Source: Yinghuangia soli (GTDB lineage Bacteria; Actinomycetota; Actinomycetes; Streptomycetales; Streptomycetaceae). From it: 38,589 bases of DNA. The position numbers were made by a program, and so were the translations under genes. The notes beneath the pieces were generated by a model. It made no database searches. It worked only from the letters and a program-made list of their open reading frames with translations, and was not told the origin of the DNA. The stretch covers positions 394,138 to 432,726 of the forward strand of contig NZ_JAKFHA010000004.1 in NCBI RefSeq assembly GCF_021502675.1, written 5' to 3'. Shown piece after piece: positions 1-38,589 of this stretch (position 1 is its first letter; each line of letters begins with the position of its first letter).

Positions 1-523
1 TGACCGCCCCCCCCGCCGCGGCGTCGTCGTCCTCGGCGGTGGCGACCGGCTCGGCCGCCGCGGCGCCGGCCAGCCACGCGGCGCCGTCGACGCCGGGGGC
101 GCGGACGCCGGCGGGGGCGGCCGCCAGCGCGTCCGCGTAGACCCGGTCCGCCACCACGAGCGGGTCGTCGAGCCCGCCGATCAGGTCGTGCAATTGGGCA
201 GGGGAGAGGCGGTAGTTGAGCGGGGTGAGCGGCAGCCCGGCGTGTGCGCACGCGAACAGCAGGGCCGGGAAGAGCGGTCCGTTGACGCCCACGTGGACCA
301 CGTGCCGGGCCTTCGCGGCCTGCAGCAGCCCGGCACCGCCGGCCGCGATCCGGGCCAGGTCGGCGTACGTGAGGGCGGCATCCCCGCCCGGCAGCCCGCC
401 CGCCGGCCCGTCCGTCAGACGGTCAGGAGCCCCGCCCGGCCCGCGGCCCGCGGCGCGGCGTCCGACCGCGATGCGGTCCGGGTGCGCGGCAAGCGCCATG
501 TCCAGCAGCATCCCGATGCCCAC
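1..523 (-). CDS. AMP-dependent acyl-CoA synthetase/ligase, N-terminal part (cut by window edge)
   Basis: Reading the minus strand from a GTG at 523 gives about 174 residues that continue off the left edge. The start (GIGMLLDMALAAHPDRIAVG) followed by LTYADLA, HVGVNGPLFPALLFACAHAG and TPLNYRLSPAQL is the typical N-terminus of ANL-superfamily acyl-CoA/AMP ligases, which activate a carboxylic acid with ATP and load it on CoA. The diagnostic P-loop (SGTTG) and the A8 motif would lie beyond the edge and cannot be checked. An AGGAGG lies 4 nt upstream of the GTG; an in-frame ATG at 511 is the alternative start. Residues 22-47 are a low-complexity Gly/Pro/Arg stretch that lengthens the usual N-terminus. 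It is divergent from the HTH/Clp-N gene. Family call firm, substrate unknown. Confidence 0.75.
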   Translation of the reverse strand, partial: MGIGMLLDMALAAHPDRIAVGRRAAGRGPGGAPDRLTDGPAGGLPGGDAALTYADLARIAAGGAGLLQAAKARHVVHVGVNGPLFPALLFACAHAGLPLTPLNYRLSPAQLHDLIGGLDDPLVVADRVYADALAAAPAGVRAPGVDGAAWLAGAAAAEPVATAEDDDAAAGGAV

Positions 524-665
524 CGAGCCTCCTCGTGCCAGGGCGGCGGCCGGTCTTTCGGTATGCCGAAACCGGGATCCGGACCGGCCCTCCGGCGCCG
601 CCCGAGAAGCGAACAGCCAGGCGCCGCACAGGTCAAGGGCCACACGAGGACTCGCCGCACCGAAC

Positions 666-711
666 GTCAACCCAAGGTTGACGAACGAGGGAGCGTCAAC
701 CTACGGTTGAC
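666..711 (+). promoter_or_regulatory. Two 17-bp palindromic operators overlapping a leaderless promoter
   Basis: GTCAACC-caa-GGTTGAC at 666-682 and GTCAACC-tac-GGTTGAC at 695-711 are identical perfect 7-bp inverted repeats, 29 bp apart start to start. A -35-like TTGACG (678-683), 18-nt spacer and -10-like TACGGT (702-707) are built from the same bases, placing the predicted transcription start at the ATG (714). The only purine-rich stretch (687-693) is about 20 nt from the ATG, so a leaderless mRNA is likely. Binding by the downstream HTH protein is inference. Confidence 0.65.
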
Positions 712-713
712 GC

Positions 714-1466
714 ATGGAGAACACCGAACCGCTCCAGATGCCGCAGCCCGTCCGCCTCGACGACCTGATCGAGGCCATCAAGAAGGCGCACAGCGACGCC
801 CTCGACCAACTCACCGACGCGGTCATCGCCGCCGACCACCTCGGCGAGATCGCCGACCATCTGATCGGCCACTTCGTCGACCAGGCCCGCCGGTCCGGGG
901 CCTCGTGGACCGAGATCGGCCGCAGCATGGGGGTCACCAAGCAGGCCGCGCAGAAGCGCTTCGTGCCCAAGGACCCCGGCGAGCCCACCACGCTCGACCC
1001 GAACCAGGGCTTCGGCCGGTTCACCCCGCGGGCCCGCAACGTCGTGGTCGCCGCCCAGGAAGAGGCCCGCACCGCGGGCAACGCCGAGATGCAGCCCGAG
1101 CACCTGCTCCTCGGCCTGCTCGCGGAACCCGAAGGGCTCGCCATGCTCGTGCTCGGCGCGCAGGGCGTGCGGGCCGCGGCGGTGCGCGCCGCGGTGGCAC
1201 CCGTGCTGCCCGAGCCGGCCGCCGACGTGCCCGCGCTCATCCCCTACAACGGCCAGGCGAAGAAGGCGCTCGAACTCACCTTCCGCGAGGCGCTGCGGCT
1301 CGGCCACAACTACATCGGCACCGAGCACATCCTGCTCGCGCTGGTGGAACGCGAGGACGGCACCGGGGTCCTGGCCGGCCTCGGCGTCGACAAGGCGGAG
1401 GCCGAACGCACCATCGGCCGCCTGCTCGCCGCGACGACCGGGGAGGAACCGCCGGCCGCCGAGTGA
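714..1466 (+). CDS. HTH-containing Clp N-terminal (Clp_N) domain protein, probable autoregulator
   Basis: 250 residues. An N-terminal helical segment leads into a clear helix-turn-helix at about residues 61-85 (SWTEIGRSMGVTKQAAQKRF). Two Clp_N-type repeats follow, at about 101-160 (FTPRARNVVVAAQEEA, EHLLLGLL) and 180-245 (AKKALELTFREAL, YIGTEHILLAL). Clp_N repeats in ClpA/ClpC bind adaptors or substrates; no AAA+ ATPase domain follows here, so it is not a chaperone subunit. Family knowledge: such stand-alone proteins are frequent in Streptomyces, function poorly known. Two identical palindromes abut the ATG, suggesting the protein binds its own promoter. It ends 79 nt before the convergent NUDIX gene. 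Domain call confident; regulatory role inferred. Confidence 0.85.
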   Translation: MENTEPLQMPQPVRLDDLIEAIKKAHSDALDQLTDAVIAADHLGEIADHLIGHFVDQARRSGASWTEIGRSMGVTKQAAQKRFVPKDPGEPTTLDPNQGFGRFTPRARNVVVAAQEEARTAGNAEMQPEHLLLGLLAEPEGLAMLVLGAQGVRAAAVRAAVAPVLPEPAADVPALIPYNGQAKKALELTFREALRLGHNYIGTEHILLALVEREDGTGVLAGLGVDKAEAERTIGRLLAATTGEEPPAAE

Positions 1467-1507
1467 ACCCGGGCACCGCCGGACCGCCCGCCGGACGCCC
1501 CCGCCCG

Positions 1508-1546
1508 ACCGCACCCGCGGCGAACCGCCCTGCGCCCGGGTGCGGT
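1508..1546. terminator. Hairpin between convergent genes
   Basis: ACCGCACCCG (1508-1517) and CGGGTGCGGT (1537-1546) form a perfect 10-bp stem with a 19-nt loop in the 79-nt gap between the Clp_N gene and the convergent NUDIX gene; the right arm reaches the first base of the NUDIX stop codon. There is no U-tract, as is common in high-GC actinobacteria. Confidence 0.4.
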
Positions 1547-2094
1547 CAGGCGGCGCGGTCCGGCCGGTGCAAGTACAGCGCGTACGCCGCGAGACTGCCG
1601 CTGTCGAGCAGCCGCCCGCCTGTGATCATGCCGACGAACTCCGCCTCGGTGACGTGCCGGTGGACCATGTCGGCCTCGGTCTCCTCGCGCCGCGGCTCGC
1701 CCTCCTGCAAGTCCTCGGCGAGGAACACCTGCATGCCCTGCGTGGACATCCCGTGCGCCACGTCCAGCCGGCCCAGGTGCGTGATCCGCCCCGCGGTCAG
1801 CCCGGCCTCCTCGGCGAGTTCGGCGCGCGCCAGCGCCTCCGCGTCACCCGACGCCCCGGCCGGCCAGCCGCCCTGCGGGAAGCTCCACCGGCGCTCGCCG
1901 ACCGGGTACCGGTGCTCCTGCACCATCCAGAACCCGGTCGGGGTACGCGGGATCACGAGCGCGAAGTCCGCCTTGTCGACGTACCCGTAGATACCGTGCG
2001 CGCCCGACGCGTGCACGACGCGGTCCTCGCGCACCGTCATCCAGTCGTTCGCGTATACGACCCTGCCGGAGAGCCTCTCGATCATGCGGTCCAT
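1546..2094 (-). CDS. NUDIX hydrolase (ADP-ribose pyrophosphatase-like subfamily)
   Basis: 182 residues from ATG 2094 (MDRMIERLSG); an ATG at 2085 is an alternative, and neither has a strong Shine-Dalgarno. The open frame continues far upstream, but that part is the opposite strand of another gene. Mid-protein WSFPQGGWPAGASGDAEAL and ARAELAEEAGL form a NUDIX box. It departs from the classic GX5EX7REUXEEXGU: the first Glu position lies in GASGD, and the Arg of RE is shifted (RAEL). The catalytic EE pair is kept. Family members hydrolyse nucleoside-diphosphate-X compounds. The N-terminal VVYANDWMTVREDRV and the GIYGYV segment resemble ADP-ribose pyrophosphatase-type members. Substrate not determinable. 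Confidence 0.8.
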   Translation of the reverse strand: MDRMIERLSGRVVYANDWMTVREDRVVHASGAHGIYGYVDKADFALVIPRTPTGFWMVQEHRYPVGERRWSFPQGGWPAGASGDAEALARAELAEEAGLTAGRITHLGRLDVAHGMSTQGMQVFLAEDLQEGEPRREETEADMVHRHVTEAEFVGMITGGRLLDSGSLAAYALYLHRPDRAA

Positions 2095-2223
2095 CTTGCC
2101 GCCGCGGCGGCCGGAACGCCCGCAGCCCGGGGAAGCGGGTTGCCACGAGCACCGCCGCGGCCCTAGAACAAACAGCGCATACTGGACCGCGCCGCGGCTC
2201 CGCTCGCCGGGCAACTGGCCGCC

Positions 2224-3030
2224 GTGGCACCCCTGCGCCACCGCGAGCCGCTCCCGGGCACCGGCTGGCTTGCGGACGAACCCGCGGGCGCAGCGCCGGG
2301 CGACCGGCTCAGCCGCCGCTCCAGCGTCCTCTTCTCGCTGTACGCCCTCGGCCGGATCAGCGACTACCTGATCGAATGCGGCTCGCCCTGGCACGCCGGC
2401 TCCGCCCCGCACACCCGGCCCGACGTCCGCGAACTCGCCCTCCACACCGACTTCTTCGGCGCCCGCCTCGGCCTGGACGCGGTCGACGCCGGGCCGGACT
2501 TCTCGCCGTTCCACCACGAGATCGCCGCGGTCGTCCCGGACGAGGACGCCGAGGCCGTCGTCCTCGACGAAATCCTCTGGCCCGGATTCCGCTTCGGAGA
2601 CCTCCTCTTCTGCCGGGCCGGCGTGCGGGTCCGCGCCCCGGCCCGGCTCCTGGACGCGCGCATCGCGACCACCTCGACCCTGCACTTCACCCACCGGCGC
2701 GGCGGCCGCGCCTGCGACGACCCGGGGCACGGCTGGGGCTCGAACTCGCAGTGGCGTACCGAGTTCGCCCGCTTCTACGACGACGCGGAGGGCCTGCACC
2801 TCAACTGGGACGGCGAGTACTACCTGGACGACGCGGCGGCCTCCGCAGCGCACGTCGACGAGTACACCCTGCCGCTCGACCGCCGCCGCGAACTCCTGGT
2901 GACCCGCTGCCACATGTCCGAGCCGCCGCCGGGCCTCGAAGGCTATCCGTACGCCGACCGCCTCAGCCTGCGCCGGAGCACCTGGCCGCTGGACCCGGCC
3001 GACATCCTCCCCGATCCCGGACTGCGCTGA
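2224..3030 (+). CDS. Conserved-looking hypothetical protein
   Basis: 268 residues from a GTG at 2224; no good Shine-Dalgarno. The frame is open back to a stop at 2164 and could start at a CTG at 2182; a CATACT box at 2178-2183 would put the transcription start near 2190. Codon use is strongly GC3 throughout, so the gene is real. I do not recognise the family. Visible features: an aromatic-rich acidic middle (FFGARLGLDAVDAGPDFSPF, LWPGFRFGDLLFC), a GHGWGSNSQWRTEF motif with three aromatic/amide residues, and FYDDAEGLHLNWDGEYYLDD. No signal peptide or membrane segment. It is transcribed away from the NUDIX gene and ends at a strong hairpin, so it is probably monocistronic. Confidence 0.6.
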   Translation: MAPLRHREPLPGTGWLADEPAGAAPGDRLSRRSSVLFSLYALGRISDYLIECGSPWHAGSAPHTRPDVRELALHTDFFGARLGLDAVDAGPDFSPFHHEIAAVVPDEDAEAVVLDEILWPGFRFGDLLFCRAGVRVRAPARLLDARIATTSTLHFTHRRGGRACDDPGHGWGSNSQWRTEFARFYDDAEGLHLNWDGEYYLDDAAASAAHVDEYTLPLDRRRELLVTRCHMSEPPPGLEGYPYADRLSLRRSTWPLDPADILPDPGLR

Positions 3031-3043
3031 CCGGCGCTGGCCT

Positions 3044-3094
3044 GCGCTGACCGGCGGCGCCCGTGCCGGTCAGCGCCGGTCAGCGCCGGTCAGT
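3044..3094. terminator. Hairpin terminator built from tandem 10-bp repeats
   Basis: GCGCTGACCGGC (3044-3055) pairs perfectly with GCCGGTCAGCGC (3065-3076), 12 bp with a 9-nt loop. The right arm is the first of three tandem GCCGGTCAGC units (3065-3094), and a second left arm overlaps the stop codon of the preceding gene (3025-3035), so several alternative hairpins are possible. Confidence 0.6.
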
Positions 3095-3181
3095 GCGCGG
3101 TGCGGGCGCGGTCAGCGCACCCGGACAACCTCAAGACCGACACCGCGGCCCGGAGCCGCGCAAGGACTCGAGGAGCGCCCC

Positions 3182-4420
3182 ATGACCACGACCACCGCCA
3201 CGACCACCGCCACTTCCGCGGCCACCGCAGCCGCGCCCGGCCGCAACCGCCGCGTCCTCATCTCCGGCGCCGGCATCGGCGGCCCCGCCCTCGCGTACTG
3301 GCTGGACCGGTACGGCTTCACCGTCACCATCGTCGAGGCGAGCCCGCAACTGCGCCCGGGCGGCCAGGCGATCGACGTCCGCGGCCCGGCCCTCGACGTC
3401 GCCGCCCGGATGGGCGTCCTGGACCGGATCCGCGACCGCCGCGTCCGGATGCGCGGCATGAGCATGGTCGACGGCGACGGCAAGGAGCTCTTCAGCACCA
3501 CCGAACGCACCATCACCGGCGGCGAGATCGACAGCCCCGACGTCGAGATCCTCCGCGACGACCTCTGCACGATCCTGGCGGAGGCGGCCGGACCCGGCAT
3601 CGAGTACCTGTTCGGCGACTCCCTCACATCCGTGGAGCAGGACGAGACCGGCGTGCGCGTCGGCTTCCGCCACCACCCGGCCCGGACCTTCGACCTCGTC
3701 GTCGGCGCCGACGGACTGCACTCCAATACCCGCAAGCTGGTCTTCGGCCCCGAAGCCGACTACCTCGCCTACATGGGCACCTACCTGTCCGTCTGGACCA
3801 TGCCGAACTACCTCGGCCTCGACCGGTGGCAGCTGTTCCACCAGGCCCCCGGCGGCACGTGGGGCGGCGGCGTCATGAGCGTGCGCGGCAACACCGAATG
3901 CCGGGTCTACATGGGCTTCGAGTCGGCCGACCTGCTCGCCTGCGACCACCGCGACACCGACGCGCTCAAGCGCGTGCTCGCCGACCGGCTCGGCGGCCAG
4001 GGCTGGGAACTCCCGCGCATGCTCGGGCACATGTGGGACGCCCCGGACTTCCATCTCGACGCCATGGCCCAGATCCGCATGGACAGCTGGTCGTCCGGCC
4101 GCGTCGTCCTCCTCGGCGATGCCGCGTATTGCGCGTCCCCGCTGTCCGGCCAGGGCACGACACTGGCCATCGCGGCCGCCTACGTCCTGGCCGGGGAGCT
4201 CAAGGCCGCCGACGGCGACCACATCGCGGCCTTCGCCGCGTACGAGGAGGAGATGCGCGAATACGTACGCCTGAACCAGGAACTGGCGTACACCAACAAG
4301 GCACGTGTTGAGGCCCAGGCGGCCGCCGAACTCGGCGAGGACACCGACCTGGACACCGCGGTACCGGACTTCCAGGAAGCCGGGGAGATCATCGCCTCGC
4401 TGGTCCTCAAGGACTACTGA
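3182..4420 (+). CDS. FAD-dependent class A monooxygenase (PHBH fold, TetX-like)
   Basis: 412 residues; ATG 3182 has GAGGAG 7 nt upstream. After a Thr/Ala-rich N-terminal tail (1-20) comes VLISGAGIGGPALAYWL (dinucleotide-binding GxGxxG), then VVGADGLHSNTR (DG motif, FAD/NADPH) and RVVLLGDAAYCASPLSGQGT (GD motif contacting the FAD ribityl chain). These three in order define group A flavoprotein monooxygenases, single-component NAD(P)H-dependent aromatic or drug hydroxylases. NGxxGR-type cofactors or a second reductase are not seen nearby, consistent with the single-component type. The gene is monocistronic between a hairpin and a convergent operon 26 nt away. Substrate unknown; antibiotic or aromatic hydroxylation are the usual options. 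Confidence 0.85.
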   Translation: MTTTTATTTATSAATAAAPGRNRRVLISGAGIGGPALAYWLDRYGFTVTIVEASPQLRPGGQAIDVRGPALDVAARMGVLDRIRDRRVRMRGMSMVDGDGKELFSTTERTITGGEIDSPDVEILRDDLCTILAEAAGPGIEYLFGDSLTSVEQDETGVRVGFRHHPARTFDLVVGADGLHSNTRKLVFGPEADYLAYMGTYLSVWTMPNYLGLDRWQLFHQAPGGTWGGGVMSVRGNTECRVYMGFESADLLACDHRDTDALKRVLADRLGGQGWELPRMLGHMWDAPDFHLDAMAQIRMDSWSSGRVVLLGDAAYCASPLSGQGTTLAIAAAYVLAGELKAADGDHIAAFAAYEEEMREYVRLNQELAYTNKARVEAQAAAELGEDTDLDTAVPDFQEAGEIIASLVLKDY

Positions 4421-4446
4421 GCCGCACGCGGTGCCCGAGGCCGGGC

Positions 4447-4980
4447 TCAGCGCACCACCCAGCCGCCCTCGACACGCCACAGCGTGCCGTCGGCGTCCGC
4501 CCCGCGCATGCCGTCCAACGTGCCCGCCCCGGCGAGGGCGACGGTACGCGGATCCGCGGCGGCCGCGAAGCCGAACGTCCGGCCCGGCTCCCATCCGGTG
4601 TCGCGCCGCAGCCGCCGGCTCAGCTGCGCCCAGCCCCGGCCCGCGGCGGCCACCACCCACGCGTCCGGCCCCGGCGCGGCGAAGCGCCGGGCCGGACGCA
4701 GCCACGAGGCGGCCTCCTCGGGCCAGTCCACGACGGCCGACACCATCCGGCCCGCGCCGGCCTGCCACGCCTCGACCAGCGCGTGCGCGGCCGCCGCCGA
4801 TACCGCGTCCCGGCTGTGGCCCACGGCGATGTCCGCGGCGCCGACCTGCGGCGAGGCCAACAGGGCGACAAGCGCGGCAAGTTCGGCCTCCGTATGGGCC
4901 GTCGGCGGGTCCGGCGGGCCGAACGCGGCGGTCTCGCCGGGCGTCAACAGCGGCGACACCCGGTCGGCGAAATGCCTCAC
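4447..4980 (-). CDS. Cytosolic protein resembling actinobacterial 'ABC substrate-binding'-annotated proteins
   Basis: 177 residues. The GTG at 4980 forms a GTGA overlap with the stop of the Ada-like gene and has AGAGGA 6 nt upstream; the longer frame to 5031 is inside that gene. Segments VGHSRDAVSAAAAHALVEAW, VVDWPEEAASWLRPARR, DAWVVAAAGRGWAQLSRRL and AGAGTLDGMRGADADG look like one lobe of a periplasmic-binding-protein fold, and similar Streptomyces proteins carry that annotation. However, there is no signal peptide, lipobox or transporter partner, so a real transport role is doubtful. It is the third gene of an overlapping operon with Ogt and an Ada-type metal-binding protein. Gene certain, function weak. 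Confidence 0.6.
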   Translation of the reverse strand: MRHFADRVSPLLTPGETAAFGPPDPPTAHTEAELAALVALLASPQVGAADIAVGHSRDAVSAAAAHALVEAWQAGAGRMVSAVVDWPEEAASWLRPARRFAAPGPDAWVVAAAGRGWAQLSRRLRRDTGWEPGRTFGFAAAADPRTVALAGAGTLDGMRGADADGTLWRVEGGWVVR

Positions 4981-5273
4981 ATCGATTCCTCTCGTCCCGA
5001 CTTCCACCTGGCGTACAAGTCCGGCAGGCACACCGCGCAGGGGCGGTAGCCGGCCGCGCGGGCGGCGGCCTCGTCGGCGAAGAACACCCGCTCGCGGATG
5101 TACCCGCCGCGCGCGATCGCCCGCAGCGCGGACGGGCAGTCCAACCGCCCGAAGAGCCGCCCGCGCCGGTACCCGCCGAGCACCCCCGGCACTTCGCTCC
5201 GGTAGGGCCGCCCGTCGGGACCGGTCAAGGTGTAGCGGCGTACGGCAGCACCGGCCGCCGGCCCGCCGCTCAT
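4977..5273 (-). CDS. Small Ada metal-binding-domain-like protein
   Basis: 98 residues, ATG 5273, overlapping the Ogt stop by ATGA. GRLDCPSALRAIARGGYI, then VFFADEAAARAAGYRPCAVC and LPD match the pattern of the N-terminal domain of Ada (…C…F…eAxxAGfRPCxxC.PD), which in E. coli repairs methylphosphotriesters and activates transcription. Only three cysteines (C46, C79, C82) are present, against four zinc/acceptor cysteines in classical Ada, so phosphotriester repair chemistry is uncertain. No HTH follows. With the preceding Ogt gene this looks like an Ada protein split into separate, translationally coupled cistrons. Likely cytosolic. Confidence 0.75.
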   Translation of the reverse strand: MSGGPAAGAAVRRYTLTGPDGRPYRSEVPGVLGGYRRGRLFGRLDCPSALRAIARGGYIRERVFFADEAAARAAGYRPCAVCLPDLYARWKSGREESM

Positions 5274-5776
5274 ACCAGGGTGGGCTGCAGGGCGCCCTCG
5301 TGGACGAGGAGCCGGTGCTTGCGCTCGACGCCGCCCGCGTAGCCCCGCATCGTGCCGTCCGCGCCGATCACCCGGTGGCACGGGCGCACGATCAGCAGCG
5401 GGTTGGCGCCGATCGCGCCGCCGAGCGCCTGGACCCGCTCGCGCGGGAGCCCGAGCCGGGTGGCGAGCGCGCCGTAGGTGGTGGTCGTGCCGTACGGGAT
5501 CTCCTCCAGGGCCCGCCAGGCCCGCACCTGGAAGTCCGAGCCCGGCGCGTCGAACGCGAGATCGAAGACCGTGCGCTCACCGGCGAAGTAGGCCTCCAAC
5601 TGCTCGGCCGCCGCCGCGAACGCCGCCGGGGCGCGACGCCACGAGGCCTGCGGCACCGGGGCGTTCTTGGCACCCGGAGTGGACACCGAGGTCAGCACGG
5701 TGCCGCCGGCTGCGTCCCTCCCGACGAGCAGCAGCTCGCCGACCGGGCTGGGAACCGACGTGTGGACGGTGGTCAT
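5270..5776 (-). CDS. ogt: Methylated-DNA--protein-cysteine methyltransferase
   Basis: 168 residues from ATG 5776, with AAAGAGG 8 nt upstream; upstream in-frame sequence looks non-coding. The signature PCHRVIG (acceptor Cys in IVRPCHRV) and the helix-turn-helix region FQVRAWRALEEIPYGTTTTY…LATRLGLP are those of O6-alkylguanine-DNA alkyltransferases, which transfer the alkyl group irreversibly to Cys. The N-terminal domain (SPVGELLLVGRD) is the usual RNase H-like cap. It is first in an operon with an Ada-like metal-binding gene (ATGA overlap) and a third gene (GTGA overlap); co-translation suggests a shared alkylation-repair role. Confidence 0.92.
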   Translation of the reverse strand: MTTVHTSVPSPVGELLLVGRDAAGGTVLTSVSTPGAKNAPVPQASWRRAPAAFAAAAEQLEAYFAGERTVFDLAFDAPGSDFQVRAWRALEEIPYGTTTTYGALATRLGLPRERVQALGGAIGANPLLIVRPCHRVIGADGTMRGYAGGVERKHRLLVHEGALQPTLV

Positions 5777-5945
5777 GGTGGTCGCCTCTTTCCGTTCGCG
5801 TGCGCTGTCGTCCTTGCCCTGTCGAGCATGCGCCCGCGAGCTCTGCACCACCGGCGGAAAACGGACGCCTCGCTGCACGGCCGCAGGCCGGGCGGACGCT
5901 CCGGCGCAGGTCGGGCCGCCAGGCCGGCCTGGTTAGGGTGCTCTC

Positions 5946-6422
5946 ATGACCGGCACCCTCCGCCTCGACGAGATCACTCGGGCCAACATCGACGCCGCCC
6001 TCGCCATCCGGGTCCGCGCCGACCAGGAGGAGTACGTCTCGCCGGTGGTGAAGTCGCTCGCCGAGGCGTACGTCCACCCCGGTGTCGCCTGGCCGCGCCT
6101 GATCCTCGACGGCGACCGGCCGGTCGGCTTCCTCATGGCCTTCCTCGGCATCGACTTCGCCGGCGACGGCACCGGCCGCGACATCCGCTCCGGCCTGTGG
6201 CGCCTCAACATCGCGGCCGGCGAACAAGGCCGCGGGTACGGGCGCTTCGCGGTGGCGAGCGTGGCCGACGAGATCCGCCGCCGAGGCGGCAGCACCCTCA
6301 CCACCACGTGGCACCCGGGCCCCGACGGCCCGGAGCGCTTCTGCCTGCGTTTGGGCTTCCGCCCCACCGGCGAGCAGAGCGGCGGCGAAACGGTCGGCGA
6401 ACTACCCCTCGCCGAATCCTGA
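5946..6422 (+). CDS. GNAT acetyltransferase (spermine/spermidine acetyltransferase-like)
   Basis: 158 residues. The acetyl-CoA binding motif is EQGRGYGRFAVASVADEIR (Q/RxxGxG/A). DEITRANIDAALAIRV and ADQEEYVSPVVKSLAEAYVH at the N-terminus resemble BltD-type polyamine acetyltransferases, as does the C-terminal FCLRLGFRPTGE. There is no Shine-Dalgarno; a TAGGGT box (5934-5939) ends 6 nt before the ATG, so the mRNA is probably leaderless. The 3' end overlaps the convergent downstream gene by 21 bp. Specific substrate is a guess. Confidence 0.82.
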   Translation: MTGTLRLDEITRANIDAALAIRVRADQEEYVSPVVKSLAEAYVHPGVAWPRLILDGDRPVGFLMAFLGIDFAGDGTGRDIRSGLWRLNIAAGEQGRGYGRFAVASVADEIRRRGGSTLTTTWHPGPDGPERFCLRLGFRPTGEQSGGETVGELPLAES

Positions 6423-6896
6423 CCCACGGCACCACCCGGCGCGGAGCCTCCGGTACGCGGCCCGCAGCGCGCGGACCTCGAACTCCGGGAACGGACGCCC
6501 CCACGCAGTGCCGTACCCCTCGGAACCGTACGCGTCGGCTACCTGGTCGAAGCCGCGGAGCACGCCACGTGCCAGTGCCGCGACCGTGTAGGTGCCCTCC
6601 CACAGCACCTGACTCACCGGCGCGGCGGCGTGCCCGTCGTCGACCCCGACCAGACGGACCGTCACGCAATCACCATCGCGCGTGAAGTACCAGATGGTGC
6701 CGCCGGGCTCGGCCGCGAACCACGCACGTGCCTCGCGGGCGCCTTGCGCGATCCGGCTCACCGCGAGGAGGAGTTCCTCCGGTGCAGGTGCGATGAAGGA
6801 CGCGGTCACGGCGACACTGTTGCCCACAGCCGCGTCGCCGATCGTGCATCGCGCCCAGCCTCGGCCGGTGAGCTCCCAGCGGAAACGCGGCCCCAT
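6402..6896 (-). CDS. Hypothetical protein
   Basis: 164 residues from ATG 6896 (MGPRFRWELTGRGWARCTIG); a GAGGGG lies about 12 nt upstream, and the longer frame to 7199 runs across the promoter of the divergent gene, so it is rejected. The protein has an N-terminal beta-rich half (NSVAVTASFIAPAPEELLLAV, GTIWYFTRDGDCVTVRLVGV) and a helical C-terminus rich in Arg (FEVRALRAAYRRLRAGW). I do not recognise the family; no membrane segment or signal. The general look (single small alpha/beta protein with WYF-type strands) is reminiscent of actinobacterial immunity-like or DUF proteins, but that is not evidence of function. It overlaps the convergent GNAT by 21 bp. Confidence 0.6.
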   Translation of the reverse strand: MGPRFRWELTGRGWARCTIGDAAVGNSVAVTASFIAPAPEELLLAVSRIAQGAREARAWFAAEPGGTIWYFTRDGDCVTVRLVGVDDGHAAAPVSQVLWEGTYTVAALARGVLRGFDQVADAYGSEGYGTAWGRPFPEFEVRALRAAYRRLRAGWCRGSGFGEG

Positions 6897-6958
6897 GCGG
6901 CGATCATGCTGCCCCTCGTCCCTCGCGCGGTACCCATTTCTCTGCACAGCTGTAAACC

Positions 6959-6986
6959 TTGCTTGCGTCAAGTAAGTGGGTAGGGT
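6959..6986 (+). promoter_or_regulatory. Promoter of the fused hydratase gene
   Basis: TTGCTT (6959-6964), 16-nt spacer, TAGGGT (6981-6986). The predicted start of transcription coincides with an in-frame GTG at 6994, which allows a leaderless GTG start or a 36-nt leader to ATG 7030. A short CTTG-cgt-CAAG inverted repeat (6962-6972) overlaps the -35. Confidence 0.45.
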
Positions 6987-7029
6987 GTGCGGCGTGACCG
7001 ATGATCGTCGCGAAGGTGAGGGGCGGGGG

Positions 7030-8175
7030 ATGACGACCGAAGCGCTGCAGGACGCCACGGGCGGTACGGACGACACGGCCGAGCTCGACGCGCAGCTCCA
7101 GGACTGCGTCGCGCAGGGGACCGTGACGCCCACGCGGGCCCGGTACGCCGTCAACGCGCCCATGCTCGACATGTGGGCCGACGCGCACGGCGACCCCAAC
7201 CGCGTCTACCGCGAAGCCGCCGCGGCCGAGGCCGCCGGCCGGTCCGGGGTGATCGCCCCGCCGACCATGATCCAGGCCTGGACCATGCCGCAACTCCCGG
7301 CGCTGGCAGCCACGTTGTCGCAGGTTCCCGGGTACGCGCCGTACCTGGGCCCGAACGGCGACGAGACCGGGGAAGCCAAAGAGACCGCGCCGCCGAACCC
7401 CGCGGCCGCTGTGCACCGCCTGCTCACCGCGCACGGCTACGCGGCTCGCGCCGCGACGCACTGCCGCCAGGAGTACCACCGCGAAGCCGAGCTCGGGGAC
7501 CACCTCGTCTGCGAGACCGTGCTCAGCAGCGTGTCGCCGCGCAAGAAGACCGCCCTGGGCGCCGGGTACTTCGTCACCACGCGCATGACCTTCCGCGACC
7601 AGCTCGACCGCGACGTCGCCACGGTCGACTGGACGGTGCTGTGCTTCCGCACCCCGCCGGCACCCGCCCCGACCGCGTCCGCATCCGACGCCGCGCCGGC
7701 CGCACAGCCGGCCGCCGCGCAGGCCGAGCCCGCCGCCCCGACGCCCGCCTCGGGGCGGTCCTGCCGCCCGCTCGCGAAGGCCCCGCAGGTCGGCGACCGC
7801 ACGCCGGTCACCACGATCCCGATCACGCCCACCTTCGTGATCGCCACCGCGTTCGCCACCCAGGACTTCTACGCCGCGCACCACGATGCCGACTGGACCC
7901 GCGGATCGCTCGGGCGCACCGGCATCTTCACCAACATCCTCTCCACCACCGCCCTCGTCGGCGGCGTCGTCACCGACTGGGGCGGCCCGGCCGCCCGGCT
8001 CCTCGAGGTCGACCTGCGGCTCCTCGCCCCGAACCACACCGGCGACACGCTCACGCTGGAAGGCGAGGTGACCGCCGTCGACGGCGACGTGGCCACGCTG
8101 AGCGTGAAGGGCCTCAACTCCCTCGGCCCGCACGTCCTCGCCACCGCGAAGGCGCGCATCCCGGTCCAGGACTGA
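7030..8175 (+). CDS. Two-domain MaoC-type enoyl-CoA hydratase (ChsH2-N + ChsH1-like fusion)
   Basis: 381 residues from ATG 7030 (GAGG 8 nt upstream); GTG 6994 is an in-frame, possibly leaderless alternative. The N-terminal half (MLDMWADAHGDPNRVY, SGVIAPPTMIQAWTMPQL) resembles the MaoC-like half of actinobacterial ChsH2. An Ala/Pro linker (about 213-240) joins it to a second hotdog domain (TPTFVIATAFATQDFYAAHH, FTNILSTTALVGGVVTDWGG) resembling ChsH1, with the D-x4-H catalytic pair DFYAAH. In ChsH1/ChsH2, which hydrates a steroid side-chain enoyl-CoA, these are separate chains and ChsH2 also has a C-terminal DUF35/OB domain, absent here. The N-terminal domain lacks the His of the hydratase motif (DPNRVY), so it is probably structural. 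No steroid genes are adjacent. Confidence 0.8.
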   Translation: MTTEALQDATGGTDDTAELDAQLQDCVAQGTVTPTRARYAVNAPMLDMWADAHGDPNRVYREAAAAEAAGRSGVIAPPTMIQAWTMPQLPALAATLSQVPGYAPYLGPNGDETGEAKETAPPNPAAAVHRLLTAHGYAARAATHCRQEYHREAELGDHLVCETVLSSVSPRKKTALGAGYFVTTRMTFRDQLDRDVATVDWTVLCFRTPPAPAPTASASDAAPAAQPAAAQAEPAAPTPASGRSCRPLAKAPQVGDRTPVTTIPITPTFVIATAFATQDFYAAHHDADWTRGSLGRTGIFTNILSTTALVGGVVTDWGGPAARLLEVDLRLLAPNHTGDTLTLEGEVTAVDGDVATLSVKGLNSLGPHVLATAKARIPVQD

Positions 8176-8222
8176 CCGGCGTACGGGAGAACCCGCGGGC
8201 GGGAGAACCGCGTACCGGAGAA

Positions 8223-8251
8223 CCCGCGGGCGGGTGCGTCACGCCCGCGGG
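8223..8251. terminator. Hairpin after the hydratase gene
   Basis: CCCGCGGGCG (8223-8232) and CGCCCGCGGG (8242-8251) form a perfect 10-bp stem with a 9-nt loop. The left arm lies in the second copy of an 18-bp direct repeat (8186-8203 and 8217-8234). Located between convergent genes, so it can serve both. Confidence 0.55.
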
Positions 8252-8294
8252 CAGCCCGCGCGACCGCCGACCGCCTCGGGGCGGCCGCCCGCGA

Positions 8295-8516
8295 TCAGGC
8301 GGCCCGGTGGAAGTTTCCGGTGCTCCACCGGCTGCCGCTTCCGGCGCCCTGCGCACCGGCGGGCGGCGCACCGGCCGACTTCGCCGCCGCGGCCGCCGCA
8401 CGCCGGAGGCGCCGGGCCTCGCGGCGGTCCCGGAGCAGCCGGGACACGAGCCGCTCCTGCGCGGCCCGGCGGTGCAGCTCCTGCTGGCGGGCCTGGGCGA
8501 TCTCGTACGGAAGCAT
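8295..8516 (-). CDS. Small basic conserved protein
   Basis: 73 residues from ATG 8516, with AGGGGA 8 nt upstream; the longer frame upstream is not supported. Begins MLPYEIAQARQQELHRRAAQ, then an Arg-rich amphipathic helix (SRLLRDRREARRLRRAA) and a disordered Ala/Gly tail. Short proteins starting with MLPYE and followed by a charged helix are common in Streptomyces, function unknown to me. No membrane segment; the charge suggests nucleic-acid or membrane-surface association, which is inference. It is followed by a hairpin and preceded by a structured non-coding stretch. Confidence 0.65.
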   Translation of the reverse strand: MLPYEIAQARQQELHRRAAQERLVSRLLRDRREARRLRRAAAAAAKSAGAPPAGAQGAGSGSRWSTGNFHRAA

Positions 8517-8677
8517 GTGTCCGGTCCCCTCGAAGCGTCTCCGCCCGGCGGCCTTTCCGCCTCGCGGTCCCGGTCTCCCGGTGTGCTTCAAGGTTCGCGT
8601 CCCAGGTGCGGGCCGGGCATCGTACGGATGCCCCATCCCGCAGGAGCACCAACGCCTTTGCCCTGCGGGGCCGCACA

Positions 8678-8720
8678 CCTAAGGGGGCCCCGGCAGATCT
8701 AAGACCTGCCTAAGGGCCCC
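8678..8720. other. Nested repeats: direct repeat flanking a near-palindrome
   Basis: CCTAAGGG occurs at 8678-8685 and 8709-8716, each followed by a run of G/C ending in CCCC. Between them lies GGCAGaTCTaAGAcCTGCC (8692-8710), a 19-bp palindrome with one mismatched pair. It sits upstream of the 73-residue protein gene and downstream of the 32-residue peptide gene (both minus strand), so it could be that peptide's terminator or an operator. Confidence 0.45.
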
Positions 8721-8787
8721 GCGGTGTCATCAGGGGGGTGGTGCCGGTGCTCGGGCAACTCCGGGCGCCGGCGGCCGTTCTCAGGCC

Positions 8788-8886
8788 TCACACCCGGGTG
8801 CCGCAATTGCGGCAGACCCATTTGTGTTGTCCGTTGGTCTCGCGCTTCCAGTCGTGGGGGCCTTGGTTGTTCCGCGAGCAGGACAT
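8788..8886 (-). CDS. 32-residue zinc-ribbon-like peptide
   Basis: Minus-strand ATG at 8886, stop at 8788. A near-perfect AAGGAG lies 6 nt before the ATG, the best Shine-Dalgarno in this part of the window. The product starts MSCSRNNQGPHDWKRE and ends KWVCRNCGTRV. CRNC plus the N-terminal C3 and/or H12 could hold one zinc ion, a half zinc ribbon. Although tiny, the strong ribosome site and the motif-like sequence argue for a real gene. I believe similar short peptides exist in other Streptomyces but cannot verify it here. Function unknown; it is flanked by about 140 nt upstream with no other gene. Confidence 0.6.
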   Translation of the reverse strand: MSCSRNNQGPHDWKRETNGQHKWVCRNCGTRV

Positions 8887-9027
8887 CTGTCGCTCCTTAC
8901 GCCCGGCCGGGGCACTCGCCATGGCTTGGTGCATGTGCTTTCCCAGTGGAACGCAGTACCCCTGCCATATGGTTGCCCGCGCTCCACTTCACTTAGACAA
9001 AAGTGCACGCGGCGCGGCGCTGTTTCG

Positions 9028-9723
9028 TCACACGGCCGAGCCGTAACGTGCTGCCGCGATCGCGGTGAACCACGTCAGGTCGGGGGAGAGGTGGCGGCCG
9101 AACGCCAGGCCCGCGGAGGCGAGATCCGCGGCCAGTTCCTCCGCATCCACCGGATACCGGCTGAACTCGTGCGTCCACGTCAGGTCGCCGACGTGGTAGT
9201 CGACCACCACCTCGACCTGCGGTCCCGGGCGGCGCACCTCGCGCACCACGCGGCGGATGCCGTCGTGCTCCAGGGCGTCCGGGGTGACCGTGGCGAACCA
9301 GTCCGGATTCGTCTGCTGGACCACCACGACGCCGCCCGGCGCGAGGTGCCGGCGGCATGCGGCGAGGAACGCGCGCCGCTGCGCGGGCTCCGCATTGACC
9401 ATGGTGCTGGCCAGCAGGACCGCATCGAACGCGCGGCCCAGGTCCGCGGATTCGATCCGCGCGCAGGCGGTCGGCAGATCGTCCGCACGGGCCAGCATCG
9501 CCGCGGACTCGTCGACCCCGAACACCGGATGCCCGAGCGCGGCGAGCGGCCGCAGGATGCGGCCCGTGCCGCAGCCCAGTTCGAGGACGGACGCGCCCGG
9601 CGGCACCGCGGCGTGCACGATCTCCGGTTCGCCCATCGGGGGCAGGCGGCTGTAGAACTCGACCGCGCAGCCGTCCGGGGTGATGGCGCCGGGGCCGCTG
9701 CCGGTGTGCGGACTGGTGTTCAT
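9028..9723 (-). CDS. SAM-dependent methyltransferase (class I)
   Basis: 231 residues, ATG 9723 with AAGGAGA 5 nt upstream. VLELGCGTGRILRPLAALGH is motif I (SAM binding), VFGVDESAAML is motif II, and FDAVLLASTMVNA with LAPGGVVVVQQTNP are the later motifs of class I methyltransferases. The C-terminal half (QVEVVVDYHVGDLTWTHEF, YPVDAEELAADLASAGL) is a UbiE/Tam-like cap that determines substrate. No signal or membrane segment. Likely a small-molecule methyltransferase; substrate not predictable. Monocistronic; 252 nt separate it from the divergent kinase-like gene. Confidence 0.85.
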   Translation of the reverse strand: MNTSPHTGSGPGAITPDGCAVEFYSRLPPMGEPEIVHAAVPPGASVLELGCGTGRILRPLAALGHPVFGVDESAAMLARADDLPTACARIESADLGRAFDAVLLASTMVNAEPAQRRAFLAACRRHLAPGGVVVVQQTNPDWFATVTPDALEHDGIRRVVREVRRPGPQVEVVVDYHVGDLTWTHEFSRYPVDAEELAADLASAGLAFGRHLSPDLTWFTAIAAARYGSAV

Positions 9724-9975
9724 CGGCTTCTCCTTCGGTCCGGGATCCAACATCCAGAGTGCGCCATCAGGTCGTGAAGCGATCGGTATCGACACTCGCG
9801 CGGACAACTGCTGTCGTACCTTGCCGCCATGATGTGCCCGCTGTCGCACGAAAGGTCAACTCGGTTGCGCAGTACGGGCCTCTGTGCGGTTTCATGGCGG
9901 AAGGCGCGACGATGTCCGGCCGCCGCCGCATCGTGGACGGAGCCGGATCCCGGCCGCCGGAACCAAGGAGTGGAC

Positions 9976-10710
9976 GTGCGCGACAGCACCGGGTCCGCGT
10001 ACCCCACCGCGCTGCGGCCGACCGGGCTGCACGACCTGCGCACCGGCCCGGCGCCCGAGCAAATCGTCTATGGTGCAAGTGACTTGGTGGTCCTGGCCGG
10101 CCTGCCCGGGGCGGGCAAGAGCACGCTCATGGCGCGCTGCGCGAGGGCCCGTACCATCGACTCCCAGCACGTCCGCGAGCGGTTCCAGCTGCGCCTGCCG
10201 TGGTGGGTGCCGTACCCGGTCATCCGGCCGCTGGTCCGGATCACGCACTACCTGCGCCTGTACGCCGCGCTGCGTGCCCGCGGGCCGCTCGTGGTCCACG
10301 ACTGCGGCACGGTCCCCCTGGTGCGGACCTGGCTCGCCGCCACCGCGCGGCGCCAAGGGCGAGACGTGCACCTGCTGTTCATCGACGCCCGGACGGACGA
10401 GGCGCGGGCGGGCCAGCAGGCGCGGTCCCGCTGCGTTCCGCCGCGCGACTTCGCCCGGCACTGCGCGGTCGCGCGCCGCACCCTCGACGCACTGGCGGCG
10501 GCCGCCGCGCCGCCGCCCGGCTGGAAGTCCGCGGTCGTCCTGGACCGCCCGGCGGCCGGCCGCCTGCGCGACCTGTCATTCGCCGCCGAGCCGGGGCTTG
10601 GCATCCGCTCGGCGGCCCGCCCGGGGCCGCCGGTCCCGCCCGTGCCGCCGGGCCCGCGGCAGAGTCCGGACGGTACGCGACGCACCCCGCATCCCCATGG
10701 CACTATTTGA
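9976..10710 (+). CDS. P-loop ATPase/kinase-like protein
   Basis: 244 residues. GTG 9976 with AAGGAG 5 nt upstream decides the start; the frame upstream is open but unsupported. LVVLAGLPGAGKSTLMAR (about residues 38-52) is a Walker A of the small predicted-kinase/zeta-toxin-like class. IDSQHVRERFQ follows where these enzymes carry a conserved Asp, and VHLLFIDARTDEARAG is the segment where they carry a lid Arg. The C-terminal 40 residues are Pro/Arg-rich and probably disordered. Family members phosphorylate small molecules, RNA or cell-wall sugars; nothing here fixes the substrate. It is followed 66 nt later by an SDR gene on the same strand. Confidence 0.75.
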   Translation: MRDSTGSAYPTALRPTGLHDLRTGPAPEQIVYGASDLVVLAGLPGAGKSTLMARCARARTIDSQHVRERFQLRLPWWVPYPVIRPLVRITHYLRLYAALRARGPLVVHDCGTVPLVRTWLAATARRQGRDVHLLFIDARTDEARAGQQARSRCVPPRDFARHCAVARRTLDALAAAAAPPPGWKSAVVLDRPAAGRLRDLSFAAEPGLGIRSAARPGPPVPPVPPGPRQSPDGTRRTPHPHGTI

Positions 10711-10776
10711 GGCCAAACGATCAGCGGTGCGGTGCCTGCCGAGCCGCTGCGGCCACGTGGTCAAAGGGGAACCGGC

Positions 10777-11619
10777 ATGCACTCCGGCACGAGCCTCGAC
10801 GGCAAGGCCGTCATCGTCACCGGCGGCGGCAGCGGAGTCGGCGCGGCCGTCGCCGCGACCGCCCGCGCCGCGGGCGCACACGTCGTCGTCACCGGCCGGC
10901 GCGCCGACGCCCTGGACGCCGTCGCCAAGCGCACCGGTGCCGTCGCGTACCCCGGCGACGTCACCGACCCCGCCCACGTCGCCCGCCTCGTGGAAACCGC
11001 GCTGGAGCACACGGGCCGCATCGACGGCGTGGTGGCGAACGCCGGCACCATGCGCCCCGGCAGCGTGGTCGACCTCTCGGTCGAGGACTGGGACACCACG
11101 CTGGCCACCAACCTCACCTCGGTCTTCCTCCTCGCCCGCGCCGCGGTGCCGCATCTGGCCGCCGCCCGAGGAGCGTTCGTGTCGGTGAGCTCCATCGCCG
11201 GGCTGCGGGCCTCCTCGGGCGCCGCCGCGTACGCGGCCTCCAAGGCCGGGATGACCATGCTCACCCAGAGCATCGCCGCCGACTTCGGGCCGCTCGGCGT
11301 ACGCGCGAACGTCGTGTGTCCGGGCTGGGTGCGCACCGAGATGGCCGACGAGGAGATGCGCGTCTTCGGCGAACCCGACGGCCTCGCGCTCGACGCCGCC
11401 TACGACGAGGTCACCCGGCTGACCCCGATGCGCCGCCCGGGCACCGCGGACGAGATCGCCGCCGCGGTGGCCTGGCTGCTGTCCGCCGAATCCGGCTACG
11501 TCAACGGGGCCGTGCTCACCGTCGACGGCGGCACGAGCATCGTCGACCCGGGCACCGTCCCCTTCGACTTCCGCATCAGGCCGCGCACCGCGGAAGGGGA
11601 CCCGGCCGGCACGCCCTGA
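10777..11619 (+). CDS. Short-chain dehydrogenase/reductase
   Basis: 280 residues; ATG 10777, AAAGGGGA 6 nt upstream. TGGGSGVG (TGxxxGxG cofactor loop), NAG (central strand), the catalytic Ser region FVSVSSIAG and YAASK (catalytic Tyr/Lys) are in the expected order, then VCPGWVRTEM and the C-terminal YVNGAVLTVDGG. Classical SDR of the FabG type using NAD(P)(H). Substrate unknown. The last about 28 residues extend beyond the usual FabG end. It follows the kinase-like gene by 66 nt and could be co-transcribed with it. Ends before a 10-bp tandem repeat. Confidence 0.88.
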   Translation: MHSGTSLDGKAVIVTGGGSGVGAAVAATARAAGAHVVVTGRRADALDAVAKRTGAVAYPGDVTDPAHVARLVETALEHTGRIDGVVANAGTMRPGSVVDLSVEDWDTTLATNLTSVFLLARAAVPHLAAARGAFVSVSSIAGLRASSGAAAYAASKAGMTMLTQSIAADFGPLGVRANVVCPGWVRTEMADEEMRVFGEPDGLALDAAYDEVTRLTPMRRPGTADEIAAAVAWLLSAESGYVNGAVLTVDGGTSIVDPGTVPFDFRIRPRTAEGDPAGTP

Positions 11620-11650
11620 GTTTCCGAGGCGGGCCCGGGCGACGCCGGCG

Positions 11651-11710
11651 GCCTCGGACGGACGCGGACGGATGCGGACAGCCTCGGACAGCCTTGGACA
11701 GCCACGGAAG
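11651..11710. repeat. Six imperfect 10-bp tandem repeats
   Basis: Units GCCTCGGACG, GACGCGGACG, GATGCGGACA, GCCTCGGACA, GCCTTGGACA and GCCACGGAAG follow one another without gaps. The shared core is CGGAC. They lie between the 3' ends of two convergent genes (SDR and MFS), with no gene inside. Confidence 0.75.
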
Positions 11711-11730
11711 AGCCGCCGGAGACAGGCGGA

Positions 11731-13251
11731 TCAGTCCGCGGCCGCGACCGGCCGCATCCGGCGGCCGCCGCCCGCTGCCTCGTCCTCGATGTGCCGGTTG
11801 CGCCCGGCCCGGATGCCGAACAGGATCTGCGGCACCATCAGCGCCGCCATCAGCGCGATCGGCAGCCCCCAGCTGCCACTGCGCTGGTAGAGCACGCCGA
11901 CCAGCAGCGGCCCGGGGATCGAGATCAGATAGCCGGTGCTCTGCGCGAACGCGGAGAGCTTGACCATGCCGGCCGCCGACCGGGCGCGCAGCCCGATCAT
12001 CGTGATCGCCAGCGGGAACGCGCAGTTCGACACGCCGAGCAGGAACGCCCAGGCCCAAGCCCCGGCAGCCGGTGCGAGTAGCAGACCCGCGTACCCGGCG
12101 AGCCCGAACGCGCCGAGCCCGGCCACCAGCACGCCCTGGTTCGGCAGCCGGCTCGCGAGCCGCGGTATGACGAACGCGAGCGGCACGCCCATCACCATCG
12201 TCAGGGCCAGCAGCAGGCCGGCCTGCCCGGCCGAGACGCCCGCGTCCCGGAAGATCTGCGGCATCCAGCCCATCGTGATGTACGCCGAAGTGGCCTGGAA
12301 GCCGAAGTAGCAGGCCAGTGCCCAGGCGGTACGGCTGCGCAGGACGTTCGGCCCGAGGTCCCCGCCGTCCGCGCGACGGCCCGCGCGGCGTTCCGGGCGG
12401 CGCTCGGCGCGGCCGCCGGACTTCGCGGCCCGGCTGCCCTGGTCCGTACCCGCGCCGCGCCGCCGCGTCTCGCGGGCGATCGGCAGCCACGGCACCACCG
12501 CGACCGCGGCCAAGACCGCCCACAGCCCCAGCCCGGCCCGCCAATTGCCGCCCATCGCGCCGGTCATCGGCACCGTCACGGCGGCCGCCGCCGACGTGCC
12601 CAGCGCCATCGCCATCGAGTACAGGCCGGTCATGCTGCCGACCCGGTCCGGGAACCAGCGCTTGACGATCACCGGCAGCAGCACGTTGGTCAGCGCGATC
12701 CCGGCCAGGGTCAGCGCACTTGCCGCGAGGAACACCGCGGTCCCGTCCGCGAACGGCCGGACCGCCAGGCCCGCGGTGATCGCCGCCATGCCCGCGCACA
12801 CCACCGCGGCCGGACCGAACCGCCGGGCCAGCCGCGGCGCGGCGACGCCGAAGATCGCGAAGCACAGGGGCGGGACCGAGGTGAGCACGCCCGCGACCGA
12901 GCCGCTCATGCCGAGCCCGTCCCGGGTCTCCTCCAGGAGCGCGCCCAGGCTGGTGATCGCCGGACGCAGGTTCAGCGCGGCGAGCACGATGCCGACCGTC
13001 AGCAGCGGCGCGAACCACGACGGGCGCACCGGCTCGGCGTCCGCGGCCTGCACCGGGGTCTGAATCGAGGCCTGCCCCGGCCCAGCTGCGGCATCCCCGG
13101 CCGCACCGCCCGATCTGGCGTTCGCCGGCCGATCCGGGCGGACGGCCGTCGCCGGGCCCGCCTCGCGCCGGTCGCGCGTCTCGCGCGCGTCGTCCGCCCG
13201 CGCGTCCGGCTCGGGGACGCGGCGTATCGCGGGGCTTTCATGCTCGGACAT
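11731..13251 (-). CDS. MFS transporter, CynX/NimT family
   Basis: 506 residues if started at ATG 13251 (MSEHESPAIRR); in-frame ATGs at 13260 and 13263 are possible. A TATGAT box ends 7 nt before 13251, so a leaderless start there fits. About 75 disordered polar residues precede 12 predicted membrane helices, starting PLLTVGIVLAALNLRPAITS (the NLRPAITS motif is typical of CynX/NimT cyanate/nitroimidazole-type transporters), WFPDRVGSMTGLYSMAMALG and GWMPQIFRDAG. A basic loop (about 265-295, Arg/Gly/Glu-rich) joins the two six-helix halves. Divergent from a GntR regulator across 79 nt; likely its target. Substrate unknown. Confidence 0.88.
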   Translation of the reverse strand: MSEHESPAIRRVPEPDARADDARETRDRREAGPATAVRPDRPANARSGGAAGDAAAGPGQASIQTPVQAADAEPVRPSWFAPLLTVGIVLAALNLRPAITSLGALLEETRDGLGMSGSVAGVLTSVPPLCFAIFGVAAPRLARRFGPAAVVCAGMAAITAGLAVRPFADGTAVFLAASALTLAGIALTNVLLPVIVKRWFPDRVGSMTGLYSMAMALGTSAAAAVTVPMTGAMGGNWRAGLGLWAVLAAVAVVPWLPIARETRRRGAGTDQGSRAAKSGGRAERRPERRAGRRADGGDLGPNVLRSRTAWALACYFGFQATSAYITMGWMPQIFRDAGVSAGQAGLLLALTMVMGVPLAFVIPRLASRLPNQGVLVAGLGAFGLAGYAGLLLAPAAGAWAWAFLLGVSNCAFPLAITMIGLRARSAAGMVKLSAFAQSTGYLISIPGPLLVGVLYQRSGSWGLPIALMAALMVPQILFGIRAGRNRHIEDEAAGGGRRMRPVAAAD

Positions 13252-13265
13252 AGCGACCATCATAG

Positions 13266-13291
13266 AATCATGGGATGATTGGTTGTCCAAT
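13266..13291. promoter_or_regulatory. Overlapping inverted repeats in the MFS/GntR divergent region
   Basis: AATCAT-ggg-ATGATT (13266-13280) and ATTGG-ttgt-CCAAT (13278-13291) are perfect inverted repeats sharing three bases in the 79-nt gap. The second has the size and TTGG/CCAA ends common in FadR-type GntR operators. They cover the MFS promoter region. Confidence 0.55.
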
Positions 13292-13330
13292 TCGGTCCTG
13301 CTTGGGCCACTGCCGCCCCGAAGGAGCGCT

Positions 13331-13990
13331 ATGCCCCTGACCTCTCCGCAGCGGTCCGTGCTCGCCGACCAGGTCGCGGCACAACTGCGCGCGCAGATCA
13401 CCTCGGGTGAGTGGCCGGTCGGATCGCGCATCCCCACTGAACCCGAGCTCGTCGACCAGCTCGGCGTCGCCCGCAACACGGTCCGCGAGGCCGTGCGCGC
13501 GCTCGCGCACACCGGCCTCCTCGACATCCGCCAGGGCTCCGGCACATACGTCATCGCCACCAGCGAGCTGTCCGGCGTCATGCAGCGCCGCTTCGCGGCC
13601 GCCGACCCGCGGCACGTCGCCGAGGTCCGCGCCACCCTCGAATCCACCGCGGCCCGGCTCGCCGCTGTCCGCCGCACCGACAAGGACATGGCCCAGCTCG
13701 ACGCCTTGCTGGCCCGCCGCAGCGAAGCCTGGGCCACCGGCGACGCGGAGACCTTCGTGGCCGCCGACGCCGGCTTCCACATGGCCGTGGTCGCCGCCGC
13801 CCACAACGACGTGCTCGGCGAGCTCTACGCCGACCTCGGCGCCCTGCTCCGCGACTGGCTGCGCGACGACGTCGGCACCGACCTCGGCCAGGACGAGCCG
13901 ATGGACCACGCCCGCCTGGTCGAGGCCATCCGCACCGGCGACGCCGACCTGGCCGCCGCCGAAGCGGCGAGTTACCCGTACGGCTGCTGA
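13331..13990 (+). CDS. GntR-family regulator, FadR/FCD subfamily
   Basis: 219 residues; ATG 13331 with AAGGAG 4 nt upstream. N-terminal winged HTH: QVAAQLRAQITSGEWPVGSR and IPTEPELVDQLGVARNTVRE, then GLLDIRQGSGTYV. The C-terminal FCD helical domain has VAEVRATLESTAARLAA, the D-x3-H-type FVAADAGFHMAVVAAAHN (metal-binding Asp/His) and HARLVEAIRTGDADLAA. FCD regulators bind carboxylate ligands through a metal. It overlaps the 3' end of the convergent chorismate mutase gene by 19 bp, so its C-terminus (AAEAASYPYGC) is read opposite that gene and is slightly short for the family. Probable regulator of the divergent MFS transporter. Confidence 0.9.
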   Translation: MPLTSPQRSVLADQVAAQLRAQITSGEWPVGSRIPTEPELVDQLGVARNTVREAVRALAHTGLLDIRQGSGTYVIATSELSGVMQRRFAAADPRHVAEVRATLESTAARLAAVRRTDKDMAQLDALLARRSEAWATGDAETFVAADAGFHMAVVAAAHNDVLGELYADLGALLRDWLRDDVGTDLGQDEPMDHARLVEAIRTGDADLAAAEAASYPYGC

Positions 13991-14319
13991 GTCGCCTGCC
14001 CGGTCGCCCGCTCGACTGCCTGCCCGGTTGCCTGCCGGTCCAGGTGCTCGGTCAGTTCGAGGTCGATGAACGCGGCGATCATCGCGCGCCAGACCGCCTC
14101 CGCCACCTCCGGCGACAGGCCGGCCTCGGCCGCCTTGCCGCGCGCGGCCGCGACGACGCGCTCGACGCGGTCGGGCGCGCGCACCGCCTGCTCGTCCTTC
14201 TTGAAGGCCGCGGCGGCGCGGACCAGCGCCTCGCGGCGGGCCAGCAGGCCGACCAGGTCGGCGTCGAGCGCATCGATGCGGCTGCGGACTTCGGCAAGGG
14301 ACTGCGGCGCGTCGGACAT
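13972..14319 (-). CDS. Chorismate mutase type II (AroQ fold)
   Basis: 115 residues, ATG 14319. SLAEVRSRIDALDADLVGLL, ARREALVRAAAAFKKDEQAV and RVERVVAAARGKAAEAGLSP give the three-helix AroQ pattern: R and D at the helix 1 start and the RREALVR-K-K cluster that binds the substrate carboxylates. The family converts chorismate to prephenate; PchB-like isochorismate lyases look alike, so either is possible. The last 20 residues are a small Gln/Ala/Thr repeat (ATGQA…) encoded by short DNA repeats, a lineage-specific tail. A TAGGCT box ends 7 nt before the ATG (leaderless), although lysA lies only 31 nt upstream. Overlaps GntR by 19 bp. Confidence 0.82.
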   Translation of the reverse strand: MSDAPQSLAEVRSRIDALDADLVGLLARREALVRAAAAFKKDEQAVRAPDRVERVVAAARGKAAEAGLSPEVAEAVWRAMIAAFIDLELTEHLDRQATGQAVERATGQATQQPYG

Positions 14320-14350
14320 GCGCCCGAGCCTATGAGGCGCGCCGGGCGCG

Positions 14351-15748
14351 TCAGTCGCCGAGGGGTACGTCGCGGGCCAGCAGGTCCGCGGTCGTCTCGC
14401 GGCGCACGATGACGCGCGCGCGTCCGTCCCGCACGGCGACGACCGGCGGCCGCCCGACCATGTTGTAGGTCGACGCCATCGCCATCTGGTACGCACCCGC
14501 GGCCGGCGCCGCCAGAAGGTCGCCAGGCCGTACGTCATCCGGGAGTTCGACGTCCGGGGCCAGGATGTCGCCGGCCTCGCAGAAGCGCCCTACGACGGTC
14601 ACCGTCCGGGTGGTACGCGCCCCGGCCCGGCCGATGAGGCGCAGCTCGGGGCGGGCACCGTAGAGGGCCGGCCGCGGGTTGTCGTTCATGCCGCCGTCCA
14701 CGGCCACGAACGTCCGGTCCCCGGTGCGCTTCACGACCAGCACGCGGTAGACCGCGACGCCCGCCGGGCCGATCAGCGCCCGCCCGGGCTCCACGATCAG
14801 CTGCGGCCCGGGAAGGCCGACCGCCGCGTAGGCGCGGACCAGATGCCGCATCACGTCGTCCGCGAACTCGGCAGGATCCAGGGCATGTTCGCCGCTCCGG
14901 TAGGCGATCCCGTGGCCGCCGCCCAGATCCAGCTCGGGCAGCACCACGCCATGCCGGTCGCGGACCCGCGCAGCGAGTGCGGCCATGCGGGGGAGCGCCG
15001 CGAGGAACGGCCGCACCGAGGTGATCTGCGACCCGAGATGGCAGTGCAGGCCAACGAGTTCGAGACGCGGCTGGTCCAGCACCCGGGCGATCGCGTCTTC
15101 TGCGGCGCCGTGCTCGATCGACAACCCGAACTTCTGGTCCGCGGTACCGGTACGGATCGCCTTGTGCGCGCCCGCCTCGACGCCGGGGATCACCCGGATC
15201 AGCACCGCCTGCCGGTCGTGTGCCGGGACGAGCGCCGCCAGCCGGGCCACCTCGGCCACGTTGTCCAGCACGATCCGCCCCACCCCGAAACGCAGCGCGG
15301 CGCGCAGCTCGTCCGGCGTCTTGGCATTGCCGTGCAGGATCATCCGCTCGGCCGGGAACCCCGCGGCCGCGGCCACTTCGAGCTCGCCCAGCGAGCATAC
15401 GTCCAGATGCAGCCCCTCCTCGCGCACCCACGCGGCCACCGCCCGGCTGAGGAACGCCTTGCCGGCATAGGCCACATGCGCCTGCGGCAGCGCCCGGCGG
15501 TACGCCCGGCAGCGGTCCCGGAACTCGCCTTCGTCGAGCACGTAGAGCGGAGTACCGAAACGCTCGGCGAGGTCGGAGAGGCGGAGACCGGCGACGGTCA
15601 CTTCGCCGTCGGCGGCGTCCGGACGGGCACGCGCGGACCAGACGGCGTCCGCAGGCCCGCGCGGACCGGTCGGGCGCGGACGGACAGAAGAGCCGGGGAC
15701 GAGGGCGGGGACGGGGACGGCAGGGAGGGTGGTGGTCAGGTCGGTCAT
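14351..15748 (-). CDS. lysA: Diaminopimelate decarboxylase (PLP fold-III)
   Basis: 465 residues; ATG 15748, GGGGAGA 6 nt upstream. After a 50-residue Pro/Arg-rich extension, HVAYAGKAFLS holds the PLP lysine (about K97). LELVGLHCHLGSQI, LDLGGGHGIAY (phosphate loop), IVEPGRALIGPAGVAVYRV, GGMNDNPRPALYGA and RFCEAGDILA (active-site Cys-Glu) are the LysA order. The family makes L-lysine from meso-diaminopimelate. In Streptomyces the main lysA usually sits with homoserine/arginyl-tRNA genes; here the neighbour is a chorismate mutase 31 nt downstream, so this may be a second or accessory copy acting on a modified amino acid. Upstream region carries 8-bp tandem repeats. Confidence 0.9.
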   Translation of the reverse strand: MTDLTTTLPAVPVPALVPGSSVRPRPTGPRGPADAVWSARARPDAADGEVTVAGLRLSDLAERFGTPLYVLDEGEFRDRCRAYRRALPQAHVAYAGKAFLSRAVAAWVREEGLHLDVCSLGELEVAAAAGFPAERMILHGNAKTPDELRAALRFGVGRIVLDNVAEVARLAALVPAHDRQAVLIRVIPGVEAGAHKAIRTGTADQKFGLSIEHGAAEDAIARVLDQPRLELVGLHCHLGSQITSVRPFLAALPRMAALAARVRDRHGVVLPELDLGGGHGIAYRSGEHALDPAEFADDVMRHLVRAYAAVGLPGPQLIVEPGRALIGPAGVAVYRVLVVKRTGDRTFVAVDGGMNDNPRPALYGARPELRLIGRAGARTTRTVTVVGRFCEAGDILAPDVELPDDVRPGDLLAAPAAGAYQMAMASTYNMVGRPPVVAVRDGRARVIVRRETTADLLARDVPLGD

Positions 15749-15822
15749 GGCGATTCTCCCCAAGGGGACGGAGCAGGCAGCCGAGATGGTCGGTACCGGG
15801 AGTGCAGGCGCGCAGGCGCGCG

Positions 15823-15854
15823 GGTGTACGGGTGTACGGGTGTACGGGTGCGCG
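15823..15854. repeat. 8-bp tandem repeat upstream of lysA
   Basis: Three perfect copies of GGTGTACG (15823-15846) followed by a diverged GGTGCGCG, then a GGTAC-rich stretch to about 15872. Lies in the 136-nt gap between the SAV_915-like gene and lysA (both minus strand). Confidence 0.75.
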
Positions 15855-15884
15855 GGGGGTACGGGGGTACGGGCGCAGCCGGGA

Positions 15885-16451
15885 CTAGATCCGGTCGTTC
15901 CGCGGGATGTGCCGCATGCAGGCGGGCAGGTCGGCGGCGTCGTCCGCATCCGCATCCGCATCCGGCTCGGGCACCGCATCCGCATCCGGCCCGGGGACCG
16001 CATCCGCTTCCGGCTCGGGGACGCCCACCGCGGAACCCGCCACGGGGGCCGCGCTCAGCCGCGGATCGCGGACCACGACGTCGACCCCGAGCCCGGCGAG
16101 CGTCTCGCGCAGGCAGGTCTCCGCCATGACGGTCCACTCCTGCCCGCTCCCGAGCACCGCGCGCAGCTGCGCCGCCGAGGTGAACCCCACCCCTACGCGC
16201 GTGCCCAGCGCGTCCTTGAACAGCCGCAGCACCTCGATGCCGGACGGCGTGCTGCGCACCGGGACGAAGACGCGCTGCGGCATCTGCACCCAAGGGCGCT
16301 GTGCGTCGGGGTGCGATCGGCGCAGCCAGGGCAGTTCCGCAGCCGCTTCGTCGCGGTGCAGCACGGCCCGGCTGCGCGGGCGTTCGTCGGGGTCCTCGCC
16401 ACGCGACGGAGCATTCTCGGTCACGAACACGGCTGCCTCCACGGTCTTCAC
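15885..16451 (-). CDS. SAV_915-like / SseB-like protein
   Basis: 188 residues from a GTG at 16451. The frame extends to 16562, but a TAGCGT -10-like box (16492-16487) would start transcription near 16480, favouring the GTG; Shine-Dalgarno is weak. The core RVFVPVRSTPSGIEVLRLFK, LGTRVGVGFTSAAQLRAVLG and LGVDVVVRDPRL matches the SAV_915-type protein family of Streptomyces, related to type III secretion SseB-like domains; function unknown. The C-terminal 45 residues are an acidic Asp/Ala/Pro repeat (PDADA, PEPDA units) ending LPACMRHIP. No membrane segment. Stands alone between lysA and a divergent unknown gene. Confidence 0.65.
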   Translation of the reverse strand: MKTVEAAVFVTENAPSRGEDPDERPRSRAVLHRDEAAAELPWLRRSHPDAQRPWVQMPQRVFVPVRSTPSGIEVLRLFKDALGTRVGVGFTSAAQLRAVLGSGQEWTVMAETCLRETLAGLGVDVVVRDPRLSAAPVAGSAVGVPEPEADAVPGPDADAVPEPDADADADDAADLPACMRHIPRNDRI

Positions 16452-16609
16452 GTTCTCGCGGGCCGCTCGTTCGCGACCCGTCTCCGACGCTAGGCGCGGT
16501 TCGTGCGCGGACACGGGGGACGGGTGTATCCCTGCCGCCTTCTTGATCAGGACCGGGCGCATCTTGACGCCGTCTTGGTCCGCCCCCGTGCTGTGCCAGG
16601 ATCGGCGGG

Positions 16610-17665
16610 ATGCAGCCAGGTCAGCAGCCCGCCCCCGAGCGCTTCGCCGTACACCCGTGCGGGCGCGTCCGCATCCCGGGCCTGGGCACCTGGAGCCGGG
16701 GCCGCGTGACGTTCGACGCCCGCGGACTGCGCCCCCGGGTGATCGTGCGCGACGACACAGCCGTCCACGTGTACGAGCTTCCGGACCGGCAGGCCGATGC
16801 CGGCCGGGTTCCGGAGCCGGACCGCACCCCGACCCTGACGCCTGCTGCCTCCTTCCGTGCGCCCGCGGAAAGCCCGCTCCCGGTCGTCGGATCCCTCCCG
16901 GTGGCCGCCGACCTGTCGTACGCGGTACTCGTCGGCGAGTCCGAGTACCACGCCATTGCGGAGACCGGAGAGGTCCTGTGGGAGCGGGAGTTCACCACCG
17001 AGCCCGCATCCCCGCTGCGCATCGTCCGGGTCGGCGCGGCCGCGCCGGGCGTACGTCCCGGCGTCTGGCTCTCCGAACCCGAGGACGCCGCGACGCTGCG
17101 CCTCGTCCATTGCGATGCGGACGGCCGCGAGACCGTCCGCATGCCGCTGCCCTTGGCTGGGCCCCGCTTCGGCCGGACACCCGTGCTGTGGGGACTCGAC
17201 GGCAAGCCTCGCTTTCCCTCACCCGGACCCGGCGTCGAAGTCCCCTTTGTTGTCGACCCGTTGGACGGCGCCGAGATCTCGCTGAGCGGCGACGGGGCAC
17301 TGCGCCGCAGGACCGCGGACGGCCGGAGCATCATCGCGCAGCTGACCCCGGGCAGCTTCCCGCGGCCTCTGCCCGGCCATATCCGGCCCTACCTCGAACC
17401 CGTCCACCACCGTGTCGACGCGGCCACCGCGCTGGTCGTGCTCGCCGACGACTACGACGAGGCCGCGGTCGAGCAGTACGGCCCCGAGCAGTGGCGCGAG
17501 TTCAGCGCGTGGGCCGTCGTCCCGCACACGGGGGAGGTGCTCGGCCCGATACCCACCGAGCACGAGTGGGCCGGCGGTCTCTGGTCCCCTGCGGACGGCA
17601 CGTGGGTCACCTGGCACGGCGAGATCCTCACCCGCTGGCAGCGAACAGGGCTTTCCCCGGGCTGA
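16610..17665 (+). CDS. Hypothetical protein, beta-rich (possible propeller)
   Basis: 351 residues, ATG 16610 with a modest GGATCGGCGGG upstream. Not a recognised family. Repeated strand-turn patterns (RVRIPGLGTWSRGRVTFD, YAVLVGESEYHAIAETGEVL, GRTPVLWGLDGKPRF, WAVVPHTGEVLGPI, LWSPADGTWVTWHGEIL) and the recurring 'AETGEVLWE / HTGEVLGP' hairpins suggest a beta-propeller of PQQ/WD type, but blades are irregular. No signal peptide, so cytosolic. Divergent from the SAV_915-like gene and convergent with the membrane-PemK gene 78 nt away. Confidence 0.65.
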   Translation: MQPGQQPAPERFAVHPCGRVRIPGLGTWSRGRVTFDARGLRPRVIVRDDTAVHVYELPDRQADAGRVPEPDRTPTLTPAASFRAPAESPLPVVGSLPVAADLSYAVLVGESEYHAIAETGEVLWEREFTTEPASPLRIVRVGAAAPGVRPGVWLSEPEDAATLRLVHCDADGRETVRMPLPLAGPRFGRTPVLWGLDGKPRFPSPGPGVEVPFVVDPLDGAEISLSGDGALRRRTADGRSIIAQLTPGSFPRPLPGHIRPYLEPVHHRVDAATALVVLADDYDEAAVEQYGPEQWREFSAWAVVPHTGEVLGPIPTEHEWAGGLWSPADGTWVTWHGEILTRWQRTGLSPG

Positions 17666-17743
17666 CTTGGTCGATCACGACGCTGCTCGCGTCGGCTGCC
17701 CACGCTGCCTGTGGCACCAACGCCGATCCGACCGGTCCTCGGA

Positions 17744-18508
17744 TCAGCGCGTCCCCGGGTAGCGGCGTGTGACCTGGGCCCAGACATGCCTGTCGCAGAC
17801 GCCCAGCGGCCGGCGGAAGGCGCTGCGGGCGACCGTGCGCCGCGGGGTGAGTTCGAGCCAGCTGTCGTGCTTGGCGGCGGTGTCCCAGCCGGCGACGGGC
17901 ATCCGCACGTAGTCGGGGCGGCCCGACTTGTCCTGGCTGGTGATCTTGAGAACGCGGATGCCGCGCCGGGTGCGGCCGACCACCAGGCAAGGGCGGTCCT
18001 TGACCTGCGCCGAATCGTCGAACGGCACGGCGGCGAACCAGATCTGCCCGGGCTGCGGTGCCGACCCGGGGGTGGGACGCGGCAGCGTACGGGCCGGTCC
18101 GCGGTCCAGCAGGCGTGCGGCTGCCCAGGCGACTACGCATGTCAGTGCACCGGCGGCGAGTCCGGCGGCATACGGGTTCACCGGTCCGAGCAGCGACGCC
18201 GCAAGTCCCGCGCCGAAGGCGCCACCTGCCACCACCGCCGCGCGCGATGCGGTACGCCGCGACCAGGCGGATTCCGAACCCCACGGTGCGACAAAGCCGG
18301 TGAGGATGAACGCGCCGACGTACCCGGCCACCGCCGCGACGGCCCACGGGCTGCTGCCGCTGCCCGGCAGGTCGGCCATGCGGTCGTGCAGCGCGGCGGA
18401 CACCACGGCACCGGGAACCGCCAGGAGCAGCCAGACCGCCACCAGCAGCCACAGCGCCGCCGCCCCGCGCCCGCCCCGCTTGCTGCTTCCGCCGCGTATC
18501 CGTGTCAT
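17744..18508 (-). CDS. Membrane-anchored PemK/MazF-like protein
   Basis: 254 residues from ATG 18508; a TAGGGT box (18581-18576) could be its promoter. Residues about 16-134 hold four predicted membrane helices (LWLLVAVWLLLAVPGAVVSA; VAAVAGYVGAFILTGFV; VVAGGAFGAGLAASLLG; AAGLAAGALTCVVAWAAA). Residues about 150-254 are a PemK-like domain: PQPGQIWFAAVPF, KDRPCLVVGR, IRVLKITSQDKSGRPDYV and a C-terminal AFRRPLGVCDRHVWAQV. MazF/PemK toxins are mRNA endonucleases with conserved R (DRP) and T (ITS) positions, both present. No antitoxin-like ORF lies next to it. Whether it still cleaves RNA is unknown; the fused membrane part is the unusual feature. Confidence 0.8.
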   Translation of the reverse strand: MTRIRGGSSKRGGRGAAALWLLVAVWLLLAVPGAVVSAALHDRMADLPGSGSSPWAVAAVAGYVGAFILTGFVAPWGSESAWSRRTASRAAVVAGGAFGAGLAASLLGPVNPYAAGLAAGALTCVVAWAAARLLDRGPARTLPRPTPGSAPQPGQIWFAAVPFDDSAQVKDRPCLVVGRTRRGIRVLKITSQDKSGRPDYVRMPVAGWDTAAKHDSWLELTPRRTVARSAFRRPLGVCDRHVWAQVTRRYPGTR

Positions 18509-18624
18509 CGCGCCGTTCCGCTCCCGTCCGGCCCTGTCCCGTCGGCGCCCTGCCGCCCCCTGCGGACGGGATCTCACCCTAGATCGTGTCTGCCGGACCT
18601 TGGCGCCCCCTCCCGGTGTCCGGG

Positions 18625-19167
18625 TCAGGCGCCGGCCGGGCGGGCCAGGTAGTAGACGACGTGCGCGCGGTCGTCCACCGGGTTGTCCGGGGTGAGTTCG
18701 ACCTCGGCGATACGCGCGAGCCCGGCCTTCTCCAGGGCGCGCCACGAGCGCTGGTTGGCCGTCGAGACCGGGATCATGATGCCGGTGGCGGACGGCTCGT
18801 CGGCCCACGCCTTTGCCACCGCGGACGCGATGATCCGCGGACCGAGGCCCTGCCCGACCAGGTCCCGCTCGCCGATCAGGTAGTCGAGGCTCAGCGTCCC
18901 GTCGGGCACGTCGAGAAACGCGCCCAGTTCGTCGAGGTACTCGGGGTAGTCCGCGAAGAAGCTGCGCTGCACCAGCGCGCACGGCACGCCGTCCACCGAC
19001 GCCAGCCAGTCCTGCGACGGCTCCGCGCCGCGTGCCGACGGCCCGAAGTCCCGGGCGACCGCCTCGGCCGTCGTCTCGTGGTTCCACCACCGGGCCACGT
19101 GCGGTTCGGCCAGCCACCGGGCGAGCAGCGGGAAGTCGTCCTCGGTGACGCGGCGCCAGGAAATCAT
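18625..19167 (-). CDS. GNAT acetyltransferase, AAC(6')/siderophore type
   Basis: 180 residues, ATG 19167. ISWRRVTEDDFPLLARWL and HVARWWNHE (RWW motif) are hallmarks of the AAC(6')-Ib/IucB-like GNAT branch. YLIGERDLVGQGLGPRII is the acetyl-CoA loop, followed by STANQRSWRALEKAGL. Enzymes of this type N-acetylate aminoglycosides or related amines; resistance cannot be claimed from sequence alone. It starts 10 nt after the stop of the preceding methyltransferase gene, implying an operon. A TAGCGT box (19180-19175), containing that stop codon, ends 7 nt from the ATG and could give an extra leaderless transcript. Confidence 0.82.
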   Translation of the reverse strand: MISWRRVTEDDFPLLARWLAEPHVARWWNHETTAEAVARDFGPSARGAEPSQDWLASVDGVPCALVQRSFFADYPEYLDELGAFLDVPDGTLSLDYLIGERDLVGQGLGPRIIASAVAKAWADEPSATGIMIPVSTANQRSWRALEKAGLARIAEVELTPDNPVDDRAHVVYYLARPAGA

Positions 19168-19177
19168 GGCGCTCACG

Positions 19178-19714
19178 CTACGAGGTACGCCCCGCTCGGC
19201 CCACCGATTTGCCCGCGACGCACAGCAGCCCCGCGTCCGGGTCGTGCGTGGCCGCCACGGCGAACCCGGCCGCCTCCAGCACCGCACCGAGCCGGGGCGC
19301 GAGCGTGTCCAGGCGGCCGCCCGGCGGCGGCTCGTAGGCCAGGAAGACCCTGCCCTCGGGCCGCAACGCCGCCTTGATCCGGTCCAGTTCGCCGGCCGGG
19401 TCGTGCGTCCAGAAGTGGTTGACATTCACCGCGAACACCGTGTCCAGGGTGCCGTCCGGGGCCAGGACGGCGTCCTCCAGGGCCTGCACCGCGAACACGG
19501 CCCGGCCCGCGTCCACCTGGGCGGCGTTGCGTTCTCGCGCGGCGGCGACCGCCTTGGCGGAGCGGTCGATGCCGAGATACGTGCCGTCCGCGAGCCGGTC
19601 GCACTCGAGGGCCGCGGCCACGCCGCGTCCGCAGCCGATCTCCAGCACGCGGTGCCCAGGCTGCACGCCGAGCAGGTCGACCGTCCAGGTCAGGCGTCGG
19701 GGGACGGCAGGCAT
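19178..19714 (-). CDS. SAM-dependent methyltransferase
   Basis: 178 residues, ATG 19714 with GGAGGAG 7 nt upstream. VLEIGCGRGVAAALECDRL (motif I), YLGIDRSAKAV (motif II), LDTVFAVNVNHFWTHDP (motif IV) and LRPEGRVFLAYEPP (motif VI). Small class I enzyme of the UbiE/type-11 group. It follows the VOC gene by 29 nt and precedes the GNAT gene by 10 nt, so the three are probably one transcript. Substrate unknown; a small-molecule modification role with the GNAT is plausible. Confidence 0.85.
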   Translation of the reverse strand: MPAVPRRLTWTVDLLGVQPGHRVLEIGCGRGVAAALECDRLADGTYLGIDRSAKAVAAARERNAAQVDAGRAVFAVQALEDAVLAPDGTLDTVFAVNVNHFWTHDPAGELDRIKAALRPEGRVFLAYEPPPGGRLDTLAPRLGAVLEAAGFAVAATHDPDAGLLCVAGKSVGRAGRTS

Positions 19715-19743
19715 CCGGGCATCTCCTCCTCCGGTCACGCGGA

Positions 19744-20166
19744 TTACTCGTCCGGCAGCTGCTCGAACATCCAGCGGTGCCCCTCGAGGTCCGCGGCCCG
19801 GTACATGCGGCCGTACGGCGTGTCCTCGGGCGGGCCCAGGATCGTCGCGCCGGCCGCCTTCGCATGCGCGTGGTGCGCATCCAGGTCGGCGACGTACACG
19901 TGCACGCCGTCGATGACGTACGGCACCGCCAGCCATGCCGCCGCGTCCGCGCAGTCTTTGGCGTGCCGCGCGGGGGAGCGGTACTCCGGCGTCGGCTGGG
20001 CGAGCATCACGATCCCGCCGGTCCCGGTCTCCAACTCGGCGTGCCCGACCGAGCCGTCCGGCATCGCGATCCGGGTGGTCTCGCGGAAGCCGAACGCCTC
20101 GACGAGCCAGGTGATGGCCCCGGCGGCGTCCTCGTAGGAGATCATCGGTGTCACTGACTGGCGCAT
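19744..20166 (-). CDS. VOC-family (glyoxalase/PhnB-like) protein
   Basis: 140 residues; ATG 20166 with GGAGG 7 nt upstream. Beta-alpha-beta-beta-beta halves: MISYEDAAGAITWLVEAFGF, HAELETGTGGIVMLAQPT, then VHVYVADLDAHHAHAKAAGA and GPPEDTPYGRMYRAADLEGH. The closing DLEGHRWMFEQ is the standard VOC C-terminus. Metal ligands typical of VOC proteins (H, E) may be H/E in SVGHAEL and GHRW. Members bind or detoxify small molecules (bleomycin-resistance-like, glyoxalases, PhnB). First gene of the three-gene operon with a methyltransferase and a GNAT. Confidence 0.85.
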   Translation of the reverse strand: MRQSVTPMISYEDAAGAITWLVEAFGFRETTRIAMPDGSVGHAELETGTGGIVMLAQPTPEYRSPARHAKDCADAAAWLAVPYVIDGVHVYVADLDAHHAHAKAAGATILGPPEDTPYGRMYRAADLEGHRWMFEQLPDE

Positions 20167-20316
20167 GGTCCGGCCTCCGTGGGCGGGCGGGCAGCCTGGC
20201 TCCGGCTGTCCGCGTGGATGCGGCGGGGATTGCCTGCTCTTCGAGTCTGCGCCGCGGTCGTCCGGTGGTCTTGGACGAATGGGAACACCTGCGCGCCGGT
20301 CCGGGTTCGCACCACA

Positions 20317-20358
20317 CAAGTACGCAAGTACGCGCAGGTACACAGGTACACAGGTGCG
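20317..20358. repeat. 8-bp tandem repeats in a divergent promoter region
   Basis: CAAGTACG twice (20317-20332), two bases, CAGGTACA twice (20335-20350), CAGGTGCG (20351-20358). The 219-nt gap between the VOC gene and the phosphatase-like gene holds no gene. The units resemble, with the GTAC core, those upstream of lysA at 15823. Confidence 0.75.
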
Positions 20359-20385
20359 CATGGACATGTGCAGAGAGGGGCGCGA

Positions 20386-20847
20386 ATGACGGGGACCTGG
20401 TCGCCGGAAGACCCGGGGGTGCTGCGGCTGCCGTCCGGCCGGCTGGTCCGCGGCCGGGGGCTGCGGAACCCGCAGCCGCCCGGACCGGATCCGGCATACG
20501 GCGTCTACCTGCTCGGCAAGCCGCCGCCCGCGTCCGCGTGGGAGTCGCGGTGGCTGCGCTGGCCGGACTTCCGGCTGCCGGCCGACAAGGCCGAGGCCCG
20601 CGCGGTCTTCTCCGATGCGCTGCGGCGCAGCGGCACCGAGCGCGTGGAGTTCGCTTGCGGCGGCGGCCGGGGCCGGACCGGCACCGCGCTGGCCTGCCTC
20701 GCGGTCCTGGACGGCGTGCCCGCGGACGAGGCGGTCGCCTTCGTGCGCCGCGCCTACGACCGGCACGCGGTCGAGACGCCCTGGCAGAAGCGGTACGTCC
20801 GGCAGTTCGGCCGCCCCGACCCCCACGCCGGCTCCGGTCAGGCCTGA
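20386..20847 (+). CDS. Protein-tyrosine-phosphatase-like protein
   Basis: 153 residues; ATG 20386 with GAGAGGGG upstream. VEFACGGGRGRTGTALACL contains C-x5-R followed by T-G, the signature of the cysteine-phosphatase P-loop. The His before Cys in the usual HCX5R is Ala here, and the loop GGGRG is unusual. LRWPDFRLPADKAEARAVF upstream is where the general-acid WPD loop would be: WPDFRLP fits. C-terminal DGVPADEAVAFVRRAYDRHAVETP is the typical closing helix. The family dephosphorylates Tyr/Ser or nucleotide substrates. Its 3' end overlaps the convergent reductase gene by 10 bp. Confidence 0.75.
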   Translation: MTGTWSPEDPGVLRLPSGRLVRGRGLRNPQPPGPDPAYGVYLLGKPPPASAWESRWLRWPDFRLPADKAEARAVFSDALRRSGTERVEFACGGGRGRTGTALACLAVLDGVPADEAVAFVRRAYDRHAVETPWQKRYVRQFGRPDPHAGSGQA

Positions 20848-21404
20848 GCGGCTTCGGCCGGCACGTAGGTCACGTGCAGCACGCCGTTGTCGATCGCCTC
20901 GTTGCCGACCAGCTTCAGCGCGGTCTTCGCGGTCCCCTCGGGGAACAGCCGGGCGCCTCCGCCGAGCGCGACCGGGTAGACGAAGAGGTGGAGTTCGTCG
21001 ACCAGGCCGTCCGCGATCAGGGCCCGGACGAGGGTGCCGCTGCCGCTGATGTAGATGTCGCCCTCGGTCTCGGCCTTGAAGCGGCGGATGGTGTCGGCGT
21101 CGTAGGCGCCCAGCACGGTCGAGTTGTTCCAGTCGGCGTCCTCGTCCTTGAGGGTGGAGGAGACCACGTACTTGGGCGTCTCGTTGAAGAACGGGGCGCC
21201 CGGGTCGTCCTCGGCCGTGCGCGTCGACCAGGCCGGGGCGAACTCCTGGTAGGTCGTGCGGCCGAGCAGGATGGTCGTGCACGACCCCATGAAGCCGCCG
21301 ATGGCGGCGCCCATCTGGTCGGTGAACTCGTAGTCCAGGGTCCACATCGGCGCGTCGATGACGCCGTCGACGGTGGTGAACTCGTGCACCTTGATGATCC
21401 CCAT
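20838..21404 (-). CDS. RibD/DHFR-like reductase
   Basis: 188 residues; ATG 21404, AAGGAG 5 nt upstream. KVHEFTTVDGVIDAP, then TTILLGRTTYQEFAPAWS, TPKYVVSSTLKD, IYISGSGTLVRALIADGLVD and ELHLFVYPVALGGGARLF are the RibD C-terminal (dihydrofolate reductase-like) pattern, with the GRxTY and GS(G)xL NADPH-binding motifs. Actinobacteria carry many of these as general NADPH-dependent reductases; riboflavin or folate roles are unlikely without pathway genes nearby. Convergent with the phosphatase-like gene. Confidence 0.87.
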   Translation of the reverse strand: MGIIKVHEFTTVDGVIDAPMWTLDYEFTDQMGAAIGGFMGSCTTILLGRTTYQEFAPAWSTRTAEDDPGAPFFNETPKYVVSSTLKDEDADWNNSTVLGAYDADTIRRFKAETEGDIYISGSGTLVRALIADGLVDELHLFVYPVALGGGARLFPEGTAKTALKLVGNEAIDNGVLHVTYVPAEAAQA

Positions 21405-21479
21405 GATGGCTCCTTCGGGCTGTGGGCCTGCGGTGCTTCCGCCTGCTCCGGGTTCCGCGTGCTGCTGTCGTGGGGGTAG

Positions 21480-21517
21480 ACGGGGGCGGCCGGCGGAACT
21501 CATCGGTCCGCCCCCGT
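21480..21517. terminator. Hairpin downstream of the SSI-like gene
   Basis: ACGGGGGCGG (21480-21489) and CCGCCCCCGT (21508-21517) make a perfect 10-bp stem with an 18-nt loop. It lies in the 214-nt gap between the end of the SSI-like gene and the start of the reductase gene, both minus strand. Confidence 0.5.
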
Positions 21518-21618
21518 TTGTGTCCCAGGTCACATCGCGCGCTCGTCCCCACCCCATCACACCGGGCCGGGCCGGGGGCGATCTTCGGGGGAAGGCGTCA
21601 GCGGATCGGGGGACGGCG

Positions 21619-22074
21619 TCAGTGGATGTCGAACACCGGGGTCGTGGCCCGGTGCAGCGCGCAGCGGTTCCCGTGCGCCCCGGTGTAGCTGATCGTCCAC
21701 ACGCCGCCTCCCCAGTAGCCCTTGGCCACCGCGGTCACCGGCCGGTACTCCATGGTGCACGGCCCGGGGTCGCCGGCCACCATCCCCGGGTTGCCGTCCG
21801 CGGCCTCCAGGGCGGCGCAGGCCGCGTCCGGGTCCGGGTGCGTGCCGGTATTGGGGTTGCACCACAGCTCGGCGTAGCCGATGCGCTCGCCTTCGGTGCC
21901 GACGCCCTCGTAGACGCTCAGGAACATGTGCCCGTACGGCGGCGGCGTCGCGGTCGCCGGTGCGGCCCCGCCCAGTGCGGTGAACGCCAGCGCGGCGGCG
22001 CCGGCCAGCGCTGCGGTACGCCGGCTCAGGACGGTGCGGATACGGCCAAGTCCGGTTCGCTGGATGTGCGGCAA
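21619..22074 (-). CDS. Secreted subtilisin-inhibitor-like (SSI family) protein
   Basis: 151 residues from TTG 22074 (GGAG 6 nt upstream). GTG 22155 is an alternative, but the codons between look non-coding. Signal peptide about 1-42: RRTAALAGAAALAFTALGGA then APATA|TPP. The mature part, YGHMFLSVYEGVG, AELWCNPNTGTHPDPDAACA, GPCTMEYRPVTAVAKG and HGNRCALHRATTPVFDIH, aligns with SSI. All four cysteines match (disulfide pairs in SSI: 35-50 and 71-101). The reactive-site bond Met73-Val74 of SSI (CPM-V) corresponds to CTM-E here, so P1 is Met and P1' is Glu. SSI proteins are extracellular serine-protease inhibitors. Target unknown. Confidence 0.85.
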   Translation of the reverse strand: MPHIQRTGLGRIRTVLSRRTAALAGAAALAFTALGGAAPATATPPPYGHMFLSVYEGVGTEGERIGYAELWCNPNTGTHPDPDAACAALEAADGNPGMVAGDPGPCTMEYRPVTAVAKGYWGGGVWTISYTGAHGNRCALHRATTPVFDIH

Positions 22075-22237
22075 GGGAGGCTCCGGCTTCGGTGCGTCGC
22101 GAGCGCGGGCGCACCCGTCGGACCGGGCGCTGGGAAGACCGCGCTCTCTGACCACCTATCGGCCGTCCCCGAACGGACCTTGAACGCGGCGTCCCGGCAG
22201 GCGGTCGGAGGAAGGGCCGCGCGGTCAACGCCGCGGG

Positions 22238-22690
22238 TCACTTCCGCCGGTCGACCGCCGCCTGGTGCACCGCGCCGAGAAAGCGCTCGACCGCCGCCTG
22301 CTCGGTGGCCGAGAAGCCGTGCAGGACCTGCACGATGTCGCCGATCAGCGGCCCGAAGAACGCCTGGCCCAGCGCGACGGCGCGGTCGTCGACCGCCAGG
22401 AGGACCCGGCGCCGGTCGGCGGTGTCCCGGATGCGGCGTACGTGCCCGGCGCGTTCCAGCCGGTCGACCAGGGCGGTGGTGCCCGCCGAGTTCAGGCCGA
22501 GCTGCCCGCCCAGCCACCCGGGCGTCGCCGGGGTCCCGGCGCGGGCCGCGTCCAGCAGGCAGACCAGGGCCCGCAGGTCGGTCGGGTGCAGTGCGTTCTC
22601 GTTCGCGAACTGCGCGCCCACTTGGTTGAGTTCGAGCGTGATGGCGCGCAGTAGGTGCACGGCGCGCATCCCGGGGTCCTGCTCCTGCAC
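22238..22690 (-). CDS. MarR-family transcriptional regulator
   Basis: 150 residues; GTG 22690 with GGAGGG 4 nt upstream. Winged-helix core: LHPTDLRALVCLLDAARAG, TPATPGWLGGQLGLNSAGTT, ALVDRLERAGHVRRIRDTAD and RRRVLLAVDDRA (the wing with the DxRR motif). Flanking helices (HLLRAITLELNQVGAQFANE; FSATEQAAVERFLGAVHQ) form the dimer interface. Two or more operator half-sites lie in the 116-nt gap to the divergent alpha/beta hydrolase, so it probably represses both. Ligand unknown. Confidence 0.9.
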   Translation of the reverse strand: MQEQDPGMRAVHLLRAITLELNQVGAQFANENALHPTDLRALVCLLDAARAGTPATPGWLGGQLGLNSAGTTALVDRLERAGHVRRIRDTADRRRVLLAVDDRAVALGQAFFGPLIGDIVQVLHGFSATEQAAVERFLGAVHQAAVDRRK

Positions 22691-22727
22691 GGTTCCCTCC
22701 CGCTTCCCGGATCTCCGTCTTGCGCAT

Positions 22728-22763
22728 AGTATCTCGTTCAGCGAGATACTTGCTCAGCGAGAT
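22728..22763. promoter_or_regulatory. MarR operator: 23-bp palindrome plus an extra half-site
   Basis: AGTATCTCG-ttcag-CGAGATACT (22728-22750) is a perfect 9-bp inverted repeat. TCAGCGAGAT is repeated at 22738-22747 and 22754-22763, giving a further half-site toward the hydrolase. The palindrome overlaps a TACTAT -10-like box for marR and a GATACT box for the hydrolase. ATCTYG-N-CRAGAT symmetry is typical of MarR operators. Confidence 0.7.
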
Positions 22764-22806
22764 GAATCCGAGAAGAAGCTCTTCAGCGTCGAATCCGAGG
22801 TGGGCC

Positions 22807-23694
22807 ATGTCCGTCCGCGCTGCCGACACCCGTTCCCCGCGTCCGTCCGAACCCGCCGCGTTCGCGTCGGCATACGACGTGCTCCTCGCCCGCTGGTCCT
22901 GCGAGGTCGAGCAGTTCGACCTCGTGACGCCGCACGGCACCACGCACGTCAACGCCTGCGGCCCGGTCGGCGCCCCGCCCCTGGTCTTGCTGCACGGCGG
23001 TGGTACGACGGCGGCGGTCTGGTACGCCAACGCGGCCGAACTCGCCCGCGAGCACCGGGTGTACGCCATCGACCGGATCGGCGAGCCGGGCCGCAGCACG
23101 CGCGGCGACGCCCCGCCGCGCGACGTCGCCGGCCTGCATGGATGGCTCGATGCGGTCCTCGATGCCCTCGGCCTCGACCGGGCGGACCTGTGCGGCCACT
23201 CGTACGGCGCCTGGATCGCCCTGACCTATGCGCTGTACGCGCCGGAACGCGTCTCCCGCCTGGTCCTGCTGGACCCGACGCAGTGCTTCGGCGGCTTTCG
23301 CCCCGGGTACCTCCTGCGCGCCCTGCCGTCGCTGCTGCGCCCGTCCGCCGCGCGGGCCCGCGCATTCCTGGCCTGGGAGACCGCGGGCGCGAGCGCCGAG
23401 GCTGCCCCCGAGTGGCTCGAACTGTACGGCCTGGCCGCGGAGTTCCCGGAGGTGAAGGTGGTCGTGGGGCGCCGGCCCAAGGTCGGGGACCTCCAGGCAC
23501 TGGACGTCCCCACCAAGATCGTCCTGGCCGGCCGCAGCCGCACCCACGACGCCCGCAAGATCGCCGCGAGCGCCGCGCGGGCGATGCCCGGCGCCGAGAC
23601 CGCCGTGCTGGAGGACGTCTCCCATCACGGGATGCCGTACCACCATGCACCCGAACTGAACGCTCAAATAAGCGAGTTCCTTGCGCGCGGATGA
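22807..23694 (+). CDS. Alpha/beta hydrolase
   Basis: 295 residues; ATG 22807 with GAGGTG about 5 nt upstream (an earlier ATG at 22762 lies in the operator and is rejected). LVLLHGGGTTAAVWYANAAE (oxyanion loop HGGG), YAIDRIGEPGRSTRG, CGHSYGAWIALTYALYAPER (nucleophile elbow G-H-S-Y-G), RLVLLDPTQCFGGF, and a late His in LEDVSHHGMPYHH complete the triad pattern. Hydrolase on an ester, lactone or similar. Likely controlled by the divergent MarR protein. Substrate unknown. Its stop is 8 nt from the convergent VOC gene. Confidence 0.88.
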   Translation: MSVRAADTRSPRPSEPAAFASAYDVLLARWSCEVEQFDLVTPHGTTHVNACGPVGAPPLVLLHGGGTTAAVWYANAAELAREHRVYAIDRIGEPGRSTRGDAPPRDVAGLHGWLDAVLDALGLDRADLCGHSYGAWIALTYALYAPERVSRLVLLDPTQCFGGFRPGYLLRALPSLLRPSAARARAFLAWETAGASAEAAPEWLELYGLAAEFPEVKVVVGRRPKVGDLQALDVPTKIVLAGRSRTHDARKIAASAARAMPGAETAVLEDVSHHGMPYHHAPELNAQISEFLARG

Positions 23695-23702
23695 CGGTCC
23701 GG

Positions 23703-24128
23703 TCAGCCGACGAACTGGTCGACGTACTCGCCCTCGGGCGCGATCTCGGTGATGACGTCGATCAGTACGCCGCTCGGGTCCGCGACGATGAAGTGCCGCT
23801 GCCCGAACTCCTCGCTGCGGATCTCCAGTTCCGGCTTCAGTCCTTCGCCGACCACGAGGCGCTCCCACTCGGCGTCGACGTCGTCCACCTCGAAGTTGAG
23901 CAGCAGACCGCGGACCGGGACGTCGCGGTAGGCGGCCGGGATCGTGGCGTGCGTCGGGTCGAGCAGGGCCAGTTCGTACGCGGGCTCGTCGCCTGACCCT
24001 GGTCGCCGCAGGCTGATGTACCAGTCCGCCTCGAAGGTCGTCTCGAAGCCCAGCAGCCGGGTGTAGAAGTCCTTCGACTCGGCCAGAAGCGGGGTGGCGA
24101 TCACGGGGTAGAAGCTGCTGAGTCGCAT
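23703..24128 (-). CDS. VOC-family (glyoxalase-like) protein
   Basis: 141 residues; ATG 24128 with AAGGAG 7 nt upstream. [40 protein letters not shown], then [19 protein letters not shown], and [20 protein letters not shown], the second half ending in the DPSGxLIDV pattern of VOC proteins. RHF and the final D/E could bind a metal. The typical role is small-molecule binding or detoxification. Transcribed divergently from a TetR gene with two CATACC-N3-GGTATG sites between them, one under its promoter, so it is a likely TetR target. Confidence 0.88.
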
Positions 24129-24154
24129 GAGGACACTCCTTGCTGCGCGGTTTC

Positions 24155-24206
24155 ACATACCGTTGGTATGTCAAGTAACCTAGTTCGCATACCAGCGGTA
24201 TGTCAA
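24155..24206. promoter_or_regulatory. Two TetR operators over the VOC promoter
   Basis: ACATACC-gtt-GGTATGT (24155-24171) and CATACC-agc-GGTATG (24188-24202) share the same 6-bp half-sites, 32 bp apart centre to centre (three helical turns). On the minus strand TTGACA (24206-24201), an 18-nt spacer and TAGGTT (24182-24177) make a near-ideal promoter for the VOC gene, with the second operator in its spacer. Confidence 0.8.
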
Positions 24207-24220
24207 CAGCGGGAGGGCGG

Positions 24221-24817
24221 ATGACGGGCGAACGCGGCCCCAGGGCACTGCAGCGCGCCGAGACGCGGCGGACGCTGCTGCGCGAGAGCCGCAAGCTCTT
24301 CGCCGCACAGGGCTATGCCGCGGTGGGCCTGGCCGAGATCGTGCGCGCCGCGGGCGTCACCAAGGGCGCGCTCTACCACCACTTCGACAGCAAGACCGAC
24401 CTGTTCCGGGCGGTGCTGGCCGAGGTCCAGGAGGAGGTCGCGGTACGCGTGGCGGCCGCGGGCGACGCGCAGGCCGAGCCGTGGGACCAGCTCGCGGCCG
24501 GCTGCCGGGCCTTCCTGGAGGCGGGCGCCGACCCGGACTTCCAGCGCATCCTGCTGGTCGACGGGCCCGCGGTGCTCGGCTGGGCGGAGTGGCGCGCCCT
24601 GGACGAGCAGGGCTCCGCGCGGCACCTGGTCGACGCGCTGACCACACTCGTCGAGGCGGGGCTGCTCGCCCCGCAGCCGGTCCAACCGCTGGCGCGGCTG
24701 CTGTCCGGCGCCATGAACGAGGCCGCGCTGTGGCTGGCCACGACCGCCGAGCCGGGGGCACTCGAGGACACGTGGGCGGCACTGGCCCGCATGCTGGAGT
24801 CGCTCCGCGCGGAATGA
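24221..24817 (+). CDS. TetR-family transcriptional regulator
   Basis: 198 residues; ATG 24221 with GGGAGG 4 nt upstream. The earlier ATG at 24200 is inside an operator and rejected. N-terminal HTH: AETRRTLLRESRKLFAAQGY, LAEIVRAAGVTKGALYHHFD, then SKTDLFRAVLAEVQEEVAVR; the KGALYHHFxxK recognition helix is classic TetR. The C-terminal ligand domain is helical (AAGCRAFLEAGADPDFQRIL, LAGAMNEAALWL-like). The divergent VOC gene is the probable target. 450 nt of mostly non-coding DNA follow before the collagenase. Confidence 0.92.
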   Translation: MTGERGPRALQRAETRRTLLRESRKLFAAQGYAAVGLAEIVRAAGVTKGALYHHFDSKTDLFRAVLAEVQEEVAVRVAAAGDAQAEPWDQLAAGCRAFLEAGADPDFQRILLVDGPAVLGWAEWRALDEQGSARHLVDALTTLVEAGLLAPQPVQPLARLLSGAMNEAALWLATTAEPGALEDTWAALARMLESLRAE

Positions 24818-25009
24818 GGACGCCGAGCGTCGAGGGCGCCGGGACCTGAAGGCGCTGCGAGTCGAGGGCGCCGAGGTCGGCAGCCTCCATCCCCGCCCTC
24901 GGCTGCGGCCTCTCGGGCCTGGCCTCCGGCCCCGGCCCCGGCTCCGGAGCCCGGCTCAGGTGTGCGTCGGCGGCGCTTCGATGTCGGTGCGCGTCGCTAC
25001 CTTCTGTTC
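24818..25009. other. Non-coding stretch with GC-rich repeats, part of the TetR-collagenase gap
   Basis: No gene found between the TetR gene and the collagenase (24818-25266). This part holds Pro-like GGCCCCGGC repeats and a perfect 12-bp palindrome GGCTCCGGAGCC (24940-24951). A 19-residue ORF (24981-25040) with no good ribosome site lies at its right end, reading MSVRVATFCSTHPRKLAPR. The rest of the gap holds the hairpin pair and promoter entered separately. Confidence 0.4.
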
Positions 25010-25085
25010 AACACATCCGAGGAAACTTGCGCCTCGGTGACGGTGTGCGGGCCCGCCCAGGCGACAGGGCGGGCCCTTCGTCATT
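25010..25085 (+). ncRNA. Candidate small structured RNA / attenuator with terminator hairpin
   Basis: A TAnnnT box (TACCTT, 24998-25003) would start a transcript near 25010. It folds as CACA (25012-25015) with TGTG (25044-25047) enclosing CCGAGG-N9-CCTCGG (25017-25037), then a perfect 10-bp terminator stem GGGCCCGCCC/GGGCGGGCCC (25049-25076, 8-nt loop) followed by TTCGTCATTT. Either a small RNA of about 75 nt, or an attenuator. The collagenase promoter lies downstream, so control of that gene is not required. Confidence 0.4.
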
Positions 25086-25176
25086 TCCGCATGTTTGCGG
25101 GCAATCCACCTGACGGCCGGTCAACTGCCGTGCCCCGACTGCGCGTTTGCCGCAGATTTACAAGCAAGCCATGTTG

Positions 25177-25205
25177 TTGTCACATGTGACATGTGCAATT
25201 GTTCT
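25177..25205 (+). promoter_or_regulatory. Collagenase promoter with a 14-bp perfect palindrome
   Basis: TTGTCA (25177-25182), 17-nt spacer, TGTTCT (25200-25205). TGTCACATGTGACA (25178-25191) is a perfect palindrome lying across the -35 and spacer, the position of a repressor site. The 5' leader to ATG 25267 would be about 55 nt. Confidence 0.55.
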
Positions 25206-25266
25206 GGGCGTCCTGCTCCACAAGCAGAGGGCCACCGACCGTGGCCCCGCCCCCAGAAGGGCACGT

Positions 25267-27633
25267 ATGGGCATACGCGTGCGCCGCAGGCCGTGGATCG
25301 CCACAAGCGCTTCACTGGCCGCACTCGCGCTGGCAGTCCTGCCGGCGACAGGCGCCTCCGCAGCCGGGACCGTCCCCGTCCCGGCACCGCACATAGCGAG
25401 CAACGGCACCAGCAGCACCACCCCGCCGGGCGCACCCGGCGGCGAGGCCGACGACGACGTCGAGCGCCTCGCCAAGGCGACCTCCGGCTCCGCCGCCGAC
25501 AGCAAGCCCGGCCCCATATCCCTGACCGGCAACGCCGGTTCGGACCCCGGCCAAGGACCGAGCGGCCCCGCCGACCCCGGCACCGCACCCGGCATCGGAC
25601 GGTTCGCCGCCCCGACCGCCGCTCCCGGTTGCACCCTCGACGAGTTCGCCGCACTCAACCCTGCGGCCCTCGCCGACTTCCTGGTCCGTCCGGACGTCAA
25701 GGCAGGAACCTGCCTGCGCCCGTTCCTGTGGACGTACACCCCGCAGCTGGCCCGCGTCCTGACCCCCGCGCACCTGCGTGCGGTCCTGGACCGGATCGCC
25801 GAGCGGGCCCCGGCGTTCGACGGCACCGACAGCACCAACCTGTACGAACTCTGGTACTTCACGCACGCCGCGCTCTACATCGACTGGAGTGCGAACGACG
25901 TCAACCTGCGGATCCCCGCGGTCCTCGACCCGCTCAGCGCCGCGATCGACGCCTACCGCGCCAACCCGCAGGCCTTCGCGGCCACCCCGGATGCCGCGGC
26001 GACCATGCTCGAAGTCGTCATCTCGGCCGGCACCGACACCGTGCGCCCCCGGCAACTCCCTTTGTTCGCCCGGGTCTTCGACGCGATGAACGGCAGCACC
26101 CCGGCCTGGCAGCTCGGCGCCTGGCAGACCGCCGCACTGGAGAGCCAGAAGGCCGCGTACAACGGCATGGTCTACGAGCCGGACGCGTACCGCCCCGCGG
26201 TCGCCGCGAACCCCGCGTACCGCGCCTCGCTCAAGGCCTTCGTCGGCTACACGCACCTGAACACGCCCGCGACCAACGGCCTGCTCCGCAACGGCATCTA
26301 CGAGTACGGCCGCATCGGGCTCGTCCCGGCGGTCCGGCCCGAGACCGTCGCCGGCCTCGCCGACCTGCTGGCCGGCACCGAGAGCTGGTACGGCAAGTTC
26401 TCGGTGGTCTGGAGCGAGACCGCGCACTGGCTGGAGTACTACGGCGTCTGCAAGCAGTACGACGTGTGCAAGGCCGACACCGAAGCCCTCGTCTTCCCGC
26501 AGACCTACAGCTTCGACAACGGCGACTTCGTGGTGCACACCGGCCTCGACGCCGCCACCGTCGAACAGCTCTACTACGCCGCCAAGCAGGTCAAGTCGCA
26601 GCTGCTGCGCGTCATCGGCGCCGAGTCCCCGCTGCCCGGCGACCCGAACCAGAAGCTGACCGTCCGGCTCTACCAGGCAATGGCCGACTACTGGAAGTAC
26701 CAGTATTTTCTGTACGGCTACAACACCAACAACGGCGGCCTGTACATCGAGGACGGCGCGACCTTCTACACCTACCAGCGCGTCGTACCGCGCGACTCGA
26801 AGCTGACGCTCGAAGAGCTGTTCCGCCACGAGTACACGCACTACCTCAACGGCCGCTACGCCGTGCCCGGCACGTTCGGCCAGGCGCCCTGGTACACCGA
26901 CAACCGCACCACGTCGTTCGACGAGGGCACCGCGGAGTACTTCGCGGGCGCCACCCGCGGCGAGGGCGTCAAGCTGCGCAAGTCGCTGATCCTGAAGATC
27001 ATCGAGGACCAGCCGCGCAACGGCCGCCCGTCGGTGCAGGAGATCCTGCACTTCAAGTACGACGACGCCGGCTACTTCTTCCGGTACTACTCCTACGCGG
27101 GCGCGTTCTGGTCGATGCTCGGCCGCGACCACCCGGACCTGCTCCGGGAGATGTACGGCCACCTGCGGTCCGGCAACGTCGCGGCGTTCGACGGGTTCCT
27201 CGACCGGATGAGCGGGCCGCCCTACCAGGCCGAGTACGACGCGTACCTCGACCAGCAGATCGCCGCGGTCGACACGCTCATCGTGCCGACCGCCACGTAC
27301 ACCCCGCTGCCGCAGCTCACCGCGACCGGACCGGGTTACGTGCAGCAGGTGTTCGCGCAGTCGACGTGGAGCCACCCGTCCTGCACGGCGGTCTACGACA
27401 GCCACCCGCGCTTCACCTGCCGGGGGCAGATCACCGCGAACATCGCCTCGACCGAACCGGGGCAGATCCGCAAGGACATGGCCGCCACGGTCGACTACTT
27501 CATCCTGAACCGGGCCGGGGCGGCGATGAACAACCTGGCGGACATGAACTGCCACTACGCGGACCCGCAGGTGTGGTCGAACGGGCGTGCGGCGACCTCG
27601 TCGTACACCTGCGAAGGCCCGCTGCGCCCGTAG
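25267..27633 (+). CDS. Secreted collagenase, peptidase family M9
   Basis: 788 residues; ATG 25267 with AAGGG 6 nt upstream. An in-frame upstream extension crosses the promoter palindrome and is rejected. Signal peptide about 1-33 (TSASLAALALAVLPATGASA). Mature protein: acidic/Gly linker, activator domain (GCTLDEFAALNPAALADFL to about 390), then the peptidase part, with GGLYIEDGATFYTYQR, LTLEELFRHEYTHYLNGRY (HEYTH, H521/E522/H525) and the Glu ligand E553 in TTSFDEGTAEYFAG, 32 residues after the first His as in clostridial ColG. It lacks the PKD and collagen-binding repeats of ColG/ColH, ending after a Cys-containing tail (CHYADPQVW, CEGPLRP). Secreted collagen/gelatin hydrolase. Confidence 0.92.
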   Translation: MGIRVRRRPWIATSASLAALALAVLPATGASAAGTVPVPAPHIASNGTSSTTPPGAPGGEADDDVERLAKATSGSAADSKPGPISLTGNAGSDPGQGPSGPADPGTAPGIGRFAAPTAAPGCTLDEFAALNPAALADFLVRPDVKAGTCLRPFLWTYTPQLARVLTPAHLRAVLDRIAERAPAFDGTDSTNLYELWYFTHAALYIDWSANDVNLRIPAVLDPLSAAIDAYRANPQAFAATPDAAATMLEVVISAGTDTVRPRQLPLFARVFDAMNGSTPAWQLGAWQTAALESQKAAYNGMVYEPDAYRPAVAANPAYRASLKAFVGYTHLNTPATNGLLRNGIYEYGRIGLVPAVRPETVAGLADLLAGTESWYGKFSVVWSETAHWLEYYGVCKQYDVCKADTEALVFPQTYSFDNGDFVVHTGLDAATVEQLYYAAKQVKSQLLRVIGAESPLPGDPNQKLTVRLYQAMADYWKYQYFLYGYNTNNGGLYIEDGATFYTYQRVVPRDSKLTLEELFRHEYTHYLNGRYAVPGTFGQAPWYTDNRTTSFDEGTAEYFAGATRGEGVKLRKSLILKIIEDQPRNGRPSVQEILHFKYDDAGYFFRYYSYAGAFWSMLGRDHPDLLREMYGHLRSGNVAAFDGFLDRMSGPPYQAEYDAYLDQQIAAVDTLIVPTATYTPLPQLTATGPGYVQQVFAQSTWSHPSCTAVYDSHPRFTCRGQITANIASTEPGQIRKDMAATVDYFILNRAGAAMNNLADMNCHYADPQVWSNGRAATSSYTCEGPLRP

Positions 27634-27674
27634 AGCGCAGGACCGGCTCGGCATACCGCCAGTCGGGATGAGCA

Positions 27675-27715
27675 GGTCCGGCCGCCCCGCGAAAGAGGCG
27701 CGGGGCGGCCGGACC
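27675..27715. terminator. Strong bidirectional terminator
   Basis: GGTCCGGCCGCCCCGC (27675-27690) and its exact reverse complement at 27700-27715 form a 16-bp stem with a 9-nt loop. It serves the collagenase on one side and the convergent MgtC gene on the other. Confidence 0.8.
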
Positions 27716-27738
27716 GTCATGATGGCACGCGCCGTCAG

Positions 27739-28527
27739 TTACTCGGGCAGTTGGCCTCCGTCGCCGCCCGCCACGGTCAGGACGCCGCGCAACTCCGTGA
27801 GCCGGGCGATCAGCGCGTACGGGTCACCCGAGCCCTCCAGTCCGAGCATGACCGACGTAGTGCGGATCTCCGGGACCCGCCCGGCCGCCGGACCGCCGGC
27901 CCACGCCTCGGCGGCGAGCAGCGCATGCTGCTCGGACTTGCCGGGCGGCTCCTCGTCGGTGCCGATCCGGTGCACCGACACGTCGGACACCTGGAAGCCC
28001 GCTCCGGTGCAGGTCACCAGCACGGTCGGCAGCACGCCCCGGGCCGCGAGATAGGTGAGGTGCACCTCGACCGTGCGCGGCGGCGGACCGCCGAAGAAGC
28101 GCAGCAGCGGGGTGTATCCGTAGGCCACGATGAAGTGCATCGCGGTCGCGCTCAGCGCCAGCCACGGCAGCCCGGCGGCGCTGGCCATCGCCACCGCGCA
28201 GGTGAGCCAGACCGAGGCGGCCGTGGTCAGCCCGCGGACCGCGTCCCGGCGCACGAAGATCAGTCCGCCGCCGATGAAGCCGATGCCCGACACGATCTGC
28301 GCCGCGATCCGGGACGGGTCGTAGCCGGGATGGCCGGGCGGCAGCACGTCGGCGAAACCGTACTTGGACGCCTCGACGAAGACCGCGGTGCCGATGCCGA
28401 CCAAAGTGTGGGTGCGCAACCCGGCGCTCTTCTGCCGCAGTTCGCGTTCCACGCCGATGGCGGTGGAGAGCACGAACGCGAGCAGAAGCTCAAGCAATCC
28501 GGTCCACGGAAGTACTCCGGACGACAC
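27739..28527 (-). CDS. mgtC: MgtC/SapB-family membrane protein
   Basis: 262 residues; GTG 28527 with GGGAG about 9 nt upstream. The N-terminal half has membrane helices: LLELLLAFVLSTAIGVEREL, THTLVGIGTAVFVEASKYG, RIAAQIVSGIGFIGGGLIF (the GFIGGGLI motif is diagnostic) and LTTAASVWLTCAVAMASAAG. The C-terminal about 110 residues are a soluble ACT-like domain. MgtC proteins act in Mg2+ limitation and inhibit or modulate ATP synthase in pathogens; the role in this organism is unknown. A 22-residue upstream ORF ends 3 nt before the GTG, suggesting translational coupling. Confidence 0.9.
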   Translation of the reverse strand: MSSGVLPWTGLLELLLAFVLSTAIGVERELRQKSAGLRTHTLVGIGTAVFVEASKYGFADVLPPGHPGYDPSRIAAQIVSGIGFIGGGLIFVRRDAVRGLTTAASVWLTCAVAMASAAGLPWLALSATAMHFIVAYGYTPLLRFFGGPPPRTVEVHLTYLAARGVLPTVLVTCTGAGFQVSDVSVHRIGTDEEPPGKSEQHALLAAEAWAGGPAAGRVPEIRTTSVMLGLEGSGDPYALIARLTELRGVLTVAGGDGGQLPE

Positions 28528-28530
28528 GTG

Positions 28531-28599
28531 TCACCACTCCCTCGAAGTGCGGGAGTCCGACGCCGATGCCGAGGCGGGTAACGGAAGATGCATGGCCAT
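28531..28599 (-). CDS. Candidate upstream leader ORF of mgtC (22 residues)
   Basis: ATG 28599 has GAGGA 8-9 nt upstream and reads MAMHLPLPASASASDSR then TSREW, ending TGA at 28531, 3 nt before the mgtC GTG. It contains the rare TTA codon (bldA-dependent in Streptomyces) between two Pro codons. The spacing is that of a coupled leader, and Pro-rich leaders control mgtA/mgtC in Salmonella. Short, composition partly low-complexity; coding status unproven. Confidence 0.35.
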   Translation of the reverse strand: MAMHLPLPASASASDSRTSREW

Positions 28600-28815
28600 G
28601 CGTGGAGTTCCTCGCTGTGTGCGACCGCCCCCGTGCGATCGCGTCACCGGCGAGACTACTTGATACGGTCTATCATTCCGCCAGGCTGCACGATGTGATC
28701 TCGCTGACCCTCACGTGTGCCCGAAACCTGCGGCCGGGCGTGCCGCGCTGCGCGGACCGCCGCTCAGGCGGCCGAGCGCAGGTGGCTGTTGACGGCCGTT
28801 CACGGCCGATCGCGG

Positions 28816-29625
28816 TCAGTCGCTGCCGAAGCTCGCCCGCAGTTCCTCGTGGCTCTGCTCCACCAGCGGGAACTGGGCGGCGCCGTTCGGCAGGGCCCAG
28901 AAGCGGTTGTCGCGTACCGCGTCGAGGATGATGCCGCCCGCCTCGCGCGCCGGGATGCCGTTGGCGTTGCCCTTCTGCAGGGCCTGCCGCATCGCGACGC
29001 CCTGCGGCGGGAGTTCGCCCGCGGTGATGAGGTGGTCGGCCATCTCGGTGGTGATGTTGCCGGGGCAGACCACGGTGACGCCGACATCGGCGCCGGACAG
29101 CGCCGTCTCGGCGCGGAGGCTCTTGCTCAGCGCGATCACGGCCGCCTTGCTGGCGGTGTACGGCGCGATCATCGGGCCGATCAGCATGCCGCCCATCGAG
29201 GCCACGTTGGCGATGTGCCCGCCGTCCGGGTTGGCCAGCAGGATCGGCATGAACGCCCGTACCCCGTGCACGACCCCGTACAGATTGACGTCGAAGACCC
29301 GCTGCCAGTCGTCCAGTTCGGTCTGCCAGGACAGGCCCAGCGTGCAGATGCCGGCGTTGTTGACGGCCACGTGGACAGTGCCGTACGCAGCCACCGCGGC
29401 GTCCGCGAGGGCCTGCACCGCGGCCGGGTCGGTCACGTCGGTCGGGATGCCGATCGCCTCGGCGCCCTCCGCCTGCAGGTCGGCGACAGTGGCCGCGAGG
29501 CGGTCCGCGTCCAGGTCGGCGAGCACGACGCGCATGCCCGCGGCGGCCATCGCCTCGGCGGTGCCGCGCCCGATGCCGCGGGCGGCTCCGGTCACGACGC
29601 CTACCCGGCCGGTCAGTTCACGCAT
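28816..29625 (-). CDS. Short-chain dehydrogenase/reductase
   Basis: 269 residues; ATG 29625, GGAG 5 nt upstream. VVTGAARGIGRGTAEAMAA (TGxxxGIG), LADLDADRL (NAD(P) selectivity), NNAGI, IANVASMGGM (catalytic Ser region) and YTASKAAVIALSKSLR (Y-x3-K), then VCPGNITTEM. A classical SDR with a long C-terminal arm typical of the cyclohexanol/cis-diol type. It follows the SnoaL-like gene by 141 nt on the same strand and is likely regulated by the divergent TetR-DUF4096 protein. Substrate unknown. Confidence 0.9.
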   Translation of the reverse strand: MRELTGRVGVVTGAARGIGRGTAEAMAAAGMRVVLADLDADRLAATVADLQAEGAEAIGIPTDVTDPAAVQALADAAVAAYGTVHVAVNNAGICTLGLSWQTELDDWQRVFDVNLYGVVHGVRAFMPILLANPDGGHIANVASMGGMLIGPMIAPYTASKAAVIALSKSLRAETALSGADVGVTVVCPGNITTEMADHLITAGELPPQGVAMRQALQKGNANGIPAREAGGIILDAVRDNRFWALPNGAAQFPLVEQSHEELRASFGSD

Positions 29626-29766
29626 GAGGGCTCCGGTGGTCGAAGTCTGGGGTGGCGCAAAGAGGTGGAGCAGGTGGAGCGGGGGAGTGCAGGGTCGTGC
29701 AGGGAGAGCCGCACCGGGCGGGTGCGCGCGGCCGCGGTACCGCGCCCGCCCGCCCGGCGCGTGCGG

Positions 29767-30333
29767 TCAGGTGCGCAGCGGGGCGATGTCGTCCGCGGTG
29801 AGCTTGCGGTCCGCGATGCCGGCGAAGCCGTTGCGGTCGGTGTAGCTCTCCTCGCCGATGATGCGGCCTTCGTCGTCGATGGTCCAGATGATCGCCATGC
29901 GCGACTCGTACAGGTAGTACGTGCCGGCCGCCGGGTCGTCGACCTCCATGCCCATCGCGGCCAGCACCGCGCCCGGGTAGGCGATGCGGATCGTGCCGTC
30001 GGTCAGGACCAGGTGCGTGTCGACGGCCAGCCGGTCGATGTCGTGCACGAGCTGGGTCGCGCCGCTCGCCACGAAGTCGCCGTAGTACGCCCGGATCGCC
30101 TCGGTGCCGCGGGGGTGCAGCCGCGGGTTGTCGGGCGCGCCGAGGCGGTACACCGGTTCCGGGCACAGCGTGGCCATCAGCGCTTCCAGGTCACCGTGCG
30201 CCTCGGCCTTCTGGTGCGCGATGACCACCTCGAGATTGCGGCGCAGCACCGGGTCGCGCTCGTCGGCGAGCCGCTTCTCCAGCGGCACCCAGGTGCGGTT
30301 CGGGTCGATGAGCGGCATGGCGGTGGTGGTCAT
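29767..30333 (-). CDS. SnoaL/NTF2-like protein
   Basis: 188 residues; ATG 30333 with GGAGG 4 nt upstream. After an N-terminal helix pair (NRTWVPLEKRLADERDPVLR), HQKAEAHGDLEALMATLCPE and YRLGAPDNPRLHPRGTEAIR, AYYGDFV, then a cone-shaped beta-sheet (YESRMAIIWTIDDEGRIIGE) give the NTF2-like/SnoaL fold. These catalyse cyclisations or isomerisations on polyketides or steroids, or only bind ligands; ketosteroid isomerase-like Asp residues cannot be assigned. Probable operon with the SDR downstream. 81 nt from the divergent TetR-DUF4096 start. Confidence 0.8.
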   Translation of the reverse strand: MTTTAMPLIDPNRTWVPLEKRLADERDPVLRRNLEVVIAHQKAEAHGDLEALMATLCPEPVYRLGAPDNPRLHPRGTEAIRAYYGDFVASGATQLVHDIDRLAVDTHLVLTDGTIRIAYPGAVLAAMGMEVDDPAAGTYYLYESRMAIIWTIDDEGRIIGEESYTDRNGFAGIADRKLTADDIAPLRT

Positions 30334-30395
30334 GGGTCCTCCGAAAGGCGCGGCGGCGAACATTGCCGCACCGGGGCATTCATGTATATGGCGTA

Positions 30396-30408
30396 AACGT
30401 TCTAGCAT
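30396..30408. promoter_or_regulatory. Leaderless promoter box and small palindrome before the TetR-DUF4096 gene
   Basis: A perfect AACGTT (30396-30401) lies next to a TAGCAT -10-like box (30403-30408) that ends 6 nt before GTG 30415, so the regulator mRNA may be leaderless. Palindrome symmetry extends only 6 bp, so operator identity is tentative. Confidence 0.35.
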
Positions 30409-30414
30409 TGGCCC

Positions 30415-31479
30415 GTGACCCGGTCAATGAATTCCGCCCGTCCCCGTTCCGCAACCGGTACCGATGCCCGGGCAGCCGGCCGCACCGCCGCGCCGCGGAC
30501 CCGGCTGACCTTGCGCGACGTGGTCCTCGCGGCCCGCGGCGTGCTGGCTGACGGCGGTGTGGACGCGCTGACCATGAGTGCCGTCGCGGCCCGGCTCGGG
30601 GTGACCCCGATGGCGCTGTACCGGCACGTCGACGACCGCGCCGCACTGCTCGCCGCGGTCGCCGACTCGGTCCTGGAGGAGGTCGGGGCCGGCCTCGACC
30701 CCGGCATCCCGTGGGACGACGCGGTCGTCATGTGGATGCGCGACGTGCGGCACCGCATCGTGCAGAGCCCCTGGACCGCGCAGCTCATCGGGACCGCCAC
30801 GCAGATCGCGCCGGCCTGGGCGGCCGCGCTCGACCGGCTGCTCGCCGCCCTCGAACGCGGCCCGCTCGACGACGCCGCGCGCGCCGACGTGCTGGTCTGG
30901 GTCGCCCGCACCACGGTCGGCGTCGTGCTCCTGGAGGCGAAGTCGCCGCTGGCCCGGCCCGGGCAGGCGGTCGGGGCCGCCCTGGACACTGCGCTGGAAG
31001 GCGCCTCGCCCGAGATGGCCGAGCGCTGGGCGCGCATCGACGCCCGGCTGGCGCAATACCGCGACGACGACCTCTTCGAGGACCTCGTCCGCCAGACCCG
31101 GGCCCGCCTGGCCGCCGCAGCCGGCGCCGAACCTGTTGCCACCGAATGTTTTGAAAAACACCCTCAGCACCCCGATGCCCAGGACATGACCGACCGCCAA
31201 TGGCTCCGCGTCCGGGCCGTGCTCCCGGCCGCCGACCAGCGCGGCGCCCCGGCCGCCGACGACCGCCGCATCGTCGACGGCATCCGCCACCGCGAACGCA
31301 CCGACACCGCATGGCGCAACGTCCCGGCCCGGTACGGCAGCTGGCAGACCCTCTACAACCGGCACCGCCGCTGGACCCGGGACGGCACCTGGGACCGGGT
31401 GACCGCCGCACTCGGGGCCGAAGACCACCCCGCCGGCCGCGGGACCGAAAGTCACCCCGTCGAGCCCGGGGCCAAGTGA
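30415..31479 (+). CDS. TetR regulator fused to a DUF4096-like (IS5-type transposase N-terminal) domain
   Basis: 354 residues from GTG 30415 (ATG 30427 alternative). Residues about 28-80: TLRDVVLAARGVLADGG, then LTMSAVAARLGVTPMALYRH, a TetR HTH; helical ligand domain to about 235. A linker encoded by AT-richer DNA (31128-31185) leads to residues 258-335: MTDRQWLRVRAVLPAADQRG, RIVDGIRHRERTDTAWRNVP, SWQTLYNRHRRWTRDGTW, the N-terminal winged-helix domain of IS5/IS4-type transposases. No DDE catalytic domain follows; the reading frame ends where the trp leader promoter begins. An internal ATG (31186) has no good ribosome site. Two DNA-binding domains in one chain is the notable feature. Regulates, presumably, the divergent SnoaL-SDR genes. 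Confidence 0.85.
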   Translation: MTRSMNSARPRSATGTDARAAGRTAAPRTRLTLRDVVLAARGVLADGGVDALTMSAVAARLGVTPMALYRHVDDRAALLAAVADSVLEEVGAGLDPGIPWDDAVVMWMRDVRHRIVQSPWTAQLIGTATQIAPAWAAALDRLLAALERGPLDDAARADVLVWVARTTVGVVLLEAKSPLARPGQAVGAALDTALEGASPEMAERWARIDARLAQYRDDDLFEDLVRQTRARLAAAAGAEPVATECFEKHPQHPDAQDMTDRQWLRVRAVLPAADQRGAPAADDRRIVDGIRHRERTDTAWRNVPARYGSWQTLYNRHRRWTRDGTWDRVTAALGAEDHPAGRGTESHPVEPGAK

Positions 31480-31588
31480 TAACGTCGAAGCATGAGTTCT
31501 ACGGCGCATCTGTCCTGGTGGCGCTCCTCTTAGGAGCGGCCGCCGAATCAGACCACGCCTCGGGCCGTTCGTACGGACGGCCCTTCTT
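31480..31588 (+). promoter_or_regulatory. Ribosome-mediated tryptophan attenuator upstream of trpS
   Basis: TAACGT (31480-31485) ends 6 nt before ATG of a leader peptide with tandem Trp codons. A CGCTCC-N5-GGAGCG hairpin (31522-31538) covers the leader stop. GGGCCGT (31562-31568) and ACGGCCC (31577-31583) form a terminator followed by TTCTTC. CGGCC (31537-31541) can alternatively pair with GGCCG (31563-31567), which would disrupt the terminator. This is the layout reported for the S. coelicolor auxiliary TrpRS gene, controlled by ribosome-mediated attenuation. Confidence 0.8.
31492..31533 (+). CDS. trp leader peptide MSSTAHLSWWRSS
   Basis: 13 codons with TGG TGG at 31516-31521 and TAG stop at 31531-31533, just before the attenuator hairpin. 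Stalling at the Trp pair when charged tRNA-Trp is scarce would favour the antiterminator. No Shine-Dalgarno; probably translated from a leaderless mRNA. Confidence 0.8.
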   Translation: MSSTAHLSWWRSS

Positions 31589-31675
31589 CATGTGCACCCG
31601 CTCCCACCGGAGCGCGCCGGCCGCCCGTCGCGACGCCCGCGGCAGACACCCCCGCACTGCACTGGAGAAGGAACC

Positions 31676-32776
31676 ATGACCGCGACGCTCACCGGCACCG
31701 CCGCTGCACCCACCCCCGCCCCGGGCACCGCCGCCACCCCCGCGCCCGCCACCGCCGCCGCACCCGTACCGCCCGGCGCGCTGCCCGAAGACCCCACCCG
31801 GCACCGCGTCCTCACCGGAGACCGGCCCACCGGCCCGCTCCACCTCGGCCACTACTTCGGCACCCTGCGGAACCGGGTACGCCTGCAGGACGCGGGCGTC
31901 GACACGTACCTCGTCATCGCCGATTACCAGGTCCTGACCGACCGCGACGTCGCCGACAACCTGTCCGGCCACGTCGAGAACCTGCTGCTCGACTACCTGG
32001 CCGCGGGCATCGACCCGGCCCGCACCACCGTCTTCGCACACAGCGCGGTCCCGGCCCTCAACCAGCTGCTCCTGCCGTTCCTCAGCCTCATCTCGATCGC
32101 CGAACTCCAGCGCAACCCGACCGTCAAAGACGAGATCGCGCACTCCCGCCAGGCATCCGTCAGCGGCCTGATGTTCACCTATCCGGCCCACCAGGCGGCC
32201 GACATCCTCTTCTGCAAAGCCGACCTGGTGCCCGTCGGCCAGGACCAACTCCCGCACCTGGAAGCGACCCGCACCATCGCCCGGCGCTTCAACGAGCGCT
32301 ACGGGCCGGTCTTCCCCGAACCCCAGGCGCTGCTCTCCGAAGCACCCCTGCTCCTCGGCACGGACGCGGGCAAGATGAGCAAGTCCCGCGGCAACTCCAT
32401 CGCCCTGGGCGCCACCGCCGACGAGACCGCACGGCTGCTGCGCCGCGCCACCACCGACGCCGACCGGACCATCACCTACGACCCGGACAACCGCCCCGGC
32501 GTCTCCGGCCTCCTGCTGCTGGCCTCGCTCTGCCTGGGCCGCACCCCGGAGGACCTCGCCGCCGAGATCGGCGACGGCGGCGCGGCCCGCCTCAAGCAGC
32601 TCGTCACCGAAGCCGTCAACGACCACTTCGCATCCCTGCGCGCCCGGCGCGCCGAGCTCGCCCGGGACCGTGCGTACCTCGCCGAAGTCCTCCGGGCCGG
32701 CAACGCCCGGGCCGCCGCCGTCGCCGACGCGACACTCGACGAAGTACGGCACGCCATGGGGATGCGGTACGCCTGA
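31676..32776 (+). CDS. trpS: Tryptophanyl-tRNA synthetase, auxiliary type
   Basis: 366 residues; ATG 31676 with AAGGA upstream. After a 40-residue Ala/Pro/Thr-rich extension: RVLTGDRPTGPLHLGHYFGT (HIGH motif variant HLGH), YLVIADYQVLTD, KADLVPVGQDQLPHLEATR, TDAGKMSKSRGNSIAL (KMSKS). Class I TrpRS activating tryptophan and charging tRNA-Trp. In bacillus-type TrpRS the motif corresponding to ADYQ reads VDQHA, so a His is replaced; changes at that His are linked to indolmycin resistance. With the attenuator this resembles the indolmycin-resistant TrpRS1 of S. coelicolor. Resistance itself is inference. Confidence 0.93.
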   Translation: MTATLTGTAAAPTPAPGTAATPAPATAAAPVPPGALPEDPTRHRVLTGDRPTGPLHLGHYFGTLRNRVRLQDAGVDTYLVIADYQVLTDRDVADNLSGHVENLLLDYLAAGIDPARTTVFAHSAVPALNQLLLPFLSLISIAELQRNPTVKDEIAHSRQASVSGLMFTYPAHQAADILFCKADLVPVGQDQLPHLEATRTIARRFNERYGPVFPEPQALLSEAPLLLGTDAGKMSKSRGNSIALGATADETARLLRRATTDADRTITYDPDNRPGVSGLLLLASLCLGRTPEDLAAEIGDGGAARLKQLVTEAVNDHFASLRARRAELARDRAYLAEVLRAGNARAAAVADATLDEVRHAMGMRYA

Positions 32777-32811
32777 CCCGGTCCGGGGGTGCCGGACGGA
32801 ATGATGGGGCC

Positions 32812-33348
32812 ATGGACCCGCATCTCCTCGAGTCGCTGACCGTCCCGTGGATTCCCGTCCGGCACACCATGGACGTCCTGCTCACCGGCAAGATCCCGGC
32901 CGGCTACGACGTCAGCACCGCGGTCGCCGTCGCCCTCGACAGCGGCGGCCGCACCCTGCTCACCCGCGTCGCCCGCCCCGGCCGCGGCTGGGACGTCCCC
33001 GGCGGCCACGTCGAACCCGGCGAGACCCCCGACCGTACCGCGGCCCGCGAACTCGCCGAGGAAACCGGCCTGTCCGTACCCCCGACCGACCTCACCCTCT
33101 TCGGCGGCCTCCGCATCACCCTCCTGGAACCTCCGCCCGCCGCCTACCCCTACCCGCGGCGCGGCTACATGGCCTTCCACGTCCTCCACCTCGACGCCCC
33201 GGGCCCCGCCACCACCCCGGCCCCCGGCTCGGAGAGCACCGAAGCCGCCTGGTTCACCCCCGAAGAAGTCCGCAGCCACTGCGCCGGCGCCGCCTGGCTC
33301 CCCCTCCACACCGCGGCCCTAACCAAACCCGAAACCCCCGTCCGCTGA
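32812..33348 (+). CDS. NUDIX hydrolase
   Basis: 178 residues, ATG 32812. Canonical NUDIX box at residues about 64-87: GGHVEPGETPDRTAAR then ELAEETGL, with every invariant residue (G-x5-E-x7-R-E-L-x-E-E-x-G-L). The N-terminal MDPHLLESLTVPW and the AVAVALDSGGRTLLTRV strand precede it. The C-terminus has WFTPEEVRSHC, usual for mutT/ADP-ribose-type enzymes. Substrate not assignable. It begins 35 nt after trpS and may share its transcript, or use its own start; no Shine-Dalgarno stands out. Confidence 0.88.
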   Translation: MDPHLLESLTVPWIPVRHTMDVLLTGKIPAGYDVSTAVAVALDSGGRTLLTRVARPGRGWDVPGGHVEPGETPDRTAARELAEETGLSVPPTDLTLFGGLRITLLEPPPAAYPYPRRGYMAFHVLHLDAPGPATTPAPGSESTEAAWFTPEEVRSHCAGAAWLPLHTAALTKPETPVR

Positions 33349-33418
33349 CCCCACCCAGCGCGCGACCTCACCCGATGCTCCTCCTCACAGCCCCGGACCT
33401 GACTGCCAGGCTCGCGCC

Positions 33419-33850
33419 GTGTGGGGGCACACTTCGCTGATGATCACCGAGGGCGCCGACTACGAGTTGTCGTGCATGGGATGCGGCGAGCCTGCGCCTG
33501 GGGGCGGCAGTCAGACGCTGGACGGTCTGCGGCTTCGCTGGTCGGTGGACACTGCGTGCGCGAGCTGCGGGCCGATCATCGCGTGCGACAGGGACGACCC
33601 GCCCGGCGACCTGCGCAGCCGGATACTCGCCGCCAACGGTCCCTCGGTGCTTGTGCTCACCGAGGGATCCCTGAGCAATGCCCGTCTCATGAAGGTCCTG
33701 CGCGAGGCGCTCGGCCTGTCCCTGGCCGGAGCCGTGGCTACCGCGGGCGAAGTTCGTGCCGGGCGGTACGTGGGCACCGGCCCGGAGATCGAGCGTCTCG
33801 CCGAGCACATCCGGTGTGCGGGCGGTCAGGCCGACCGTGTGCGCCCGTGA
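33419..33850 (+). CDS. Zinc-ribbon + L7/L12 C-terminal-domain-like protein
   Basis: 143 residues from GTG 33419; ATG 33440 (MITEGADYELSC) is an alternative. N-terminal part has CMGC and CASC, likely a four-Cys zinc ribbon. The C-terminal half (NARLMKVLREALGLSLAGAV, TAGEVRAGRY, IERLAEHIRCAGGQADRV) resembles the C-terminal domain of ribosomal protein L7/L12, as in many small Streptomyces proteins annotated so. The ribosomal CTD recruits translation factors; this stand-alone version is of unknown role. Follows the NUDIX gene by 70 nt; ends 52 nt before a terminator. Confidence 0.72.
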   Translation: MWGHTSLMITEGADYELSCMGCGEPAPGGGSQTLDGLRLRWSVDTACASCGPIIACDRDDPPGDLRSRILAANGPSVLVLTEGSLSNARLMKVLREALGLSLAGAVATAGEVRAGRYVGTGPEIERLAEHIRCAGGQADRVRP

Positions 33851-33902
33851 GCAACTAGCCTGCGGCAGCCGTTTGTCGGTGCCGTGGCCTAGGTTCAGTC
33901 AC

Positions 33903-33941
33903 GGCCCGCCCCGGCCAACTCGCACACGGGGCGGGCCTTTT
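33903..33941. terminator. Rho-independent terminator with U-tract
   Basis: GGCCCGCCCCG (33903-33913) and CGGGGCGGGCC (33927-33937) form a perfect 11-bp stem with a 13-nt loop, followed by TTTT. Between convergent genes; serves the plus-strand L7/L12-like gene and can act on the minus-strand gene starting at 34948. Confidence 0.85.
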
Positions 33942-33952
33942 CCCGTGGCCGG

Positions 33953-34948
33953 TCAGGCGGGCAGGTGGACGATGGCGATCGCATCCTCCTGTGCCACCGC
34001 GAGGCGGGTGCCGTCGGGGTGCAAGGCGACGGTGGGGGACGGCTTTTGGTCGACGCCGCAGACGTACGCTTTTGGCTCGACGGGCAGTTCGGGCCACTCC
34101 GCGATCAGGCGGCCGGTGACCGCGTCGTGGACGCGCGGGTGGCCGTAGAACGAGACGATGCGGCCGCGGCTTGCCAGCAGCGTGCGGCCGAGGACCTCGT
34201 CGAGTGCGTGCCGGTACAGCCAGCCTCCGGCGGACAGCGACCAGACGCCGAAGCCCCGGAACCGCCCGGCGTCGACATCGTCGGTGCACCGGCCCAGACC
34301 GAAGGCGATGCGGTCGGCGTCCAGCCAGCACGCGGCCGTGACTTCGTCGTCGCCGGCGGTGGTGACGTCCGCGACGAAGCCCTCCTGGTCGAGGAGTGCC
34401 GGATCCGCCAGTGCGGCCGTCAGGTCGAAGACATGCGCCACGCAGAGCGGGTGCCACACCCAGCCGGCCACCGCGAGGTGCCGGCCGTCCGGGCTCACGG
34501 CCGGGGCCGCGTGGTAGATCTCCTCGGGCTTGCGGACACCCGCGGTCAGGCGGCAGCCGGACTCCACCTCGTCCACGTGCAACTCGCCGGCTGTGCTCGG
34601 GCAGTGCACGATGACCTCGCGGCCGTCGGGCAGCGTCCCGAAGGCGATCGGGTAGTCGAAATCCTCGGCGTACTCGAAGGAGCGGTCCAGCTCGCGGACC
34701 ACGCGGCAATCGTCCGAACGGACGTCGAGCAGGACCGCCTTCGTCGCGCGCTCGGTGTACACGATCGCGTGGCTGCCGGACGGCGAGATGAGCGTGCGGT
34801 CGAACATCTCGCCGTACAGCGGACTGCTCGGCCCCGGACTGCCGTCCGGGTTCCAGCTGGTGCCCTGGGTGAAGTCCGCGATGCGGTCGCCGTGCCATAC
34901 CAGTGACTTGGGCATGCTGTGGACAGGTATGTACGTCACATCGCTCAT
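33953..34948 (-). CDS. Beta-propeller-like protein (WD40/TolB type)
   Basis: 331 residues; ATG 34948 with GGGGGA 4 nt upstream preferred over ATG 34966, which lacks one. Repeating strand units with Gly-Asp turns: SLVWHGDRIADFTQGTSWNP, RTLISPSGSHAIVYTERATK, EIYHAAPAVSPDGRHLAVAG, EVTAACWLDADRIAFGLGRC, PSPTVALHPDGTRLAVAQED. The SPDGRHLAVA/HPDGTRLAVA phrases are the TolB/WD40-like blade signature, giving a propeller of perhaps six or seven blades. No signal peptide, so cytosolic. Such single propellers occur in many Streptomyces with no known role. Upstream neighbour is the CNNM/CorC pair on the same strand, 28 nt away. Confidence 0.72.
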   Translation of the reverse strand: MSDVTYIPVHSMPKSLVWHGDRIADFTQGTSWNPDGSPGPSSPLYGEMFDRTLISPSGSHAIVYTERATKAVLLDVRSDDCRVVRELDRSFEYAEDFDYPIAFGTLPDGREVIVHCPSTAGELHVDEVESGCRLTAGVRKPEEIYHAAPAVSPDGRHLAVAGWVWHPLCVAHVFDLTAALADPALLDQEGFVADVTTAGDDEVTAACWLDADRIAFGLGRCTDDVDAGRFRGFGVWSLSAGGWLYRHALDEVLGRTLLASRGRIVSFYGHPRVHDAVTGRLIAEWPELPVEPKAYVCGVDQKPSPTVALHPDGTRLAVAQEDAIAIVHLPA

Positions 34949-34976
34949 GTTGTCCCCCGAAGCCATCCGGTTGTGG

Positions 34977-36092
34977 TCAGGCGGCCGCCGGGCGGGTGCC
35001 GCCGAGGACGCTGCCCAATAGGTCGTCGAGGCCGACGATACCGAGGAGTTGGCCGTGGGCGTCGTGGACGAGGGCGAGGGAGGCGCGGCGTTCGCGGAGG
35101 GCGGCCACGGCGCGTTGGATGGGGGTGTCGGCGCGGAGGGTCAGGACGGGGGACGCGAGTTCGCCGGCGGTCGGGGCGTTCACCGCGGTGCGCGGGTCGC
35201 GTATCGCGAGGACCTCGCGGACGTGCAGGACGCCGGTCAGGCGGCCGTCCGCGCCGCGGACCAGGAGGCGGTTGCGGCCGTGCTTGCGGGAGGCCGCGAC
35301 GATTTCCTCGGGGCCGGCCGCGGACGGGACCGCATCGATCCGGTCCGCGGGGACGACCAGCCGGGCGAGCGCCTCGGTGTGGGTGCGCAGCGTCGCGGTG
35401 AGGACGTCGTGCTCGGCGCTGCCGATCAGGCCGAGGCGGCGCGACTCGCCGACCAGGCGGCGCAGGCCCTCGGCGTCCTTGGGGACGCTGAGTTCGTCCT
35501 TGGGCCGGACCCGGGCGGCGCGCAGCGCGGCGTTGCTTATGCCGTTGAGGGCGCGCAGCAGCGGGCGGACACCGCGGGTGAAGGTGCGGAACGGCGGGGC
35601 CAGGATCAGCGCGGCGCGCTCCGGGTCGGAGATCGCCCACGACTTCGGGGCCATCTCGCCGACCACCATGTGCAGCAGGACGATCGTGCTCAGCGCGATC
35701 GCGAAGGCGATCGCGTGGCCGACCGCGGACGGCAGGCCGACGGCGCGGAACAGCGGGTCGAGCAGGGCCGCGAAGGCCGGCTCGGAGACCACGCCCAGGC
35801 CCAGCGAGCACATCGTGATGCCGAGCTGGGCGCCGGCCAGCATGAGGGTCAGCTCGCGGACGCCGGCGAGGGCCGAGCCCGCGCCGCGCTTGCGGGCCGC
35901 CGCGGCCTGCTCGAGGCGGTGCCGGCGGGCGGCGAGGAGAGCGAACTCGGCGGCCACGAAGAAGGCGTTGCCGGCGAGCAGCAGGACGGTTGCTATGACG
36001 GCGGGCATCAGACCTATCGAGGCGCCGCCTGAGGCGATTTCCATGGTTCCCGGGGTCGTGGTGGCAGGCAGGGAGAGTAGGGCGGGGCTCAC
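34977..36092 (-). CDS. CNNM/CorC-type transporter, second of a pair
   Basis: 371 residues; GTG 36092 overlaps the upstream stop as GTGA. DUF21/CNNM membrane domain (about 1-190): VIATVLLLAGNAFFVAAEFA, GAQLGITMCSLGLGVVSEPA, IVLLHMVVGEMAPKSWAISD. Then two CBS motifs (VVPADRIDAVPSAAGPEEIV, RLTGVLHVREVLAIRD; SLALVHDAHGQLLGIVGLDD, LLGSVLGG). It lacks the C-terminal CorC_HlyC domain of its partner. CNNM/CorC proteins export Mg2+ (or Na+) across the membrane; the CBS pair binds nucleotides and ions. Pairing with the full-length homologue suggests a hetero-dimeric transporter. Confidence 0.88.
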   Translation of the reverse strand: MSPALLSLPATTTPGTMEIASGGASIGLMPAVIATVLLLAGNAFFVAAEFALLAARRHRLEQAAAARKRGAGSALAGVRELTLMLAGAQLGITMCSLGLGVVSEPAFAALLDPLFRAVGLPSAVGHAIAFAIALSTIVLLHMVVGEMAPKSWAISDPERAALILAPPFRTFTRGVRPLLRALNGISNAALRAARVRPKDELSVPKDAEGLRRLVGESRRLGLIGSAEHDVLTATLRTHTEALARLVVPADRIDAVPSAAGPEEIVAASRKHGRNRLLVRGADGRLTGVLHVREVLAIRDPRTAVNAPTAGELASPVLTLRADTPIQRAVAALRERRASLALVHDAHGQLLGIVGLDDLLGSVLGGTRPAAA

Positions 36093-37528
36093 GCGGCGTG
36101 CTCCATGTCGCCCGAGCGGGCGCGGGAGACGTGTGCGGAGGCGTCCGCCGGGGAGTCGAGGGGCTCGTCCGCGAGGGCGGGCACCGGGACGCGGGTGCGG
36201 ACCCGGACCAGTTCGGGGACGTGGCGCTCGACGGTGAGCACCTCGATCTCGACGACGGTGGGCACCGGCTCGTCGGCGTCGAGGAGTTCGTCCGGGTCGG
36301 GGATGGTGACCCGGTCGCCGACCTCGGGCAGCCGGCCCAGGCGGGCGATGACCAGGCCGCCGAGCGTGTCGTACGGGCCCTCGGGGAGTTCGGTGCCGAT
36401 GATGCGCTCGACCTCGTCGACGCGCAGCACCGCGTCGAGGCGCCACCAGCCGTCCTCGGGGCAGGCGTCCATGACGGCCTCGACGTCGGATTCGTCGGCG
36501 ATCTCGCCGACCAGTTCCTCCGCGACGTCCTCGTACGTGACGATGCCGGCCAGGCCGCCGTGCTCGTCCAGGACGATGGCGAATTCCTCGTCGACCGCGC
36601 GCAGCTGCTCGAGGAGGGAGGACAGGCCCGCGGTGTCGGGGATCAGCAGCGGCTGCCGGGCGATCGAGCCGACCAGCACGTCGTCCGCGTGCGCGGGGTC
36701 GACGGCCAGCAGGTCGGCCACGCCGACCACGCCGACGATGTCGTCCACGCGGTCGCCGACCACCGGGTAGTGCGAGTGGCCGCATTCCTGGACCAGCGCG
36801 ATGAGGTCCGCGGCCGTGGTGTCGGCCCGGACGCGTATGACGTCGGGGCGCGGCACCATGACCTGGTCCACCGTCAGATCGCCGAACGCGATGGCGCGCT
36901 GCAGCATGTCGGACAGTTCGTGGTCGAGGTCGCCCTCGCGGTCCGCCTCGGCGACGATGTGGCCGAGCTCCTCGGTGGTCGCGCCGCCGTGGATCTCCTC
37001 GACCGGTTCGATGCCGAGCGCGCGCACGAGGCGGTTCGCCAGGTTGTCGAACATCCGGATGCACGGGCCCATGACCTTGAGGTACGCGAGCGTCGGGCGG
37101 GCCAGCAGGACGCCGACGCGCTCCGGCTCGGCGATGCCCCAGTTCTTCGGGATCAGTTCGCCCAGCACCATCTGGATGCCGGTGGCGAGGCCGAAGCCGA
37201 GGGCGAGGGTGACCGCCTTCTCGGCACCGGACGGCAGGCCGAGGGGGTCGAGAGCGGGGGAGAGCACCACGCTCAGGGCGGGTTCGGCGATGAAGCCGAC
37301 CAGCAGGGTGGTGATGGTGATGCCCAGCTGTGCGCCGGACAGCATGAACGAGAGCCGGCGGGTGACCGCGAGGGCCCGCTCGGCGCCGCGGTCGCCGGAC
37401 TCGGCGCGGCGGCGCAGCTCGGCCCGGTCGGCCGCGACGTACGCGAACTCCTGGGCCACGAAGAAGCCGGTGCCGACGGTGAGGACGACGACGGCGAGTA
37501 TGCCGAAAGCGGCGGATGCGGCGTTCAT
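36089..37528 (-). CDS. CNNM/CorC-type transporter, hemolysin C family
   Basis: 479 residues; ATG 37528 with GGAGG 7 nt upstream. Membrane CNNM domain: GILAVVVLTVGTGFFVAQEF, GAQLGITITTLLVGFIAEPA, GIQMVLGELIPKNWGIAEPE. CBS pair: VDQVMVPRPDVIRVRADTTA, GDRVDDIVGVVGVADLLAV, DEEFAIVLDEHGGLAGIVTY. C-terminal CorC_HlyC domain: WWRLDAVLRVDEVERIIGTE and DTLGGLVIARLGRLPEVGDR. Family members extrude Mg2+ or act in cobalt/magnesium homeostasis. It precedes the CorC_HlyC-less paralogue with a 4-bp overlap. A 28-residue Pro-rich upstream ORF overlaps its ATG. Confidence 0.92.
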   Translation of the reverse strand: MNAASAAFGILAVVVLTVGTGFFVAQEFAYVAADRAELRRRAESGDRGAERALAVTRRLSFMLSGAQLGITITTLLVGFIAEPALSVVLSPALDPLGLPSGAEKAVTLALGFGLATGIQMVLGELIPKNWGIAEPERVGVLLARPTLAYLKVMGPCIRMFDNLANRLVRALGIEPVEEIHGGATTEELGHIVAEADREGDLDHELSDMLQRAIAFGDLTVDQVMVPRPDVIRVRADTTAADLIALVQECGHSHYPVVGDRVDDIVGVVGVADLLAVDPAHADDVLVGSIARQPLLIPDTAGLSSLLEQLRAVDEEFAIVLDEHGGLAGIVTYEDVAEELVGEIADESDVEAVMDACPEDGWWRLDAVLRVDEVERIIGTELPEGPYDTLGGLVIARLGRLPEVGDRVTIPDPDELLDADEPVPTVVEIEVLTVERHVPELVRVRTRVPVPALADEPLDSPADASAHVSRARSGDMEHAA

Positions 37529-37611
37529 CGGACATCCTCCCGAACGCCGCCGCGCGGATCACTAGGTCGGGAGGGACCGGTACTCGGGGGGTCCGTCTCT
37601 TGGGCGGACAC
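37525..37611 (-). CDS. Candidate Pro-rich upstream ORF overlapping the CNNM start
   Basis: GTG 37611 with AGGAG 5 nt upstream; 28 residues reading MSAQETDPPSTGPSRPSDPR then GGVREDVR, stop TGA overlapping the ATG of the downstream gene (ATGA). Five prolines (two adjacent) recall Pro-codon leaders that control Mg2+ genes. Ribosome site is strong; the peptide has no homology I can recognise. Could be a real coupled cistron. Confidence 0.45.
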   Translation of the reverse strand: MSAQETDPPSTGPSRPSDPRGGVREDVR

Positions 37612-38274
37612 GCACGCTCCTCGTAGAGGGGAAGACATCGACAGTTCTGCGACCAAAAACGTATCACCGCGGCCCGGTGTTCCCGAGTCCGCGACGAGGC
37701 GTTTGCGCAGGTTGGCCGCGAGTGTGCGGCGCGTCACGTGACTGATCGTCAAAAGCTACTGACGGTTAGTACTTGGCGTTCGCCGGAGGATCGTGACAGT
37801 CTGTGCGGCCGTGGGCACCGTACGCCGTTCGGCGGAGCGGATTATGGGGATCCGGGCCGTGCTCGGTGCGGTCGGCGTCTCCTTGTCGTCCTTGAGGGTG
37901 TCTGCGGATTCATCCGTACGGGGGAACCCGCCCGGCGCCCGGGTCGACAAGGATGGGGGCGGACCTTCTTATCCGCGGCAGCCGCGCGGCGATCACCGGG
38001 GGCGGTGTTGAACGACAGCAAGGCCGGGCGCAGGCGACCGGGGAGCGCGAGGCTTCCTCGGCAGCGCACGGAACGGGGTGAATCGGGGCAAGGCGGCGAA
38101 GCAGAGAAGTTGATCGAGGGAATCGGCAACGCAAACGGCAGTTCGCGCGTTCCAGACAGTGTGGACGCTGCACCCGGCGTCCCCGCCGGCGCCGCATCCG
38201 GGATCGTCACCGGAGGCGACGGCGGCGCGACCGGCCTACCGGCCGGCGCGCCCGTCCGACCCGACGAGGTGGCA
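37612..38274. other. Intergenic region with a 30-bp imperfect inverted repeat; no gene seen
   Basis: ACTGATCGTCA (37741-37751) and TGACGGTTAGT (37760-37770) match in 9 of 11 positions as an inverted repeat with an 8-nt loop. An open frame from 37738 reads through to 38475, but codons before about 38170 use AGG, CGA and CTT frequently and look non-coding. I see nothing else supportable in the stretch. Confidence 0.4.
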
Positions 38275-38475
38275 ATGACCCGCACGCTCGACGCCTACGC
38301 GATACGCCTGGCTGCGCTGAAGGCGTACGACATCACCGGCGTGCGGCCCCGTGAGCTGCAGCTCTACCGGACCTCCGGCGAGGTGCCCGACGGGCTCACC
38401 GAGGAAGTCGTGCAGCGCGCGCAGCGCATCGTGGAAGAGGAGCGTGCCAGGCTGCTGCGCCTGGCGGGGTCCTGA
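38275..38475 (+). CDS. Small helical protein of unknown function
   Basis: 66 residues from ATG 38275 (GAGGTGG 3-4 nt upstream). Codons are GC3-typical here, less so before it; starts as far upstream as GTG 38007 keep the frame but look non-coding. TRTLDAYAIRLAALKAYDIT, GVRPRELQLYRTSGEVPDGL and TEEVVQRAQRIVEEERARLL suggest two or three helices, the last amphipathic and charged. Not recognised. The nearest gene upstream is divergent (the CNNM pair on the minus strand). Confidence 0.5.
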   Translation: MTRTLDAYAIRLAALKAYDITGVRPRELQLYRTSGEVPDGLTEEVVQRAQRIVEEERARLLRLAGS

Positions 38476-38534
38476 TCCGGTCGGCGGGAACTCCCGACCG
38501 CAAGGACCCGAAAAGACGTACGAGCCCGGCCTGC

Positions 38535-38553
38535 GGCCGCCCTGAAGGCGGCC
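38535..38553. terminator. Hairpin near the right edge
   Basis: GGCCGCC (38535-38541) and GGCGGCC (38547-38553) form a 7-bp stem with a 5-nt loop, about 60 nt after the last gene. A weaker GGTCGG/CCGACC pair lies before it. No U-tract. Confidence 0.4.
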
Positions 38554-38589
38554 CCCGGGCGGGCGCGCGGCGGGGGGCCGGCGGGAGCC

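Follow-up and report, generated by a model that had tools for sequence, protein, structure and literature searches.

The N-terminal domain of a transposase is, in the established view, the part that binds the ends of the element. In eukaryotes, a transposase DNA-binding domain has been joined to a host domain by splicing, giving host-transposase fusion genes. Fusion genes between host and transposase sequences in eukaryotes are treated in the accessible text of two papers (PMC12062965, PMC8700633). No earlier report of a TetR-, HxlR- or other bacterial regulator-transposase fusion surfaced in the accessible text of the literature searched. The gene described here lies in a window of 38,589 nucleotides (the whole stretch of DNA that was analysed) from Yinghuangia soli. 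It follows the same domain-joining principle as the eukaryotic genes, but it is bacterial and would have been made by read-through into an insertion sequence (IS). With the TetR family (PF00440; e.g., TetR(D), ActR) its product shares the helix-turn-helix (HTH) and, in a low-confidence prediction, a helical body, and TetR proteins are its best solved relatives by sequence and fold; it differs from its six nearest homologues in carrying DUF4096. With the IS5-family transposase orfA (DUF4096, PF13340; NCBIfam transpos_IS5_3) it has the full DUF4096 domain in common, but it has no DDE part and no orfA start codon of its own, and its domain reaches no more than 51-56% identity with any of the compared copies. 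An HxlR-DUF4096 fusion likewise has a DUF4096 derived from IS5 attached through a short linker to the C-terminal side of a regulator, but belongs to another regulator family and is found in three genomes.

A TetR regulator and DUF4096 in one frame

The fusion gene runs on the plus strand from GTG 30415 to TGA 31479 (30415..31479), encodes 354 amino acids and has no internal stop; translation could alternatively start from ATG 30427. The TetR_N HTH (residues 39-82; 30529..30660) was recognised by Pfam at E 3e-9, with 37 bits against a curated cut-off of 24, and was confident in the structure model. It lies within a TetR body of residues 31-236 (30505..31122), supported by third-position GC (GC3), the ends of six homologues and Foldseek; TetR_C_1 stayed below its Pfam cut-off (E 0.023). 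A junction predicted to be disordered (codons 239-256; 31129..31182) leads into a transposase-derived stretch (codons 257-342; 31183..31440), in which DUF4096 occupied residues 258-329 and profile positions 1-75 of 76 (E 8.5e-22; 77.6 bits against a cut-off of 34.3). The IS5 model transpos_IS5_3 of NCBIfam matched residues 256-336 with a score of 76, below the cut-off of 110 for a whole transposase, and no DDE family was among the Pfam results for the 354-aa protein. Transposase similarity ended at about residue 342 and the frame closed 12 codons further on, this tail and its stop (31441..31479) being without such similarity. The reading frame and Pfam agreed on what the initial annotation had read from the letters, a TetR HTH and a complete DUF4096 in a single frame with no DDE part. 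The protein is a TetR regulator joined to a full-length DUF4096, the domain found at the N-terminus of IS5-type transposases, and the catalytic part is absent. An assembly or sequencing error that joined two genes is very improbable: the gene is known from a single assembly with no second strain, but the locus lies inside a 477 kb contig and both sides show a strong codon-position signal in the same frame.

Overall, the full-length structure model, built with six sequences, was of poor quality (mean pLDDT 57.6). Better values were reached in the HTH (blocks 75-89) and over most of DUF4096 (blocks 64-92), and the linker was below 50. TetR structures ranked first when this low-confidence helical model was used in Foldseek. 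DUF4096 was predicted with five helices and zero strands in the full-length model, and a stand-alone single-sequence model of the domain was also all-helical, but weak. The winged-helix fold that had been proposed for the domain was not supported, because both models were all-helical without strands, the second being poor. For the DUF4096 domain, no sequence match to a solved structure was found at E 5, and no fold match at E below 5.0 with the poor model as query.

Addition of the tail and a possible IS left end

A search of 391 genomes of the order with the TetR part as query (E 1e-16) gave seven matches, one of them from this genome. The other six, the nearest homologues (33-41% identical over the matched stretch), were all without DUF4096; five had their ends no more than about 10 residues away from residues 236-243, and the sixth had a low-complexity tail about 20 residues longer. 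Since DUF4096 is absent from these homologues, whose ends fall near residues 236-243, it is an addition to TetR. Homologues stopping near residue 235 had been named in the initial annotation as evidence against the fusion; the six answer to the letter of that description, but the fusion is not thereby false, and only the addition of DUF4096 follows.

The GC content was 60% in two 60-base intervals covering 31120-31209 and 68-83% in intervals within 30430-31119, confirming the earlier impression that the junction is richer in A/T than its surroundings. GC3 was 0.96 in residues 31-238, 0.44 in codons 239-256 and 0.94 in residues 257-342. A value as low as that of the junction was seen in none of 2498 overlapping 18-codon intervals from eight nearby frames, a control set that excludes the first 30 codons of the fusion gene (GC3 0.73). 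The low GC3 fits translated, once non-coding DNA at the left end of an element. Transposase similarity started at D257, directly after the position of the IS elements' own start codon. The codon at this position is CCC in the fusion gene, and since no start codon remains there, the transposase domain is now probably read only within TetR. The next ATG (31186) coincides with the start of the Pfam domain, as expected if a stand-alone DUF4096 protein started here and TetR ended otherwise. Two such separate products are highly unlikely, however, as there is no intervening stop, the AGGA 1 base from this ATG is too close for a ribosome site, and no promoter was found nearby.

In reference IS elements, the left end lay mostly 36-77 bases ahead of the domain start, and a CTAG target was present at a fitting distance in 31 of the 53 places read for left ends. 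The second left-end score table held 26 ends, reached from 31 by removing one duplicate and four in which no end could be recognised; one was re-registered by hand. A candidate remnant of the left terminal repeat, CGAATGTTTTGAAAAA (31143..31158, plus strand), 40 bases ahead of codon 257, had the best plus-strand end-like score at a fitting distance and ranked 11th of 77146 positions, with 4 of 918 equal-sized blocks doing as well. It is suggestive only, being equalled also by 147 of 5000 local shuffles (221 of 5000 in the other shuffle figure). A minus-strand site at 31162, part of the same near-palindrome, ranked first and points the opposite way. No CTAG target was found and no right end was found by eye, the only other check on the latter being the whole-window score. 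Judged from these scores, an IS left end near 31143 is plausible. By eye, 31129 (GAACCTGTTGC) seemed a suitable left end, but it was dropped because it ranked poorly in both score tables (first table, 24217 of 77142; second table, 17893 of 77146).

Pfam, the transposase alignment, GC3 and the homologue ends supported the suggestion of the initial annotation that an IS5-type element lying at the 3' end of tetR contributed its left part as the tail. The best explanation, with a probability of roughly 0.6, is that such an insertion gave TetR a second, IS-derived DNA-contacting arm; here we infer the IS insertion as an event, DNA binding by DUF4096, the target gene and a changed regulation. The element, with its left end about 36-77 bases ahead of the orfA domain, would have inserted where tetR ends, later losing everything to the right of about orfA codon 90. 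The tetR stop codon would have been lost, and the element's non-coding left end would have become an 18-codon flexible linker. The operator that TetR normally recognises, probably close to the divergent gene at 29767-30333, would still be bound by the dimer. Further DNA contacts, weak or sequence-specific, may come from the linked pair of DUF4096 domains, resulting in higher occupancy or a second site. One site that DUF4096 might touch is, speculatively, the end-like sequence in its own gene. The weak terminal-repeat match with its higher-scoring minus-strand partner, and the lack of a CTAG and of a right end, count against this explanation.

State of the domain and search for other fusions

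The DUF4096 of the fusion was at most 51% identical to any of 39 distinct transposase copies in the alignment (56% locally, to the same copy), whereas each of the 39 had a relative at 61% identity or more; this contrast is partly due to sampling, because the set came from similarity searches and includes close copies. The domain departed at 7 of 28 conserved columns, compared with 0-6 for the 39 copies when left out singly. Three of the seven departures were mild (L to M, V to L, D to N), and no stop or frameshift was present. Best identities to DUF4096 were also in the fifties in the plasmid collection, where none of 1494 matching records covered 80% of the query. The nearest transposase copy in the same genome was 43% identical over part of DUF4096; with no close copy there are no obvious sites for the domain to bind, which counts against the proposed second arm. 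Judged by its divergence, the domain is probably an old fragment freed from transposase constraint, and decay and reuse both fit.

The seven changed positions also suit a passive relic of read-through, in which an IS fragment removed the tetR stop, the idle tail is tolerated and TetR works as before. We regard this as possible but clearly the less probable reading. It is favoured further by the disordered linker and by the singleton status of the fusion, but 85 codons without stop or frameshift, a GC3 of 0.94 and a full-length Pfam match of 77.6 bits speak against it, as does the comparable HxlR regulator fusion retained under constraint elsewhere. The open frame is weak evidence of use because high GC makes stop codons rare.

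No second match over both domains was found in 394 genomes of the family (E 1e-12) or in 394 genomes of the class (E 1e-22); the draws of 394, 391 and 394 genomes overlap, five candidates per genome were scored in both 394-genome searches, and fusions to quite different TetR proteins would escape them. A second TetR-DUF4096 fusion was likewise not found in the plasmid collection, and each of the 17 loci returned by a pattern search of genome contigs had one of the two parts only. A search with P0005 in 335 class genomes (E 1e-60) gave no match and is uninformative without a positive. Comparison within the genus covered two other genomes: in G002, trpS and its leader were present with 77% DNA identity from base 31504, but without an adjacent TetR-DUF4096 gene, and in the stretch of G001 that was read, only the NUDIX neighbour was present. 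Recurrence of the fusion at the same locus in other genomes, raised as a check in the initial annotation, was thus looked for and not found. The three genomes of the genus gave 34 DUF4096 matches, and among the 28 loci read out of 30 covered (L133 and L134 were not located), the DUF4096 of the fusion gene was the only one joined to a recognised host domain. Elsewhere, 17 upstream frames of at least 50 codons preceded DUF4096, and a Pfam family was found only in the HxlR one. A further candidate, G020:C147 (reported span residues 156-338, two stops), was rejected as a plain DUF4096 orfA without TetR. TetR-DUF4096 looks like a rare one-off fusion, and the lack of any relative with both domains counts against the preferred reading of a second DNA-contacting arm. 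In Pseudonocardia dioxanivorans CB1190, a DUF4096 transposase was observed in at least 11 IS copies that are nearly identical to one another (L002-L011, L013).

HxlR-DUF4096 fusions and neighbouring genes

Of 20 stretches selected because long open frames surrounded DUF4096, one had an HxlR regulator in front of the domain. This fusion of G005 (L066:2667-3425) recurred with 92% identity in G030 (L074) and, at 73% identity and 92% coverage, in Embleya sp. NBC_00888 (L122:3001-3726); the three genomes are Embleya or Embleya-like, the genus of G030 being inferred. HxlR and DUF4096 were both over their Pfam cut-offs in the two proteins tested (G005, NBC_00888). In the genus of G005, the fusion was present in two of four genomes, and the nearest HxlR (78%) of a third genome, G061, ended without DUF4096. 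In the three pairs, dN/dS (NG86) was 0.09 for HxlR and 0.27, 0.39 and 0.42 for DUF4096; for the closest pair, YN00 gave 0.13 for DUF4096. Purifying selection that keeps a fusion in several species was taken as the mark of domestication; it was found for HxlR-DUF4096 and not for TetR-DUF4096. The HxlR-DUF4096 precedent favours the second-arm explanation, but its linker and tail were weakly constrained (dN/dS 0.26-1.03 and 0.58-0.60), which counts against it. Its DUF4096 parts were only 36-44% identical to that of the TetR fusion, so an independent capture is the simplest reading. Its retention in three genomes indicates that regulators with such a tail can persist, and says nothing on whether TetR uses its own. 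Nine HxlR places had matches past the HxlR domain, most through stops, and no DUF4096 followed them (best E 0.095). A shortened DUF4096 with a tail (VLRALIGRLGEVAHRPTP) like that of the HxlR fusion and no HxlR ahead was observed in L068 (G020, about 2900-3300); it may be what is left of a related element or fusion.

If the tail of TetR-DUF4096 binds DNA, insertion sequences would offer bacteria a direct route to chimeric transcription factors, parallel to the eukaryotic host-transposase fusions; HxlR-DUF4096, which is conserved, adds another case, one where selection on the acquired domain is already measurable. It is rather doubtful, though conceivable, that IS5-type elements landing at the 3' ends of transcription regulator genes in Streptomycetaceae repeatedly supply these regulators, through read-through, with a second DNA-binding domain, with TetR and the Embleya HxlR as independent catches whose tails retarget or strengthen binding.

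The likeliest target of the TetR regulator, judged by position, is probably the divergent gene P0003 (29767..30333, minus strand), which had no Pfam family at E 0.001. No convincing operator palindrome was found in 30310-30480; the region held just three 9-base pairs, all of them weak and separated by 37-84 bases. Downstream, a trp-type leader peptide read from the sequence, MSSTAHLSWWRSS (31492..31533, plus strand), precedes trpS, its region being conserved in G002, and a terminator-like hairpin (31562..31583, plus strand) lies between the two. The fusion frame had been said to end on the promoter box of the trpS leader; the leader peptide does follow directly, but TGATAAC at the stop codon is at most a putative promoter box, and a sigma-70 promoter scan of 30200-31750 found none. 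Auxiliary tryptophanyl-tRNA synthetases (TrpRS) under ribosome-mediated attenuation are known in Streptomyces. With its Trp-Trp leader peptide and hairpin ahead of the gene (region 31492-32776), trpS looks like such an auxiliary TrpRS, and a second TrpRS, 34% identical, is encoded in the same genome (G000:C6:46712-47716).
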